Shown: piece by piece, positions 1-64,000 of the stretch
How the letters are laid out: the number at the start of each line of letters is the position of its first letter
How positions within the stretch are numbered: the stretch's first letter is position 1
From: Paragemmobacter amnigenus
Lineage (GTDB): Bacteria; Pseudomonadota; Alphaproteobacteria; Rhodobacterales; Rhodobacteraceae
DNA length: 64,000 nucleotides
Direction of reading: 5' to 3'
Assembly: GCF_009908265.2 (NCBI RefSeq)
Contig: NZ_JAAATX020000005.1
Location: forward strand, 62,001 to 126,000
Notes under the pieces: generated by a model
Told to the model about the DNA's origin: nothing
Database searches by the model: none
Seen by the model: only the letters and a program-made list of their open reading frames with translations
Made by a program: the position numbers and the translations under genes

Positions 1-77
1 CGCACGAAGCCGGACGCCGGTTCGAAGCCGCGCATCCGGCGGTTCGGGTCTGGCGGGGGAAGCGGTGCGCGGGTCAT
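1..77 (-). CDS. DUF721/DciA-like protein, N-terminal fragment
   Basis: Only the first 25 codons lie in the window; the gene runs off the left edge. The ATG is at 77-75 and reads MTRAPLPPPDPNRRMRGFEP followed by ASGFV. The basic GFEPA-type start resembles the DUF721 (DciA-like) proteins that usually sit divergent to mutY in Rhodobacterales. DciA-type proteins help load the replicative helicase. Identity is inferred from this short stretch and from the divergent position next to mutY, so it is tentative. Confidence 0.5.
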   Translation of the reverse strand, partial: MTRAPLPPPDPNRRMRGFEPASGFV

Positions 78-156
78 CTGGTCCTTCCGGGTTCGCCCGC
101 TATTCTAGCGGTGGGGCGGCGCGGTGCAAATGACACCGGCAGGAAGGGCATAAAGA

Positions 157-1218
157 ATGCGTGACAGCGACGCGAGCGCTTTGGCGGCGGACCTGCTGGA
201 CTGGTACGACCGCAACGCGCGGTCCATGCCTTGGCGCGTTCCGCCCGGGGATCGCAAGGCCGGTATCCGCCCCGATCCCTATCGGGTCTGGCTGTCCGAG
301 GTGATGCTGCAACAGACGACCGTCGCGGCGGTGCGGGACTACTTCCGCCGCTTCACCGACCGCTGGCCCACCGTGGCCGATCTGGCCGCGGCCGAGGATG
401 CGGCGGTGATGGGGGAATGGGCTGGGCTGGGCTATTACGCCCGCGCGCGAAACCTCCTGGCCTGTGCGCGGGCGGTGGTGCGCGATCATGGCGGGGTGTT
501 TCCCGCCACGCGCGAGGGTTTGCTGACCCTGCCGGGGATCGGGCCCTATACCGCCAGCGCCATCGCGGCCATCGCCCATGACGAGGCGGCGACGGTGGTC
601 GACGGCAATGTGGAACGGGTGATGTCGCGCCTGTGGCTGGTGACGGACCCGCTGCCCGCGTCCAAACCGGAACTGACGCGTCTTGCCGCGATCCTGACGC
701 CTGCCACGCGGCCGGGCGATTACGCGCAGGCGGTGATGGACCTTGGCGCCACGATCTGCACGCCGCGCAATCCGGCCTGCGGCATCTGCCCGTGGCGCGA
801 CCCCTGCCGCGCGCGGGCCGAGGGGGTGCAGGCAACCCTTCCGCGCAAGGCCGAAAAGGCGGCAAAGCCCGTGCGTCAGGGTGTTTTGTGGATCGCGCGG
901 CGTGCAGATGGCGCGGTGCTGGTCGAACGGCGGGCCGAGAGGGGGTTGCTGGGCGGGATGCTGGGCTTTGTCGGGTCGGACTGGGACGGGGCGGGGGGCG
1001 ATGCGCCACTGGACCTGCCGTGGCGCCCGGCGGGCGAGGTGCGCCATACCTTCACCCATTTCCACCTGATCCTGACGCTGATGGTGGCCGAGGCGGGCAT
1101 GGATGCCCGCCCGCGGCGCGGTGAATTCCTGCCGCGCGATGCCTTCCGGCCCGCCGATCTACCGACGGTGATGCGAAAGGCCCATGATTTGACCGCCGCC
1201 GCCCTTGCATCGCCTTGA
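157..1218 (+). CDS. mutY: A/G-specific adenine glycosylase MutY
   Basis: Base-excision repair glycosylase that removes adenine mispaired with 8-oxoguanine. The 353-aa protein has the helix-hairpin-helix LPGIGPYTASAI (about residues 125-136). Catalytic residues are Glu48 in SEVMLQQT and Asp149 in VDGNVERV. The four cysteines of the [4Fe-4S] cluster are at 201, 208, 211 and 217 (C-x6-C-x2-C-x5-C). The C-terminal third is the MutT-like 8-oxoG recognition domain (about residues 235-350). Length is normal for the family. It is divergent from the DUF721 fragment, and the following alkB starts about 70 bp downstream. With mutM at 41 kb the window holds two parts of the GO repair system. Confidence 0.97.
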   Translation: MRDSDASALAADLLDWYDRNARSMPWRVPPGDRKAGIRPDPYRVWLSEVMLQQTTVAAVRDYFRRFTDRWPTVADLAAAEDAAVMGEWAGLGYYARARNLLACARAVVRDHGGVFPATREGLLTLPGIGPYTASAIAAIAHDEAATVVDGNVERVMSRLWLVTDPLPASKPELTRLAAILTPATRPGDYAQAVMDLGATICTPRNPACGICPWRDPCRARAEGVQATLPRKAEKAAKPVRQGVLWIARRADGAVLVERRAERGLLGGMLGFVGSDWDGAGGDAPLDLPWRPAGEVRHTFTHFHLILTLMVAEAGMDARPRRGEFLPRDAFRPADLPTVMRKAHDLTAAALASP

Positions 1219-1289
1219 GGCTGCCGCAAGGGCGGCATTACATTTGCAGCAGTGACGATGAACCGGTGCCGTTAAAGCGGGTGTCCCTG

Positions 1290-2441
1290 ATGCAATCTGC
1301 CACGCTCGATCTGCAAAGCCCCCTGCGCGCGCTTCCGTTCTGGATGTCGCTGGCGCTTGTTCCGATGGCGGTCCTTTCGGCCGTGACGGGGGGATGGGGT
1401 GTCATCCTTCTGCCCGCCTCGACATGGTGGTTGTTCACGCTGCTCGACCGGCTGACCGGCAAGGAAGAGGCGAACCCCGACCCCGCCACGCCGGATGCCG
1501 CGCTGGGATGGTATCGCGCGATCACGCTGGTCTGGTTTCCGGTGCAACTGGCGCTGCTGGTCTGGCTGCTGTGGTATGTGCCGCGGGCCGGGCATCTGTC
1601 GATGGCGGAAAAGTTCGGCGTGTTCTTCGGGATGGGGGTCGTCGCCGGGACCATCGGGATCAACTACAGCCACGAGCTGATGCACCAGAAATCGGCGGTG
1701 GAGCGGTGGTTGGCGGACCTGCTGCTGGCGACCGTGCTGTACAGCCATTTCCGGTCGGAGCACCTGCGGGTCCATCACCAGTGGGTCGGAACCCCCGGCG
1801 ATCCGGTCACGGCGCGGTATAACGAAGGGTTCCACCGGTTCTTTCCCCGCGTTCTGGTCCAGTGCCGCAGGTCGGCATGGGGGTCCGAGACCGCGATGCT
1901 GGCGCGTCGGGGGTTGCCGTGGTGGCACCGGACGAACCCCTATTGGCGCTACTGGGTGTTACAGGCGGGGATGCTGGGTCTGGCGCTGGCGCTGGGGGGC
2001 TGGGTCGGGCTGATGCTGTTCCTGTGGCAGGCGGTGGTGGCGGTGTGGCAGCTGGAGCTGGTCAATTACATCGAACATTACGGCCTGACCCGCCGCCATC
2101 TGGGCGAGGGGCGGTACGAGCATGTGATGCCGCACCATTCGTGGAACGCCACCTATCGGGCGTCGAACTGGCTGCTGATCAACCTGCAGCGCCATTCGGA
2201 CCACCATTACAAACCCGACCGCCGCTTTCCGCTGCTGCAGACCTATGACGAGGACGCAGCGCCGCAATTGCCCTATGGCTATCCGCTGATGACCATCGCG
2301 GCGATGATCCCGCCCTTGTGGAAGCGGATCATGAACCACCGCGTCAAGGCGTGGCGGCGGCGGTTCTATCCGGACATCACCGATTGGCACGCCTATAACA
2401 AGGCGGTGAACCCGAGGCCCGCGCGTCAGGTCGGCGCGTAG
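1290..2441 (+). CDS. alkB: alkane 1-monooxygenase (AlkB family)
   Basis: Integral-membrane non-haem di-iron hydroxylase of 383 aa that oxidises the terminal carbon of n-alkanes with rubredoxin electrons. The histidine boxes are HELMH (128-132), EHLRVHH (157-163), NYIEHYGL (His263) and LQRHSDHH (299-306), the AlkB pattern. Several hydrophobic segments lie before residue 150 and around 222-257. The start at 1290 (MQSATLDLQ) gives a normal N-terminus; upstream in-frame codons encode an atypical polar stretch. No rubredoxin gene is adjacent. The 3' end overlaps the 3' end of a convergent TetR gene by 16 bp, suggesting local regulation. Exact substrate range cannot be read from sequence. Confidence 0.9.
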   Translation: MQSATLDLQSPLRALPFWMSLALVPMAVLSAVTGGWGVILLPASTWWLFTLLDRLTGKEEANPDPATPDAALGWYRAITLVWFPVQLALLVWLLWYVPRAGHLSMAEKFGVFFGMGVVAGTIGINYSHELMHQKSAVERWLADLLLATVLYSHFRSEHLRVHHQWVGTPGDPVTARYNEGFHRFFPRVLVQCRRSAWGSETAMLARRGLPWWHRTNPYWRYWVLQAGMLGLALALGGWVGLMLFLWQAVVAVWQLELVNYIEHYGLTRRHLGEGRYEHVMPHHSWNATYRASNWLLINLQRHSDHHYKPDRRFPLLQTYDEDAAPQLPYGYPLMTIAAMIPPLWKRIMNHRVKAWRRRFYPDITDWHAYNKAVNPRPARQVGA

Positions 2442-3049
2442 GCGCGCAGGAAAAGCTTTACCGACCGGCCGACATGGGATTTCAGCGCCGTCTCGTCGGG
2501 GGTGCAGCCGCCGCAGAACCGCCGTTCCATCGCATCGAAGCCCAGCCACAGGGCGAGAAGATCCTCGGCCGCACGGGCGGGGTCGTCGAAGGCGACCAGC
2601 CCCTCGGCCTGCGCGCGGAGGAGGATGTCGGAGAGCAGGCGTCGCACCTGACCCGGTCCCGCCTCGAAGAAACGGCGGCCCAGATCGGGGTTGCGCTGCG
2701 CCTCGAGGCTGACGGCGCGGTCGAGGGCGAGGTGGCAGGGCTGCGTCAGCATCGATACGAGCGCGAGGCCGAAGCGGGTGAGCAGTTCTTCCAGCCCACA
2801 GCCGCCCGTGGGGGCAGAGCAGAGGGCCTGTTTCAGACGCTCCGTCTCGCGTTCGACGATGGATTCGAAGATCGTCGCCTTGTCGCCGAAATGGCCATAG
2901 ACCGTGACCTTGGACACGCCCGACCGCGCGGCGATGGCCTCGATCGCGACGCCGTCGATGCCGCGTTCGGCAAACAGGGATTGTGCGGCGTCGAGGATCG
3001 CCTCGCGCTTTTCAAGGTCTTTCGGGCGACCAAGGGTCTTTAGCGCCAT
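2426..3049 (-). CDS. TetR/AcrR family transcriptional regulator
   Basis: A 207-aa regulator with an N-terminal TetR helix-turn-helix (residues about 15-60; AARSGVSKVTVYGHFGDK is the recognition region) and a variable C-terminal ligand domain. The start at 3049 (MALKTLGRPKDLEKREAILD) is preferred because it begins just before the HTH domain. An upstream in-frame ATG would add 26 residues with no family match. It converges on alkB with a 16-bp overlap of coding ends. The effector is unknown; alkane or fatty-acid responsive control of alkB is a plausible inference only. Confidence 0.9.
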   Translation of the reverse strand: MALKTLGRPKDLEKREAILDAAQSLFAERGIDGVAIEAIAARSGVSKVTVYGHFGDKATIFESIVERETERLKQALCSAPTGGCGLEELLTRFGLALVSMLTQPCHLALDRAVSLEAQRNPDLGRRFFEAGPGQVRRLLSDILLRAQAEGLVAFDDPARAAEDLLALWLGFDAMERRFCGGCTPDETALKSHVGRSVKLFLRAYAPT

Positions 3050-3142
3050 GTCGAAGGCCCCGCACGGTTCCTGTGCCGTCGGGGGGGACGCTACGCGCGG
3101 ATCGGTTCCGAAACAAGTCATGGCCATGATCCCATGCGGAAA

Positions 3143-3178
3143 GGGGCGGCCGGTCGCACCTTGGCAACCGGCCGCCCC
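3143..3178 (-). terminator. rho-independent terminator of the repeat-protein gene
   Basis: A perfect 12-bp stem GGGGCGGCCGGT / ACCGGCCGCCCC (3143-3154 with 3167-3178) has a 12-nt loop. Reading on the minus strand it is followed by TTTCC. It lies 19 bp beyond the stop of the minus-strand secreted repeat protein. Confidence 0.75.
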
Positions 3179-3196
3179 GCTGGCTGGCTTTGCGGA

Positions 3197-3706
3197 TCAG
3201 TCGTCATGCGGTTGCAGGGCGACGAGCTCTGCCAAGGTGTATTGCGCGGGGTCGACCCCGATGGCGGCGGCAAGGGCAGCTTCGCCGGGGGTGACGACTT
3301 CTGCGGGGTTCGCCGCCTTGCGGTTCGCGCCCGAGAGGATGAAACGCTCTTCCGTCGTGTCGCCATCGGCGCGGGCCTCGATCAGGCGCTGAAGCTCGGC
3401 CGCGGTGTATTTGCCGGCTTCGACACCGGCCAGTGCGGCCAGTTGCGCCAGACCGGGGGCGTTCAGGTCGGAACCCGAGGTCCGGTTCGTGCCGGACAGG
3501 AAGTAGTCGAGGCGCGCCGTGTCGCCGTTTTGACGCGCTTCGGTGATGTTGATCAGTTCGGCGCGGGAGTAGCGGCCCGGTTCCACACCGGCGCTGAGGG
3601 CGAGTTGCACGTCGCCCGCATTCAGGCCCGGCTGGACGCTGGAGGCCGAGGCGGCACCGGCCAGTGCGGCGAGGATCAGGGCAGAGGTTGCGAATTTGCG
3701 GATCAT
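3197..3706 (-). CDS. secreted protein with three internal repeats
   Basis: I do not recognise a named family. The 169-aa protein starts with a signal peptide (residues 1-21, cleavage near ASAS). It then carries two full copies of a ~48-residue unit: residues about 28-75 and 81-129, each with an AGVExGxY core, an AEL helix and a FLSGTNR/ILSGANR end. A third shortened copy follows at about 138-165 (IGVDPAQYTLAEL). It is probably periplasmic or exported. It is monocistronic, with a strong terminator downstream and an AT-rich promoter region upstream. Function unknown. Confidence 0.8.
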   Translation of the reverse strand: MIRKFATSALILAALAGAASASSVQPGLNAGDVQLALSAGVEPGRYSRAELINITEARQNGDTARLDYFLSGTNRTSGSDLNAPGLAQLAALAGVEAGKYTAAELQRLIEARADGDTTEERFILSGANRKAANPAEVVTPGEAALAAAIGVDPAQYTLAELVALQPHDD

Positions 3707-4063
3707 GATGGTTCCCCTTTCAACGGGAGTGTCGGTCTTTGGACATGCATCCTCCGTTCCGTGCAGGGGTCTGCCCGGCCAGCGGTACGGCGATGCGGTG
3801 TTTTCAGTCTTTGCGGGGCGGCTTGGCCCCGTCAGGGAGCAGTCTGCGGGAATGTTCGGATCAGCACATGGTCTTGCCTGCGGTTCGTTTCGTCATGGCT
3901 AATAGATATACTGAACGGTGGCGTATGCAATATATAAATGAACGGTATCGTACAAAAACTTTCCGTGATCTGCGCGCCACGCTTTGCTGATGGTTCCGCG
4001 GGGCGGGACGGGGGGAACCAGTCGCGCGGGCGGGCGCTGTTCACGGAAGGGCGGAGGATGCGC
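3707..4063. promoter_or_regulatory. divergent intergenic region with a direct repeat
   Basis: A 357-bp gap between two divergent genes. Its centre (about 3900-3960) is unusually AT-rich for this genome. It contains the direct repeat TGAACGGTnnCGTA at 3912-3925 and 3939-3952, 27 bp apart. This could be a regulator-binding site for either flanking gene. No RNA gene or ORF with support was seen here. Confidence 0.45.
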
Positions 4064-4576
4064 ATGACCGATGAACCAAGGGTGAAGGTGCCGATCCGTC
4101 CGGACGGGTTGCAACTGGACGACCATCCCGACTGGCAGCGACTCTTCTGGCGGGCCGAGCGGATCGGGTGGGCGGGCTTTGCTCTGGTGATCGGGATGGC
4201 GCTGGCGGGGCTGACGGGGCGCGGGGGGTGGCTGGCGGTGGCCGAGCATCGGGCCGGTGCCGCGCTGGTCGAGGCACCGCGCTTTTCGCGGCGGGGCGAG
4301 ACGGCACTGATGGAGGTGGCCTTTGGCATCGGGGCGGGGCGGCATCTGCTGGCCATCGGGGGCGGGTTTCTGGCGCATTACGAAGTGGTGGGGATCGTCC
4401 CGCCGCCACTGCGGTCGGTCGCGGCGGGGGACGGGCTGGCCCTGCAATTCGACACGGTCGGGACCGCGCCGCATCGGGTGCGGCTTTATCTGCGCGCACG
4501 GGAGGCGGGGCTGATGCGGGCGCAGGTGGTGGTCAATGGCGCGGGGGTCGGGCTGCGCAGCCTGATCCTGCCATGA
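4064..4576 (+). CDS. single-pass membrane protein of unknown function, partner of DUF421
   Basis: A 170-aa protein with one clear transmembrane segment (about residues 36-51, WAGFALVIGMALAGLTG) and a soluble C-terminal part rich in beta-type stretches. The start at 4064 is chosen because GGAGG at 4053-4057 lies 6 nt upstream; the ATG at 4058 would overlap that ribosome site. It is followed after 9 bp by a DUF421 gene and so is probably co-transcribed with it. No catalytic motif is visible. Function unknown. Confidence 0.75.
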   Translation: MTDEPRVKVPIRPDGLQLDDHPDWQRLFWRAERIGWAGFALVIGMALAGLTGRGGWLAVAEHRAGAALVEAPRFSRRGETALMEVAFGIGAGRHLLAIGGGFLAHYEVVGIVPPPLRSVAAGDGLALQFDTVGTAPHRVRLYLRAREAGLMRAQVVVNGAGVGLRSLILP

Positions 4577-4585
4577 GGTGAGGCA

Positions 4586-5035
4586 ATGGACAGCGTATTC
4601 CGGGCGGTGGCCGTCTATCTGGTGCTTCTGGTCGTCACGCGGCTATCGGGGCGGCGGACGATGGCCGAGGTGACGGCCTTCGACTTTCTCCTGCTGCTGA
4701 TCATTGCCGAGACGACGGATCAGGCGCTGCTGGGGGACGACTTCTCGGTCACCAACGGGCTGATCGTGATCGTAACGCTGGCGGCGGTGGATGTGGGGCT
4801 GAGCTATGTGAAATCCTGGTCGCCCCGGTTGGCGCTGGTGATCGACGGGGCGCCGTCGGTTCTGGTGTCGGACGGGGTGGTGGATTGGGCTACGCTGCGG
4901 CGGGCGCGGGTGGATATCGGGGACGTGCTGGAATCCGCGCGGGACAAGCACGGGCTGAAGCGGCTGGACCAGATCGATTGCGCCGTGCTGGAAGTGGGCG
5001 GCGGGATCAGCATCATCCCGAAGGACGACCGCTGA
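4586..5035 (+). CDS. DUF421 (YetF/YcaP-type) membrane protein
   Basis: A 149-aa protein. Hydrophobic helices occupy residues about 5-20 and 32-72, and a small cytoplasmic domain follows (LALVIDGAPSVLVSDGVVDW onward), the usual DUF421 layout. The motif RLSGRRTMAEVTAFDF near residue 20 matches the conserved first loop of the family. It is translated from ATG 4586 after GAGG. Family members affect stress or spore phenotypes in other bacteria, but no activity is established. Likely forms a two-gene operon with the preceding membrane protein. Confidence 0.88.
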   Translation: MDSVFRAVAVYLVLLVVTRLSGRRTMAEVTAFDFLLLLIIAETTDQALLGDDFSVTNGLIVIVTLAAVDVGLSYVKSWSPRLALVIDGAPSVLVSDGVVDWATLRRARVDIGDVLESARDKHGLKRLDQIDCAVLEVGGGISIIPKDDR

Positions 5036-5043
5036 CGAAAAGA

Positions 5044-5067
5044 CCCCGCCATGCGGACATGGCGGGG
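5044..5067 (-). terminator. terminator of ccrM
   Basis: A perfect 10-bp stem CCCCGCCATG / CATGGCGGGG (5044-5053 with 5058-5067) and a CGGA loop. On the minus strand it is followed by TCTTTTC, so it fits termination of ccrM. It may also stop the convergent DUF421 transcript. Confidence 0.8.
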
Positions 5068-5123
5068 CAGTGGCACCGCGGGCGGACCACGGTGCAGGCG
5101 TAAACGTTAAATCTTCGGATTGA

Positions 5124-6336
<1,213 letters not shown>

Positions 6337-6338
<2 letters not shown>

Positions 6339-6978
6339 AATTAGTTACGGAAACTTCTTGATACAAGATATTGTGGACGGGCTTGAACGAACGCCTATGG
6401 TGTGGGGTAATTCCCAAATCTAGAAGCGCCTGGAGATGGGCCGGAGTCGGGTAGCCTGCGTTCACTTCCCAGCCGTAGCCGGGGTGCTGTTGCGCCAAAT
6501 CCACCATGATCCGGTCGCGCGTGACCTTTGCCACGATGGATGCGGCGGCGATGGACAGGCAAAGCGCGTCGCCCTTCACGATCGCTTCGGCAGAGCAGGC
6601 GAGCGATCGGGGGATCATGTTGCCGTCGATGAAAGCATGATGCGGCTTCGTTGCCAGTCCGTGAACGGCGCGTTCCATGGCCAGATGGCTGGCGCGCAGG
6701 ATGTTCAGGGTGTCGATCTCCTCGACGCTGGCATGGGCGACGCAGACATCGGCGCAGGACAGGATGGCGTCATAGAGCGCGTCGCGGCGGGCGGCGGTCA
6801 GCGCCTTTGAATCGGCAAGGCCGGGGGGGATGTTCTGCGGGTCCAGCCGGACGGCGGCGGCGGTGACGGGCCCCGCGAGCGGGCCGCGGCCCACCTCGTC
6901 CACGCCCACGACAAGGGTGAGGCCCCGGTCGATGGCGGCTTGTTCATAGGCGAAGGAGGGGGGCGGAACGGGCGGCAT
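6337..6978 (-). CDS. rnhB: ribonuclease HII
   Basis: Cuts RNA in RNA-DNA hybrids, including single ribonucleotides in DNA. The 213-aa protein has the signature [16 protein letters not shown] (acidic pair Asp27-Glu28), [15 protein letters not shown] (Asp118) and the [15 protein letters not shown] block. The start at 6978 ([14 protein letters not shown]) is chosen because longer in-frame versions carry a low-complexity Pro-rich tail. It precedes ccrM on the same strand, an order common in Rhodobacterales. The stop overlaps the most upstream GANTC site of the ccrM region. Confidence 0.95.
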
Positions 6979-7112
6979 GGGCCAAGGACTAGCCCAAGGC
7001 GGCGCGGCGGGAAACGGGAAAAAAGGCGGGGGTAGGAGCTGCTCACCCTCCCACCCCCAGAGCGGGTGCGGCCTTGGCAAGGGACAGCCGCGCCCGTGAT
7101 GCGGCCCGGTGG

Positions 7113-7619
7113 TCAGTACCGGGAGCCGCCCACCCGGAAGCCTGCATCGCGCAGGCATTGGTCCGAGTAGATCCGGTCATTCTGGCCGTAGATGCGCGCC
7201 GTGCGTGCGCAATGCTGCGGCAGGCGCCAGTCGAAGCCTTCGTCGCGCAGGCAGCGTTCGCCGTAGACGGTGGCGGTGCCGGTGTTGCCCGTGATCTCGA
7301 TGGCGCAGACCGACGGGACGCGGGGGGCGCGGGCGGGCTGCGGGGGATAATAGGGCTGCTGCGGCTGGACGCGCGGGCGGTTCTTGTTGGCCTGATGCGC
7401 GATGATGCCCACGATGGCGAGCGCGGCCAGCGCCTTGGCCAGATCGTCATTGTCGGCGCGGGCGGGCACGGCGGAGCCTGCCAGAAGGCCCAGCGCGGTG
7501 GCAGCGGCGGCGACCAGCGCGATCAGGCGGCGGCTGATTTCCCGCGCCGGAACGGCCGCGGGGCGCGGGAGGTTCGAGGTGATGACCATGGTTTCGGCCA
7601 GCGTTTCCGAGCGGTACAT
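7113..7619 (-). CDS. exported protein with Cys-containing C-terminal domain
   Basis: A 168-aa protein. A short N-terminal cytoplasmic stretch is followed by a hydrophobic segment ending ARAD (about residues 32-55), which looks like a late signal peptide or anchor. A Pro/Gln-rich linker ([15 protein letters not shown]) follows. The C-terminal domain has four cysteines in a repeated pattern ([37 protein letters not shown]), suggesting two disulfides. The start at 7619 has GGAGG 8 nt upstream. Similar proteins occur widely in Rhodobacterales without assigned function. Confidence 0.8.
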
Positions 7620-7831
7620 ATCGGTGGGCCTCCTTGTTTCCTGCATGTGGTCCGGTGCGGCGGGGCGCCGGTTGGTTCGATGCGGTCAGGCTGCGGGAAG
7701 GCCGTCCGGACAGGCAATAACGACAGGCTGTTATGGGATAGCAGGCCGCATAAACCCCCGCTGCGGGGCATTGTCATTGCCTAGCGCGCGGGGCGCGGGC
7801 AGAGTGTCGGCATGAACGGAGGTGTTCCCCG

Positions 7832-8122
7832 ATGACGCGCCTTATCCTTGCTGCGGTTGTGCTGCTGGCCCTTGGGCAGCAGGCTTCTGCCGAGTGCTTT
7901 GCCGATTACAAGGCAAAGCAGGACGATCCGCTGCGCCTGCATTATGGCGTGGCGCGGGTCAGTGATTCTGCCTGCGCCGGTGGCCCCGGCGCGGCCGAGG
8001 GCGAGCTTGCCCCCCGTCTGGCGGCGGGTGGCTGGACGCTGTTGAACGTGCTGTCGGTCTTTGGCCCCGAGGGGCTTGGGGAAAGGAAATCGAGTGCAGG
8101 AGAATACTTCCTCCGCTTCTGA
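7832..8122 (+). CDS. small secreted protein
   Basis: A 96-aa protein with a clear signal peptide (MTRLILAAVVLLALGQQASA, cleavage before ECFADYK) and two cysteines in the mature part (ECFAD and DSACAGG), likely a disulfide. ATG 7832 is preceded by GGAGG. Its 3' end overlaps the start of the next gene by 29 bp, so the two are probably translated from one message. Family and function not recognised. Confidence 0.75.
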   Translation: MTRLILAAVVLLALGQQASAECFADYKAKQDDPLRLHYGVARVSDSACAGGPGAAEGELAPRLAAGGWTLLNVLSVFGPEGLGERKSSAGEYFLRF

Positions 8123-8798
8123 GAGCCTGAAGGCGGGGAACAGGGTTGTCGGCTGGGGGATCGCGGCGATCGTCGCCATCCTTCTGGGTGCGGCGGTGTT
8201 CCTGTTCCTGAACCTGCCGGATGCCAATGCCTTCAACGCGCGGGTGGAACGGCTGTTCGTCGAGAATGACGACCTGACCAGTTTCGCGGATATCAAGCTG
8301 CTGGAAATCCTCGCCCAATCGGGGACGGCGTTTTCCGAGGTGCTGGCGTCCTACCGCATGGTGATCTTTGTCTTGCTGGTGTTTTCCACCGCGCTGCTGT
8401 TGGCGGCGCTGGTGTTTCTGGTGACGATCATCGCGCTGAACCGGCGGATTTCGGCGATCCAGCGGTCGGGGATACAGGTGGCGAGCCTGCTGATCAGCCG
8501 CGAGGGGCGGGCGGTCTATATCAACGACATGGAGTTTTCCCTGACCGAGGCCGCGCTGGAGACGCTGTCCGTGCTGGCCGAGGCGCGCATGGATGACGAG
8601 GTGCTGACGGGCGCGCAGATCGAGGCGGTGATCTCGGGGCGGAGCGAGGCGGATTGCGACGAGGCGGCAGGGGCGACGCGGGTGAAGCGGCTGCGGGATG
8701 CGCTGGGCAACCAGTTGGTGAGCGAGCTGCTGGTCAAGACGATCGCGCGGCGGGGTTATGTGCTGGCCGTCGGGAAGGATGCGATCCGGATGGTCTAA
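8094..8798 (+). CDS. membrane-anchored winged-helix protein
   Basis: A 234-aa protein with two transmembrane helices (about residues 19-38 and 88-115), the first pair flanking a ~50-residue loop. The C-terminal ~95 residues resemble an OmpR/PhoB-type winged helix: the FSLTEAALETLSVLAE start, a VKRLRDALGNQL recognition-helix region and the closing TIARRGYVLAV wing. The DNA-binding part follows the membrane helices, the reverse of CadC/ToxR order. The start is GTG 8094 after GGAAA. It overlaps the small secreted protein gene, which may be its periplasmic partner. The regulator role is an inference from fold-like features. Confidence 0.7.
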   Translation: MQENTSSASESLKAGNRVVGWGIAAIVAILLGAAVFLFLNLPDANAFNARVERLFVENDDLTSFADIKLLEILAQSGTAFSEVLASYRMVIFVLLVFSTALLLAALVFLVTIIALNRRISAIQRSGIQVASLLISREGRAVYINDMEFSLTEAALETLSVLAEARMDDEVLTGAQIEAVISGRSEADCDEAAGATRVKRLRDALGNQLVSELLVKTIARRGYVLAVGKDAIRMV

Positions 8799-8815
8799 GC
8801 CTTTGGGAACGCTGT

Positions 8816-8916
8816 GTTTACGGTAGGGTTTCGGGAAAGGCGGTCGTACCGGCGCTTGTGCCGACGGCTGTACCGCAGACTGTACATACGCACGGTGGGG
8901 TGCGGTGTCGTTAACC
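8816..8916 (+). repeat. conserved 101-nt intergenic element, copy A
   Basis: Aligns without any gap to 36401-36501. Both begin with GTTTAC and end with TTAAC. The 51-nt core (8845-8895) has four pentamers CGTAC, TGTGC, TGTAC, TGTAC at exactly 12-nt steps, the first three followed by CG, and ends TACATACGCACGG. The core matches copy B at 38 of 51 positions by hand count. The element lies between the winged-helix gene and nspC. It could be an array of regulator-binding sites; its function is unknown. Confidence 0.7.
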
Positions 8917-8952
8917 ATGCCACGCGAATCGATCCGTGGTCCCACGGGGGGG

Positions 8953-9073
8953 AAGGATTTTCTGGCGAAAATCCTTGGGGCAAATCTTCTGCGAAGATTT
9001 GGACCTGACGGGGCGGGGTGGCGCGATCTTTCGCAGAAAGATCGGGGCAAAATCCTTCGCAGAAGGATTTTGC
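8953..9073. repeat. cluster of four perfect hairpins (REP-like)
   Basis: Four consecutive inverted repeats lie in 121 bp. They are AAGGATTTT/AAAATCCTT (8953-8961 with 8968-8976), AAATCTTC/GAAGATTT (8982-8989 with 8993-9000), GATCTTTC/GAAAGATC (9025-9032 with 9036-9043) and a 12-bp stem 9047-9058 with 9062-9073. The last three have 3-nt loops TGC or GCA and look like variants of one palindrome. The cluster sits just upstream of nspC and may act in transcript termination, stability or as a REP-like repeat. Confidence 0.75.
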
Positions 9074-9151
9074 ATTGGGCTTGCGCAGGGGGGGGTCTGG
9101 GCCTAGATAGCGCCGTTCCTGTTTCCCTTTGGACCCGGGGGGGATTCCGCA

Positions 9152-10246
9152 ATGATCCAGACGCCGTTCTACCTGATCGACCGGGCGAAGCTGTCGCGCA
9201 ACATGGCCATCATGGACGAGCTTCGGGCCGGATCGGGCGCGAAGGTTCTGCTGGCGCTGAAATGCTTTGCCACATGGCCGGTCTTCGACCAGATGCGCGA
9301 ACATATGGACGGGACGACGTCATCCAGCCTCTATGAATTGCGGCTGGGGCGCGAGAAGTTCGGCAAGGAGACGCATGCCTATTCCGTGGCATGGCCCGAG
9401 CACGAGATCGCCGAGGCGGTGGGCTATGCCGACAAGATCATCTTCAATTCCGTGGGCCAGTTGGAGCGGTTCGACAACCAGTCGGCCAGCATCGCGCGGG
9501 GGCTGCGGCTGAACCCGCGGTTTTCGACCAGCGGCTTCGATCTGGCCGATCCGGCGCGGCCGTTTTCGCGGTTGGGCGAGTGGGATGCGGGCAAGATCGA
9601 GCGGGTGATGGACCGGATTTCCGGCTTCATGATCCATTACAATTGCGAAAACGCGGATTTCGACCTGTTCGACCGGCAGCTTGGCCGGATCGAGGAGGAG
9701 TTCGGGGCGCTGCTGTCGCGGCTGGAATGGGTGAGCCTTGGCGGTGGCATCCATTTCACGGGCGAGGGCTATCCGGTGGCCAGGCTGGCCGCGCGGCTGC
9801 GGGCGTTTTCGGAGCGGTTCGGGGTGCAGGTCTATCTGGAACCGGGCGAGGCCGCGATCACGGGGGCGGCGAGCCTTGAGGTGACGGTTCTGGATATCCT
9901 GAACAACGGGAAGGATCTGGCGATCGTCGACAGCAGCGTCGAGGCGCATATGCTGGACCTGCTGATCTATCGCATTTCGGGGAAGATGGAGGTCGAGGGC
10001 GACCACCCCTACATGATCTGCGGGAAATCCTGTCTGGCGGGGGATATCTTCGGCGAGTTCAACTTTCCCGCGCCGTTGAATGTGGGCGACCGGCTGAGCA
10101 TCGCGGATGCCGCCGGATACACGATGGTCAAGAAGAACTGGTTCAACGGGGTGAAGATGCCGAGCATCGTCATCAAGGAGCTGGACGGGTCCATGACCGT
10201 CGCGCGCGAGTTCGGCTATGCCGATTTTGCCGGAAATCTCGGCTGA
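9152..10246 (+). CDS. nspC: carboxynorspermidine/carboxyspermidine decarboxylase
   Basis: PLP-dependent decarboxylase (alanine racemase fold type III) of 364 aa making spermidine or norspermidine from the carboxylated precursor. The PLP lysine is Lys37 in LALKCFATW. The glycine-rich SLGGGIHFTGEGYP loop binds the cofactor phosphate. Length matches the family. It is followed after 42 bp by the matching carboxynorspermidine dehydrogenase, so the pair forms the aspartate-semialdehyde-dependent route to spermidine used by many alphaproteobacteria that lack SpeD/SpeE. Which polyamine is made cannot be told from sequence. Confidence 0.93.
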   Translation: MIQTPFYLIDRAKLSRNMAIMDELRAGSGAKVLLALKCFATWPVFDQMREHMDGTTSSSLYELRLGREKFGKETHAYSVAWPEHEIAEAVGYADKIIFNSVGQLERFDNQSASIARGLRLNPRFSTSGFDLADPARPFSRLGEWDAGKIERVMDRISGFMIHYNCENADFDLFDRQLGRIEEEFGALLSRLEWVSLGGGIHFTGEGYPVARLAARLRAFSERFGVQVYLEPGEAAITGAASLEVTVLDILNNGKDLAIVDSSVEAHMLDLLIYRISGKMEVEGDHPYMICGKSCLAGDIFGEFNFPAPLNVGDRLSIADAAGYTMVKKNWFNGVKMPSIVIKELDGSMTVAREFGYADFAGNLG

Positions 10247-10288
10247 TACTGCCGGTTGATCCGGCCCTTCCTGAAGGGGGTGTTTTGC

Positions 10289-11527
10289 ATGAAACGCAAC
10301 GTCTTGATCATTGGCGCAGGCGGTGTGGCGCAGGTCGTGGCGCATAAATGCGCGCAGCATAATGACCGGCTGGGCGATCTGCATATCGCCAGCCGCACGG
10401 TCGGCAAATGCGAGGCGATCATCGCATCGGTGCATGAGAAGCGCGCGATGAAGGTGCCCGGCGTCTTTGCCGCCCATGCGGTGGACGCGATGGACAGCGC
10501 GGCGGTGGCGGCGCTGATCCGGCGGCTGGGGGTGCAGATCGTCATCAACGTGGGGTCTTCCTTCGTCAACATGCCGGTGCTGGAGGCCTGCATCGAGACG
10601 GGCGTGGCCTATATGGACACCGCCATCCACGAGGACCCGACGAAGATCTGCGAGACGCCGCCGTGGTATGGCAATTACGAATGGCAGCGGCGGGAGCGGT
10701 GCAAGGCGGCGGGCGTGACGGCCATTCTGGGCGTGGGGTTCGATCCCGGTGTGGTGAATGCCTGGGCGCGGGTGGCGGAGGACCAGTTCCTCGACGAGAT
10801 CACGTCGATCGATATCGTCGATATCAATGCCGGATCGCACGGCAAGTATTTCGCCACCAATTTCGACCCCGAGATCAATTTCCGAGAGTTCACGGGGACG
10901 GTCTATTCCTGGCAGGGCGGGGCGTGGCAATCGAACAGCATGTTCGAGGTGGGCAAGGTCTGGAACATGCCGGTGGTCGGCGAGCAGAAGGCTTACCTCA
11001 CGGGGCATGACGAGGTGCATTCGCTGTCGGCGCGCTATCCGCAGGCGGATGTGCGGTTCTGGATGGGGTTTGGCGACCATTACATCAACGTGTTCACCGT
11101 GCTGAAGAACCTTGGCCTGCTGTCCGAAAAGCCGGTGAAAACGGCAGAGGGGTTGGAGGTCGTGCCGTTGAAGGTGGTGAAGGCGGTGCTGCCGGATCCG
11201 GCCTCGCTGGCGCCGGGGTATTCGGGGAAGACCTGTATCGCGACGATTGCGCGGGGGGTGAAGGACGGCAAGCCCGCGGAAGTGATGCTGTACAACGTGG
11301 CGGACCATGCGGAGGCTTTTGCCGAGGTCGGGTCGCAGGGGATTTCCTATACGGCAGGCGTGCCGCCGGTGGCGGCCGCGCTGTTGCTGGCAGAGGGTGT
11401 GTGGGACGTGGGGACGATGGTGAATGTCGAGGAGTTGGACCCCAAGCCCTTCATTAACCTGCTGAATGTCATGGGATTGCCGAACCGCGTGAAGGATGCA
11501 GGCGGAGATCGGGCGCTGGCGTTCTGA
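10289..11527 (+). CDS. carboxynorspermidine dehydrogenase (saccharopine dehydrogenase family)
   Basis: A 412-aa NAD(P)H-dependent reductase that condenses aspartate semialdehyde with putrescine or diaminopropane to give the carboxylated triamine used by NspC. The Rossmann motif is KRNVLIIGAGGVAQVVAHK at the N-terminus. Later blocks such as GVGFDPGVVNAWA and the long C-terminal domain fit the Lys1/saccharopine dehydrogenase family. The start at 10289 has AAGGGGG about 8 nt upstream. The operon context with nspC supports the specific assignment. Confidence 0.92.
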   Translation: MKRNVLIIGAGGVAQVVAHKCAQHNDRLGDLHIASRTVGKCEAIIASVHEKRAMKVPGVFAAHAVDAMDSAAVAALIRRLGVQIVINVGSSFVNMPVLEACIETGVAYMDTAIHEDPTKICETPPWYGNYEWQRRERCKAAGVTAILGVGFDPGVVNAWARVAEDQFLDEITSIDIVDINAGSHGKYFATNFDPEINFREFTGTVYSWQGGAWQSNSMFEVGKVWNMPVVGEQKAYLTGHDEVHSLSARYPQADVRFWMGFGDHYINVFTVLKNLGLLSEKPVKTAEGLEVVPLKVVKAVLPDPASLAPGYSGKTCIATIARGVKDGKPAEVMLYNVADHAEAFAEVGSQGISYTAGVPPVAAALLLAEGVWDVGTMVNVEELDPKPFINLLNVMGLPNRVKDAGGDRALAF

Positions 11528-11537
11528 GGGTTGGCTT

Positions 11538-11663
11538 GGCGGGGTGGACCCCGCCCGACGGGATGGAGGGGGCGCGCCGGAGGGTGCGCCCTTTTGCTAT
11601 GGGCTGTAGGGCGGAGAGTTGACCCCGTCTTGGGCGGGAGGCGGGGTGAACCCCGCCCTACAG
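11538..11663. repeat. GC-rich palindromic intergenic repeats and terminator
   Basis: GGCGGGGT-GG-ACCCCGCC at 11538-11555 and GGCGGGGT-GA-ACCCCGCC at 11640-11657 are near-identical palindromes. An outer inverted repeat CTGTAGGGCGG/CCGCCCTACAG (11604-11614 with 11653-11663) encloses the second and overlaps the stop codon of the endonuclease-like gene. Between them GGGCGC/GCGCCC (11570-11575 with 11586-11591) followed by TTTT is a terminator for the polyamine operon. Such elements look like dispersed intergenic repeats. Confidence 0.65.
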
Positions 11664-12509
11664 GGTCAGGTCCATATGCAGGGGGAAGTGGTCCGAGGCG
11701 GGGTTGGTGGTGTCGGTCCAGACCTTCGTGACCAGCGGGGCGAGGTCGGGGGTCAGGAAGATGTGGTCAAGCTGGCGGAGGCGGGTTTGCCCTGCGATGA
11801 CCTTTTCATGCGTGTGCAGGCCCATGCCGGCGGCGGGGTCGGTCAGGCCGTGGGCATAGCGCGCGCCGGGGTGGTAGGGGGTTTCGCCCAGCAGGGCGCG
11901 GTATTCGGCGCTGCGGGGTTCCATGTTGAAATCGCCCGCCCAGATGGCGCGGGTCGGGTTGGGGGGTTCGGTTTCGCCTTCGGTCCAGTTGCGGGAGGGT
12001 TCGTCGTCGGTACCGCTCCACGGTCCGCCTTCGGCGGCGGGGTTGGCGAGCACGTGTTGCAGGAAGGCGATCTGGTCGAGGCGTTCTTCCACGCCGACAT
12101 GGGCGAGGTGGAGGTTGAGGAGTTTGATCGGGCCCGAGGGGTGGTCGATGACGGCCTCGAGCGCGGCGGTCTGGGTGTTGATGGGGTCGAGCATGCGGCG
12201 TTTCGGCAGGGGCCATGTGCGGGACCACAGGATGGGCCAGCGGGAGAGGATGAGGGGGCCGAACTGGCGGCGTTTCGTTCTCTCGCCGGGGAGGGCCATG
12301 TCGAAGGCGGGGGCGTAGACCATGTGGTGGTCGGGGAGGAGTTCGGACAGGATCGCGGGCTGGTCGTCGTGGTTTGTGCGGGACCAGTGGCGGTCGACCT
12401 CTTGCACCGCGATGAGGTCGCGGGGGCGGAGCGTGTCGGCGATGCGGGTCAGGTCATAGCGGCCGTCCGCGCCGAAGCCGTATTGGATGTTCCAGGTGGT
12501 GAGTTTCAT
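11658..12509 (-). CDS. endonuclease/exonuclease/phosphatase (EEP) family hydrolase
   Basis: A 283-aa protein of the DNase I-like EEP fold. Recognisable blocks are KLTTWNIQYGF (N-terminal Asn), AVQEVDRHW (metal-binding Glu), NLHLAHVGVEERLDQI, WAGDFNMEP (catalytic Asp/Asn) and the final SDHFPLHMDL (Asp-His). No signal peptide is seen, so it is cytoplasmic. It starts 9 bp after the FGGY kinase stop and is the last gene of the minus-strand ABC/kinase operon. A phosphatase or phosphodiesterase on a pathway intermediate is therefore as likely as nuclease activity. Confidence 0.82.
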   Translation of the reverse strand: MKLTTWNIQYGFGADGRYDLTRIADTLRPRDLIAVQEVDRHWSRTNHDDQPAILSELLPDHHMVYAPAFDMALPGERTKRRQFGPLILSRWPILWSRTWPLPKRRMLDPINTQTAALEAVIDHPSGPIKLLNLHLAHVGVEERLDQIAFLQHVLANPAAEGGPWSGTDDEPSRNWTEGETEPPNPTRAIWAGDFNMEPRSAEYRALLGETPYHPGARYAHGLTDPAAGMGLHTHEKVIAGQTRLRQLDHIFLTPDLAPLVTKVWTDTTNPASDHFPLHMDLTL

Positions 12510-12518
12510 GCGCGCAGG

Positions 12519-13979
12519 CTAGCCGCGCCTTGCGCTTTCCACCAGTGCGTCGAAGCGGGCTTTGCGCGTGGCGAGGCGGCGGGCCAGCGCGGGGTCGGGG
12601 TCCACGGTGCCGCGCATGGGCAGGGGGGCGGAGAGGACGTCGGTCGAGGCGCCCGCCGCCACGGCGGCAAGGCGGGCGGCGCCGGCGGGGCCGCCGATGT
12701 CTGACCGTGCAGGCAGGGCCACGGGTTCACCGATGGCGGTGGCGATGAGCGTGGTCCAGAGGGTCGACCGCGTTCCGCCGCCCACGGCGATGAAGCGGTG
12801 GGGGATCGCGCCGACCTCGCGCTGGGCGGCGATGCAGTCGGCGAACTGGAAGGCGACGCCTTCCATCGTGGCATAGCCCATCATCGCGCGGTCCACGCCG
12901 GGGTGGAGGCCTTCGAGACGGCCTGTGGCCTGCGGGCGGTTGGCGGGGGTGCGGATGCCGGTGAGGCAGGGCAGGAAGACGGGGGCGGCGTCGGTCTTGG
13001 TTTCATCCATCGCCTCGGCCTCGCCCGCCAGCGTGGCAGCGGTGGTGGCGGAGAGGCGGGCGGTCCAGTCCAGCGCCGCCGTGGCGGACATGACGACGCC
13101 CATCGACAGGAAGCAGTCGGGCGCGGCATGGGCAGAGGTGAGGATGGCGCGCTGGGGGCCGGGGTGAAAGGTGGCATCCACGATGCAGGCCACGCCCGAG
13201 GTGCCGATGGTGAGGACCGCGTCACCCGGGCGGGCGGCCCCTGCGCCGAGGGTGGAGGCCATGTTGTCGCCCGCGCCTGCGGCCACGGGGATGTTGGGCT
13301 TCATTCCCCAGCGCTGGGCGAGGGTCGGGCGCAGGCCGCCTGCGGCCTTCCAGGCTTGGGTGATCGGGGGCAGGTGGTCGGGGTTCCAGCCTGCCAGCGC
13401 GCAGAGGTCGTGGTCCCATGTGCCGGTGCGGCAGTCCATCAACTGGGTGCCGCCTGCGTCGGTGGGTTCGGAGGCGACCTCTCCGGTCAGGGCGAGGCGG
13501 ACGTAGTCCTTGGTGAGCAGGAGCATCCGCGCGTCGCGCATGACCTGCGGTTCGTGTTTCGCGAGCCAAAGGAGCTTTGGCGCGGTGATGCCCGGGTCGG
13601 GGGTGCCGTTGGTGCGCCCGCCGATATCGGGGCAGCGTTGCAGGAGTTCTGCACATTCCGCGATGCTGCGCTGGTCGTTCCACAGGATCGCGGGGCGCAG
13701 GGGTTTCAGCGACTTGTCGAGGAGAAGGGCGCAGAGCATCTGGCCCGACAGGCCGATGGCGGAGACGGCGGCCATTTCGCGCGGGGCGGTGGCGGCGAGG
13801 CGGTCGAGGCAGGACCAGACGGCGGCGACCCAGTCGTCGGCGTCCTGTTCGGACCAGCCGACATGGGGGATCGATACGGCGATGGGCTGGGCGGCGTCGG
13901 CCAGCACGGTTTCGGCGTCTTGCAGGATGACGGCCTTCACACCGGATGTGCCGAGGTCGATGCCGATGGTCAGGGTCAT
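12519..13979 (-). CDS. FGGY-family carbohydrate kinase
   Basis: A 486-aa sugar/polyol kinase with the ASKHA fold. The N-terminal phosphate loop is GIDLGTSGVKAVI, the substrate region is GLSGQML, and ATP-binding blocks are GTSGVACIV and the late VGGGTRSTLWTTLIA. It resembles xylulokinases, but a separate xylB lies in the xylose locus at 53-54 kb, so this copy likely has another substrate. ATG overlaps the SorC stop (ATGA, 13976-13979), showing translational coupling. It is one of two phosphoryl-transfer steps inferred for this locus. Confidence 0.9.
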   Translation of the reverse strand: MTLTIGIDLGTSGVKAVILQDAETVLADAAQPIAVSIPHVGWSEQDADDWVAAVWSCLDRLAATAPREMAAVSAIGLSGQMLCALLLDKSLKPLRPAILWNDQRSIAECAELLQRCPDIGGRTNGTPDPGITAPKLLWLAKHEPQVMRDARMLLLTKDYVRLALTGEVASEPTDAGGTQLMDCRTGTWDHDLCALAGWNPDHLPPITQAWKAAGGLRPTLAQRWGMKPNIPVAAGAGDNMASTLGAGAARPGDAVLTIGTSGVACIVDATFHPGPQRAILTSAHAAPDCFLSMGVVMSATAALDWTARLSATTAATLAGEAEAMDETKTDAAPVFLPCLTGIRTPANRPQATGRLEGLHPGVDRAMMGYATMEGVAFQFADCIAAQREVGAIPHRFIAVGGGTRSTLWTTLIATAIGEPVALPARSDIGGPAGAARLAAVAAGASTDVLSAPLPMRGTVDPDPALARRLATRKARFDALVESARRG

Positions 13980-14941
13980 TCAGATACCAATGCGCGGGCG
14001 GTGGCTTCTTCGGTGACGAAGGTGTTTACAAGGCCGAGGCCGAGGATGGCGCGGCAGACCGGCACCTTGTGCGCGCCCCCTGCGGCGAGGATCACGTTGG
14101 GGATGCGGGCAAGGTCGGGGATGCCGATGCCGATGACCTTTTCGTTGATCGGGTGGTCGATGGGGCGACCCTGCGCGTCGATCACGGTGCCGAGGATGTC
14201 GCCCACGCCGCCTGCCTTTTGCAATTCCTCGATCGTGGTGCCGCTCGGGAGCGCGTCGCGCATGAGGAGCGAGCGTTTGGACAGGTCGCCCGCCGCCATG
14301 GCCATGGCATCCACGCGGCGGATTTTCTCCAGCACTTCGCGGAACACGTCGAGTTGCATGATCGTGTCGCGGCTTTCGGCGCTGCCTGCATAGAGGGGGG
14401 CGGTGAAGTAGCTGTGCTGGGCACCCATCAGGTCGGCAAGGCGGGTGGTGATTTCGAAGCTGTTGAGGTCGGAGCCGCGGGTCAGGCCGCCCATCACAGA
14501 GATGACTTCGAGGTCGGGGCGTTCGATGGCGGCGAGGAAGCGGGTGGCGATGTTCAGCGTGCCGCCCCATGACATGCCAAAGCTTTTGACGGCGGGGTCG
14601 GCCAGCACTTCGGACAGAAGATTGCCCAGCGCCGCGCCGGTGATCGTCTGCACGTCGCCATCCTGCGCGGGGGCGGGGGCGACATAGGCCTGTTGCAGGC
14701 CGAACTTTTCGCACAGCGCCTGTTCGAGGTCGAAGCAGGCGGCATAGGCGGTGTTGAAGGTGATGCGGACAAGGCCCACGCGATGCGCCTCTGACAGGGC
14801 CTTGTTCACGCGAAGGCGGGTCGCGCCGAGCTTTTCTGCGACCTTTTCCTGTGTCAGCCCTTCGACGTAATAGGCCCATGCCACCCGCGCGAGAAAGCGC
14901 TGTTCGGCGTCGATCTGGGGCAGTTTGGGGGCGCGGGCCAT
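13976..14941 (-). CDS. SorC/DeoR-type sugar-binding transcriptional regulator
   Basis: A 321-aa regulator. The N-terminal HTH (AWAYYVEGLTQEKVAEKLGA) resembles a sigma-type helix-turn-helix of the SorC family. The C-terminal ~250 residues form the phosphosugar-binding domain (for example SFGMSWGGTLN and ILAAGGAHK). SorC proteins normally respond to a phosphorylated sugar. Its place between the permeases and the kinase in the minus-strand operon makes it the likely controller of both divergent arms of the locus. A candidate operator is 18167-18192. Confidence 0.92.
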   Translation of the reverse strand: MARAPKLPQIDAEQRFLARVAWAYYVEGLTQEKVAEKLGATRLRVNKALSEAHRVGLVRITFNTAYAACFDLEQALCEKFGLQQAYVAPAPAQDGDVQTITGAALGNLLSEVLADPAVKSFGMSWGGTLNIATRFLAAIERPDLEVISVMGGLTRGSDLNSFEITTRLADLMGAQHSYFTAPLYAGSAESRDTIMQLDVFREVLEKIRRVDAMAMAAGDLSKRSLLMRDALPSGTTIEELQKAGGVGDILGTVIDAQGRPIDHPINEKVIGIGIPDLARIPNVILAAGGAHKVPVCRAILGLGLVNTFVTEEATARALVSE

Positions 14942-14951
14942 CCGTTTCCTT

Positions 14952-15779
14952 TTACTTGACCGCGCCCATCGTCAGGCCGCGCACCAGATGTTTCGACGCG
15001 ATCAGGGCGAAGATCAACACCGGGATCACGATCAGGGTCGAGGTGGCCATGATCTTTCCGTAAGGCACGTCATAGCCTTCCATGAAGGTGACGGCCATGG
15101 CGGGCGCGGTCTTCGCGGCCTTGGGGGCGAGGATGTAGGCGAAGAGGAGTTCGTTCCACGAGAAGATGAATGAGAGGATCGAGGATACGGCCACACCGGG
15201 CATGGCGAGGGGAAGGCAGATGGAGCGGAAGATGCGCCATTGCGAGGCGCCTTCCAGAAGCGCCGCCTCGTCCAGTTCGCGCGGGATGGAGCGGAACTGG
15301 TCGGTGCAGATCCAGATGACGATGGGCAGGGTGAAGGTCAGATACATCAGGATCAGCGCAAGGTGGGTGTCGCGCAGGCCAAGTTCGCGGCTGATGAGGA
15401 AGACGGGGAAGGCAAGGACGACGGGCGAGACGAAGCGGTTGGTGATGAACCAGAACCACAGGTCCTGCTTGCCGCGGAATTCGAAGCGGGCCAGCGCATA
15501 GGCAGCGGGCGTGCCGAGGACGACGGCAAGGGTCGTGGTGCAGACGGCGACGATGATGGAGTTGATGAGGGAGACGCCGACCTTATCCTCGAACAGCACT
15601 TCCCAGTAGTTCGCCAGCGTGGGGGTGAAGACCCAGACGGGCGGGGATTCGAGGGCGACGACCTGTGTCTTCAGGCTGGTGGTGACCATCCAGTAGAAGG
15701 GGAAGATGCAGAAGGCGCAGATCGCGACGAGGAGCAGCCCTTCGGCCCAGAGGGCGCGGCGTTGGACGGGGGCGGCCAT
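14952..15779 (-). CDS. carbohydrate ABC transporter permease (MalG type)
   Basis: Inner-membrane permease subunit of 275 aa with six predicted helices. The EAA loop is ELDEAALLEGASQWRIFRSI, where the ATPase docks. The family-typical end SKHLVRGLTMGAVK is intact. It starts 1 bp after the other permease stop and ends 10 bp before the SorC start, so it belongs to the same operon. It works with the adjacent permease, the binding protein at 16.8-18.1 kb and the divergent ATPase at 18.3 kb. Confidence 0.95.
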   Translation of the reverse strand: MAAPVQRRALWAEGLLLVAICAFCIFPFYWMVTTSLKTQVVALESPPVWVFTPTLANYWEVLFEDKVGVSLINSIIVAVCTTTLAVVLGTPAAYALARFEFRGKQDLWFWFITNRFVSPVVLAFPVFLISRELGLRDTHLALILMYLTFTLPIVIWICTDQFRSIPRELDEAALLEGASQWRIFRSICLPLAMPGVAVSSILSFIFSWNELLFAYILAPKAAKTAPAMAVTFMEGYDVPYGKIMATSTLIVIPVLIFALIASKHLVRGLTMGAVK

Positions 15780-15780
15780 G

Positions 15781-16659
15781 TCAGTTCACCTCGCGGTAGA
15801 AGAAGCGGATGTAGAGGCGGGCGAGGAAGATGGTCAGCGCCAGCATGATGATGGCCTGCGCCGAGGCCATGCCGATGTCGAACTGCCGGTTGCCGACGCG
15901 TTCGATCAGGACGGCGATGAATTCGGTGGCCGAGCCGGGGCCGCCGCGCGTCATGGTGAAGGGCATGTCGAAGAGTTTGAGCGTGTCTGCCGTGCGCAGG
16001 ATGAGGACGGCGACGAGCGAGGGGATCAGGAAGGGAAGCTGCACATAGCGCAGGACGAGCCATTGGGATTTCGTCTCTAGCTGGGCCGCTTCCTCGATTT
16101 CGGGGGGCACGGTGGACAGGCCCGCCAGCAGGACGAGCGCGACGAAGGGCGTCCATTGCCAGATGTCCCAGATGATGACGCCGATGAAGGCGTTGGTGGG
16201 ATCGCCGATGAAGTTGACCGGGTCGATGCCGACCCAGCCCAGCATCTGGTTAATGACGCCGTATTTCTGGTTCAGCATCACCTGCGCAAGCAGGCCGACG
16301 ACGGCATAGGTCGTCGCCATGGGCAGCACGAGCGACAGGCGGGTGAGGGTCTTGAAGACCGTCAGGCCCGGGCGGTGCAGGACGATGGCGATCAGGAGGC
16401 CAAGGGCGATCTGGATCGGGACGGAGATGAAGAAGAGCGTCGCGGTGCGGCCCATCGCCTGCCAGAAGACGGGATCGGTCAGGACGGCGGCATAGTTTTC
16501 CAGACCCACGAATTTGGTCTGCGCCTGTTTCGTCAGGTTGAAATTGTGCAGGCTTTTCCAGACCGCATAGAGCAGCGGCGCGATGCCCACGAGGACGAGG
16601 GCGGCAACAGCGGGGCCGAGAAAGGCGAGGATCGTCTTTCGGCGCACATGAGCGGTCAT
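15781..16659 (-). CDS. carbohydrate ABC transporter permease (MalF/UgpA type)
   Basis: A 292-aa permease with six hydrophobic helices. The EAA-type loop is EIEEAAQLETKSQWLVLRYV (about residues 197-216). The N-terminal cytoplasmic stretch MTAHVRRKT is followed directly by helix 1. It pairs with the MalG-type permease. It is separated from the upstream binding-protein gene by a hairpin (16684-16710) that may lower permease expression relative to the binding protein. Confidence 0.95.
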   Translation of the reverse strand: MTAHVRRKTILAFLGPAVAALVLVGIAPLLYAVWKSLHNFNLTKQAQTKFVGLENYAAVLTDPVFWQAMGRTATLFFISVPIQIALGLLIAIVLHRPGLTVFKTLTRLSLVLPMATTYAVVGLLAQVMLNQKYGVINQMLGWVGIDPVNFIGDPTNAFIGVIIWDIWQWTPFVALVLLAGLSTVPPEIEEAAQLETKSQWLVLRYVQLPFLIPSLVAVLILRTADTLKLFDMPFTMTRGGPGSATEFIAVLIERVGNRQFDIGMASAQAIIMLALTIFLARLYIRFFYREVN

Positions 16660-16683
16660 TCGGGGCAGTCCTTCGGTTGGAAA

Positions 16684-16710
16684 CCCCGGCCCCTTTGCAG
16701 AGGGCCGGGG
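16684..16710 (-). terminator. intra-operon hairpin after the binding-protein gene
   Basis: A perfect 9-bp stem CCCCGGCCC/GGGCCGGGG (16684-16692 with 16702-16710), followed by TTTCC on the minus strand. Its position between the binding-protein and permease genes fits partial termination or 3'-end protection of the abundant binding-protein message. Confidence 0.65.
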
Positions 16711-16785
16711 AAAGGTGGCGCGTCCTGTCAGGGATCAGGGGCGCTGCGCACTGGGTACACTGTCACTCGTCACTCAGGTTTGCGG

Positions 16786-18123
16786 TTACTGGGCGAGCGG
16801 CTTCTTGCCGTCATAGTAGCCGGCTTCGGCAAGGACGGCTTCCATCTTCTCGCCGATGGTCTTGGCGCCTTCGTCGATGCTGACTTCACCCAGCATCATC
16901 TTGGTGCCCCATTCCTGCACGATTTCGGTGATCGCAGGCCATTCGGCAAAGCGCGGACGGAATTCCGGCACGCCTTCCTTCCACGATTCCACGAGGGCGG
17001 GAATGAACTTGTAGGTTTCGGCCAGAGCCGGGTCGGCATAGGCCGACTGGCGGGCGGGGACGCCGCCCATTTCCAGATACTGGCCGGCCTTGGCCTTGGA
17101 CGTCACCCACTGGATGAAGAGCCAGCCTGCGGCCTGTTCCGCCTCATCCGCCTGTGCGGCGACGGCGAGGGAGAAGCCGCCCAGCGCGGGCTTGCGGCCT
17201 GCGGGGCCGGTCGGTTCGGGGGCGATTTCGACGCAGTCGGCGACCTTGGACGTCTCGGGCGAGACGACGGTGGAATAGAAGGCCGACCATTCGGTGATCA
17301 TCGCCACGTCGCCTTGGGCAAAGGCGTTGACGGTTTCGGCATGGTCATAGGCGACGATGCCTTCGGGCATGAACTTCATCAGGTCCTGACGGAATTGCAG
17401 ACCGGCCTGCGATTCGGGCGAATTCAGGTTGGACTTGAATTCCGCGTTCAGGAACGACCCGCCGAAGGGCCACAGGAAGCGGGCGAAGCTGTCTGCCGAC
17501 TGGGTTTCGTTACGCTTGGACTGCAGGGCATAGGCATATTTGCCGTCCTTGGTCAGGGCGGGACCGTAGGTGTCCATCACTTCCTGCCAGGTGGCCGGGG
17601 GTTTGTCGAAACCGGCGGCTTCGAGCATGCAGCGGTTGTAGAACAGCAGGCCCGAGTAGTTGTCGAAGGGCAGGCCGTAGTTCACGCCGTTCCACGACCC
17701 GAAGGCGTCGAGGACGAGCGGGAAGAAGTCGGCCATGTCCAGTTCGGGATCGGCCAGTTCGGCGTTGTTGATGAAGGTTTCGGACGGCACCAGCCAGCCG
17801 TTTTCGGCGAAGTTGCCGATCCAGACAAGGTCGATCAGCGCGACGTCGAGGTCGCCACCGGCGGCGAAGTCGCGGACCTGTTCGCCCAGCGCGTTTTCGT
17901 AAGGCACCGTGGTGTAGTTCACCTTGATGCCGGTCGCCGCCTCGAATTCCGGCAGCATCTTGATCGCGGCGTTGTAGCCCGGACGGTCGAGGAAGAGCAC
18001 CTCGATTTCCGTGCCGGCATAGGGCTTTGCGGCCTCTTCCAGCGACCAGGCGTTGGCCTGTGTGCCGAAGGCCAGTGCGGACGCGGTCAGCGCCAGCGCA
18101 CTTACGTGCATCTTGAGCTTCAT
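16786..18123 (-). CDS. ABC transporter sugar-binding protein (extracellular family 1)
   Basis: Periplasmic solute-binding protein of 445 aa. The signal peptide is at residues 1-25 ([20 protein letters not shown], cleavage near ANAW). The mature protein has the cluster-B (maltose/glycerol-3-phosphate type) layout. Visible blocks are [16 protein letters not shown] and the hinge-region stretch [16 protein letters not shown]. It is first in the minus-strand operon, divergent from the ATPase. The ligand cannot be read off the sequence. Confidence 0.93.
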
Positions 18124-18166
18124 GTTGTTCCTCCCAGCGGTTTGAGCGTTTTGGACCGTTGACTTC

Positions 18167-18192
18167 CATTTGTAACGCCTAGCATATAAATG
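18167..18192. promoter_or_regulatory. candidate SorC operator
   Basis: Inverted arms CATTT (18167-18171) and AAATG (18188-18192) overlap the -10 region of the binding-protein promoter in the divergent gap. It is a candidate site for the SorC regulator of the locus; this is inferred from position and symmetry only. Confidence 0.4.
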
Positions 18193-18214
18193 TATCGCGG
18201 AGGCATCCTGTCAA
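18185..18214 (-). promoter_or_regulatory. promoter of the binding-protein operon
   Basis: On the minus strand a -35 TTGACA (18209-18214) and a -10 TTTATA (18185-18190) are separated by 18 nt, a good sigma-70-type promoter about 60 bp upstream of the binding-protein ATG. Confidence 0.6.
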
Positions 18215-18251
18215 CGGGGAAAAATTCGCAAGTGGATCGGGAGGGCGGCGG

Positions 18252-19316
18252 ATGGCCGAGGTGAAGCTGGTCGGGGTGGACAAGTTCTATGGGTCGCAGC
18301 AGGCGCTGCACGGGGTTTCGCTGGACATTGCCGACGGGGAATTCGTGGTTTTTGTCGGGCCGTCGGGATGCGGGAAATCCACGCTGCTGCGGTCCATCGC
18401 GGGGCTGGAGTCGATCTCGGGCGGGACGGTTTCCATCGGCGGGCAGGACGTGACGGGGCGCGCGCCGTCGGAGCGGGATGTGGCGATGGTGTTCCAGTCC
18501 TATGCCCTTTATCCCCACATGACCGTACGCGAGAACATGGATTTCGGCATGAAGATCAACGGCTTTGCGCCCGCGGACAGGGAGAGGCGGATTGCCGAGG
18601 CGGCGCGGGTCTTGCAGTTGGAACCCTATCTGGACCGCAAGCCTTCGCAACTGTCGGGCGGGCAGCGGCAGCGGGTGGCGATCGGGCGGGCGATCGTGAA
18701 GCAGCCCAAGGTGTTTTTGTTCGACGAGCCGCTGTCGAACCTTGATGCGAAACTTCGCGTGCAGATGCGGGTGGAGCTGGAGGCGCTGCATTCGGAGCTG
18801 CGCGCGACGATGATCTACGTGACGCATGATCAGGTCGAGGCCATGACGATGGCGGACAAGATCGTGGTGCTGAATGCGGGGCGGGTGGAGCAGGTGGGCA
18901 GCCCGATGGAGCTGTATCACCACCCGCGGACGGAGTTCGTGGCGGGCTTCATCGGCGCGCCGAGCATGAATTTCCTCGACATCCGGTCCGAAGGCGGTCG
19001 CATCGCCTGCGGGGAAACGGTGATCGGGACAGCCGCACCCGTGCCGGGCGCGGTGCGGCTGGGAATCCGGCCCGAACATGTGGGGCTGGTGGCCGCCGGT
19101 TCGGGCGACATGGGCGGCAAGGTCGTGCTGCGCGAGACGCTGGGGGGGGATGCCTATCTCTATGTGCGGACCGAAGCGGGGCAGGTCGTGGTGCGGGCCG
19201 AGGGGGATACGGCGCTGGATCACGGGGCGGAGGTGGGGCTTTCCTTCCCTGCGAATCGTGTCCATCTGTTCGGCGCGGATGGCGTGACGCTGTCTTCGGG
19301 GGGCGTGGCGGCATGA
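18252..19316 (+). CDS. ABC transporter ATP-binding protein (UgpC/MalK type)
   Basis: A 354-aa ATPase that energises the divergent permease pair. Walker A is GPSGCGKST (about residues 37-45), the signature is LSGGQRQRVAIGRA, and Walker B is VFLFDEPLSNLD. An H-loop TH follows in YVTHDQVEAMTMAD. The C-terminal ~110 residues form the MalK-like regulatory OB (TOBE) domain. It starts the plus-strand arm and overlaps the next gene by 4 nt (ATGA at 19313-19316). Confidence 0.96.
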   Translation: MAEVKLVGVDKFYGSQQALHGVSLDIADGEFVVFVGPSGCGKSTLLRSIAGLESISGGTVSIGGQDVTGRAPSERDVAMVFQSYALYPHMTVRENMDFGMKINGFAPADRERRIAEAARVLQLEPYLDRKPSQLSGGQRQRVAIGRAIVKQPKVFLFDEPLSNLDAKLRVQMRVELEALHSELRATMIYVTHDQVEAMTMADKIVVLNAGRVEQVGSPMELYHHPRTEFVAGFIGAPSMNFLDIRSEGGRIACGETVIGTAAPVPGAVRLGIRPEHVGLVAAGSGDMGGKVVLRETLGGDAYLYVRTEAGQVVVRAEGDTALDHGAEVGLSFPANRVHLFGADGVTLSSGGVAA

Positions 19317-20659
19317 CGGCGGGATTGATCGCGGGGGCGGTGGCGAAGTCGGCCACGGTGGCCGAGGTGCTGGTGGGGCGGGGGGTGCTGGCAGAGGCCG
19401 GCGCGCTGTTCCGGCGGCAGTTCGGGGAGGGGCCGGCCTGCATCATCGCGGATGACAACACGTGGAAGGCGGCGGGCGCGGCGGTGGAGGCATCGCTGGT
19501 GGCCGCGGGTATCGCCGTGCGGCGGCATGTGCTGGCAGGCAAGCCGCGGCTGAAGCCGACGGTCGATCTGGCGGACCGGCTGCGCGACGTGCTGGCGGTG
19601 GACGGGTCGGTGCCGGTGGCCGTGGGGTCGGGCGTCATCAACGACGTGGTGAAACACGCGGCCTTTTCGTTGAAGCGCGCCTATCTGTGCGTCGGCACGG
19701 CGGCGAGCATGGATGGCTATACCTCGGCCGGTGCGCCGCTGTCGGACAAGGGGTTCAAGAAGACGATCCAGTGCCTGCCTGCCCGCGCGGTGATCGGGGA
19801 TCTGGATGTGATCGCGGCGGCGCCTGCGGAGATGACGGGCTGGGGCTATGGTGACCTTGCCGGAAAGGTGCCTGCGGGGGGCGACTGGATCATCGCGGAT
19901 GCGCTGGGGATCGAGGCGGTGGATGATGTCGCCTGGCCTTTGGTGCAGGGCGGGTTGCGCGGCTGGCTGGGTGCGGCCGATGGGGTGGCGGCGGGGGAGC
20001 CTGCGGCGCTGGAAGGGTTGTTCGCGGGGCTGACGCTGGTCGGGCTGGCGATGGAATTGCACGGTTCGTCGCGGCCTGCATCGGGGGCGGATCACCAGAT
20101 TGCCCATCTGTGGGAGATGGATGATCTGAAATTCGGGGGCGAGCGGGTCAGCCATGGCGCCTGCGTCGCGGTGGGCTGTGTCATGTCGCTGCGGCTGTTC
20201 GACTGGCTGTTGCGGCAGGACCTGTCGCGGCTGGATGTGGGCGCGGCGGTGGCGGCGGCGCCGTCGCTGGGCGTGAAGATTGCGGCCATCCATGCGGCCT
20301 TTGGCCCCGGCGAGATCGCCGCGCGGTCGGTCGAGGAGGTGCGGGCGAAACATGTCGACGCCGCCGTCCTGCGCGCGCGGCTGGAGCGGCTGCGGGACGG
20401 CTGGCCCGTGCTGGCAGAACGGCTGCGGGCGCAGGTGGTGGCGCCGGAGGTGATGGTGGACATGCTGCACCGCGCGGGCGCACCGGCCGAGGCGGCAGAG
20501 ATCGGGGTGGGGCGGGATTACCTGCGGCGGACCACCCTGAACGCGCGGTTTTTACGGAGCCGTTACACGGTGCTGGATTTGCTGGACGAATGCGGGATGC
20601 TGGAGGCGGCGGTGGAAGCCTCGCTTCCGCCCATGCAGCGGAAGGAGGGGCGCGGGTGA
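19313..20659 (+). CDS. glycerol-1-phosphate dehydrogenase-like enzyme (EgsA/AraM family)
   Basis: A 448-aa NAD(P)-dependent metal dehydrogenase of the G1PDH/AraM family. The nucleotide part shows [13 protein letters not shown]. The family block [13 protein letters not shown] is present. Metal ligands are expected in [10 protein letters not shown] and [10 protein letters not shown]. It is longer than typical G1PDH (about 350-400 aa), with an extended C-terminus. In bacteria such enzymes are not part of archaeal lipid synthesis but occur in sugar operons. Here, with a kinase, isomerase, SDR and phosphatase, it probably oxidises or reduces a phosphorylated polyol/sugar. It overlaps both neighbouring genes by 4 nt. 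Confidence 0.85.
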
Positions 20660-21216
20660 GCTACGTCGGGCAGGTATCGAAAGCGGCAGAGGAATTGCGC
20701 GTCGCGGCGGCGGGGGTGGATCCTGCCGCGCTGGCGGGGATGGTGGAGGAGCTGGCGGCCGCGAAGCGCGTCGTCTGTTACGGCGTCGGGCGCGAGGGGT
20801 TGATGATGCGCGCGCTGGCGATGCGGCTTTATCACATGGGGCTGGATGCGCATGTGGTGGGGGATATGTCCTGCCCGCCTGTCGGCGCGGGCGATCTGCT
20901 GGTGGTCAGCGCGGGGCCGGGTGCGTTTTCCACGGTGCTGGGGCTGATGGGGGTTGCACGGGGCGCGGGGGCGCGGGTGGCCTGTGTCACGGCGCAGCCC
21001 AAGGCGGCGGTGCCTGCGGGCAGCGACCACGTTCTGGTCATTCCGGCGCAGACGATGGCGGATGACACGGGGCCACAGGTGGCAAGCGTGTTGCCCATGG
21101 GGTCGCTGTTCGAGGGGGCGCAGTATCTGGTGTTCGAGATGCTGATCCTGATGCTGCGCGACCGGCTGGGCGTCGCGCCTGACGCGATGCGCGCGCGGCA
21201 TACGAATCTGGAGTGA
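20656..21216 (+). CDS. SIS-domain sugar-phosphate isomerase (6-phospho-3-hexuloisomerase-like)
   Basis: A 186-aa SIS-fold protein, the right length for 6-phospho-3-hexuloisomerase. The phosphate-binding loop is [20 protein letters not shown], where most relatives have GAGRSG. A second loop reads [10 protein letters not shown] instead of the common SGSGET. These changes may mean an altered substrate. The start is GTG 20656, overlapping the previous stop (GTGA), with GGAGGGG at about 20644-20650. Likely interconverts a ketose phosphate of the locus; the precise reaction is unknown. Confidence 0.78.
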
Positions 21217-21221
21217 CAGGG

Positions 21222-21992
21222 ATGGCGGAATGGGAGGGGCGGTTTTCGCTGGCCGGTCGCAAGGCGCTGGTGACGGGGGCAAGCAAGGGGATCGGGTTCG
21301 AGATTGCCTGCGTCTTTGCCGATGCGGGGGCGGATATCGTCGCTGTGGCGCGAGATGCGGGCGGATTGCTGGAGGTGAAGCGCGAGGTGGAGGCGCGGGG
21401 GCGGCGCTGTCTGGTGATCGAGGCCGAGATGGCGACGGCGGAAGGGCCGGTCAACGCGGCGCGCGAGGCGCTGGAGGCTTGGGGGACCATCGACATCCTT
21501 GTGAACAACGCGGCGATTGCGCGGATTGCGCCTGCGACCGAGCTTTCGCTGGCGGATTGGGACGAGACGATGGCGGTGAACGTCCGCGCGCCGTTCCTGC
21601 TGGCGCAGGCGCTGGGTCCGGCGATGATCGCGCAGCGCTGGGGGAAGATCATCAACATCTCGTCCCAGACGGGGGTGATCGCGCTGGATGACCACGCGGC
21701 CTATGCCACGTCAAAGGGGGCGCTAAACGCGCTGACCAAATCGCTGTGCGCGGAATGGGCGCGGCACAATGTGCAGGTGAATGCGATCTGCCCCACCGTG
21801 ATCCTGACGCCGATGGGGCGGGCGGTCTGGGGGCCGGAGGAGAAGGGCGGGCCGATGCGCGCCGCCACCCCCGCACGGCGGTTCGGCGAGACGGTGGAGG
21901 TGGCGGACATGGCGCTGTATCTGGCCTCGCCTGCCTCGGGCCTTGTGAATGGCGCGCTGATGATGATCGAAGGGGGCTATTCCAGTGTCTGA
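21222..21992 (+). CDS. short-chain dehydrogenase/reductase
   Basis: Classical SDR of 256 aa. It has TGASKGIG (NAD(P) loop), NNAAI, catalytic Ser in NISSQTG, and YATSK (Tyr-x-x-x-Lys). The end GGYSSV is typical. Relatives oxidise sugar alcohols or sugar acids. ATG 21222 is favoured (GGAG 8 nt upstream); GTG 21213 is an alternative that overlaps the SIS stop. The gene overlaps the HAD gene by 8 nt. Probably the polyol or sugar oxidation step of the locus. Confidence 0.9.
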   Translation: MAEWEGRFSLAGRKALVTGASKGIGFEIACVFADAGADIVAVARDAGGLLEVKREVEARGRRCLVIEAEMATAEGPVNAAREALEAWGTIDILVNNAAIARIAPATELSLADWDETMAVNVRAPFLLAQALGPAMIAQRWGKIINISSQTGVIALDDHAAYATSKGALNALTKSLCAEWARHNVQVNAICPTVILTPMGRAVWGPEEKGGPMRAATPARRFGETVEVADMALYLASPASGLVNGALMMIEGGYSSV

Positions 21993-22890
21993 GGAGTTGC
22001 GGGACGCGGAGGCTGCGTTCCTGCGGTACGAGGCGGTGCGGGGTCGCCTGCCTGCGGCGCGGTTTCCCGCAGAGCCGGTCTTTGCGCGCGATCTGGGCGA
22101 GGTGGCGGATCGCTGGGACGGGTTCGTGCTGGATGCCTTCGGCGTGCTGAATGTGGGCGAGACGCCGATTGCAGGCGCGGTGGCGCGGATGGCGGAGCTG
22201 CGCGCGCGGGGCAAGAAGCTGTGCGTGCTGACCAATGCGGCGAGTTACACGCGGGCGGAGGCACTGGTGAAGTATCGCCGTCTGGGGTTCGACTTTACCG
22301 AGGACGAGGTGGTGTCCAGCCGCGATGTCGCCGTCAGCCGGATCGGGGCGCTGATGCCCGGCGCGCATTGGGCGGCGTTGGCGGCGGAAGGGGACGGGTT
22401 CGGGGATATTCCGGGGCGCGCGGGGGATGCGGTGGCGGACCCCGCGCTGTTCGATGTGGCGGACGGGGTGCTGTTCCTGTCCTCAGCCCGCTGGACGCCC
22501 GCGCTGCAACGGCGGCTGATTGAGGCGCTGGCGCGGCGGCCGATACCGATCGTGGTGGCAAATCCCGATCTGGTCGCCCCGCGCGAGGATGGGCTGTCGC
22601 AGGAGCCGGGGCTGTTCGCGCATGACCTGATCGACCGGCTGGGCGTGGTGGCGCATTGGTACGGCAAACCCTTTGCCGACGGGTTCCACGACGCCTGCGC
22701 GCGGACGGGCCTGCCGCCGGAGCGGTTGGCGATGGTGGGCGACACGCTGCACACCGATGTTCTGGGCGGGCGCGCGGCGGGGATGGGGGCGGTGCTGGTC
22801 GCCGACCACGGCCTGTTCGCGGGGCGCGACGTGCGGGCCTATATCGCGCGGTCCGGCATCGTGCCGGATGCGGTGGTGGCGACGACGTGA
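21985..22890 (+). CDS. HAD-superfamily class IIA phosphatase
   Basis: A 301-aa HAD-IIA hydrolase (NagD/TIGR01459-like). The nucleophile motif is FVLDAFGVLNVG: the first Asp is present, but the usual second Asp is Phe. This is seen in the TIGR01459 branch, where that position is aromatic. A downstream Thr/Asn block (CVLTNAAS), a Lys (WYGKPF) and the metal Asp in MVGDTLHTDVLGG complete the site. The start is GTG 21985 after GAAGGGGG. It is the last gene of the plus arm, and it may recycle or detoxify a phosphorylated intermediate. Confidence 0.87.
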   Translation: MSEELRDAEAAFLRYEAVRGRLPAARFPAEPVFARDLGEVADRWDGFVLDAFGVLNVGETPIAGAVARMAELRARGKKLCVLTNAASYTRAEALVKYRRLGFDFTEDEVVSSRDVAVSRIGALMPGAHWAALAAEGDGFGDIPGRAGDAVADPALFDVADGVLFLSSARWTPALQRRLIEALARRPIPIVVANPDLVAPREDGLSQEPGLFAHDLIDRLGVVAHWYGKPFADGFHDACARTGLPPERLAMVGDTLHTDVLGGRAAGMGAVLVADHGLFAGRDVRAYIARSGIVPDAVVATT

Positions 22891-22944
22891 ACGTCGGAGA
22901 AGATTCCGGTAACAGTAAAAACTACCGTTGTCGGGGACGAACAG

Positions 22945-23973
22945 AGTCTTCTCGCGACCACGATGCTGGCTGGCACCGCTGGTTTCGCTGCTGCCGAAGT
23001 GGCCCTGTCGGGCTACGCGGAAATCGGTATCCTGTCCTCTGAAAACGCCACTACGGCGCGTTTGCTGGGCGTGACCGCTGGTGACGCGACGTTCCATCAG
23101 GACGTTGAAGTGAGTTTCGCTCTTTCGGGCGAAACCGACGGAGGACTGTCGTTCGGCGCTGGTATCGACCTTGACGAGACCAACGTTGGTCTCGGCGATG
23201 ACTCGGGCACCACCGTGTTCGTTTCGGGCGCTTTCGGCAAGATCACCATGGGCGACACCGATGGCGCTCTGGACTGGGCCGTTGCTGACGCTGGCGCTCT
23301 GACGTCGATGGGCGATGATCACACCACGCACGTCAACTACTTCGGCGCTGGTGGTCTTGACGCAACGTTCGACAACCAGGTTCTGCGTTACGAATACTCG
23401 TTCGGCGACTTCGGCGTTGCCGTTTCGCTCGAGCAAGCTTCGAACGGTTCCTCCGCTGTCGGCACGCTGGATGACAACGTTGGCATCGGCGCCACCTATT
23501 CACTGGATATGGCAGGGACGGCTGTGAAGCTTGGCCTTGGCTATCAGACGGGCACCGTTATCGTTTCTGGTGACAACCCGAACACGCTGGACGACCCGCT
23601 TACGTTTGCCGTCGAAAATCGCGAAGCTACCGTGCGTGCTGGCGCAGATGTCTGGGGCCTTTCCGCTTCGGCCGAACTCGCAAATGGTATCTCTGGTTCG
23701 CTCGGCTACACTGACACTTCGGTTGATGGTGTAGGCAACGACTACAGCAACCTCGGGCTTGGTGTGACCTATACCACTGGCGCACTGTCGCTGCATGTGA
23801 ACTATGGCAGCACGGACCCTGAAGTTGGCGCTTCTGACTCTTCGTATGGTCTCGCTGCGAACTATGATCTGGGTGGTGGTGCAGTCGTAATGGCTGGCTA
23901 TGGCTCTGATGTAGACGCCTTCACCGCCGGCGACCAAGCTCAGTACTCGATCGGCCTCGGCCTGTCGTTCTGA
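22945..23973 (+). pseudogene. Rhodobacter-type porin lacking its 5' end
   Basis: Outer-membrane general porin by its Ala/Gly-rich beta-strand pattern: FAAAEVALSGYAEIGILS after the signal peptide, alternating polar/hydrophobic strands, and a terminal aromatic in SIGLGLSF. The frame is intact from about 22945 to the stop, including LLATT of the signal peptide. However, the usual MKK start is absent: the frame runs back to the HAD stop codon without any ATG or GTG. The first ATG (22963) would leave a ~12-residue uncharged leader. GCT/GTT-rich codon use differs from neighbours, as expected for a highly expressed gene. It probably is a 5'-truncated, silent copy. Confidence 0.75.
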
Positions 23974-23983
23974 TCTAATAATC

Positions 23984-24015
23984 GGAGAGAGGGTTTAGGC
24001 CCTCTCTCCTTTTTA
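23984..24015 (+). terminator. porin terminator
   Basis: A perfect 10-bp stem GGAGAGAGGG/CCCTCTCTCC (23984-23993 with 24000-24009), a 6-nt loop and a run of six T (24010-24015). It begins 10 bp after the porin stop. Confidence 0.92.
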
Positions 24016-24306
24016 TTGGCGTCGCCCTGTATTAGCGGGAGCGGCATATTATTCTTTTAAAATATCATGTCCGTTATAAAAACTTAGACCTCCTTGTTAA
24101 ACCTGTTATGCGTTATTGAAACTAACCAACCAAAGTATCCCATTTTTCGGATGACACCCTAAACGGATGGGTGTTATTCTTCCCTAAAGATCGTTTCTAA
24201 ATTGTGACTATCTTGCGAAAGCCGACGTCGCAGGGCGTGTAGCGATTTGACCGAGACCCGCTCGCAGCATCCGCTTTATCGGGTCGAAAGTCCGGGAGGA
24301 AAACCG
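24016..24306. other. AT-rich gap between porin and integrase
   Basis: A 291-bp gap of clearly lower GC than its surroundings, with no supported ORF. It holds a small hairpin ACACCC/GGGTGT (24154-24159 with 24169-24174) followed by TATTCTT. It probably contains the integrase promoter; composition suggests horizontally acquired DNA. Confidence 0.5.
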
Positions 24307-25266
24307 ATGTTCCGTGTGCCGCGCTTCTCGCGTCTCGTCAGTTCTTTTGGCTCCGAGGCTGCCAGTCCAATTACGCTTTCACGATTTTTCGACGAGAAAT
24401 ACGCCCCTTTCGTCAGCGTAACGAAGCGGCGGCCGGAATTGGATACGCTGGTTTTTAACAAGCATATGCGCAGGCAATTGGGCGATATTCCGCTGGAGGC
24501 TCTTACCACCGAAATCCTGGATGGTTGGGTTATCGGGCAGCGCAGGGGTGGCTACAAGCCCGGGACGATAAACAAGCATATCAACTATCTGAACCGCATC
24601 CTGAATCTGGCGCGGGTGTGGGAAATCGAGAACGGGCCGAAGCGGAATTGCAAAGTGTCCAAGCGGATGCCGATGGGCGATCACCGGCAGAAATTCCTAG
24701 GCGAGGCGGAAATCCATCTGGTGCTCGAGTCCTGCAGGCGCGAGCAGCATCCCTATCTGGACCTGTTCGTCCATCTTCTCATCCTGACCGGTGCGCGCAG
24801 CAGCGAGGCGCGGCTGGCGCGGTGGTGCGATTTCGACATGCAGCGGATGGTCTGGACCGTGCCCCTGTCGAAAAGCGGACGGGCGCGGCGGATCGTGCTG
24901 TCCAGCTCGGCCGCGAAGGTGCTGGAGCAGATCCGGCAGCGGACAGAGGGGCTGGGCCTGCCGGTCACGACGGACAGCCACCTGTTCATCAATCCGCGCC
25001 TGCGCCAGCCCTACAAGAGCTTTCATCTGGCATGGGACAGGGCGCGGCGGCGGCTGGGGATGCAGGACGTGCGCATCCACGATCTGCGCCACACCTATGC
25101 GAGCCTGCTGATCAACCGCGGCGCGTCGATCTACGAGGTGCAGAAGCTTTTGGGCCACCATCACATCTCGATGACGGAGCGTTATGCGCACCTGCTGCCC
25201 GACACGCTGCACCAGCGCGTGGAGATCGTGGCGCGCCTGCTGGACGACACGGAAAACCGGACATGA
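24307..25266 (+). CDS. tyrosine recombinase / integrase
   Basis: Site-specific recombinase of 319 aa. The N-terminal SAM-like core-binding domain is at about 25-110. The catalytic domain follows with Arg164 (TGARSSEARL), His258-x-x-Arg261 (HDLRHTYAS), His284 region (GHHHISM) and nucleophile Tyr293 (ERYAHL). All catalytic residues are present. ATG 24307 has GGGAGGA upstream; TTG 24247 would add 20 residues. It points toward and ends 13 bp from the 3' end of tRNA-Lys, the usual place for an integrase of a tRNA-targeted island. No matching second attachment site was found in the window. Confidence 0.93.
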   Translation: MFRVPRFSRLVSSFGSEAASPITLSRFFDEKYAPFVSVTKRRPELDTLVFNKHMRRQLGDIPLEALTTEILDGWVIGQRRGGYKPGTINKHINYLNRILNLARVWEIENGPKRNCKVSKRMPMGDHRQKFLGEAEIHLVLESCRREQHPYLDLFVHLLILTGARSSEARLARWCDFDMQRMVWTVPLSKSGRARRIVLSSSAAKVLEQIRQRTEGLGLPVTTDSHLFINPRLRQPYKSFHLAWDRARRRLGMQDVRIHDLRHTYASLLINRGASIYEVQKLLGHHHISMTERYAHLLPDTLHQRVEIVARLLDDTENRT

Positions 25267-25278
25267 CGGAAGAGTCAG

Positions 25279-25354
25279 TGGTGAGCCCGACAGGATTCGA
25301 ACCTGTGACCCACTGATTAAAAGTCAGTTGCTCTACCAACTGAGCTACGGGCCC
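25279..25354 (-). tRNA. tRNA-Lys (anticodon TTT)
   Basis: A 76-nt cloverleaf with encoded CCA. The acceptor is GGGCCCG/CGGGCTC, the anticodon loop is CTTTTAA with TTT, and the T-loop TTCGAATC is intact. The 3' end faces the integrase gene. Confidence 0.97.
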
Positions 25355-25439
25355 ACGAGGGGGGTGATTAGTGGTGACACGCGGGGGGGTCAAGGGCAAA
25401 AAATGCTTGGCTCTGGATAAATTGCGGGGTCGGGCGTAT

Positions 25440-26300
25440 ATGGGCGCGATGATGGAAAAGACGCCCCAGACCGGCCTGCCCTTCATGAAAATGCACGGGC
25501 TTGGCAATGACTTCGTGGTGATCGACTCGCGCGGGAGCGGGGCCGGTTCCGCCGGCGTGACGACGTCTGCGCTGGCGCGTGCGCTGGGGGACCGGAATCG
25601 GGGCGTGGGGTTCGACCAGTTGGCCGAGATCCGCGATGCGGACGGGGCGGATTTCGCGCTGGACTTCTGGAACAGCGATGGCAGCCGTGCGGGGGCCTGC
25701 GGGAACGCCACGCGTTGCGTGTCGGATTACATGATGCGGCAGTTGGGGCGCGATGCGGTGTCGCTGGTCACGGCGCGGGGCGGGCTGTCGGCGGTGCGGC
25801 GGGCGGACGGGCTGGTCTCGGTGAACATGGGCGCGCCGCAGCTGCGCTGGGACGAAGTGCCCTTGGCGCGCGAGGTGGATGTGGCGCACCTGCCGCTGGC
25901 CGGTGATCCGGTGGCGGTGGGGATGGGCAATCCCCATGCCGTGTTCTTCGTGCCGGATGCCGAGGCGGTGGATGTTGCGGGGATCGGCCCGAAGGTGGAG
26001 CATGACCCGCTGTTTCCGGCGCGGACGAATGTGGAATTCGCGTCGCTTGTCGCGCCGGACCATCTGCGGATGCGGGTGTGGGAGCGGGGGACGGGCATCA
26101 CGCTGGCCTGCGGGTCTGGCGCCTGTGCGACGGCGGTGGCGGCGCATCTGCGGGGCCTGACGGGGCGGCGCGTGGTGATGGATGTGGATGGCGGGCGGCT
26201 GGAGATCGACTGGCGCGAGGACGGGGTCTGGATGACGGGGCCGGTCGCGCATGTGTTCGACGCGGTGCTGACGCCGGATTTCGTGGCGGCTGTGGGATGA
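25440..26300 (+). CDS. dapF: diaminopimelate epimerase
   Basis: Converts LL- to meso-diaminopimelate for lysine and peptidoglycan synthesis. The protein is 286 aa from this start. It has the [14 protein letters not shown] opening. The two catalytic cysteines are in GACGNATRC and [11 protein letters not shown]. Length is near the family norm. Several ATGs lie together (25440, 25449, 25452) without a clear ribosome site, so the exact start is uncertain. Its stop overlaps the mtaB ATG (ATGA at 26297-26300). Confidence 0.95.
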
Positions 26301-27550
26301 GTGCGCCCGTCTTTGCCACGCTGGGCTGCCGTCTGAATGCCTATGAGACGGAAGCGATGAAGGAGCTGTCCGCCGCTGCGGGAGTGGAGAATGCGGTGAT
26401 CGTCAACACCTGCGCCGTGACGGCAGAGGCGGTGCGGAAGGCCAAGCAGGAAATCCGGCGGCTGAGCCGCGAACATCCGGGGTCTACGATCATCGTCACG
26501 GGCTGCGCCGCGCAGACGGAGCCGGAGACCTTTGCCGCCATGCCCGAAGTGGCGCGGGTGATCGGCAATCACGAGAAGATGCAGGCGGAGACCTGGGCGG
26601 GGTTGAAGGCGCCGGACCTGATCGGGGTGACCGAGAAGGTGCAGGTCGACGACATCATGTCGGTCAAAGAGACGGCGGGGCATCTGATCGACGGCTTCGG
26701 GCGGCATCGGGCCTATGTGCAAGTGCAGAACGGCTGTGACCACCGCTGCACCTTCTGCATCATCCCCTATGGCCGCGGGAATTCGCGGTCCGTTCCTGCG
26801 GGCGTGGTGGTGGAGCAGATCAGGCGGCTGGTGGACAAGGGGTTCAACGAGGTTGTGCTGACGGGGGTCGATCTGACCTCGTGGGGGGCGGACCTGCCCG
26901 CGCAGCCGCGTCTGGGCGATCTGGTGATGCGGATTTTGCGGCTGGTGCCGGACCTGCCGCGGCTGCGGATTTCGTCGATCGATTCCATCGAGGCGGACGA
27001 GGCGCTGATGGGGGCGATTGCGACCGAGCGGCGTCTGATGCCTCATCTGCACCTGTCGCTGCAGGCAGGCGATGACCTGATCCTGAAGCGGATGAAGCGG
27101 CGGCATCTGCGGGACGACGCCATCCGGTTCTGCGAAGAGGCGCGGCGGCTGCGGCCCGACATGGTGTTCGGGGCGGATATCATCGCGGGCTTCCCGACCG
27201 AGACGGAAGAGATGTTCCGCCAATCGGTCGATCTGGTGCGCGACTGCGGGCTGACCTTCCTGCATGTCTTTCCGTTTTCCCCGCGCAAGGGCACGCCTGC
27301 CGCGCGGATGCCGCAGGTGCGGGGGCCGGAGATCAAGGAGCGCGCGGCGCGGCTGCGGGCCGTGGGGGATGCGGCGCTGGCGGCACATCTGGCGGCGCAG
27401 GTGGGGGTGACGCACCGCGTGCTGATGGAAGGGCCGCGCATGGGCCGGACGGAGCAGTTCACAGAAGTGGACTTCGCCACCGACCAGCCCGAGGGGCAGA
27501 TCGTCACGGCGCGGATCGCGGGGTTTGCGGACGGGCGGCTGCGCGCCTAG
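26297..27550 (+). CDS. mtaB: tRNA t6A37 methylthiotransferase MtaB
   Basis: Radical-SAM enzyme of 417 aa that adds methylthio to t6A37 of ANN-decoding tRNAs. The N-terminal methylthiotransferase domain carries three conserved cysteines (TLGCRLN, VNTCAV, TGCAAQ). The radical SAM cluster is CDHRCTFC. A central TIM-barrel part and a C-terminal TRAM-like region follow. Translationally coupled to dapF by a 4-nt overlap. Its end overlaps the end of the convergent LacI gene by 4 nt. Confidence 0.95.
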
Positions 27551-28575
27551 GAGCGGATCGTGTCGCCCTTTTGCAGGGTGGGGGTCAGTTCGATCACCTC
27601 GCCCCCGATGACGCCTTCATGCTTGCCCGCGATGATTTCCGCCGCGCGGCGGCCGATTTCAAGGCGGCAGGCATCCATCGTGGCAAGGCGGCGGGGCAGA
27701 CCGTCCAGCAGTTCCACCCCGTTGAACCCCGCAAGGCCGATCTTGCCCGGCACGTCGATGCCTTTTTCCAGACACCAGAGCAGGCCCCCTGCGCCGATCA
27801 TGTCATTGGAATAATACAGGAAATCGACATCCGGCGTGCGTTTCAGGACGGCTTCGGTCATCTCGCGCCCTTTCAGGAGGGCGGAGCCGCCGGAATAGTA
27901 TTCGCGGTCGGCCAGCGACAGCCCCGCCTTGGCAAGCGCCTCTTCGAACCCTTCGAGGCGCTTTCGGGCGCGGTGGTCATAGGGCATCATCGTGCCGCAA
28001 AAGGCGATGCGGCGGTAGCCTGCGGCGATGATCGCCTCGGCCATCTGGCGGCCTGCGCGGCGGTGCGAGATGCCGACGGCGCTGTCGACCGCCTCGCCGT
28101 CGATGTCCATGATTTCGACGATGGGAATGCCCGCCTGCGCCAGCATGGCGCGCGAGGCGTCGGTATGTTCCAGACCCGCGACGATCATCCCCGAGGGGCG
28201 CCACGAGAGCATTTCGTAGATCACCGATTCCTCGCGTTCGGGCGAGTAGTTGGTGACGCCGACGACAGGTTGCAGGCCGGTATCTTCCAGCGTGTCCGAC
28301 ACACCGGCCAGCACTTCGGGAAAGACCATGTTCGACAGCGACGGGATCACCACGCCGACGAGGTTGACGCGCTGCGAGGCGAGCGCGCCTGCGATCTTGT
28401 TCGGGACATAGCCCAGTGCGCGGGCGGCCTCCAACACGCGTTCGCGGGTGGAGTCCGACACATCGCCACGGTTGCGAAGGACGCGGCTGACCGTCATCTC
28501 GCTGACGCCCGAGGCTTCGGAAACGTCACGAAGCGTCAGGGTGCGGCGCGGGTCGACGACGGGGGCTTTGGTCAC
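27547..28575 (-). CDS. LacI-family transcriptional regulator (GntR/gluconate-operator type)
   Basis: A 342-aa regulator. The N-terminal HTH is LTLRDVSEASGVSEMTVSRVLRNRGDVS, with hinge helix NKIAGALASQ, followed by a periplasmic-binding-protein-like effector domain. The start is GTG 28573-28575. Just upstream is TGTTACCGCTAACA (28655-28668), very close to the ATGTTACCGGTAACAT operator of gluconate-type LacI regulators. A related half-site TGTTAG (28609-28614) overlaps its own -10. Autoregulation is therefore likely. No sugar genes are adjacent; its only divergent target here is a very short transcript. Confidence 0.92.
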   Translation of the reverse strand: MTKAPVVDPRRTLTLRDVSEASGVSEMTVSRVLRNRGDVSDSTRERVLEAARALGYVPNKIAGALASQRVNLVGVVIPSLSNMVFPEVLAGVSDTLEDTGLQPVVGVTNYSPEREESVIYEMLSWRPSGMIVAGLEHTDASRAMLAQAGIPIVEIMDIDGEAVDSAVGISHRRAGRQMAEAIIAAGYRRIAFCGTMMPYDHRARKRLEGFEEALAKAGLSLADREYYSGGSALLKGREMTEAVLKRTPDVDFLYYSNDMIGAGGLLWCLEKGIDVPGKIGLAGFNGVELLDGLPRRLATMDACRLEIGRRAAEIIAGKHEGVIGGEVIELTPTLQKGDTIRS

Positions 28576-28608
28576 TTGCGATGGGTCCTGCGGTGGGCGT
28601 CACGTCAT

Positions 28609-28637
28609 TGTTAGCCCTAAACTTGCCCCTTGTCCAA
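28609..28637 (-). promoter_or_regulatory. promoter of the LacI-family gene
   Basis: On the minus strand TTGGAC (28632-28637) and CTAACA (28609-28614) are 17 nt apart. The -10 lies inside a TGTTAGCCCTAA operator-like sequence. Confidence 0.55.
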
Positions 28638-28668
28638 GGGCGCGTCTTGGGTTATGTTACCGCTAACA
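28630..28668 (+). promoter_or_regulatory. divergent promoter with LacI-type operator
   Basis: TTGTCC (28630-28635) and TATGTT (28653-28658) are 17 nt apart. The palindrome TGTTACCGCTAACA (28655-28668) covers the -10 and start region. The -35 boxes of this and the opposite promoter overlap in a shared CCCTTGTCCAAGGG palindrome, giving a symmetric divergent control region. Confidence 0.6.
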
Positions 28669-28772
28669 GCCGAAGTGCTGAGACATATCCTGCGCGTCCT
28701 GCAAGCTCTCAACCCAGACGCAACGGACCCGAAGGGGGGAGTGGTGGGCCAAAAATTCACTTCCCCCTTTTT
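28665..28772 (+). ncRNA. putative short LacI-controlled transcript
   Basis: Between the plus-strand promoter and the strong terminator at 28732-28772 lies only about 100 nt. No ORF with a ribosome site ends before the terminator. It could be a small regulatory RNA or the leader of an operon now lost. Inferred from promoter and terminator positions only. Confidence 0.4.
28732..28772 (+). terminator. strong rho-independent terminator
   Basis: A 12-bp stem (28732-28743 with 28758-28769, one G-U pair), a 14-nt loop and a TTTTT run followed by CTTTTC. It directs plus-strand termination. It precedes the lipoprotein gene, so it cannot serve that gene. Confidence 0.85.
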
Positions 28773-28843
28773 CTTTTCTAATTTCTGCATATTGTTTTCT
28801 CCTATGGAGAATATTTGTACCAGTGTACAGCTTGGAGTTGTGT

Positions 28844-29323
28844 ATGATTGTGCCAAGATTTCTAGCCGCCGTTCTTGTTGTATCTGGCTGTGCCGCGACA
28901 TCAGTCACGCCGATCTCTGCCAATCAGATGATGATTTCGACCTCTGCGGCCCCCGCATGCGGCATGTCTGGTGCGCAGAAGGTCGCCGCGCAGATGGCTG
29001 CCGTCGAGACCCTAAGGAGGGGCTTCGACCGTTTTACGATTTCTGGTATGGGCGGGCAAAGCAATGTGCAGGTAATTAACCGAGCACCTACATACGCCTA
29101 TACATCTGGTTCGGCTACAGGCTTCGGTAACTCTGTCTACGGAAGTGCGACGACGACATATGGCGGCGGTGGACCAATCGTTTTTGGAAGCAACGACGCA
29201 AACCTACTTGTCGTAATGTACCGGAAAGGCGATGCAGGATTTTCGGCGGCGGTTGATGCGCGGTCGACACTAGGCGCCGACTGGGAGAAGAAAGTCAAAG
29301 AGGGTGTCAACACCTGCGGCTAA
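28844..29323 (+). CDS. small lipoprotein of unknown function
   Basis: A 159-aa protein with a lipoprotein signal: hydrophobic FLAAVLVV followed by lipobox VSGC (Cys about residue 16). The mature part has a short conserved-looking domain (AVETLRRGFDRFTISGM), a Ser/Gly/Tyr/Thr-rich low-complexity middle, and a charged end with a final Cys. GGAG lies 6-7 nt before ATG 28844. Base composition is lower in GC than neighbours, suggesting transfer. Probably envelope-anchored. Confidence 0.75.
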   Translation: MIVPRFLAAVLVVSGCAATSVTPISANQMMISTSAAPACGMSGAQKVAAQMAAVETLRRGFDRFTISGMGGQSNVQVINRAPTYAYTSGSATGFGNSVYGSATTTYGGGGPIVFGSNDANLLVVMYRKGDAGFSAAVDARSTLGADWEKKVKEGVNTCG

Positions 29324-29381
29324 GGCTGGTAATTCGGTAGGTTGCACGCCCTGCCATTTTCGCGCATCAAGGCGGGCGTGC

Positions 29382-29457
29382 GGTCCCGTAGCTCAACGGA
29401 TAGAGCGTCCCCCTCCTAAGGGGAAGGTTGCAGGTTCAAGTCCTGCCGGGATCGCCA
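29382..29457 (+). tRNA. tRNA-Arg (anticodon CCT)
   Basis: A 76-nt cloverleaf with encoded CCA. The acceptor is GGTCCCG/CGGGATC and the anticodon loop CTCCTAA carries CCT. The T-arm GCAGGTTCAAGTCCTGC is intact. Confidence 0.97.
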
Positions 29458-29553
29458 GTTTCCCGAAGGTCGGATTTGCGGAACCTGTGGGCGGGTGTCG
29501 CATTGCCGTGGCGCGCGGACGGGCGTCTGATGGGGCCAGCGATGGAGGCAGCC

Positions 29554-29934
29554 ATGACGACCGTGGTGGAAGAGATCGGCGGAGAGCCGGTCGTGCGTGC
29601 GCTGGTGGAGCGGTTTTACGACATCATCGAGACGGCGCCGGAAGGGGCGCGGATACTGGACCTGCATTTTCAGGGGCACGGGCTGGCGCATGTGCGGCCC
29701 GAGCAGTTCGATTTCCTCTGCGGGTTCTTCGGCGGGCGGCGGTATTATGCGGAACGGCACGGCCATATGAACCTGCGCGAGATCCATGCCCATGTGCCGA
29801 TCCGGTTGCAGGATGCAGAGGACTGGCTGGGCTGCATGCAGCGGGCGCTGGATGATACCGGCATCCACGGCCCCGCGCGCAGCCGGATCGACACGGCCTT
29901 TGACCGTGCCGCCCGGATGTTGGTGAACGCTTAG
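29554..29934 (+). CDS. truncated haemoglobin (group II-like)
   Basis: A 126-aa 2-on-2 globin. Blocks are IGGEPVVRALVERFYDII (A/B helices), FDFLCGFFGGRRYYAERHG (E helix and CD region) and MNLREIHAHVPI, with His78 as the likely proximal haem ligand. Such proteins bind O2 or NO and may protect respiration. ATG 29554 has GGAGG 6 nt upstream. It stands alone between tRNA-Arg and a convergent small HTH gene. Confidence 0.88.
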   Translation: MTTVVEEIGGEPVVRALVERFYDIIETAPEGARILDLHFQGHGLAHVRPEQFDFLCGFFGGRRYYAERHGHMNLREIHAHVPIRLQDAEDWLGCMQRALDDTGIHGPARSRIDTAFDRAARMLVNA

Positions 29935-29967
29935 AAGGACGAGCCGTTACCTGCCCGTCCATTGCGC

Positions 29968-30165
29968 CTAAGCCAGTCGCGGATCGCTGAGTGCTTCAGG
30001 AAAACGCTTTCCCTTCACCACTTCGTTAACGCGCCCCGGATTTACATCGAAGGAAGCAGCAATCCGGTTCTGGAATTCACCTGCGCGATGTCGCAGATGA
30101 ATTTGAATCGCATCTTCATAGGTCAAGGTATTGCTTGGCTGCCGGTTGTTAAGTGCGTTTGACAT
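29968..30165 (-). CDS. small helix-turn-helix protein
   Basis: A 65-aa protein. The conserved part GEFQNRIAASFDVNPGRVNE followed by VVKGKRF looks like a compact HTH (AAxFDVNPGRVxEV), a type found in small alphaproteobacterial and phage-like proteins. ATG 30165 has GGAG upstream (GGAGCCTGATGA-ATG). It lies downstream of gyrB on the same strand, but two strong inverted repeats intervene, so it is probably a separate unit. Probably DNA-binding; target unknown. Confidence 0.7.
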   Translation of the reverse strand: MSNALNNRQPSNTLTYEDAIQIHLRHRAGEFQNRIAASFDVNPGRVNEVVKGKRFPEALSDPRLA

Positions 30166-30242
30166 TCATCAGGCTCCTGAATGGTTTGCCCGACTTGACG
30201 CGTGACTCCGAGCATGCAAGATGCCGAGTGTGTACTCACACG

Positions 30243-30296
30243 ACCATCGGGCAACGATGGTTACTTATGGGCACAGAGCGCCAACTCTGTGCCCAT
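30243..30296. repeat. two hairpins upstream of the small HTH gene
   Basis: ACCATCG/CGATGGT (30243-30249 with 30255-30261) and a perfect 12-bp stem ATGGGCACAGAG/CTCTGTGCCCAT (30267-30278 with 30285-30296). Neither has a T-run. They could be operators of the small HTH protein or part of gyrB termination. Confidence 0.55.
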
Positions 30297-30332
30297 TCGC
30301 ATTTGTGACAAATCGAACCGATTCGTCAAGGG

Positions 30333-30410
30333 GGACACAACATATGGTGCATTAGTAGAAGTTTTCCCACATAATGGCGGATGAGGCCGTTTCGACTAAA
30401 TGTTGTGTCC
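30333..30410. repeat. 78-bp element with 11-bp terminal inverted repeats at the gyrB 3' end
   Basis: GGACACAACAT (30333-30343) and ATGTTGTGTCC (30400-30410) are exact inverted repeats flanking 56 bp. The right end lies 2 bp from the gyrB stop. No target duplication is seen. It may be a mini-element remnant or an extended terminator structure. Confidence 0.5.
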
Positions 30411-30412
30411 GA

Positions 30413-32893
<2,481 letters not shown>

Positions 32894-32944
32894 TTATAGC
32901 GGGTGGGGTGGGGAATGTCACGCCTTGGGCACAAGATATTGCGG

Positions 32945-33565
32945 TCAGGTGAACGGGATCACGAGGCCCACGAGGATGAGGAGGACGCCCGAGCCGATGT
33001 TCAGGCGGCGCACGGCGGCGGGGCTGGACAGCAGGCGGCGCGCGCGATCGAGGAACCATGCAAGGCCGAGGTTTCCAAGCATCGGAACGAAGGCCGAGAT
33101 GCAGATGATGGCGATGATGTCGGGGGTTTGCAGCGACCCGAGGTCGAAGAAACCGGGCAGCGCGCCCATGTAGAACAGGATCGCCTTGGGGTTGCCGATC
33201 ACGGCGGCGACGCCGACCGAAAAGCCCGCCCAGAGGCCGGGTTTCGTCAGCCGTGAATCGGCATCCATCGTGGCCGCCGGTTTGCGGATCAGCATCACCC
33301 CCATCAGGATGAAGATGACGGACGCGACCCAGCGCAGCAGGGTCAGGTAATCGCCATAGACGCTGTGCACCCATGTCAGCCCGAGGATCGCCATGAGCGG
33401 CCAGACCAGATCGCCCAGCGCCACGCCCACGGCCAGCGGCCATGCCCCTGCCATGCCCCCCGACAGCGCGCGGGCGGTCAGGGCCACCCAGACAGGGCCG
33501 GGGACAGCCCAGAGCGCGGCCATGCCGCCCGCATAGAGGAGAAGGTCGTAGAGCGAGACGGTCAT
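32945..33565 (-). CDS. LysE/RhtB-family exporter
   Basis: A 206-aa inner-membrane protein with five to six hydrophobic helices. The N-terminal PGPVWVALTARALSGG motif and the central GNPKAILFYMGALPGFF block are typical of LysE-type amino-acid exporters. The start overlaps the VOC gene stop by 4 nt, which overlaps recF in the same way, so recF, VOC and this gene are translationally coupled. Substrate unknown. Confidence 0.9.
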   Translation of the reverse strand: MTVSLYDLLLYAGGMAALWAVPGPVWVALTARALSGGMAGAWPLAVGVALGDLVWPLMAILGLTWVHSVYGDYLTLLRWVASVIFILMGVMLIRKPAATMDADSRLTKPGLWAGFSVGVAAVIGNPKAILFYMGALPGFFDLGSLQTPDIIAIICISAFVPMLGNLGLAWFLDRARRLLSSPAAVRRLNIGSGVLLILVGLVIPFT

Positions 33566-33993
33566 TTCGGGTCCGGCAAGGTGAGAGAGCCGTCAGGGGC
33601 GAGCGGCCAGAAGGGGTTCATCGCCACTTCCCAGACATGACCTTCGGGATCGGCCCAATAGCCGGAATAGCCGCCCCAGAAAACCTTTTCCGGCGGTTTC
33701 AGCGGGGTCGCCCCTGCCGCCAAGGCTGCGGCGAAGGCGGCGTCCACCTCGGCCTCGGTCGCGAAGTTCTGGGCGAGGGTGATGGCCCCCGTGCCAAGGG
33801 TGGCGTCGGGGCGGTTCTGGTCATGGGCCAGGTCGGACAGGCCAAAGAGCGCCAGCGCCATGCCGTGCAACTGGTAGAAGGCCACGCCCTCTTGCGAGCC
33901 GTGCTCCTGCCAGCCCAGACGGGCATAGAAGGCACGGGCGGCGTTCAGGTCGCGGGTGCCGAGCGTGACGAGGGTAATGCGCTGGGGCGTCAT
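33562..33993 (-). CDS. VOC-family (glyoxalase/bleomycin-resistance fold) protein
   Basis: A 143-aa protein with the paired beta-alpha-beta-beta-beta modules of the vicinal-oxygen-chelate fold: TLVTLGTRDLNAARAFYARL at the start and GYSGYWADPEGHVWEVA near the end. The latter holds the likely metal-ligand Glu. It overlaps recF and the LysE gene by 4 nt each. The substrate cannot be predicted; relatives include glyoxalases and resistance proteins. Confidence 0.88.
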   Translation of the reverse strand: MTPQRITLVTLGTRDLNAARAFYARLGWQEHGSQEGVAFYQLHGMALALFGLSDLAHDQNRPDATLGTGAITLAQNFATEAEVDAAFAAALAAGATPLKPPEKVFWGGYSGYWADPEGHVWEVAMNPFWPLAPDGSLTLPDPK

Positions 33994-35093
33994 GTTTCGG
34001 TGACCTTGGACATGCCGCCGTCGTCCGCGACGGTGAAGCTTTGCGCCCGGTTTCCCAGACTGTCAAACAGCCCCGGTTCCGTGCCCGTCATGATCGCCTG
34101 CGCCCCCAGCGCGCAGATTTCGTCATAGAGCGCGGCGCGGCGATGCTGGTCGAGATGGGCCGCCACCTCGTCCAGCAGCAGGATGGGCGGAGAACCGAGA
34201 TCGGCGGCCAGCGCGCGGGCATTGGCAAGGATGAGCGAGATCAGCAGCGCCTTCTGTTCGCCGGTGGAACATTGGTCGGCGGGCGCGCCCTTGGCGGTGT
34301 AGATCGCGGCAAGGTCGGCGCGGTGAGGGCCGATCAGGGTGCGACCGGCGGCCATGTCGCGACGGCGGCTCGCGGCCAGCGCAGGCGCGAGGTCGTCGGG
34401 GATATCCTCGCCCTCCGGTCCGATCAGCGACAGGTCGGCGGCCGGAAAGGCGGTTTCGGCCCCGGCCTGTGCGGCGGTGATGCGGGCCAGGGCGTGCTGG
34501 CGGTTGGCGGTGATCTGGGCGGCTGCCTCGGCCATCTGCGCCTCCAGCGCGGTATACCAATGCGCGTCCTGCACCATGTCCTTGAGCAGGCGGTTGCGGT
34601 CGCGCATGGCCTTTTCATAGGCCAGCGTCACCTCGGCATGATCCGGCGCGAAGCTCATGGTCAGCCGGTCGAGAAAGCGGCGGCGTCCCTCGGCGGCCTC
34701 GATCCACAGGCGGTCCATGGCAGGGACAAGCCAGAGGACGCGCAGGATGCGGGCAAGGGCCACCTGCGGCGCGGCCTTGCCATCGATGCGGGTCTGGCGG
34801 GGGTCGCTGCCCTCGGCATAGGTTTCGAGGTCGTGAAAGGGCGCGGTTGTTTCGGCGCGGATCTTCCAGCCGATGGCATCGGGCTTGCGCGCCAGTTCAT
34901 CTGCCGCCGCCCGCCGCAAGCCGCGACCGGGGGAGAGGAGTGAGACGGCCTCAAGGATATTGGTCTTGCCCGCCCCGTTGGGTCCGGAAATGGCCACGGG
35001 CCGCCCGTCCAGCTCCAGCCGCGCGGCGCGGTGGCTGCGGAAGTGCGATAGAATGAGGGTCGAGATGGTCAAACCACCCACCCTATCCTCCAT
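33990..35093 (-). CDS. recF: DNA replication and repair protein RecF
   Basis: SMC-like ATPase of 367 aa acting with RecO and RecR in gap repair and restart. Walker A is ISGPNGAGKTNILEA, the signature is CSTGEQKALLISLIL, and Walker B is PILLLDEVAAHLD. The N-terminal LILSHFRSHRA is characteristic of RecF. It lies 58 bp downstream of dnaN, as in many bacteria. Another start a few codons downstream (TTG before ISTLIL) is possible. Confidence 0.95.
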   Translation of the reverse strand: MEDRVGGLTISTLILSHFRSHRAARLELDGRPVAISGPNGAGKTNILEAVSLLSPGRGLRRAAADELARKPDAIGWKIRAETTAPFHDLETYAEGSDPRQTRIDGKAAPQVALARILRVLWLVPAMDRLWIEAAEGRRRFLDRLTMSFAPDHAEVTLAYEKAMRDRNRLLKDMVQDAHWYTALEAQMAEAAAQITANRQHALARITAAQAGAETAFPAADLSLIGPEGEDIPDDLAPALAASRRRDMAAGRTLIGPHRADLAAIYTAKGAPADQCSTGEQKALLISLILANARALAADLGSPPILLLDEVAAHLDQHRRAALYDEICALGAQAIMTGTEPGLFDSLGNRAQSFTVADDGGMSKVTET

Positions 35094-35151
35094 TTTCTGT
35101 CCAAAAATATCCCACGGGGGTCCGGGGGTGTGAAACCCCCGGTCCGACGCA

Positions 35152-36270
35152 TCAGACGCGCATCGGCATCACGACATAGACCGCGCTGGTGTCGTTGCCT
35201 TCGCGCATGAGGGTCGGGTCGCCGCTGCTGTTGAACAGGAACACGGCGTTCTCACGGTCGACCTGCGACGCGATTTCCAGCAGGTATTTGGCGTTGAAGC
35301 CGATTTCCAGCCGTTCGTCGGCATAGGCCACGGCCAGTTCCTCTTCTGCCGCGCCGGAGTCGGGGGCGTTGACGGACAGGACCAGACGGTCTTCGTCGAG
35401 GCTGAGCTTCACGGCGCGGGAGCGTTCGGACGACACGGTGGCGACGCGGTCCACGGCCTTGGCGAATTCGGTCGCGTCGACTTCCAGACGGCGGGTGTTT
35501 CCGGTCGGAATCACGCGGGTGTAGTCGGGGAAGGTGCCGTCGATCACCTTGGAGGTCAGGGTGATGGCGGGGGTAGCAAAGCGCACCTTGGTTTCCGAAA
35601 CCGAGACGGCGATGGCGGCATCGTCATCGTCCAGCAGCTTGCGAAGCTCGCCCACCGTCTTGCGCGGGACGATCACGCCGGCCATGCCCTGTGCGCCCGC
35701 CGGAAGCGGGGCGTCGATGCGGGCCAGACGGTGGCCGTCGGTCGCCACGCAGCGCAGGACGGCGCCCTCCTCTCCGGTGGCGGTGTGCATATAGACGCCG
35801 TTCAGGTAATACCTTGTTTCCTCGGTCGAAATCGCGAACTTCGCCTTGTCGAACAGGCGGCGCAGCACGCCCGCGGGGGCCGAGAAATTCGTCGTGTATT
35901 CCGACGAGGCCATGACGGGGAAATCCTCGCGCGGGAGGGTGGCGAGGCTGAAGGTCGACCGGCCCGCGGTGATGGTCAGACGACCTGCGGCGCCGTCTTC
36001 CGACAGGTTCACCAGCGCGCCGTCCGGCAGCTTGCGGATGATCTCGTGCAGCATGACGGCCGAGACGGTGGTGGCACCGGCGCGTTCCACCATGGCGGGG
36101 GCGCGGTCCACGACCTCGATATCCAGATCGGTGGCGCGGAAGCTGACCTGCGCGCCATCGGCCTCGATCAGCACATTGGCGAGGATCGGAATGGTGTTGC
36201 GGCGTTCGACGACGGATTGCGCCTGTGCCAGCGCCTTGAGAAGCGTTCCGCGTTCGATCGACAGTTTCAT
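35152..36270 (-). CDS. dnaN: DNA polymerase III beta subunit (sliding clamp)
   Basis: Ring clamp of 372 aa that tethers the replicative polymerase. Three repeated clamp domains are evident from MKLSIERGTLLKAL through the C-terminal DPTLMREGNDTSAVYVVMPM, the conserved end. The start at 36270 (MKLSIE) is the family norm; an upstream ATG at 36279 adds three residues. The upstream gap carries copy B of the 101-nt intergenic element. Confidence 0.97.
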   Translation of the reverse strand: MKLSIERGTLLKALAQAQSVVERRNTIPILANVLIEADGAQVSFRATDLDIEVVDRAPAMVERAGATTVSAVMLHEIIRKLPDGALVNLSEDGAAGRLTITAGRSTFSLATLPREDFPVMASSEYTTNFSAPAGVLRRLFDKAKFAISTEETRYYLNGVYMHTATGEEGAVLRCVATDGHRLARIDAPLPAGAQGMAGVIVPRKTVGELRKLLDDDDAAIAVSVSETKVRFATPAITLTSKVIDGTFPDYTRVIPTGNTRRLEVDATEFAKAVDRVATVSSERSRAVKLSLDEDRLVLSVNAPDSGAAEEELAVAYADERLEIGFNAKYLLEIASQVDRENAVFLFNSSGDPTLMREGNDTSAVYVVMPMRV

Positions 36271-36400
36271 GGTGACCATCCCTTGCTCTTGCCCGCCACG
36301 GGGAACCAGAAATTAGCCGTTTTGAGGCGGTTCACAAGCGGTTTGGCGCATCTGGACGGCGCGGCGCGGCGGATTTGCCGCAGCGGCCTGCGGGCGTTGG

Positions 36401-36501
36401 GTTTACCGGCGGCCGGAGGTCGAAATGGCCGTACCGCAAACCGTGCCGCCCCCTGTGCCGCAAACTGTGCATACGCGCGGGCCCGATACCATTCCTTAAC
36501 G
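36401..36501 (+). repeat. conserved 101-nt intergenic element, copy B
   Basis: Gap-free match to 8816-8916. It has GTTTAC at 36401-36406, and a 51-nt core (36430-36480) with CGTAC, CGTGC, TGTGC, TGTGC pentamers every 12 nt, ending GCATACGCGCGG. TTAAC is at 36496-36500. It lies between a small secreted-protein gene and dnaN, upstream of the dnaN start on the opposite reading direction. Confidence 0.7.
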
Positions 36502-36560
36502 AATCATCGGTCAAACTTGCCGGATCGAGGGTCAGCCGGGGGAACCGATGCCATATCCCG

Positions 36561-36902
36561 TCAGTCGCAGGAGCCGAGCGGTTCCGCCGTGTAGGTCGTC
36601 ATGCCGACCATGCCTTCCGCGGGCGGGTGGGCGGTCAGCTTGACCGTCAGGTCGCAGTCCTGCGTGCGGATGGTCCATTCGTCCTGCCCGTCCGGCGTGG
36701 TGCCGGTGTTTTCCACCGACCGGATCGGGGCCTGGCGCAGAAGATCCGCCACGGCTTCGGTGTCGAGGATGGCCGCGATCTTGGTCGCGCTGTCGTAGAA
36801 GCCGGAGAGGGCGGCAGCGGCGGGCCCAGCGGGCGCGGCGGCAAGGAGGAAGGCAGGCAGGAGCAGGGCTGGGCGGAACATGGGGCGCAACATGGGGACC
36901 AT
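36561..36902 (-). CDS. small exported protein between dnaA and dnaN
   Basis: A 113-aa protein with a long hydrophobic signal (about residues 9-31, ending GPAAAALSG). A small mature domain has one cysteine pair (TQDCDLTVK and the C-terminal GSCD), likely a disulfide. The start among several ATGs (36902, 36893, 36881) is uncertain because no clear ribosome site is seen. Function not recognised. Its position in the dnaA-dnaN interval is unusual compared with the classic direct adjacency. Confidence 0.7.
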   Translation of the reverse strand: MVPMLRPMFRPALLLPAFLLAAAPAGPAAAALSGFYDSATKIAAILDTEAVADLLRQAPIRSVENTGTTPDGQDEWTIRTQDCDLTVKLTAHPPAEGMVGMTTYTAEPLGSCD

Positions 36903-37018
36903 CACGGAAAGGGATCAACAAAGGGGAGTGTTGCCCAGCCGCAGGGGGGCCGCAAGGCCGCGCGGAACGGAAACGACCCGCCACAGGGGGCGGGTCGGTG
37001 GTGGGCATTGCGCGGCGG

Positions 37019-38383
37019 TCAGCCCTGAAGCTGGCGGCGGAGCATCTGGAGGTCGTCGTTCAGCTGGCTGTCGGTCGCCATCAGCTCTTCGATCTTGCGG
37101 ACGCCGTGCATGATGGTGGTGTGGTCGCGCCCGCCGAAGCGGCGGCCGATTTCAGGCAGGCTGCGCGGGGTCAGCTGCTTGGCCAGATACATGGCGATCT
37201 GGCGGGGGCGGGCGATGGTGCGCACGCGTTTCGGACCGATCATGTCGGACAGGCGGATGTTGTAATGTTCTGCGACCTTGCGCTGGATTTCCTCGATCGT
37301 CAGCTTGCGGTCGGAGGCGCGGAGGATGTCGGCAAGGCAGTCCTGCGCCAGTTCCAGCGTGATCTCGCGGCCCACGAGCGAGGCGAAGGCGAAAAGGCGG
37401 GTGAGCGCGCCTTCGAGAACGCGGACATTGGTCGTGATGCGATGGGCGAGGAATTCCAGCACGCCATCCGCGATCACGAGGCCCTTGTACTGGCTGCGGT
37501 AAAGCTCGACCTTCTGTTGCAGGATGCCGAGGCGGAGTTCGTAATCGGTGGGGTGCAGGTCCACCACCAGCCCGCATTGCAGGCGGGATTTGATGCGATC
37601 CTCGAGATCCTTGATCTCTCCGGGCGCGCGGTCGGCGGATATGACGATCTGCTTGTTCTGGTCCACCAGCGCGTTGAAGGTGTGGAAGAATTCCTCCTGC
37701 GTGGAATCCTTGCCGGCGATGAATTGCACGTCATCGACCATCAGCACGTCGACCGAGCGGAAGAGTTCCTTGAAATCCATGATCTGGCGTTCGCGCAGGG
37801 CCTGCACGAAGCGGTACATGAATTGCTCGGCCGAGAGGTAGAGCACGCGCAGATGCGGCTGGCGGGTCTGAAGTTCGTGCGCGATGGCGTGCATCAGGTG
37901 CGTCTTGCCGAGGCCGACCCCGCCGTAAAGGAAGAGCGGGTTGAAGGTCACCGGCCCGCCTTCGGCGACGCGGCGGGCGGCGGCATGGGCCAGTTCGTTG
38001 GGCTTGCCCACGACGAAGCTGTCGAAGGTGAAGCGCGCGTCAAGGGGCGCGCCCGGCATCTCGTCGGTGTCGGACGGGCGGGCGGCGGGCTTGGCACGGG
38101 CGGGTGCGGTGGCGGCGCGCATCGGTTCGGGCGGGGTGCTGCGGTTGCCCACCGAGAATTCGACACGCTCGACCTGCTGGCCTGCCGTGTTCAGCTGGGC
38201 GCGGATGTGATCCGAGAAATTGCGCGAAACCCAGTCACCGAAGAAGGAGGTCGGCACCTCGAACCGGACGACGCCGTTGTTGAGGTCAGAGAATTTCAGC
38301 GGTTCGATCCAGGTCACATAGTTGTTCTTGCCCACCCTCTTGATCAGCTCTTCGCGGACCAAACCCCAAGTCTCGTTCGTCAT
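37019..38383 (-). CDS. dnaA: chromosomal replication initiator DnaA
   Basis: AAA+ initiator of 454 aa. The N-terminal domain I starts WGLVREELIKRVGKNNYVTW. A variable linker (about 90-125) is followed by Walker A GGVGLGKTHLMHAI and Walker B MVDDVQFI. The C-terminal DNA-binding domain IV has the signature RRFGGRDHTTIMHGVRKIEE. The start at 38383 (MTNETWG) is chosen as the family norm. The upstream 618-bp gap has five GANTC sites but no canonical DnaA boxes. Confidence 0.97.
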   Translation of the reverse strand: MTNETWGLVREELIKRVGKNNYVTWIEPLKFSDLNNGVVRFEVPTSFFGDWVSRNFSDHIRAQLNTAGQQVERVEFSVGNRSTPPEPMRAATAPARAKPAARPSDTDEMPGAPLDARFTFDSFVVGKPNELAHAAARRVAEGGPVTFNPLFLYGGVGLGKTHLMHAIAHELQTRQPHLRVLYLSAEQFMYRFVQALRERQIMDFKELFRSVDVLMVDDVQFIAGKDSTQEEFFHTFNALVDQNKQIVISADRAPGEIKDLEDRIKSRLQCGLVVDLHPTDYELRLGILQQKVELYRSQYKGLVIADGVLEFLAHRITTNVRVLEGALTRLFAFASLVGREITLELAQDCLADILRASDRKLTIEEIQRKVAEHYNIRLSDMIGPKRVRTIARPRQIAMYLAKQLTPRSLPEIGRRFGGRDHTTIMHGVRKIEELMATDSQLNDDLQMLRRQLQG

Positions 38384-39001
38384 TCTTTCTGACCCGTCCG
38401 GTGACGTGCTTCTGAACCCGCGAGGGTCCGGCACGCCTGTTGTTGTTGCACCGGCTTGCGCCGTGGCGATCGCCCTTGAAGCGGGGGGTCAGGACATGGC
38501 CATGCAAGGCTTCGGGATCGCGGAAACGGTCACACGAAAAACCCCCTTCGCAGGGGCACAACAAACCCGTTTCCGGCCCGAGGGCCGCCGGACCGCCACA
38601 AAAGGGAAGGACCAGATTCGCATCTGGCCAATCCGTTGGCGGGCCGTCTTGCATTGCAGCAGCAAACTGCACAACCTTTTGAACCGCAAACAAAAATTGA
38701 CGGGTTAGCCTACGCTTGGCAGCCCTGCGAACCGTCATTTTCATTTGCGATTCCGTCATGTCCCCCAAGACGAGAGTGAATCGCAGGGTGACGCTAGCAA
38801 GCCGCGCGGAGGCGGCGCAACCGAACTTCAAGCTTGACAGACCGATGGCTAAACCGAATCCGGAAGGCTGTGCGCGCGGGCCACGCAAGCCCGCGGAAAA
38901 GCACGGCGCGGGGCGGCGGAGCGCGGCAGAAATGCCACGGAAAAAGAAAACGGGGCGCGCCCTGTTGGGCGCGCCCCGTGGGGATTCGCTGGCCGTCCGG
39001 A
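38384..39001. promoter_or_regulatory. dnaA upstream region
   Basis: A 618-bp gap between dnaA and rpsT. Five GANTC sites (38615, 38749, 38778, 38856 and 38983, first base of each) fall within 373 bp. No canonical TTATCCACA box was seen, so an oriC here cannot be supported. The rpsT terminator occupies 38950-38979. The rest probably contains the dnaA promoter and leader. Confidence 0.5.
38950..38979 (-). terminator. rpsT terminator
   Basis: A perfect 13-bp stem (38950-38962 with 38967-38979) and TGTT loop. On the minus strand it is followed by TTTTCTTTTTCC. It begins 22 bp after the rpsT stop. Confidence 0.93.
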
Positions 39002-39277
39002 TCAGGAGGCGGGGGTCGCCAGGGCCTTCACGCGCGAGGCGAGGCGCGACATTTTGCGCGACACGGTGTTGGCGTGCAGGATGCCCTTGGTGACGCCACG
39101 GTCCAGCTCGGGCTGGGCGGCGCGCAGGGCGGCGAGGGCGGCTTCGGCATTGCCCGAGGCGATGGCTTCCTCGACCTTGCGGATGAAGGTACGGATGCGC
39201 GAACGGCGGGCCTTGTTCACGTCATAGCGGGCTTCGGACTGACGCGCGCGCTTTTTGGACTGGGCAGTGTTTGCCAT
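39002..39277 (-). CDS. rpsT: 30S ribosomal protein S20
   Basis: Binds 16S rRNA in the 30S subunit. The 91-aa basic protein has the typical start [20 protein letters not shown], helical middle and ALATPAS end. It sits just upstream of dnaA, as in many alphaproteobacteria, and ends in a strong terminator. Confidence 0.98.
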
Positions 39278-39437
39278 GGGCTTTGTATCCTGTGGGTCTT
39301 CGTTTCAATTCGGTTGCACAAAAGACCCAAGGCTCCGCCCATCGGGACAGAATCGATTCTTGCCTAAGCGGGCCCACGCGCATGTGCGGCGGGCTATAGA
39401 GCAAGGGCGCGGCGAAGGAAAGCAGGAAAATAAGGGA

Positions 39438-40214
39438 TCAGCGGTCGCGGAACTGCGGTTCGCGCTTTTCGAGGAAGGCGGCCATGCCCTCTTTCTGGTC
39501 TTCGGTCGAAAAGACGGCGTGGAACATGCGGCGTTCGAAGAGGATGCCTTCGCGCAGAGATCCTTCCAGCGCGCGGTTGACCGATTCCTTCACCACCATG
39601 GCGGTGAGCGCCGATTTCTGCGCGATCTTGCCGGCGGCCTTCATCGCCTCGGCCAGCAGGTCCTTGGCGGGGACGACGCGCGAGACGAGACCGGTGCGTT
39701 CCGCCTCGGCCGCGTCCATGAAGCGGCCGGTGAGGTTCATGTCCATCGCCTTGGCCTTGCCGACGGCGCGGGTCAGGCGCTGGGTTCCGCCCATGCCCGC
39801 GACGATGCCGAGGTTGATTTCGGGCTGGCCGAATTTCGCGGTGTCGGCGGCGATGATGAAGTCGCACATCATGGCCAGTTCGCACCCGCCGCCAAGGCAG
39901 TAGCCGGACACGGCGGCGATCAGCGGTTTGCGGGTGCGGGCGATGCTGTCTGCCTCGGCCGCGAAGAGGTCGTCGAAGAAGACGTCGGTGAAGGATTTTT
40001 CCGACATCTCCTTGACGTCGGCACCGGCGGCGAAGGCCTTTTCCGATCCGGTCAGGACGATGCAGCGCACCTTGTCATTGCGGTCGGCGGCGGCGATGGC
40101 CTGCGCCAGTTCCTGCATGAGCCGTGCGTTGAGGGCGTTGAGCGCCTCGGGCCGGTTGAGGCGGATGAGGGCGATGTAATCCTCGATCTCGACGATCAGG
40201 GTCTCGTAAGCCAT
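39438..40214 (-). CDS. enoyl-CoA hydratase
   Basis: A 258-aa crotonase-fold enzyme hydrating trans-2-enoyl-CoA in beta-oxidation or related degradation. The oxyanion-hole region is [11 protein letters not shown] and [14 protein letters not shown]. The catalytic glutamates are in GGGCELAM and GQPEINLGI. It ends [12 protein letters not shown], typical of short-chain enoyl-CoA hydratases. It stands alone between mutM and rpsT. Confidence 0.95.
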
Positions 40215-40286
40215 CGGGTGCCTCCGTGTCTGGCTGGCGTGACTCCTAGCAGTAACGCGGGCGTTATCAAGGGTCGTTACGGGACG

Positions 40287-41150
40287 TCACCTCTGGCAGG
40301 TGGGGCAGAAGAAGGACGAGCGCCCCGATTGCACGATGCGCGCGATGGTCGAGGTGCAGCCCGTGGACTGGCAGGGTTCGCCTTCGCGGCCATAGACCTG
40401 AAAACTGTGCTGGAAGTAGCCGAGTTCCCCGTCGGCCTGTCTGTAGTCGCGGAGCGAGGAGCCGCCGGCGGTGATCGCCTCGGCCAGCACGTCGCGGATG
40501 ATGGGGACAAGGGCGGCGGCGCGGGCGGCGGAAAGGCGGCCGGCCTTGCGCGCCGGGTGGATGCGGGCGCGGTAGAGCGTTTCGCAGACGTAGATGTTGC
40601 CAAGGCCCGCTACGATGTGCTGGTCGAGGAGGGCGGATTTGATCGGCGTGTTGCGGTCCTTGAGCCGTGCCGCGAGGTAGGGTTCGGAGAAATCGTTGCC
40701 CAAGGGTTCGGGGCCGAGCTGGGCGAGGAGCGGGTGGGCGTCCGCGGTGGCCGTGGGCATCAGGTCCATCGCGCCGAAGCGGCGGGCGTCGTTGAAGGTG
40801 ATGCGGGTGCCGTCCTCCATGTCCAGCACCACATGGTCGTGCTTTTCCGGCGCGGGGTGGTGGTGATGCCATTCGCCAAGGGTTTCGCGGGAGGAGGGCG
40901 AGGAGATCAGCATCCGCCCCGACATGCCGAGATGGATGAGGAGCGTTTCATCGGTCGACAGGTCCGCGAGGATGTATTTCGACCGGCGGCGGAGCGTGAG
41001 GACACGCGCGCCGGTCAGGCGTTCGGCCATGCGGGGCGGGAAGGGCCAGCGCAGGTCGGGGCGGTTGACGGTGGCGCGGGTGATGGTGCGCCCCGCCATC
41101 GCGGGAAGAAGGCCGCGGCGGACGGTTTCGACTTCGGGGAGTTCGGGCAT
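40287..41150 (-). CDS. mutM: formamidopyrimidine-DNA glycosylase MutM
   Basis: Removes 8-oxoguanine and cuts the AP site. The 287-aa protein starts [13 protein letters not shown] after the initiator Met (Pro1 is the catalytic nucleophile), so ATG 41150 is required; a further upstream ATG would bury Pro1. Other marks are Lys in [11 protein letters not shown], the helix-2-turn-helix [10 protein letters not shown], and the C-terminal zinc finger (CQSTGC and CPTC). GGAA precedes the start. Functional partner of MutY at the left end of the window. Confidence 0.96.
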
Positions 41151-41244
41151 CGGCGGTTCCGTAAGGGGGGCGGACATGTGGGCGCATTGCAGCGCCGATC
41201 TTCGGCCCTATAAGGAGTGGCAAGCAAGGGAACGGCAAGACCAG

Positions 41245-41997
41245 ATGACCGACGATCCGCAAGGCACCACGCATTTCGGCTTTCAGACAGTGCCCGAGGC
41301 CGAGAAGGCCGGAATGGTGCATGGCGTCTTTACCCGCGTTGCCAGCCGCTATGACATCATGAATGACCTGATGTCGGGCGGTGTGCATCGCCTGTGGAAG
41401 GACGCGATGATGGACTGGCTGGCGCCGCGCCCGGGGCAGAGGCTGCTGGATGTGGCGGGGGGGACGGGGGATATTGCCTTCCGGTTCCTGAAACGCGCGG
41501 CGGGGGCGTCGGCGGTGGTGCTGGACATGACCGAGTCGATGCTGGTCGCGGGCCGCCAGCGGGCCGAGGCAGAGCGGCAGGCAGAGCGTCTGGACTGGGT
41601 GGTGGGCGATGCGATGGCCCTGCCCTTTCCGGCGAATTCCTTTGACGTCTATACGATCAGCTTTGGCATCCGGAACGTGACGCGGGTTCAGGACGCGCTG
41701 AACGAGGCGTATCGCGTGCTGAAACCCGGCGGGCGGCTGATGGTGCTGGAGTTCAGCCATATTCCCAATGACCTGATGCAGAAGGTCTATGACGCCTATT
41801 CCTTCAACGTGATCCCCGTCATGGGGCAGATCGTGGCGAAGGATCGGGACAGCTATCAGTATCTGGTCGAATCGATCCGCAAGTTCCCGGATCAGGAGAC
41901 TTTCGCGGGCATGATCCGCAAGGCGGGGTTCGGGCAGGTGAAGTATCGCAACCTGAGCCTTGGCATCGCGGCGCTGCATTCGGGTTGGAAGCTGTAG
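41245..41997 (+). CDS. ubiE: demethylmenaquinone/ubiquinone C-methyltransferase UbiE
   Basis: SAM-dependent C-methyltransferase of ubiquinone synthesis, 250 aa. The UbiE signature [18 protein letters not shown] and SAM loop [15 protein letters not shown] are present. The second signature [15 protein letters not shown] is present. ATG 41245 gives the normal length. It is divergent from mutM and ends 1 bp before the ubiB ATG, forming a ubiE-ubiB operon. Confidence 0.97.
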
Positions 41998-41998
41998 G

Positions 41999-43528
41999 AT
42001 GCGGGGACCGCACAATATCTGGCGGCTGATCCGCACCGGCGCGACGCTGGAACGCACGGGCGCGATGGCCGTGGTGCTGGAGGCGTTCCGCGCGCCTGCG
42101 TCGATCAGGGTGGCGGCGCGCCTGTTGGGATGGCCGTTCAAGTGGCTGGGTCTGCGGGGCGATCCGGCGCTGCCGCCTGCGACGCGGGCGCTGACGGCGC
42201 TGGGTCCGGCCTATATCAAGTTCGGGCAGATCCTGTCGACGCGGCCCGATATCGTGGGCGAGGAGCTGTCGCAGCAACTGAAGTATCTTCAGGACCAGTT
42301 GCCGCCCTTTCCGCGCGACGTGGCCAAGCGGATGATCGAGGCAGAGCTGGAAGTGCCCGTCGATCAGGTGTTTTCGGAATTTTCCGAGCCTGTCGCGGCG
42401 GCCTCTATCGCGCAGGTGCATCGGGCGCGGCTGGCCGATACGGGCGAGGAGGTCGCGGTCAAGGTGCTGCGCCCCGGGATCGAGCGGGCCTTCCGCAAGG
42501 ATATCGACGCCTTCTACCTGATTGCCCGCACGATCGAGATCGTGGCCCCGCAGACGCGGAGGCTGCGGCCCATGGATGTGATCGCCCATTTCGAGGGCGT
42601 GGTGATGGGCGAGCTGGATTTGCGGCTGGAATCGTCGGCCGCAGCCGAGTTCGCGGCGAATACGGAGAAGGACGAAGGGTTCCGCGTGCCGCGCCCCGTC
42701 TGGTTCCTGTCGGGCAAGACGGTGATGACGCTGGGCTGGGCCGAAGGGATCGGGATGAATGACAACGCCGCGATCGACGCGGCGGGGCTGGACCGGCGGG
42801 TTCTGGGGGCGCGGGTGCTGTCGCTGTTCCTGAACCATGCGCTGCGGGACGGGTTCTTCCATGCCGACATGCATCAGGGGAACCTGAAGGTCGGGCGTGA
42901 CGGGGCGATCATCGCCTATGATTTCGGGATCATGGGGCGGATCGACGAATATACCCGCCGCGTCTATGCGGAGATCCTGATGGGGTTCATCCGCAAGGAT
43001 TACCGCCGCGTGGCCGAGGTGCATTTCGAGGCGGGATATGTGCCCGCCGACCGCGATATCGACGAATTCGCCCGTGCCCTGCGGGCGGTGGGCGAGCCGA
43101 TCTTCGGCATGGATGCAAGCCGGATCTCGATGGCGCGCTTGCTCGCCTATCTGTTTGAAGTGACCGAGCGGTTCGGGATGCAGACGCGGACCGAGCTGAT
43201 CCTGCTGCAACGGACGATGGTGGTGGTGGAAGGCGTGGCGCGGTCGCTGGACCCGCATATCAACATCTGGCAGGTCGCGCGGCCGGTGGTGGAAAGCTAT
43301 ATCGCCAAGAATGTGGGGCCGGCGGCGCTGATCCGCGACCTGCTGACGACGGCGCGGGTGCTGGGCCGGTTCGGGCCGAAGCTGCCGCGCATGGTCGAGG
43401 CGGCGCTGATCGCGCAGGCGGACCCGCCGAAACCCCTGGCCCCGCCGCGGCGGCGGTCGCGGTGGTATCTGATCCCGCTGGGCGCGGCGGTCTTTGCCGC
43501 GGGCGTGGGGCTGGGCACGCTGTTCTAG
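41999..43528 (+). CDS. ubiB: ubiquinone biosynthesis regulatory kinase-like protein UbiB
   Basis: A 509-aa atypical kinase/ATPase (ADCK/UbiB family) needed for ubiquinone synthesis. The KxGQ-type helix reads YIKFGQILSTRPD. The Ala-rich loop is PVAAASIAQVHRARL and the catalytic region is HADMHQGNLKV with AYDFGIMGRI. The C-terminus has a hydrophobic membrane anchor (LIPLGAAVFAAGVGLGTLF). Its stop overlaps the stop of the convergent phosphotransferase gene by 4 nt. Confidence 0.96.
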   Translation: MRGPHNIWRLIRTGATLERTGAMAVVLEAFRAPASIRVAARLLGWPFKWLGLRGDPALPPATRALTALGPAYIKFGQILSTRPDIVGEELSQQLKYLQDQLPPFPRDVAKRMIEAELEVPVDQVFSEFSEPVAAASIAQVHRARLADTGEEVAVKVLRPGIERAFRKDIDAFYLIARTIEIVAPQTRRLRPMDVIAHFEGVVMGELDLRLESSAAAEFAANTEKDEGFRVPRPVWFLSGKTVMTLGWAEGIGMNDNAAIDAAGLDRRVLGARVLSLFLNHALRDGFFHADMHQGNLKVGRDGAIIAYDFGIMGRIDEYTRRVYAEILMGFIRKDYRRVAEVHFEAGYVPADRDIDEFARALRAVGEPIFGMDASRISMARLLAYLFEVTERFGMQTRTELILLQRTMVVVEGVARSLDPHINIWQVARPVVESYIAKNVGPAALIRDLLTTARVLGRFGPKLPRMVEAALIAQADPPKPLAPPRRRSRWYLIPLGAAVFAAGVGLGTLF

Positions 43529-44400
43529 GGCGTGTCCCGTTCGATCTGCAGGGCGCGGGCATAGTCGGCATCGCCGCGGGCGGCCTTCCACGCGCAATGG
43601 GCCATGATGCGCCAGCGGTAGAGCGGCAGGAGCGCGCGGGTGCGGGTGGCAATGGCGGCGTCGGGATAGGCGTCGAGCAGGGCATCGGCCCAACCTGCGG
43701 GCGCGATTGCGCCGGTGTAGAGCCACATCATGGCGGGCGAGATCAGGGTGGCGAGGTCTTCGCAGGGGTCGCCGAGGCCGGGGCATTGCCAGTCGATCAG
43801 CAGCGGGCCGTCGGGGCCGGTCAGGATGTTGCCCGCCACCACATCGCCATGGACGGGGCGCGCGGGGACGGGGGGCAGGTGCGGATCGTCGGGCGGGGCG
43901 GGCAGGCCCGGGGGCGCGAAGCTGGCGGCATGGGCAAGGATGGCCGCGCTGCCATTGGGCAGGGCGCGCAGGGGCGCGGCGGGCGGCGCGGCGGTGTGCA
44001 GGCGGTGCAGGAGATGCGCGACGGGGGCGGGCGGTCCGCCCCACCGGCCAGCGGGAAGATGGTCGAGGATCAGCCAGCCCTGCCCCGCCGCGCGCAGGAC
44101 GGGGGCAATCCCGAGCGGACCGAAATGGTGCAGGGCCGATTCCTCGGCCTTCGGGTCATTGGGAAACAGCGGCGTGACGGCGGCGGGGTCATGGCATTTG
44201 ACGACCAGCCCCCCCACGCGCCAGACGCGGTTCGTCCTGCCACCCGAGAGCGGCCGCCATTGCCCGTCATGGCCGGGGCACAACCGGTCCAGCGCCCGCA
44301 CAAGGGCGGGGTCGGTCGCGGGATCGGCAAAGGGGCGGGGCGGGGTCTGCATCTGCGGGCAGACCCTACTGCCACCGCCGACCGGCGCAAGGGCGTTCAT
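43525..44400 (-). CDS. aminoglycoside/choline kinase-like phosphotransferase
   Basis: A 291-aa protein with the APH/choline-kinase fold. The lysine region is VWRVGGLVVKCHD, Brenner's motif is PVHGDVVAGNILTG, and the metal loop is LIDWQCPGLGDPCEDLA. It likely phosphorylates a small molecule such as choline or thiamine; the substrate is not determined. ATG overlaps the flgD stop by 4 nt, an odd partner for a flagellar gene and perhaps only co-transcribed. A start at 44352 (MQTPPRP) is also possible. Confidence 0.8.
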   Translation of the reverse strand: MNALAPVGGGSRVCPQMQTPPRPFADPATDPALVRALDRLCPGHDGQWRPLSGGRTNRVWRVGGLVVKCHDPAAVTPLFPNDPKAEESALHHFGPLGIAPVLRAAGQGWLILDHLPAGRWGGPPAPVAHLLHRLHTAAPPAAPLRALPNGSAAILAHAASFAPPGLPAPPDDPHLPPVPARPVHGDVVAGNILTGPDGPLLIDWQCPGLGDPCEDLATLISPAMMWLYTGAIAPAGWADALLDAYPDAAIATRTRALLPLYRWRIMAHCAWKAARGDADYARALQIERDTP

Positions 44401-45044
44401 GGCATACGCAGGGCGGTGATCCGGTCGGCAGGCACCTGCACCCCGCCCCGCAGGATCAGCATCAGGTTCCCGTCACTTCGGCGCGCCTCTTCGATGCGGG
44501 CGTAATGGCTGACGGGCGCGGTGGCGATGACGGTGCCGTCCTGTTCGCCTTCCAGCGTCAGGTCATAGAGTCCCTGCGGCAAGGGGCTGCCCGACGGATC
44601 GGCGCCCAGCCACTGGTATGGACCGCCCGCAGGGGGCACATCCTCGCGCGCGACAAGGTTTCCTGCCGCGTCGCGGATCACGAGAACGGCCCTGTCCGCC
44701 CCGGGCACGGAGGGCAGTGTCAGGGTCACGGGCGTGCGGTCGAAATGGACGGGGGCGGAGGACTGCGCCTCTTGTCCCACCCAGCCCGAAAGCTGCGCCA
44801 TGCCGAGCAGGTTGAACTGCGCCGACATCTGGGAGAGCAGGGTATTCGCCTTTACCTGCTGTTCCACACCCGAGAAGGTGGCGAGTTGCACGGCGTAGTC
44901 GGCCGACTCGATGGGGTTCAGCGGGTCCTGATTCTGCATCTGCGTGGTCAGCATCCGCAGGAAGGTATTGAAATCCGAGGTTAGCGCGGGCTTGGCCGCG
45001 GCAGGGCTGCGCGTTGCGGCAGAGGTGGGGGGAATCGCGTCCAT
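44397..45044 (-). CDS. flgD: flagellar hook-capping protein FlgD
   Basis: Scaffold for hook assembly, 215 aa. The N-terminal FlgD signature is FLRMLTTQMQNQDPLNPIES, followed by LATFSGVEQQVKANTLL. The C-terminal FLG_D/Ig-like domain contains LVIRDAAGNLVARED and GLYDLTLEG. Located directly downstream of fliK on the minus strand (12-bp gap). It appears intact, in contrast to flgE 2 kb away. Confidence 0.95.
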   Translation of the reverse strand: MDAIPPTSAATRSPAAAKPALTSDFNTFLRMLTTQMQNQDPLNPIESADYAVQLATFSGVEQQVKANTLLSQMSAQFNLLGMAQLSGWVGQEAQSSAPVHFDRTPVTLTLPSVPGADRAVLVIRDAAGNLVAREDVPPAGGPYQWLGADPSGSPLPQGLYDLTLEGEQDGTVIATAPVSHYARIEEARRSDGNLMLILRGGVQVPADRITALRMP

Positions 45045-45056
45045 CTGGGGATCCTT

Positions 45057-46286
45057 TCACAATCGCAGATCAAGGCTGCCCGCCGACGCCACGGGCAGGG
45101 GCCACGTGCGGGGCGGGGGTGGCAGGGCTTCGTCAGGGGCCGCGACCGGCGCGGAATGGCCGCCGCCGGTATCGCCCTGCGGCATCGGCTGGCCATCATT
45201 CGCGGCAAAGCTGAGGGTGGTTCCGGCAAAGCCCGATTGCCGGAGTTCGGCGAGGATCAGCTCTCCCTGTCGCCGCAAGAGGTCGAGCGTGGCGGGTTGG
45301 TCGACCGAAAGGTGGATATGCAGACCCTCGGCGGTGCGCGTCAGTTCGAAGCGGAGCGTGCCCAACTCCTCGGGTCGAAGGGTGAGATGGACGGGGCCAT
45401 CGGGCGCGGTGCGGGCAAGGCGGACCATTTCGGCGGGCAAAGCCTCGGGCCGGTGGGCGGCGGGACGGGCGGCTTCGGGGCGGTCGGGGGCGGATTGCTC
45501 TGGCGGGAGCGGCGCAGGGGGCGCGGCGGACGGGTCGGGCAGGTGATCGGGTTGCGGCCCCGCTTCGGCAATGGGCGGCGCGGCAGGTTTGGCGGTTGCC
45601 CCCTGCGGGGCGGGCGGCAGGTCAAAGCGGGGATGGGCGTCGTCGGCGGGACCGGTCGCGCCTGCCCGGGCATCGGACGCGGGCGTGGGGTCGGGGCGCG
45701 CGGGATCGATCCGCGCAACGGGGCGCGGCGGGACCGGAAGCGGTGACGGCACGGAAGGCAAGGGCGAAGGTGCGATGGTGCCTGCCCTCTCCTCCGCCGG
45801 TGGCACAGGGAGAAGATTGGCATTTTCGGCAATGTTAGAGACGTTTTTCTGGTCCGGCGGCGTAACAAGTTCGGGTCCGGACGGCCCTGCCGCCGGTACG
45901 CTGGCCGCAACAGACCTTGCATCCCCCTCCTCTGACGGATTGGCCGGTGGGGATGCGGTGGGCAGCGGTGCGGGCGGAATTTCGGCAACGGGCGTGTCCG
46001 CCTGCGGAAGATGGGCTGGTGCCGCAGCGGTCGGATCAGGGGGAAGCTGGGGTTCCCTGATGACAGGCAGGGGCAGGGGGGGTGGCGGCAGTTGCAGGTC
46101 TGCCATCACCATAGCGGCGTCTTCCGCAGCGTCGGGCAGGACAGGGTCCGGCAGGGCCGTCGCTGTGACGTCCGCTTCTGCCAACGGCAGCAAAGCAGCC
46201 AGAACAGCGTCGAACTCCGCCCCGCCCGACGGCATTTGCGCGGGTCGGGTCGCGGGCGGGACAAGCAGCGCAATGGGGGGAATCAT
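45057..46286 (-). CDS. fliK: flagellar hook-length control protein FliK
   Basis: A 409-aa secreted ruler protein. The long N-terminal part is low-complexity Pro/Ala-rich. The conserved C-terminal Flg_hook domain (about 310-380) reads LTLRPEELGTLRFELTRTAE, followed by a LRQSGF-type end. It starts at ATG 46286, divergent from the rod-binding gene. It pairs with flgD in the hook-assembly step. Confidence 0.9.
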   Translation of the reverse strand: MIPPIALLVPPATRPAQMPSGGAEFDAVLAALLPLAEADVTATALPDPVLPDAAEDAAMVMADLQLPPPPLPLPVIREPQLPPDPTAAAPAHLPQADTPVAEIPPAPLPTASPPANPSEEGDARSVAASVPAAGPSGPELVTPPDQKNVSNIAENANLLPVPPAEERAGTIAPSPLPSVPSPLPVPPRPVARIDPARPDPTPASDARAGATGPADDAHPRFDLPPAPQGATAKPAAPPIAEAGPQPDHLPDPSAAPPAPLPPEQSAPDRPEAARPAAHRPEALPAEMVRLARTAPDGPVHLTLRPEELGTLRFELTRTAEGLHIHLSVDQPATLDLLRRQGELILAELRQSGFAGTTLSFAANDGQPMPQGDTGGGHSAPVAAPDEALPPPPRTWPLPVASAGSLDLRL

Positions 46287-46393
46287 CCTGCACCTGTGAC
46301 TTCTGTCGCCGGTCCAGAGTGGCGGTGCGGCCTTACCAAATGTTTACGCCGGACCGGCAGGATTGAGGAAAATCCACACGATCCGGAGTCATC

Positions 46394-46648
46394 ATGCAGA
46401 TCCCCCCTCTTTACCCGCAGGACAGCACGGTCCTTCAGCGCAAATCGGTCGAGCTGGAGCGGGCCTTCCTGACCGAGATGCTGCGTCACGCAGGTATATC
46501 CGCCCCCGAAGGCGCCTTTGGCGCGGGGATCGGCGGAGAGCAGTTCGCGTCCTTCCTGCGCGAGGCGCAGGCCGGTGCGATCGTGGACGGAGGCGGCATC
46601 GGACTGGCCGAACGTCTGTTCGAATCGCTGGTGGAGCGCGCGAGATGA
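46394..46648 (+). CDS. rod-binding (FlgJ N-terminal / CheL-like) protein
   Basis: An 84-aa protein corresponding to the rod-binding domain of FlgJ without the muramidase part, as in alphaproteobacterial CheL. The diagnostic block is ELERAFLTEMLRHAG, followed by GAFGAGIGGEQFASFL and a GIGLAERLFESL end. It starts a plus-strand pair and overlaps the next gene by 4 nt (ATGA). Probably exported to the basal body rod. Confidence 0.88.
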   Translation: MQIPPLYPQDSTVLQRKSVELERAFLTEMLRHAGISAPEGAFGAGIGGEQFASFLREAQAGAIVDGGGIGLAERLFESLVERAR

Positions 46649-46968
46649 CCGCCCCGTCGCATGGGATCACGGAGGTCATGGAGGCAATCCGCGAGGCCGC
46701 CCTGCGCGCAGATTTCGCCGCGATGGAGAGGCTTTCTGCAAGGTTAGAGACTGTTTTTACGCCAGAGGACCATCTGGACCCGCTGCTTTTGCAGGGCGTC
46801 GCAGAGCTGGCGCGCGGGAACGAGACCTGTTTGCGCGCGGCCCTTCTGGGCGTGCGTTCGGCACGCAGGCGCGTGGCCGAGCTGGCCGCGGCAGCACGGG
46901 CGGAAACCTATGACTGCACCGGCAGACGCCACGGGCACCCCGCAGGCCAGCCGGTCTGCAGGCTGTAA
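46645..46968 (+). CDS. FlgN-like flagellar chaperone candidate
   Basis: A 107-aa, mostly helical protein. ITEVMEAIREAALRADFAAM and the second helix CLRAALLGVRSARRRVAELA resemble FlgN, the export chaperone for hook-filament junction proteins. It overlaps the rod-binding gene by 4 nt and precedes the flagellin remnant. If FlgN-like, its clients FlgK/FlgL are missing from this window. Assignment is by helical pattern and context. Confidence 0.6.
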   Translation: MTAPSHGITEVMEAIREAALRADFAAMERLSARLETVFTPEDHLDPLLLQGVAELARGNETCLRAALLGVRSARRRVAELAAAARAETYDCTGRRHGHPAGQPVCRL

Positions 46969-47013
46969 TTCGTTAGAATGCGATGCGTCTTTTGCAGGGC
47001 CGGCAACGCAGCC

Positions 47014-48531
47014 TTAACCCCCTGCGCCCAATGTCGCCCTTGCGTTCCAAGACGGAACGGCGCGGCGGGCGGATCCCGACGCATCGGACAGAAGCCGCTC
47101 TGGAAACAGCGTCAAAGGCGCATGATTTGGAGAAATAGACATGTCTTCCATCCTCACCAACAACAGCGCAATGGTCGCGCTGCAGACCATGAAGACCATC
47201 AACGCCGGGCTGAGCCGGACGCAGCAGGAAATCTCGACCGGCAAGAGCGTGGCGACGGCAAAGGACAGCGCCACGGTCTGGATCACCTTCGCGTTGGACG
47301 CATAGGCGCGCTGCGTCTGGATGAGCGAGGTGAGCTCTGCGGCGATGTCGGTCGCTGACCCTTCGCGCGTGTAGCCGGAGATCTGGCCCGTCGGGCCCTT
47401 GCCGGCATCCCACAGGAAAAACGCGCCGGAGTCGGAGGTGAGCTTGAAGGCCTGTCGCCCGATGGACTGCAATCCGTTCACATTGGGCACGTCGACAAGG
47501 GGAATCTGGTAGAGGCGGCGATAAAGCCCGCTGTCGTAGCTGGCGACGACAAAACCCTGTTCGTCGATCTCGAGCGAGACGAGCGATCCGACGGGAAATC
47601 CGTTCTTCGTGATGTCGAGCGGCATGAAATCGGAGTCGAATTGCGTCATCCGGTCCGCCACCCCGATCCGGCCGATGTTCACCGCGATCGTGCCGCCCGC
47701 GACGGGGATGGCCACCGTCCCTTCGGCAGGATCATAGGCACCGCCGGCAAGGGCCGTGACGGACGCAAGCGATCCGGCCGAGGCGGTGTCATCGAAGACG
47801 AGCGTATAGCTGCCCACGACCGCGCCGCCCTGCGCCCCGTCGCGGATCGTCATGGTCCAGCTGTTCGACTGGCCCGTGGCGGGAACCACAGGGTCAAAGG
47901 TGATGTCGAGCCGTTCCGAATTGCCCAGACTGCCGAAGTATTCGACCGAGAGGGGCAGATCCGCCCCCGCGCCGCCCGCAGCCGTGGCCGAGGCCGGCAG
48001 GTTGAGGCCAAGGCTGATCCGTGTTGTCGGATCGACGCTGCGCTGGATCGTGCTGATGCGGACGGGTTCCAGACCGAGCGCGGAATCGCGCGGGTTGTCG
48101 GTGACCGTTCCGTCCTGCCGCGTGGGCCAGCCCAGAAGAAGAAGCCCGGTTTCGGTTTTCAGATACCCTTCCTCGTCCCGCCGGAAGGCGCCAGTGGGCA
48201 GAAGGAGAAGTTCCTGTTCATCCGTCGACAACGAGGACATGTCGCGCACCGGAAGCATCCCGCGCCCCGAGACCGCAAGATCGAGCGCATTGCCCGTGCT
48301 CACGAGCGAGCCCGCCTGATCGACGACCCTTTGGGTCAGTGCACGCACACCCCCCGCCGCATAGCTGCCGGGCCCGCCAGACCCGCCGATCACCAGCATT
48401 TCGAAATCGGCCTCGGCCCGGCGGTAGCCGAAGGTCGCGGAGTTGGCGATGTTGTCCGAAATCGCGGCAAGCCGCGCCGCGTTCGCGTTCAACCCCGCAA
48501 CACCGGCGTTGAAAGATGACGTGATCGACAT
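47014..48531 (-). pseudogene. flgE: flagellar hook protein FlgE, 3' end replaced
   Basis: The hook protein starts at 48531 (MSITSSFNAGVAGLNANAAR, typical rod/hook N-terminus) and keeps its central domains and the C-terminal motif ELTSLIQTQRAYASNAKVIQ. Authentic sequence stops at about 47275-47281. From there the frame reads the antisense strand of the flagellin 5' end, adding about 85 unrelated residues (VALSFAVATLLPVEI onward) to 47014. The last ~12-15 residues of the conserved D0 helix are lost, which should disturb hook assembly. flgK, flgL and flgI, usually downstream, are absent. Confidence 0.88.
47141..47305 (+). pseudogene. flagellin N-terminal fragment, truncated by rearrangement
   Basis: ATG 47141 opens a perfect flagellin start: MSSILTNNSAMVALQTMKTI, then INAGLSRTQQEISTGKSVAT and AKDSATVW. 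After about codon 47 the sequence turns into the antisense of the flgE 3' end and hits TAG at 47303-47305, giving only 54 codons. The D1-D0 C-terminal half of flagellin is absent from the window. A normal upstream gap (46969-47140) with TTAACC near 47013 may hold its promoter. It cannot make a filament subunit. Confidence 0.9.
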
Positions 48532-48616
48532 GGAAAAGCCCCTTCTGCAGCCACCGCTTGGTGACCGCACTCTGGGACATCAGGCGTTAATTCCCGCCTA
48601 ATGCGGACAATCTTCG

Positions 48617-49462
48617 CTATCCGGCGTTCCGGCGCAGAAGGATCACCTCGATCCGGTTGTTGCGGGCGGCGGTGGGGTCGGCCGTGGCGGGGCGGCGATC
48701 GGCATGGCCGGTGACACGCTGCACCCTTGCAGGATCAAGCCCTGCCGCAACGCTGACGACACGGGCAGACTGGGCGCGGGCGGTCGACAGGTCCCAGACC
48801 GGATCGCGCGCCAGCGTGACGGGAAAGGCGCGGACATGGCCCGTCACGGCGACCGGATTGTCGGCAAGGGCCGCCACTTCGGCCACGACCCTTAGAAGAT
48901 CATGCAGCACCGGCGCGGGCTGGTCCGTATCGCCAAGGAAAAGGGCCGCATCATCGGTGTCGAAAAGTTCGACGACCAGCCCCTCGTCCGTCAGGCGCGT
49001 GACGACATGGCGCAAAAGCCGGTCCGAGATCATGCTTTCGCCCGAGAGCGCGGCAAGTTCCTGCTCGACCTTTCGCAACAGCTCTGCGTCCTCCTTGTCC
49101 ATCGCGCCCAGCGCGGGGCCGTCGACGCCCTGCGGCTGAGTGCTCTGGATCGTGGCATGGGCAGGATCGCCGGTGCCGTTGCGGGCCAGCGTGTCGTCGG
49201 TCATGATCGAAGTGCCGCCAAAGGCCCCGTCACCCCCGCCCGAGACGCGGTTGATCGGGATGGTCGGGTTGAAATAATCCGCCAGACCCTTCCGCTGTTT
49301 TTCGGTTGTCGCGTTCAGCAGCCACATCAGCAGGAAGAAAGCCATCATCGCGGTGACGAAATCGGCATAGGCGACCTTCCACGCCCCGCCGTGGTGGCCA
49401 CCGCCACCCATGACCTTTTTCCGTTTGATGATGACTGGCGCGGCATTCGCTTGCCTTGCCAT
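48617..49462 (-). CDS. motB: flagellar motor protein MotB
   Basis: Stator subunit of 281 aa. After the basic N-terminus (IIKRKKVMGGGGHHGGAWKV), the single helix AYADFVTAMMAFFLLMWLL carries the proton-binding Asp (AYAD). The OmpA-like peptidoglycan-binding domain is at about 165-280, ending TGHADRRPATADPTAARNNR. Intact. motA is not in the window. It precedes flgE on the minus strand. Confidence 0.94.
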   Translation of the reverse strand: MARQANAAPVIIKRKKVMGGGGHHGGAWKVAYADFVTAMMAFFLLMWLLNATTEKQRKGLADYFNPTIPINRVSGGGDGAFGGTSIMTDDTLARNGTGDPAHATIQSTQPQGVDGPALGAMDKEDAELLRKVEQELAALSGESMISDRLLRHVVTRLTDEGLVVELFDTDDAALFLGDTDQPAPVLHDLLRVVAEVAALADNPVAVTGHVRAFPVTLARDPVWDLSTARAQSARVVSVAAGLDPARVQRVTGHADRRPATADPTAARNNRIEVILLRRNAG

Positions 49463-49538
49463 GCACAGATCCCATCACCACACACCCGTGGTCGGGTATA
49501 GGTCCTGCTTGGTTGAGATCGGGTTTATGAACGGGGTT

Positions 49539-50438
49539 TTAGGGATTTCCCGACCTGTGCGACAGGACCGGACGCACGAAAAGACCGATGGCCGCGTAAT
49601 CCCCGCAGAACTGGCGCGCGACCGTGTCGCGCAGACCCAGATCCAGCGTGACGGGTGCGGCGGGCGAAAGCGCCTCGAACCGCGCGCGGGGTTGCTGGGT
49701 GCGCGCTGCCAGAAAGTCGGCAAGATCGCGCGTGACCCAGCCGCAGGTTCCCGTCAGCACGAGGTCGAACCGCTGGAACCTGCGGTCGATCGCGACGAGG
49801 TCCAGATCAGGGCAGCGCGACAGGATGTGGTCGCGCAAGACCCGCGACAGGCCAGAGGCCAGCGCACCCGTCAGCGCGTCACCCGCAGCACCGATCCGGC
49901 CAAGGCAGGCGGAGAGGCGTTCCGCCTCGGCGCGCGACAGGGGGCGCGAGGGATAGATGTCATGACGCGCGGTGGCGGGATCCGAAGCGGTGACGACCAG
50001 CCCGCGTGTCCGGCGCAGAAGGCCCTCGGTCGCGGCGGCGCGCGACGGATCAAGACCCGCAAGGACAAGCCCGCCCGGGCGGGCAAGGGCCGTGGCCACC
50101 GCCGCCTGATCCATCCCGAGCAACGGGGCAAGCCGCGCCGAAACGCGTTCCGCATCGGCCCAGACGGCAAGCTGGGCCGACAGGTCGCGCAGACCGCCCT
50201 GCAGCGGCGGGCCGATCTGCACCGGCCAATCCATCACCGCGGCCAGAACCGAAATCCGCCGCGCTGTTTCGGGGGCCAGATCCGCGACCAGCACGACCCG
50301 ACCCTCGGCCAACCGGTCCAGAAGACCGCCGGTAGACATCCCCAAAAGCGGTGCCAGTGCCGCCGCCATCATGGCCGGCGACTGCGGCAGCGCAACAAGG
50401 CGCAGTTCGAGGGTCCGGTGTCTGGCGGGGCCGTCCAT
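49539..50438 (-). CDS. hypothetical protein with internal repeat in the flagellar cluster
   Basis: A 299-aa protein I do not recognise. Two related segments of ~75 residues, about 15-90 and 95-165, each contain a LLGM.. turn followed by VLVADLAPETARRI or LVLAGLDPSRAAAT, suggesting a duplicated domain. The C-terminal half (from about 190) has LVAIDRRFQRFDLVLTGTCG and a final LGLRDTVARQF stretch. Start at 50438 (MDGPARHRTLELRL) is a judgement; a longer version lacks typical features. Its place beside motB suggests a flagellum-related role. Confidence 0.65.
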   Translation of the reverse strand: MDGPARHRTLELRLVALPQSPAMMAAALAPLLGMSTGGLLDRLAEGRVVLVADLAPETARRISVLAAVMDWPVQIGPPLQGGLRDLSAQLAVWADAERVSARLAPLLGMDQAAVATALARPGGLVLAGLDPSRAAATEGLLRRTRGLVVTASDPATARHDIYPSRPLSRAEAERLSACLGRIGAAGDALTGALASGLSRVLRDHILSRCPDLDLVAIDRRFQRFDLVLTGTCGWVTRDLADFLAARTQQPRARFEALSPAAPVTLDLGLRDTVARQFCGDYAAIGLFVRPVLSHRSGNP

Positions 50439-50547
50439 TCCGTCGTCGGTCCTGAGCGCGGGCTTCCACAAGGGAAGCCCGAAGAAACGATTGTTACAGG
50501 ACCCATCAGAATGATGGACCATCGCCGCCGTCAAGTCTTGGCGGCGC

Positions 50548-51576
50548 TCACTCGGCCGAGGATCGGGCCCAGAGGTTGATATCCTCTTCACGGGCGATGC
50601 TGTCGATCTGCGCCAACTCTTCGGCGGTGAACTCCAGATTGCCGATGGCCCCGGCGCAATCCACCACCTGTTCGGGCCGCGACGCGCCGATCAGGGCCGA
50701 GGTGATACCACCGTTCCGCAGCACCCAGGCGATGGCCATCTGCGCCAGCGTCTGCCCCCGCTTGGCAGCAAGCGCATCCAGAGCGCGGACCGAGGCGAGG
50801 GCGCTTTCCGTGATCGTCGCGGGGTCCAGCGATTTGCCCTGCGCGGCGCGGCTGTCCTTCGGGATGCCGCCCAGATATTTCTTGGACAGGATACCCTGCG
50901 CCAGCGGCGTGAAGGCAATGGAGCCAAGCCCCAGTTCCGCCAGCGTGTCCTTCAGACCGTCATGTTCCACCCAGCGGTTCAGGATGTTGTAGCTGGGCTG
51001 ATGGATGACGAAGGGGGTCTTGAGCTCCTTCAGGATCGCATAAGCCTCGCGCGTGCGCTGGCTGTTATAGCTGGAAATGCCGACATAGAGCGCGCGGCCC
51101 GAACGGACGATGTGGTCGAGCGCGAGCATCGTTTCTTCCAGCGGCGTGTCGGGGTCGAAGCGGTGGGAATAGAAGATGTCGACGTAATCCAGCCCCATCC
51201 GTTTCAACGACTGGTCGCAGGAGGCGATGACGTATTTCCGGCTTCCCCATTCGCCATAGGGGCCGTCCCACATCAGGTAACCCGCCTTGGACGAGATGAT
51301 GAGTTCGTCGCGATATCCGGCGAAGTCGGTCTTGAGGATTTCGCCGAAGGCCTCTTCGGCGCTGCCGGGGGGCGGGCCGTAGTTGTTGGCAAGGTCGTAA
51401 TGGGTGATGCCGAGGTCAAAGGCCGTCTGGCAGATCGCGCGTTTGGTGTCGTGCGGCGTGTCATGGCCGAAGTTGTGCCAGAGGCCAAGGCTGATGGCGG
51501 GCAGTTTCAGGCCGGATTTTCCGCAGGTGCGGTAGACCATTTTCGAATAGCGGTCGGCGGCGGGGGTGTAGGGCAT
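50548..51576 (-). CDS. mgrA: L-glyceraldehyde 3-phosphate reductase-like aldo/keto reductase
   Basis: A 342-aa aldo/keto reductase of the YghZ/MgrA family. It has SLGLWHNFGHDTP, the catalytic Asp-Tyr region FDLGITHYDLANNYGPPPGS, Lys in LIISSKAGYLMW, and the NADPH end SALIGASRPEQV. GAGG lies 5-6 nt before ATG 51576. It lies downstream of xylA in the xylose locus and might reduce a sugar by-product; that link is inferred from position. Confidence 0.88.
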   Translation of the reverse strand: MPYTPAADRYSKMVYRTCGKSGLKLPAISLGLWHNFGHDTPHDTKRAICQTAFDLGITHYDLANNYGPPPGSAEEAFGEILKTDFAGYRDELIISSKAGYLMWDGPYGEWGSRKYVIASCDQSLKRMGLDYVDIFYSHRFDPDTPLEETMLALDHIVRSGRALYVGISSYNSQRTREAYAILKELKTPFVIHQPSYNILNRWVEHDGLKDTLAELGLGSIAFTPLAQGILSKKYLGGIPKDSRAAQGKSLDPATITESALASVRALDALAAKRGQTLAQMAIAWVLRNGGITSALIGASRPEQVVDCAGAIGNLEFTAEELAQIDSIAREEDINLWARSSAE

Positions 51577-51645
51577 GGCGTCCTCTGTCATGGACAGCGG
51601 CGGCGCGAGGGTCGCACCGCCGCCCGTTGGTCGTAGTGGATCAGA

Positions 51646-52947
51646 TCAGATGAAGCGGTTCCAGAGGTTTTCCAGCCGCTCCTGCCGTCCCGACTTCGGT
51701 TCGGGGTTCAGGTTTCGGGCGGTGACGACCGCTGCGGCATCTTCCAGCGAACCGGACAGCAGCGCCTTCGCTTCGGCCTTTTCCCAGCCGGCGTAGCGGT
51801 CGGCGCGGGCCTTTTCCAGCGCGCCATCCTCCAGCAGGGCGGCGGCGGCCTTCAGGGCGCGGGCGCAGGTGTCCATGCCGCCGACATGGGCGAGGATCAG
51901 GTCTTCGGGGTCCAGCGACTGACGCCGGATCTTCGCGTCGAAGTTGGTGCCGCCGGTGGTATAGCCGCCCGCGCGCAGGATTTCGTAGAAGGCCAGCGCC
52001 TTTTCCGCGTGATTGTTCGGGAACTGGTCGGTGTCCCAGCCGGATTGGTAATCGTTCCGGTTCATGTCGATGGAGCCGAAGATGCCAAGCGATGCCGCAA
52101 GGGCGATTTCATGTTCGAAGCTGTGCCCCGCAAGGATGGCGTGGCCCTGTTCGATGTTGACCTTCACCTCTTTCTCAAGCCCGAACTGGACGAGGAAGCC
52201 GTAAACGGTCGCCACGTCATAGTCATACTGGTGCTTGGACGGTTCCTGCGGTTTGGGTTCGATCAGGATCGTGCCCTTGAAGCCGATCTTGTGCTTGTAT
52301 TCCACCACCTGTTGCAGGAAGCGGCCCGCATGTTCGCGTTCGGCCTTCAGGTCGGTGTTCAGAAGCGTCTCATACCCTTCGCGCCCGCCCCACAGGACGT
52401 AGTTCGCCCCGCCCAGCTTGTGCGTGGCGTCCATGTTGGCCTTCACCGTCGCTGCGGCATAGGCGTAGACGTCGGGATCGGGGTTCGTCGCGGCGCCCGA
52501 CATCCAGCGGCGGTGGCTGAACATGTTGGCGGTGCCCCAGAGGAGCTGCGTCTTGTGCGCCGCCTGTTTCTGCCCGAGGTAATCGACGACCTCGTCCAGA
52601 TTGCGCTTGGACTCGGCAAAGGTCGCGCCTTCGGGGCGGACGTCGGCGTCGTGGAAGCAGTAGAAGGGCGCGCCAAGGATGTCGAACATCTCGAAGGCCA
52701 CGTCGGCCTTGAGCTTGGCCAGCGAAAGCGTGTCACCGAACCACGGGCGGTCGAAGGTCTGCCCGCCGAAGGGGTCGCCGCCCGGCCATGCGAAGCTGTG
52801 CCAATAGGCGACCGCAAAGCGCATGTGGTCTTCCATGCGCTTGCCCATGATCACCTCGTCCGGATTGTAGTGCCGGAAGGCGAATTCGTTGGTCGAGGAC
52901 GGCCCCTCGTAGCGGATTTGGGGGATGCCCTTGAAGAAGTCGGTCAT
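51646..52947 (-). CDS. xylA: xylose isomerase
   Basis: Converts D-xylose to D-xylulose, first step of the isomerase pathway. The 433-aa length is that of the long class II enzymes. The catalytic His/Asp region is [13 protein letters not shown] and the metal-binding stretches are [14 protein letters not shown] and [15 protein letters not shown]. Overlaps the xylB stop by 4 nt (ATGA), so translation is coupled to xylB. Confidence 0.97.
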
Positions 52948-54380
52948 TTCAGTCCTCGGATGGCGGATTGTGCGGCGCGATAGCGGGCATGGCCCGCGTC
53001 GAAGGCAGGCGTAAGGGCGCGGTCGGGCTCGATCGTGCGGGCGATGGGCGGTAGGGTTGCGATTTCCGCCCCCGCCCCCGTAGCGGCCATGAGGGCAAGG
53101 CGCGCGGCGCCGAAGGCCCCGCCGAAATCGCCCGCGACGGGCAGGTGGACGGGAATATCAAGCGCGGTCGCGATGGCCCTGAGCCAGTAGTCGGAACGCG
53201 AGCCGCCACCGACGGCAAGCAGCCGTTCGATCCGCGTCCCCGTGGCGGCCAGCGCGTCGCGACTGTCGCGGATGGCGAAGGTGACGCCCTCCAGCACGGC
53301 GCGGGTTGCCGCCGCGCGGTCGGTCGCGTGTTCGAGGCCAAGGAAGGCACCCCGTATAGCCGCGTCGTTGAGCGGTGTGCGTTCCCCGCCCAGATAGGGC
53401 AGGAACAGCGTCTTGGACGGGGCTTTCAGGTCGCCCAGCGCGCCCGTCAGGTTGGCGGCACTGTCGCCCACCAGACCCGCATACCAGTTCAGCGCGTCGG
53501 TCGCGGCAAGGATCACACCCATCTGGTGCCACGTATCCGGCAGGGCATGACAGAAGGTGTGCACCGCCGTTTCCGGCGCGGGCTGATAGCCGTCATTGGC
53601 GGCAAACAGCACGCCCGAGGTGCCCAGCGAGACGAAGGCATCACCGGCCTTCACCACGCCCACACCCACGCCGGAGGCGGCATTGTCGCCCCCGCCGCCC
53701 GCGATCACCACGTCCTTCGGCAGGCCCCAGCGGGACGACAGCGCGTCACGGAGTTTGCCCGAAACTGCGGACCCTTCGACCAGACGGGGCATATGCGCCC
53801 GCGTCAGGCCGGTCGCGGCAAGGCATTCGTCGGACCAGTCGCGTTTGCCCGTATCCAGCCAGCTTGTGCCCGCCGCATCGGACATCTCGGCCACATGCTC
53901 GCCCGTCAGCCACAGCCGCAGGTAGTCCTTCGGCAGCAGCACCCGCGCGACCTTTTCCCAGATACGCGGTTCGTGGCGCCGCACCCAGACCAGTTTCGGC
54001 GCGGTAAAGCCCGGAAAGACGATGTTGCCCGTCACCCGCCGGAACATCGGGTCGCCGTCGAGTTCCGCCGCCTCTTCGTGGCTGCGGGTGTCGTTCCACA
54101 GGATACAGGGACGCAGCACCTCGTCCGAGGTATCCAGCAGGGTCGCACCGTGCATCTGTCCTGACAGGCCGATGCCGCGCACCTTGGACAGACCATGCGC
54201 CGACAGCGCGTCCATCACCGTTTCGGCGGCGGCGATCCAGTCGGCGGGGGATTGTTCGGACCATCCCTCATGCGGACGCGACACGGTAAGGGGGGCGCTG
54301 GCTTCGGCCAGCACCCCTTGCGCGTCGTCGATCAGCACGCCCTTCAGGCCGGACGTACCGAGATCGAGGCCGATATACAT
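52944..54380 (-). CDS. xylB: xylulokinase
   Basis: Phosphorylates D-xylulose to xylulose 5-phosphate. The 478-aa FGGY kinase has [26 protein letters not shown] (xylulokinase type) and late [17 protein letters not shown]. Start ATG 54380 overlaps the upstream ATPase stop by 1 nt (TGATG). Context with xylA and the xylose ABC transporter makes the substrate assignment firm, in contrast to the other FGGY kinase at 12.5-14.0 kb. Confidence 0.96.
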
Positions 54381-55141
54381 CACGCAGCCTTTGCAGGTTT
54401 CTTGCCGAGGATGATCATCGACAGGATGTCTTCATCGGTGACTTCGTTGACGTTGACCGTACCGACAAGCTGACCGTTCTTCATGACCGACGCGCGGTCG
54501 CACAGTTTCATGACGTTGTGGATGTCGTGTTCGATCAGGAAGATGCCCAGACCCTGCGCCTTCAGCTCCTGGATCAGTTCCGAAACCATCTGCGTCTCGT
54601 GCGGGCCGAGGGCGGCGGTGGGTTCGTCCATGATCAGGATCTTGGCGTTGAAATACACCGCCCGCGCAATGGCGACCGACTGGCGCTGACCGCCCGACAG
54701 GGCCGATACCGGCACGTTGAACTTGCGGAAGTTGGGGTTGAGCCGCGCCATGATCTTGCGCGTCTCGGCCTCCATCTTCGTTTCGTCCACGAAGCCGAGG
54801 CTGTTCACGATCTCACGCCCCAGAAACAGGTTCGAGGCGGCGTCGAGGTTGTCTGCCAGAGCAAGCGTCTGGTAGATCGTCTCGATGTTCTGGGCGCGGG
54901 CGTCGCGGGGGTTGTTGATCTCTACCCGCTGCCCGTTGATGTATATGTCACCCGCGTCGGGTTTGTAGGCGCCGGACAGGCACTTGATCAGCGTGGACTT
55001 GCCGGCGCCGTTGTGACCCAGCAGTCCGACCACCTCGCCGGGGTAGAGGTCGACCGTGACGTGGTCGACAGCTTTGATCCCGCCGAAAGAGATCGAGATG
55101 TCGCGCAACTCGACAAGGGGGGTGCCGCGATTGGTGGTCAT
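54380..55141 (-). CDS. xylG: xylose ABC transporter ATP-binding protein
   Basis: A 253-aa ATPase. Walker A is [14 protein letters not shown], the signature region is [16 protein letters not shown], and Walker B is [12 protein letters not shown], with H-loop [11 protein letters not shown]. It has only one ATPase module, unlike the ~500-aa double XylG of enterics, so it likely works as a homodimer (FrcA-type). It sits between xylB and xylH in the operon. Confidence 0.9.
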
Positions 55142-55155
55142 GGTGAAGTCCCCCC

Positions 55156-56544
55156 TTATTTGATGCGCTTGCGGTAAACGATGTCGAGCCAGACGGCCAC
55201 GACGAGGGCGATGCCGATGACGATCCGCTGGTAGGACCCGTCACCGAAGCCGATCAGCACCATGCCCGTCTGCAGCGAAGTCAGGATCAGCGCGCCGATG
55301 ATGGCGCCATAGATCGTGCCCACGCCGCCCGCCAGCGAGGTGCCGCCTACGACCGCCGCCGCGATGACGTAAAGCTCGTCCAGATTGCCCATCGCGTTGG
55401 TGGCGCTGTTCTGGCGGGCCGAACCGATGACGGCGGCGATGCCGGCCAGCGCGCCCATAAGGGTAAAGATCTTCACCGTCATGGCGCGGGTGTTGATGCC
55501 CGACAGGGTGGCCGCCTCGGGGTTGCCGCCAATGGCAAAGACATAGCGGCCAAAGCGGGTGCGGGTCATCAGGATGGTCATCAGGATGGCCACGACGATC
55601 ATGATCAGCACCGGATAGGCGAAGCCATGGCCGAAGCTGGCGCAGACATCGGTATAGATCGTGTCATTGTCCTGCGCGCAGGCGGGCAGGTCCTGACCGA
55701 TGGACTGGTAGTATTTCTGGATGTTGCCGCGCGGCCAGATATAGGCGTTGAACAGCGCCGTCGTGCCAAGGATGGCACCGATGATGATGCCGCCCACGAA
55801 CCATTCCGCCCAGACGGGGCGCAGCGCAAAGCCATGCAGCTTGCGTGACTTGCGCCCGTTCAGAACGGCCCAGACGACGAAAAGGCTGGCGATGCCGCCG
55901 AAGATCCAGCTTCCCGTGGGCCCGAGCGCGCCGAAGGATCCGCCGCCGATCAGGGCGAAGGTCTCGTCCAGTGGGGCGATGGTCTTGCCACCCGCGACAA
56001 GGAAAGCCGCGCCGCGCCAGACCAGCAGGCCGCCCAGCGTGACGATGAAGGAGGGAATGCCCAGATAGGCGATCATCCCGCCCTGAAGCGCGCCGATCAG
56101 CGCGCCCATCAGGACGCCGAAGATCACGGTCAGGATCCAGATGGAGGGATGGCCCAGACCCATCGCAGGGGTCAGCCATTCGACCTGCAACAGGCCCATA
56201 TACATGCCGACCATGCCCATGATCGACCCGACCGACAGGTCGATGTTGCGGGTGATGATCACCAGCACCATCCCCGTGGCCATGATACCGATATAGGCCG
56301 TCTGGACCGACAGGTTCCAAAGGTTGCGCGGGGTGAGAAAGCCGTTCGCCTCGACCTGCGCGGCACCCAGCAGCAGCGAGGGACGGTCAAGGATGATGAC
56401 CGAATAGGCTTCGAATGCGAACCAGATCAGCAGCAGGGCGCCGATCATGCCAAGCAGGCGCGGATCGATTTCCGTCGTCCGCAGAAAACGGCCAAAGCCG
56501 CTTTCCTGACTATGGGATGTCGGAGTGTTGGGTTTGTCGGTCAT
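55156..56544 (-). CDS. xylH: xylose ABC transporter permease
   Basis: A 462-aa integral-membrane protein with about ten helices, the XylH/RbsC family. A large external loop carries two cysteines ([10 protein letters not shown] and [10 protein letters not shown]), possibly a disulfide. The helix [20 protein letters not shown] and the C-terminal [20 protein letters not shown] are characteristic. Start 56544 ([11 protein letters not shown]) is preferred; an ATG at 56559 is an alternative. A hairpin separates it from xylF. Confidence 0.93.
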
Positions 56545-56652
56545 GTCCTCATCCAGCATGAGAGGGTAGGGCCGCATCGGGGGCCGCGCAAAGCTGCACG
56601 GCAAACAGGGGATGCCGGTGGCTGTCTTGGCCACGCGCCCGGAAAGTGAACC

Positions 56653-56675
56653 GGCGCCGCCCTTGGGGCAGCGCC
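56653..56675 (-). terminator. hairpin between xylF and xylH
   Basis: A 10-bp stem with one G-U pair (56653-56662 with 56666-56675) directly after the xylF stop region. It is in the same position as the hairpin after the other binding-protein gene and could set different expression of binding protein and permease. Confidence 0.55.
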
Positions 56676-56691
56676 GAAATGTCAGCCAGAA

Positions 56692-57717
56692 TTACTGGCA
56701 GGCAGCCACGTCGGGCAGGGCGCCTTCGCAGGCCTGCTCTTTGGTGATGTGGCCCGCGTCGATCGCAAGGTTCAGCGTTTCCTTGGTGATCGGGGTCGGG
56801 TTCAGAAGGATCGCGTTCATTTCAACGCCCTTCTCGCCGCCCGAGAACTTGGTCGCGCCCGGGATCGAGTCCAGAGCCGCCCCGTCAGCCAGAGCCGAGG
56901 CGATCTCGCCGGCGGCCTTGCCGAGGTCACGCGCGTTCTTCCACACCGAAACGGTCTGGGTGCCACGCGCCACGCGGTTGATCGCGGCGAGGTCGCCGTC
57001 CTGACCGCCCAGCGGAACGTTCAGGCCCTGCGCGGCCAGAGCGGCAGCGGCGCCACCGGCCATGCCGTCGTTCTGCGCGAGAACGGCGTCAACGGCGTTG
57101 TTGTTGGCGGTCAGGATCTGTTCCATGTTCTTCTGGGCGTTCTCGGGCTTCCAGCCGTCCGAGTTCGCTTCGCCGACGATCACGATGTCGCCCGAGGCAA
57201 CAGCGGCGCCGATGACTTCTTCCATGCCCTGACGCAGGAAGCCGACGTTCGGGTCACCCGGGTCGCCCTTGATGATCGCGTAGTTGCCCTTGGGCGCCAC
57301 GGCGAACACCGATTCCGCGATGATGCGGCCCACGCCGACGTTGTCGAACGTCAGGTAGAAGGTGCGGTTGTCTTCGATCAGACGGTCATAGCCCACGACC
57401 GGGATCCCTTCGGCAGCGGCCTTTTCGATGGCCGGCCCGATGGCGTCCTTGTCCCATGCGTTGATGACGAGGGCGTCAACGCCCTGCGCGATCAGCGCAT
57501 CGATGTCGGACAGCTGCTTTTCGGCGGACGACTGGGCGTCGGCCGAGATGTATTCGTTGCCAGCGGCTTCGATGGCGGCCTTCATCGCGGCTTCGTCGAT
57601 CTTCCAGCGCTCTTCCTGGAACTGCGCCCAGGAGACGCCGATCTTCTTGCCCTCTGCCAGCGCGGCCGAAGAGAAGCCGACCGTCGCCAGAACGGCGACG
57701 AGGATTGCGTTACGCAT
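56692..57717 (-). CDS. xylF: D-xylose-binding periplasmic protein
   Basis: Cluster-B sugar-binding protein of 341 aa. The signal peptide is MRNAILVAVLATVGFSSAAL (cleavage near ALAEG). Mature start GKKIGVSWAQFQEERW and blocks QGVDALVINAWDKDAI, DNVGVGRIIAE and AQNDGMAGGAAAAL match XylF. First gene of the xyl operon, divergent from xylR. The upstream gap contains the candidate XylR site. Confidence 0.95.
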   Translation of the reverse strand: MRNAILVAVLATVGFSSAALAEGKKIGVSWAQFQEERWKIDEAAMKAAIEAAGNEYISADAQSSAEKQLSDIDALIAQGVDALVINAWDKDAIGPAIEKAAAEGIPVVGYDRLIEDNRTFYLTFDNVGVGRIIAESVFAVAPKGNYAIIKGDPGDPNVGFLRQGMEEVIGAAVASGDIVIVGEANSDGWKPENAQKNMEQILTANNNAVDAVLAQNDGMAGGAAAALAAQGLNVPLGGQDGDLAAINRVARGTQTVSVWKNARDLGKAAGEIASALADGAALDSIPGATKFSGGEKGVEMNAILLNPTPITKETLNLAIDAGHITKEQACEGALPDVAACQ

Positions 57718-57797
57718 AAGTATCCTCCCTATGGATGCGGCCAGCGTATGGCCGGTCCGACGGATTCGTCGGTACGTGCGGGAAATTGGCGCTAATA

Positions 57798-57831
57798 ATT
57801 TCAGTTGTCAAAATAAAAATGATCGTGAAAT
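57798..57831. promoter_or_regulatory. candidate XylR operator/promoter region
   Basis: In the divergent xylF-xylR gap an AT-rich patch carries the inverted arms ATTTCA (57798-57803) and TGAAAT (57826-57831), with a minus-strand TTGACA at 57806-57811 between them. It is a plausible site for the ROK regulator. Based on symmetry and location only. Confidence 0.4.
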
Positions 57832-57941
57832 CTTGCGCTGCCTGCCAGAAGAGCGTTTCCATGCGGCAATGCAGCATTCCAGAGGCTTTTCCGGCAGGTT
57901 AGGGCAGAAATGCTGCCTGTTTTTATTCGGGAACCAAAGAA

Positions 57942-59219
57942 ATGCTGCCGCAACTACCTTCGGACGATGGCCATGAGGGCCGCAGGGGCTGCGGGCCGCT
58001 GATTCCGCCGCTGTCCGACACGCTGCGCCCGCTGCGGCAGCAGGTCTTTGAACGCGTCCGTGCGGCCGGCCTGATTCCCCGCGTGCAGGTGGCCAAGGAT
58101 CTGGGCGTCAGCCCCGCCTCGGTCACTACCACGACCTCGGAACTGATCGAGGCGGGTCTGATCGAAGAGGTATCCGCGCCGCGCGAAGGGGATCAGGGCC
58201 GCGGTCGGCCCGCCGTCCTGCTGGGGGTGCGGGCCAACGCGCATCGGGTGGCCGGAATGAAACTGTCAGACCGCGAACATACGGCGGTGATCGTGGATTT
58301 CGCCGGAAACCTGATTGCCGACGACGTCATCCCCCGCCGTCCCGGACCGATGACGACGGCCGAGATCCTGTCCGCCATCGAAACCCTGCTGAACCGCGTC
58401 TGCGCCAAGGCGGGGCTGGCCCGCAGCGACCTATCTGCCGTCGGGATCGGCGTTCCGGGCTTTGTCGATACGATGTCCGGCACCGTCATGTGGTCCTCGG
58501 TCCTGAGCGACCGCGGCGTCCAGCTTGCCGCGGCGGCCCAGGCGCGGGTGGGCCTGCCCGTCACCATCGACAACGACGCCAATCTGGTCACGCTGGCCGA
58601 ACTCTGGTTCGGGGCGGGGCGACGTCTCGCGGATTTCGCCGTGGTGACGATCGAGCATGGCGTCGGGATGGGATATGTCATCAACCACCGCATCTATCGC
58701 GGCGCGCAGGGGCTGGGGATGGAACTTGGCCACACCAAGGTGCAGCTTGACGGCGCGCTCTGCCGGTGTGGCCAGCGCGGATGCCTCGAGGCCTATATCG
58801 CCGACTACGCCCTTGCGCGCGAGGCGACGACCGCGCTCAACTGGACCCATCGCGAGGGGCAGTCGATCAGCGTCCTGCTCGAATCCCTCTATGACCATGC
58901 CAAGGCGGGCAATGCGGCGGCGCGGTCGATCTTCCGCCGCGCGGGCCGCTATCTGGCGGTCGGTCTGTCCAATGTCATCAACCTGTTCGACCCCGCGCTG
59001 ATCATCCTGTCGGGAGAGCGGATGCGCTATGACTATCTTTACGCGCAGGAAACCCTTGCCGAGATGGAGAACCTGGCCATCCAGACCGGTCGCCCGCGCC
59101 CGCCGATCGAGATCCATGCGTGGGGCGACCTGCTGTGGGCCCATGGCGCGGCTGCACTGGCACTGTCATTCGTGAGCGAGGGGTCGCTTTCGCCGTCGCG
59201 GGACATCGCCGCGCAATGA
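57942..59219 (+). CDS. xylR: ROK-family xylose repressor XylR
   Basis: A 425-aa regulator. The N-terminal winged HTH has RVQVAKDLGVSPASVTTTTS. The ROK kinase-like domain has GIGVPGFVDT, DNDANLVTLAELWFG and GMELGHTKV. The zinc motif is CRCGQRGCLEAYI. It is divergent from xylF, the typical arrangement for XylR controlling xylose uptake. The start at 57942 follows only a weak ribosome site. Confidence 0.93.
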   Translation: MLPQLPSDDGHEGRRGCGPLIPPLSDTLRPLRQQVFERVRAAGLIPRVQVAKDLGVSPASVTTTTSELIEAGLIEEVSAPREGDQGRGRPAVLLGVRANAHRVAGMKLSDREHTAVIVDFAGNLIADDVIPRRPGPMTTAEILSAIETLLNRVCAKAGLARSDLSAVGIGVPGFVDTMSGTVMWSSVLSDRGVQLAAAAQARVGLPVTIDNDANLVTLAELWFGAGRRLADFAVVTIEHGVGMGYVINHRIYRGAQGLGMELGHTKVQLDGALCRCGQRGCLEAYIADYALAREATTALNWTHREGQSISVLLESLYDHAKAGNAAARSIFRRAGRYLAVGLSNVINLFDPALIILSGERMRYDYLYAQETLAEMENLAIQTGRPRPPIEIHAWGDLLWAHGAAALALSFVSEGSLSPSRDIAAQ

Positions 59220-59229
59220 CGCAGACGCG

Positions 59230-61116
59230 CTAGCGTTCGTTGAAATGGTCATGGATCGTGCGGGCCATGGCTTCGCTGATCCCTTCCACAGCGGTCAGGT
59301 CGGACAGTCCGGCACGCGCCACGGCCTTCGCACTGCCGAAATGGGCGAGCAGCGCGCGCTTGCGCTTTGCACCGATCCCCGGAATGTCGTCCAGCGGCGT
59401 CGCACCCACCGCCTTGGACCGTTTGGCCCGATGCGCGCCATTGGCCCAGCGATGTGCCTCGTCCCGCAGGCGCTGCACGAAATAAAGGACCGGATCGTTC
59501 CGCTGCAGGGCGAAGGGCGGTTCGCCCGGGCGGTGGAATTCCTCCTTTCCTGCGTCGCGATCTATCCCCTTGGCCACGCCGATATAGGGCACATCGTCCA
59601 CACCCAGACCGGCAAGGATCTCGCCCACGGCGGAAACCTGCCCTGCCCCGCCGTCGATCAGCAACAGGTCCGGCCATGCATCCGTCTTGCGGTCGGGATC
59701 ATCCTTCAGCAGACGCTCGAAGCGGCGCGTCAGGACTTCCTTCATCATTCCGAAGTCGTCGCCCTGCTTGCCCGCCTCGCCCTTGATGTTGAACTTGCGG
59801 TACTGGCCTTTGACAAAGCCATCGGGTCCGGCCACGACCATTCCGCCGACGGCATCGGCGCCCTGGATATGCGCGTTGTCGTAAATCTCGATCCGGCGAG
59901 GCGGCGCGTCGAGGTCGAAGGCCTCGGCCAGTCCGGCAAGCAGGCGCGACTGCGCCGCGCCTTCGGCCATGCGGCGGGCCAAAGATTCCTTGGCGTTGCG
60001 CGCGGCATTCTCGACCAGTTCCGCCTTTTCGCCCCGCTGCGGAACGGCAAGCTCCACCTTGCGCCCCGCCCGTTCGGCCAGAAGGGCGGTGACCAGATCC
60101 TCGTTCTCCACCGGATGGGACAGCAGGATCAGGCGCGGCGGTTCCTTGTCATCATAGAACTGCGTGACGAAGGCTTCGAGGATTTCGGACTCCTCGGCCC
60201 CCGACCCCGTCCGCGGATAGAAGTCGCGGTTGCCCCAACTCTGGTTGGCGCGGATGAAGAAGACCTGCACGCAGGCCTGCCCGCCTTCCAGATGCAGGGC
60301 GATCACATCCGCCTCGGCCACGCCGCGCGGGTTGATGCCCTGCGCCGACTGCACCTGCGTCAGCGCGCGGATGCGGTCACGCAGGGCGGCGGCGCGTTCG
60401 AATTCCATCGCCTCGGAGGCTTCCGCCATCTGCGCGGCAAGCTGGGCCTGCACCTCGGTCGATTTCCCCTCGAGGAAGCGTTCGGCGTCCTGCACCTGCG
60501 CGGCATATTGATCGGGCGTCACGCGGCCGACGCAGGGGGCGGAGCACCGCTTGATCTGGAACAGCAGGCAGGGGCGCGTGCGGCTTTCGAACATGCTGTC
60601 CGAACAGTTCCGCAGCAGAAACACCTTTTGCAGCTGGTTCAACGTCCGGTTCACCGCGCCCGCGCTGGCGAAGGGGCCGAAATAGCTGCCCTTTTCCGAC
60701 CGCTTGCCGCGGTGCTTCTTGATCTGCGGATAGGGGTGTTCCTTGCCGATCAGGATGTTGGGAAAGCTCTTGTCGTCGCGCAGCAGCACGTTGTAGCGCG
60801 GCTTGAGCTGCTTGATCAGGTTCTGTTCCAGAAGCAGCGCCTCGGTCTCGGTGCGCGTGGTCAGGAACATCATCGACGCGGTCTCGAGGATCATCCGCGT
60901 GATCCGGCCTGAATGCTGCGGCGAGGGGCGCGCGTAATTCGATACCCGCGCCTTCAGATTGCGCGCCTTGCCGACATAAAGGACTTCCGCCTTGGCATTC
61001 AGCATGCGGTAAACGCCCGGCGAGGAGTCGAGCGTCCGCAGGTAGCCGTGGATCACGTCGTGACCCGTGGGCACCTTTTCCGTCTGTTCGGGGCTGTCCT
61101 GCACGCCGTCGGCCAC
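59230..61116 (-). CDS. uvrC: excinuclease ABC subunit C
   Basis: Nucleotide-excision repair nuclease of 628 aa. The N-terminal GIY-YIG domain is [20 protein letters not shown] with KARNLKARV. The UVR motif reads [18 protein letters not shown]. The C-terminal RNase-H-like domain includes [12 protein letters not shown]. Tandem HhH motifs lie near the end ([20 protein letters not shown]). Full length. It converges with xylR, 10 bp apart. Confidence 0.97.
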
Positions 61117-61429
61117 CGGATTTACACCTTCAATCGCAGAGTCATCGATTCCCCTCTTGGCTGCAACGCCCGCCGTCCGAGAGCAAGGGCAAAGCTGTCC
61201 ACGCTTTTTGTGGATAACTCTGCGGGAAAGTTTTTGGCATCGGCGAATTTTCCTTGTTTTTCGCTCGTTTCGCTGCGCTGCCTAAAAAATAGGCACAAAT
61301 TTAAGTCATTGAAAAACATGGAAAGAATTTCGACCACATGGCAAATCCCTGAATTTCCTAATGTTTTCGTAACGGACAGGTAACCATGCCCTCGGAAGTG
61401 GACAACTTCCGGTCGTAGCGATGTCAGGC
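61117..61429. other. AT-rich gap upstream of uvrC
   Basis: A 313-bp gap with a markedly AT-rich central part (61260-61380). It holds one perfect DnaA box (TTATCCACA on the minus strand, 61209-61217) next to a weak second (CTGTCCACG, 61194-61202). No gene or RNA was recognised. It probably contains the uvrC promoter. Confidence 0.45.
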
Positions 61430-62206
61430 CTACTCCACACCGGTGACATCGGGCGTCTGCCAGGCCAGATGCTGCCCGCCGTCGACGGCAATCATCTGGC
61501 CCGTCACGGCGACGGAATCGAGGAAAAAACCAAGCGCAGCGGTGATGTCGGCGGGGTTGGCGCCACGCTGCAGCACGGTCGCGGCACGTTGCGCCGCAAA
61601 GGCTTCGGCCGTCTGCCGGCCGCCCTGCAGGGTGGGGCCCGGACCGATGGCATTGACGCGGACGCGCGGGGCAAGGCCCTGCGCCGACGTCTGGGTCAGG
61701 GCCCAGAGGGCGGCCTTGGCGATGGTGTAGCTTGCGAAATCCGGCGTCAGCTTCCAGACGCGCTGGTCCACCATGTTCACGATCAATCCTTGGGCGACGG
61801 GCTCTCCTGCGGCGTCGGAAAGCGGATCGGGGACCTGCGCCGCGAAACGCTGCGTCAGCACGAAAGGGGCGCGCAGATTGGATTCGATGTGCCTGTCCCA
61901 ACTCGCCCGGGTCGCGGTGGTGAAATCGTCATGCTCGAAGATCGAGGCATTGTTCACCAGAACCGACAGCGGCCCGCCCAGCGCCTCGGCCGCGCGCGCG
62001 ATCAGCGTCTGCACCTGATCCTCGATCAGTACATCGGCGGCGACGGTTTCCGCACGGCGTCCCATGCGGCGGATCTCGTCGGCGACCGACGCGGCCTCGT
62101 CCCTGCTTCCGGCATAATGGATGGCAAGGTCATAGCCCCGCCCCGCAAGATAGAGCGCCATGGCGCGGCCAAGCCTGCGCCCCGCCCCCGTAACCAATGC
62201 CCGCAT
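61430..62206 (-). CDS. SDR-family oxidoreductase (pteridine reductase-like)
   Basis: A 258-aa SDR. The cofactor loop is ALVTGAGRRLGRAMA, the second-position Arg suggesting NADPH. NNASIFEHDDF and the catalytic YTIAKAALWALT (Tyr-x-x-x-Lys) follow. The GAGRRLG...NNAS style resembles FolM/PTR1 dihydromonapterin or pteridine reductases. ATG 62206 has AAAGGG upstream. It follows the small zinc-ribbon gene and lies upstream of uvrC on the same strand. Confidence 0.88.
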   Translation of the reverse strand: MRALVTGAGRRLGRAMALYLAGRGYDLAIHYAGSRDEAASVADEIRRMGRRAETVAADVLIEDQVQTLIARAAEALGGPLSVLVNNASIFEHDDFTTATRASWDRHIESNLRAPFVLTQRFAAQVPDPLSDAAGEPVAQGLIVNMVDQRVWKLTPDFASYTIAKAALWALTQTSAQGLAPRVRVNAIGPGPTLQGGRQTAEAFAAQRAATVLQRGANPADITAALGFFLDSVAVTGQMIAVDGGQHLAWQTPDVTGVE

Positions 62207-62208
62207 CG

Positions 62209-62397
62209 CTAGCCCTTTCCGCAATCGCATCCGCCCTTGCCGAGCAGATAGCGCCCGCAGCGGCGGCAGCGAGAGGGTTTGCCCAAGGCGGGACGGATCG
62301 TGGTGATCCTGCGGAAGCTGGCCGGAAACAGCAGCTTGCCGACAAAGCCGACAAGGGCCATCGCGGCGAGGAACAGGATGACGAACTTCACCAGCAT
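62209..62397 (-). CDS. small membrane protein with cysteine cluster
   Basis: A 62-aa protein. One transmembrane helix (residues 3-24) is followed by a basic stretch and a compact Cys cluster, CRRCGRYLLGKGGCDCGKG, which looks like a zinc ribbon. The gene ends 2 bp before the SDR start and begins 4 bp after the peptidase stop, so the three are one operon. Function unknown. Confidence 0.72.
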   Translation of the reverse strand: MLVKFVILFLAAMALVGFVGKLLFPASFRRITTIRPALGKPSRCRRCGRYLLGKGGCDCGKG

Positions 62398-62401
62398 CGC
62401 G

Positions 62402-63196
62402 TCACAACCCGAAGCGCGACCACAGGGCGCGCTCCTCGACCCCCTGGATCAGCCCGTCCGTGGCCGCCATGCCAAGCCGCTGCAGCAAGCCCCGCTTCTG
62501 CCCATAGGGCACCAGCCGCACCTTCTCGCCATAGAGTTCCATCATCTTCGGCCTCAGATGTGCGATCCCGTCGGCAAGACCGACCTGCACCGCCTGCCGG
62601 CCCACCCAGACATCGGCGTTGAAGAGATCGGCCGTTTCGTCCAGCCGCCCGCCGCGCCGCGATCTCACATGGTCGATGAAGGCTGCGTGGATCGGCTCCT
62701 GCAGCCGTTTCAGGCGTTCAACATCCTCGGGCTTCTGCGGCAGGAAGGGGTCGGCGAAGCTCTTGCTCTTTCCCGCCGTCACCACGCGCCGTTCGATCCC
62801 CTGCCGCGCCATGAGCTCCGGGAAACCGAAAGAGGCGAAGATGACGCCGATGGAGCCGAGGATGGACGACCCGTCGCACCAGATGTCATCCGCCGCGCAG
62901 GCCAGCCAATAGCCGCCCGAGGCTGCCACATCCTCGACAAAAGCGTGGACGGGAACCTTCTTCTCATCGGCCAGCCGCCGGATGCGCGCCGCGATGAGCG
63001 CGGATTGCACCGCCGACCCGCCGGGCGAGTTGATGACCAGCGCCACGGCGGCGGGCTTGCCGCGCGCAAAGGCCCGCTCGATCAGGGGCGCGACGGACTG
63101 GTCGTTCAACCCGCGCGCGCCGATGCCGATGGCACCCTGAAGGCGGATGACCGGAACGAGCGCGGGTTTCGGCACGAAGGGGATGAAGCGTCTCAT
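62402..63196 (-). CDS. S49-family serine peptidase (SppA/SohB-like)
   Basis: A 264-aa peptidase. The catalytic Ser lies in DVAASGGYWLACAADDI and the Lys in AGKSKSFADPF (Ser/Lys dyad). INSPGGSAVQS is the conserved oxyanion-type block. No membrane anchor is seen at the N-terminus, so it may act in the cytoplasm or at the membrane face, for example on signal peptides. First gene of the operon leading to uvrC side genes. Confidence 0.9.
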   Translation of the reverse strand: MRRFIPFVPKPALVPVIRLQGAIGIGARGLNDQSVAPLIERAFARGKPAAVALVINSPGGSAVQSALIAARIRRLADEKKVPVHAFVEDVAASGGYWLACAADDIWCDGSSILGSIGVIFASFGFPELMARQGIERRVVTAGKSKSFADPFLPQKPEDVERLKRLQEPIHAAFIDHVRSRRGGRLDETADLFNADVWVGRQAVQVGLADGIAHLRPKMMELYGEKVRLVPYGQKRGLLQRLGMAATDGLIQGVEERALWSRFGL

Positions 63197-63275
63197 GCAA
63201 GACAGCTAAGCGCCGCGGGCCTTGCGGGCAAGGGGTGCTTGCAGAAGGGGGCGGATTGCGGGCAGGGTCGGTCGC

Positions 63276-64000
63276 ATGATCGACAAGCTGGAAATGTTCA
63301 TCGCGCTGGCCAACGAACGGCACTTCGGCCGCGCGGCCGAGGTCTGCGGCGTGACCCAGCCCACACTGTCCTCTGCCATCCGCCAGCTGGAGGATCAGCT
63401 GGGCGTGCAGCTGGTCTTTCGCGGCTCGCGCTTTCAGGGGCTTACCCCCGAAGGACAGCGCGTGCTGGACTGGGGGCGGCGCATCGTGGGCGACATGCGC
63501 GCGCTGAAGGACGAGATGCGGACGGTCCGCGCGGGTCTTTCGGGCAATCTGCGGATCGGCGTCATCCCGACCGCCCTGCCCATGGTGGCCGGATTGACCG
63601 GCGCCTTTACCGCGAAACACCCCAATGTCCGCGTGTCGATCCTGTCGCGGACCAGCGTGGAAATCCTTGGCGGGATCGAAAGCCTCGATCTGGATGCGGG
63701 CATCACCTATCTGGACAACGAACCGCTGGGGCGGGTGGCACAGGTACCGCTCTATGCCGAATTCTACCGCCTGCTCTGCGCGCCCGGGACCGCGCTAGCG
63801 GACCGTGATCAGGTGACATGGGCCGAGGTGGCCGAGCAGCCGCTCTGTCTGCTGACGGGTGATATGCAGAACCGCCGGATCATGAACCAGCATCTGGCCG
63901 AGGCGGGGGCGAATGTCGTCCCGCAGATCGAATCCAATTCCTCCATCGCGCTGATCAGCCATGTCCTGACCGGCCGCTGGGCCTCGATCGTGCCGCGGCA
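63276..64000 (+). CDS. LysR-family transcriptional regulator, 3' end outside window
   Basis: The first 241 codons are present. The LysR HTH reads MFIALANERHFGRAAEVCGV with TQPTLSSAIRQLEDQLG, followed by the effector domain (LRIGVIPTALPMVAGLTGAF onward). It runs off the right edge, so length and effector residues near the C-terminus are unseen. Such a regulator often precedes formate dehydrogenase genes in this order, but nothing here proves that. Divergent from the S49 peptidase with a 79-bp gap. Confidence 0.92.
   Translation, partial: MIDKLEMFIALANERHFGRAAEVCGVTQPTLSSAIRQLEDQLGVQLVFRGSRFQGLTPEGQRVLDWGRRIVGDMRALKDEMRTVRAGLSGNLRIGVIPTALPMVAGLTGAFTAKHPNVRVSILSRTSVEILGGIESLDLDAGITYLDNEPLGRVAQVPLYAEFYRLLCAPGTALADRDQVTWAEVAEQPLCLLTGDMQNRRIMNQHLAEAGANVVPQIESNSSIALISHVLTGRWASIVPR

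Follow-up and report, generated by a model that had tools for sequence, protein, structure and literature searches.

In Paragemmobacter amnigenus, an open reading frame that begins as flagellin and ends as antisense flgE marks where about 24.6 kb of DNA has been deleted, with flagellin codon 44 and flgE codon 420 as the borders, and the same scar was found in other species of the genus and in other genera of the family. Sequence comparison makes it reasonably probable that the deletion is recurrent, produced by recombination tied to the same two positions in separate events in many lineages. Roughly six lineages of the genus, and some seven in other parts of the family, have lost a 25-kb machine at one and the same position. 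Gene-cluster losses are usually untidy and different in each lineage; a single joint of this kind looks like an ordinary deletion scar, but to find it repeated exactly across the family is unusual, and suggests a position-specific route of motility loss that has so far gone unrecognised. The motifs joined share almost no sequence, and the choice is between an unknown recombination activity directed at flagellar genes family-wide and a strong deletion hotspot. The joint also provides a sequence tag for strains that lost this flagellum in this way. The joint described in the original prediction, which was made from the 64,000-nt stretch of DNA analysed here (the window), is real and was undersold, and the interpretation given to it is partly supported; the family-wide recurrence is invisible from the window alone.

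Sequence data and comparisons

The window was taken from the forward strand (positions 62,001–126,000) of contig NZ_JAAATX020000005.1 of P. amnigenus assembly GCF_009908265.2, and all coordinates given are window positions. The genome holding it (G000; 4.14 Mb, 37 contigs) was compared with 18 others of its genus (genus sample of 19 genomes) and with a family sample of 394 genomes from 393 genera. Domains in the window were called with Pfam profiles, and flagellins in the genus and the family were surveyed with Flagellin_N (139 positions), a profile with which breaks past residue 139 would look full-length and fragments well below 40 residues were probably missed. Joints in the family were searched for with a degenerate joint pattern, allowing 3 mismatches. 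Trees were calculated for FlgE protein (41 sequences, L160 as outgroup) and for the species (gyrB, dnaA, ubiE, ubiB and fpg; 7,380 columns).

Structure of the joint

The chimeric ORF (47141–47305, plus strand, stop at 47303–47305) is 54 aa long and consists of flagellin residues 1–44 and 10 residues from antisense flgE; in the sequence, residue 44 is followed by T-V-W and then by further antisense flgE. The flagellin part (fliC', 47141–47272, plus strand) holds codons 1–44 of a fla1-type flagellin, matched Flagellin_N over positions 1–44 of 139 (E 1.5e-7), and over 47 aa shared 79–85% identity with six intact flagellins from the same genus, and 74% and 57% with flagellins from two other genera. 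On the minus strand, the hook gene (flgE', 47273–48531) starts with an ATG at 48531, is normal through codon 420 (47274–47272), and lacks its last ~15 codons and stop; Pfam matches over 47275–48531 were to Flg_bb_rod, FlgE_D2 and Flg_bbr_C, with the Flg_bbr_C match ending at position 35 of 46. Codons 1–420 of flgE' had counterparts with 58–66% identity in 17 of the 18 other genus members, G004 giving no match. Beyond codon 420 the frame stays open through antisense flagellin and its upstream region, giving flgE' an accidental C-terminal tail (47014–47272, minus strand); across ten joints of other genera these tails were divergent in sequence, some with an early stop.

Sequence and Pfam matches agree that, as had been predicted, the 5' part of flagellin and the 3' part of flgE are joined convergently inside both genes. 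The joint lies at 47270–47273, with a flagellin-type G at 47270, a flgE-type A at 47273, and the crossover within 47271–47272. The heptamer GGTCTGG (47275–47281), earlier proposed as the site, adjoins the joint, and the crossover is not inside it, but just to its left.

On both sides of the joint, the outer genes of the cluster survive in the order flgD (44397–45044, minus strand; Pfam FlgD, FlgD_ig), fliK (45057–46286, minus strand; Flg_hook), a flgJ-like gene for a rod-binding protein (46394–46648, plus strand; Rod-binding, E 5.8e-5, just below the curated cut-off), an ORF directly 5' of fliC' (46645–46968, plus strand; assigned to flgN by position, no Pfam match), fliC', flgE', and motB upstream of flgE' (48617–49462, minus strand; MotB_plug, OmpA). 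No IS element was found at the joint, unlike in IS-mediated cluster decay. Upstream of motB lies a 350-aa ORF (49539–50591, minus strand) without a Pfam match, with relatives in 15 of the 18 other genus members (33–53% identity over 65–96% of its length); 16% of it was covered in G010, and G004 and G014 held no relative. Judged by these matches, it appears to be a conserved unknown linked to the flagellar cluster.

The deleted interval

In five intact genus members with both genes on one contig (G005, G007, G008, G010 and G013), flgE and flagellin point towards each other, with about 24.5–24.7 kb separating flgE codon 420 from flagellin codon 45. For G005, 20 ORFs of this interval (a subset) were analysed by Pfam, which identified FlgK, FlgI, FliP, FliF, FliL, MotA, a transglycosylase, FlhA, FliR and FlhB, as well as FlgA, FlgG, a FliI-type ATPase, DUF1217, and a second FliL-like protein (under cut-off); 4 of the 20 were without a match, including the one that occupies the place of flgL, and for another one all matches fell under the cut-off. 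These genes, present in intact sisters, are gone from G000. The fliC' fragment was the sole Flagellin_N match in the whole genome, FlgI was not found in a search of the same 37 contigs, and flgE' was one of two Flg_bb_rod matches.

What was deleted is the core of an ancestral fla1-type cluster: flgK, flgL (by position), flgI, fliP, fliF, motA, flhA, fliR, flhB, flgA, flgG, fliI and their neighbours. The deletion took rod, ring, motor and export genes and left both outer cluster ends, and its effect is a permanent loss of the fla1-type flagellum. Of the two options of the original prediction, a deletion was the right one, as intact relatives hold ~24.6 kb between the two genes; the rest of flagellin, the end of flgE, and flgK, flgL and flgI are gone as foreseen, together with the whole core rather than flgKLI only. 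The other option, a reversible switch by inversion, was not supported: genome-wide searches for missing parts gave no second Flagellin_N match and no FlgI in G000, and no reciprocal half was found. Because the genome has no other flagellin match, G000 is predicted to be non-motile, as the original prediction expected, with no flagellar swimming.

Recurrence in the genus and the family

Within the genus, N-terminal flagellin fragments were found in 7 of 19 genomes (G000, G002, G003, G006, G014, G017 and G018), extending over profile positions 1–44 or 1–45 (the G002 match is drawn to 72, through a stop), and antisense flgE is entered at the same codon in all seven. Eleven genomes hold a longer fla1-type flagellin, and G004 (reduced, 1.5 Mb) gave no match. 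A second, strongly scoring flagellin is present in 16 members, the exceptions being G000, G017 and G004, and both flagellar systems seem to have been lost in G000 and G017.

Across the family, the joint pattern matched 12 of 394 genomes, namely G000, G002 and ten of other genera. Translation and gene order identified these ten as true joints with the same flank genes in the same order, except that fliK was undetected in G310, G158 and G410, and the flgN-position ORF was detected in none of the ten. In total, the joint was found in 17 genomes of 11 genera, 16 of them besides G000. A pattern-free scan of the family with Flagellin_N gave matches in 322 of 394 genomes, 13 of which were without a match better than E 1e-10; ten of these 13 were joint genomes and three had longer, FlgL-like frames, giving a joint count of at least 10 among the matches listed, in a scan to which fragments beside a full flagellin are only partly visible. 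G354 (two Flagellin_N matches, best E 2.8e-11) was left out of the joint inspection. The three longer frames (337–429 aa) are in G116, G283 and G299 (L189–L191), with one weak Flagellin_N match each, from positions 6–17 to 137–139; they are FlgL-like and without a flagellin match, and these genomes have perhaps kept hook-junction genes without a recognisable flagellin. Other Flagellin_N matches were absent from 11 of the 17 joint genomes, and G002, G003, G006, G014, G018 and G148 had two more each.

That the joint is an assembly or binning artefact is a negligible prospect. Several joint genomes are fragmented, but the joint is also present in four single-contig assemblies (G006, G182, G310 and G410) and in G002, an assembly of three contigs, and its position is identical across the 17 assemblies, which come from different species; the assembly chimera named earlier as a possible refutation is very unlikely, given the 16 assemblies besides G000. 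FlgI counts also follow the joint, with none in G000, one each in G002, G003 and G006 (beside the second flagellin), and two in seven intact genus members by the same search. Contig number, a rough proxy for isolates versus MAGs, tended to be smaller in the joint genomes of the genus than in the intact ones, a difference short of significance (7 joint vs 11 intact genomes, Mann–Whitney p 0.06).

Two further sources were examined. Among ten loci of named public relatives from a flgE scan, three from Rhodobacterales (L157–L159) were intact, with flgK after flgE, one (L160) was used as outgroup only, and six more distant ones were left out. In a plasmid collection, 187 records matched the flagellin start, and in the 40 of these that were listed, every alignment ends at residue 47; of three Paracoccus plasmid records, two carry an 843-bp flagellin CDS, whereas the remaining one is without annotation.

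Independent events and vertical inheritance

On the 41-sequence flgE tree, the 17 joint genomes formed 13 maximal joint-only groups, 6 of them within the genus, and the species, flgE and flank-gene trees of the genus, read by eye, gave the same six groups; these event counts come from gene trees with some weak nodes (45–48 in the flgE tree, 46–61 in the species tree) and from one genome per species. Supported groupings of joint with intact genomes were G000 with G012 (100), G002 with G010 (96), G003 with G013 (100), and G006 and G018 with G001 (100), and outside the genus, G182 with intact G214 (99) and G410 with intact G249 and G284 (99). Two clades are joint-only, G158 with G170, and G181 with G310 and G199, and these could be shared old events.

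A tree of interval genes from 11 intact genomes (3.1–14.4 kb each) matched the species tree except at one node, which groups G005 with G001 (100), as in the flank-gene tree, the species tree putting G005 with G008, G010 and G012 (61). Since the interval genes follow the species tree apart from this node, the intact state is ancestral and was vertically inherited. Vertical inheritance of the fla1-type cluster, with repeated independent losses in Rhodobacterales, is also reported in the parts of Tomasch et al. 2025 (PMC12363192) consulted. A mobile flagellar island inserting at the joint, or a loss followed by regain, was disfavoured, the interior genes following the species tree as described.

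For horizontal transfer, the sequences beside the joint were compared. Gene transfer agents are common in Rhodobacteraceae, and one old deletion allele, carried by such agents with the joint and both flanks, would account for a joint shared by 17 genomes; in a 396-bp comparison around the joint, G000 was indeed closest to another joint genome by a small margin (G003, 300, vs 297 for intact G010), the flagellin of its sister G012 being outside the comparison. Against this, within 33 bp of the joint, G002 matched intact G010 at 32/33 and 32/33 bp (best other joint genome, 28 and 30), and G003 matched intact G013 at 31/33 and 33/33 bp (best other joint genome, 27 and 31), which excludes imported joint DNA longer than ~30 bp for both, so that transferred tracts would need to be shorter than this in the clear cases. 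Over 396 bp, G014 and G017 were closest to intact genomes, and for G006 and G018 the nearest genome was the other of the two, followed by intact G001; when only the windows at the joint are counted, their intact sister and the nearest non-sister joint genome score the same or almost the same. The flgE' and flank-gene trees likewise place joint genomes with intact sisters. Horizontal spread of a single allele was therefore rejected for G002 and G003, the two best-resolved cases, in which the flanks follow the host species, and is highly improbable as a general explanation. Judged from these alignments, the joints apparently represent separate losses and not a transferred block.

Crossover position and mechanism

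Flagellin codon 45 was GCN or TCN in 30 of 30 intact flagellins (10 from the genus, 20 from other genera) and ACN in 17 of 17 joints, and antisense flgE supplies an A at the first base of this codon in 20 of 20 intact flgE genes (11 + 9). Base 47273 (the A of ACG) is accordingly flgE-type in every joint, with G or T in all 30 intact flagellins. Codon 44 was GCN in 12 joints and TCN in 5 (intact flagellins, 15/20 GCN and 5/20 TCN), and the crossover interval is 2 bp (47271–47272) in the former number of joints and 3 bp in five, including the same 2 and a T that fits both parents. All 17 joints, in 13 maximal joint-only groups, fit the same 2-bp interval just left of the shared GTYTGG, the same crossover throughout, as in site-specific recombination, while wobble bases vary between joints. 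The flgE side reads GTCTGA in G181 and GTCTGT in G182, with a shorter shared run there.

In ten intact relatives, the exact run shared by the two genes at the used site is 3–8 bp, and in 8 of the 10 it is longer than the alternatives 14–64 bp away in flgE; a run of 6–7 bp located 39 bp further in flgE in 6 of 10 was unused in the joints. Pairings as good or better (11-bp window, 1.6 × 1.7 kb) numbered 71–7,265 in the ten intact genomes, the used one counted, and exact matches of up to 13 bp nearby were unused in the 17 joints. A 60-bp comparison of both sites in the same genomes gave 24–32 identities, with no obvious paired arms beyond the core CNGTYTGG. Since good pairings are plentiful nearby and the shared runs are weak, microhomology or homology alone does not explain the choice of site, and microhomology as a sufficient cause, suggested by the original prediction, is not supported by these pairings or by a crossover that lies outside the shared run, beside it, in 17 of 17; the used site is nevertheless locally the best in 8 of 10.

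The main rival is an ordinary microhomology or replication-slippage deletion at CNGTYTGG, acting as a strong hotspot and becoming fixed where motility is unneeded, for example in culture. By this route, a 3' end within flgE would pair with some 8 nt of flagellin, leaving its last base mismatched (a G–T wobble where flagellin has GCN), and the flgE base would be carried across. The locally longest run at the used site is in its favour, as is the flgE base kept at the mismatch in 17 of 17, which a fixed direction of synthesis would give. The unused pairings, the even shorter shared runs of G181 and G182, and a span of 24.6 kb, which is long for a slippage deletion, weigh against slippage, and it is considered rather unlikely.

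Position-specific recombination at the flagellin and flgE sites, by an enzyme tolerating wobble variation, is the most likely mechanism, with chances that are about even. The deletion would arise repeatedly at two short sites in conserved coding motifs, D-N-A/S|A/S-V-W in flagellin and V-I-Q-T-V in FlgE, through a putative enzyme with relaxed recognition, either a site-specific recombinase or nuclease-coupled joining, rather than by chance slippage. A crossover that is constant despite varying wobble bases, with 3–8 bp shared, suggests such a relaxed recognition sequence. Evidence against an enzyme is that the sites share little beyond CNGTYTGG, unlike classical recombinase sites, and that the locally longest run in 8 of 10 fits a role for base pairing. 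No recombinase was identified by Pfam among the 20 ORFs scanned in the G005 interval (4 of 20 without a match), although such a gene may lie elsewhere in the genome; no obvious matching arms were seen in the ten intact genomes, and no circular product was found in viral contigs, where 17 stretches with the predicted circle-joint pattern and 1 with the joint pattern held no flagellar genes by tblastn. A more far-reaching version is a tentative possibility: a conserved enzyme-driven excision in Rhodobacteraceae would recognise the flagellin and hook-gene motifs and cut out the flagellar core in single cells, as an irreversible, differentiation-like switch from swimming to permanently sessile life, leaving scars at tree tips as switched lineages are short-lived.

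Age and constraint of the remnant genes

For flgE, dN/dS (NG86) within the genus was 0.05–0.11 in four joint–intact pairs and 0.06–0.13 in five intact–intact pairs, with 0.25 for G000–G012; between genera it was 0.27 for G410–G249 and 0.10 for G182–G214, vs 0.05 and 0.17 in two intact pairs, a third being saturated. In the joint–joint sisters G006 and G018, flgE' had 14 synonymous differences and 1 non-synonymous difference. Three joint–joint pairs of different genera were saturated at synonymous sites, with flgE' dN of 0.11–0.14 (three intact pairs, 0.14–0.28). In most comparisons, remnant flgE' thus showed no relaxation relative to intact pairs, and since the remnant genes for the most part retain the appearance of genes under selection, the majority of events probably happened recently, at tree tips, a reading preferred over constraint on truncated flgE', and one that perhaps allows separate events even within the joint-only clades. 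The higher ratios of G000–G012 and G410–G249 may mean that some events are older, and in G310 (L180, about 10132–9800), a frameshift in flgE' beyond about codon 313 points to older decay.

The same substitutions are compatible with a useful product, in which some function of truncated FlgE' or of the 54-aa flagellin peptide would let only this fusion survive. The excess of synonymous differences in G006–G018, the low flgE' dN at saturated synonymous sites in pairs of different genera, and a fliC' that is open over its codons in all 17 joint genomes would fit. Such a function is improbable, as the tails vary from genome to genome, G310 has a frameshift in flgE', G000 is without FlgI, the export genes lie in the deleted interval, and a base-exact breakpoint is not required for such a product; recent separate events explain the constraint equally.

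Relation to known systems

Programmed excision elements, such as the nifD element of heterocystous cyanobacteria and skin and SP-beta of Bacillus, resemble the present case in that a large segment, bounded by short positions in coding genes, is removed site-specifically. Excision of the nifD type or of skin repairs a gene, and the recombinase is encoded within the element, whereas here two genes are destroyed and the interval ORFs scanned held no recombinase. Flagellar phase variation of the Hin type is a DNA inversion; both are DNA rearrangements that switch flagella off, but the joint is a deletion, with no reciprocal half found, and is irreversible in the sequenced clone. In Paracoccus ferrooxidans pFER4 (L232), parts of the same cluster type were lost by IS-mediated decay, with IS3 and IS5 at the breaks; its fliK is short, and an 843-bp flagellin CDS is kept. 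As the G000 joint is without IS, pFER4 represents a different decay route.

The fla1 losses of Tomasch et al. 2025 (PMC12363192) concern the same cluster, with the order motB-flgEKLI ... fliC-flgN-flgJ-fliK-flgD near oriC, and are alike in vertical inheritance and repeated independent loss; in the parts of that paper compared, breakpoints are not described, and what differs from its account as seen there is that losses leaving an N-terminal flagellin fragment share one joint. Repeated independent fla1 losses are known from that source; in the open papers on flagellar losses, deletions and excision, covered mostly at abstract level, no shared breakpoint was apparent.

In G001, G005, G006, G014, G017 and G018, gyrB, recF and dnaN were not found beyond dnaA, where they are present in other genus members; the stretches beyond dnaA are shorter in G001 and G017, and gyrB is elsewhere in these genomes. 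The dnaA neighbourhood is probably rearranged in those six genomes.
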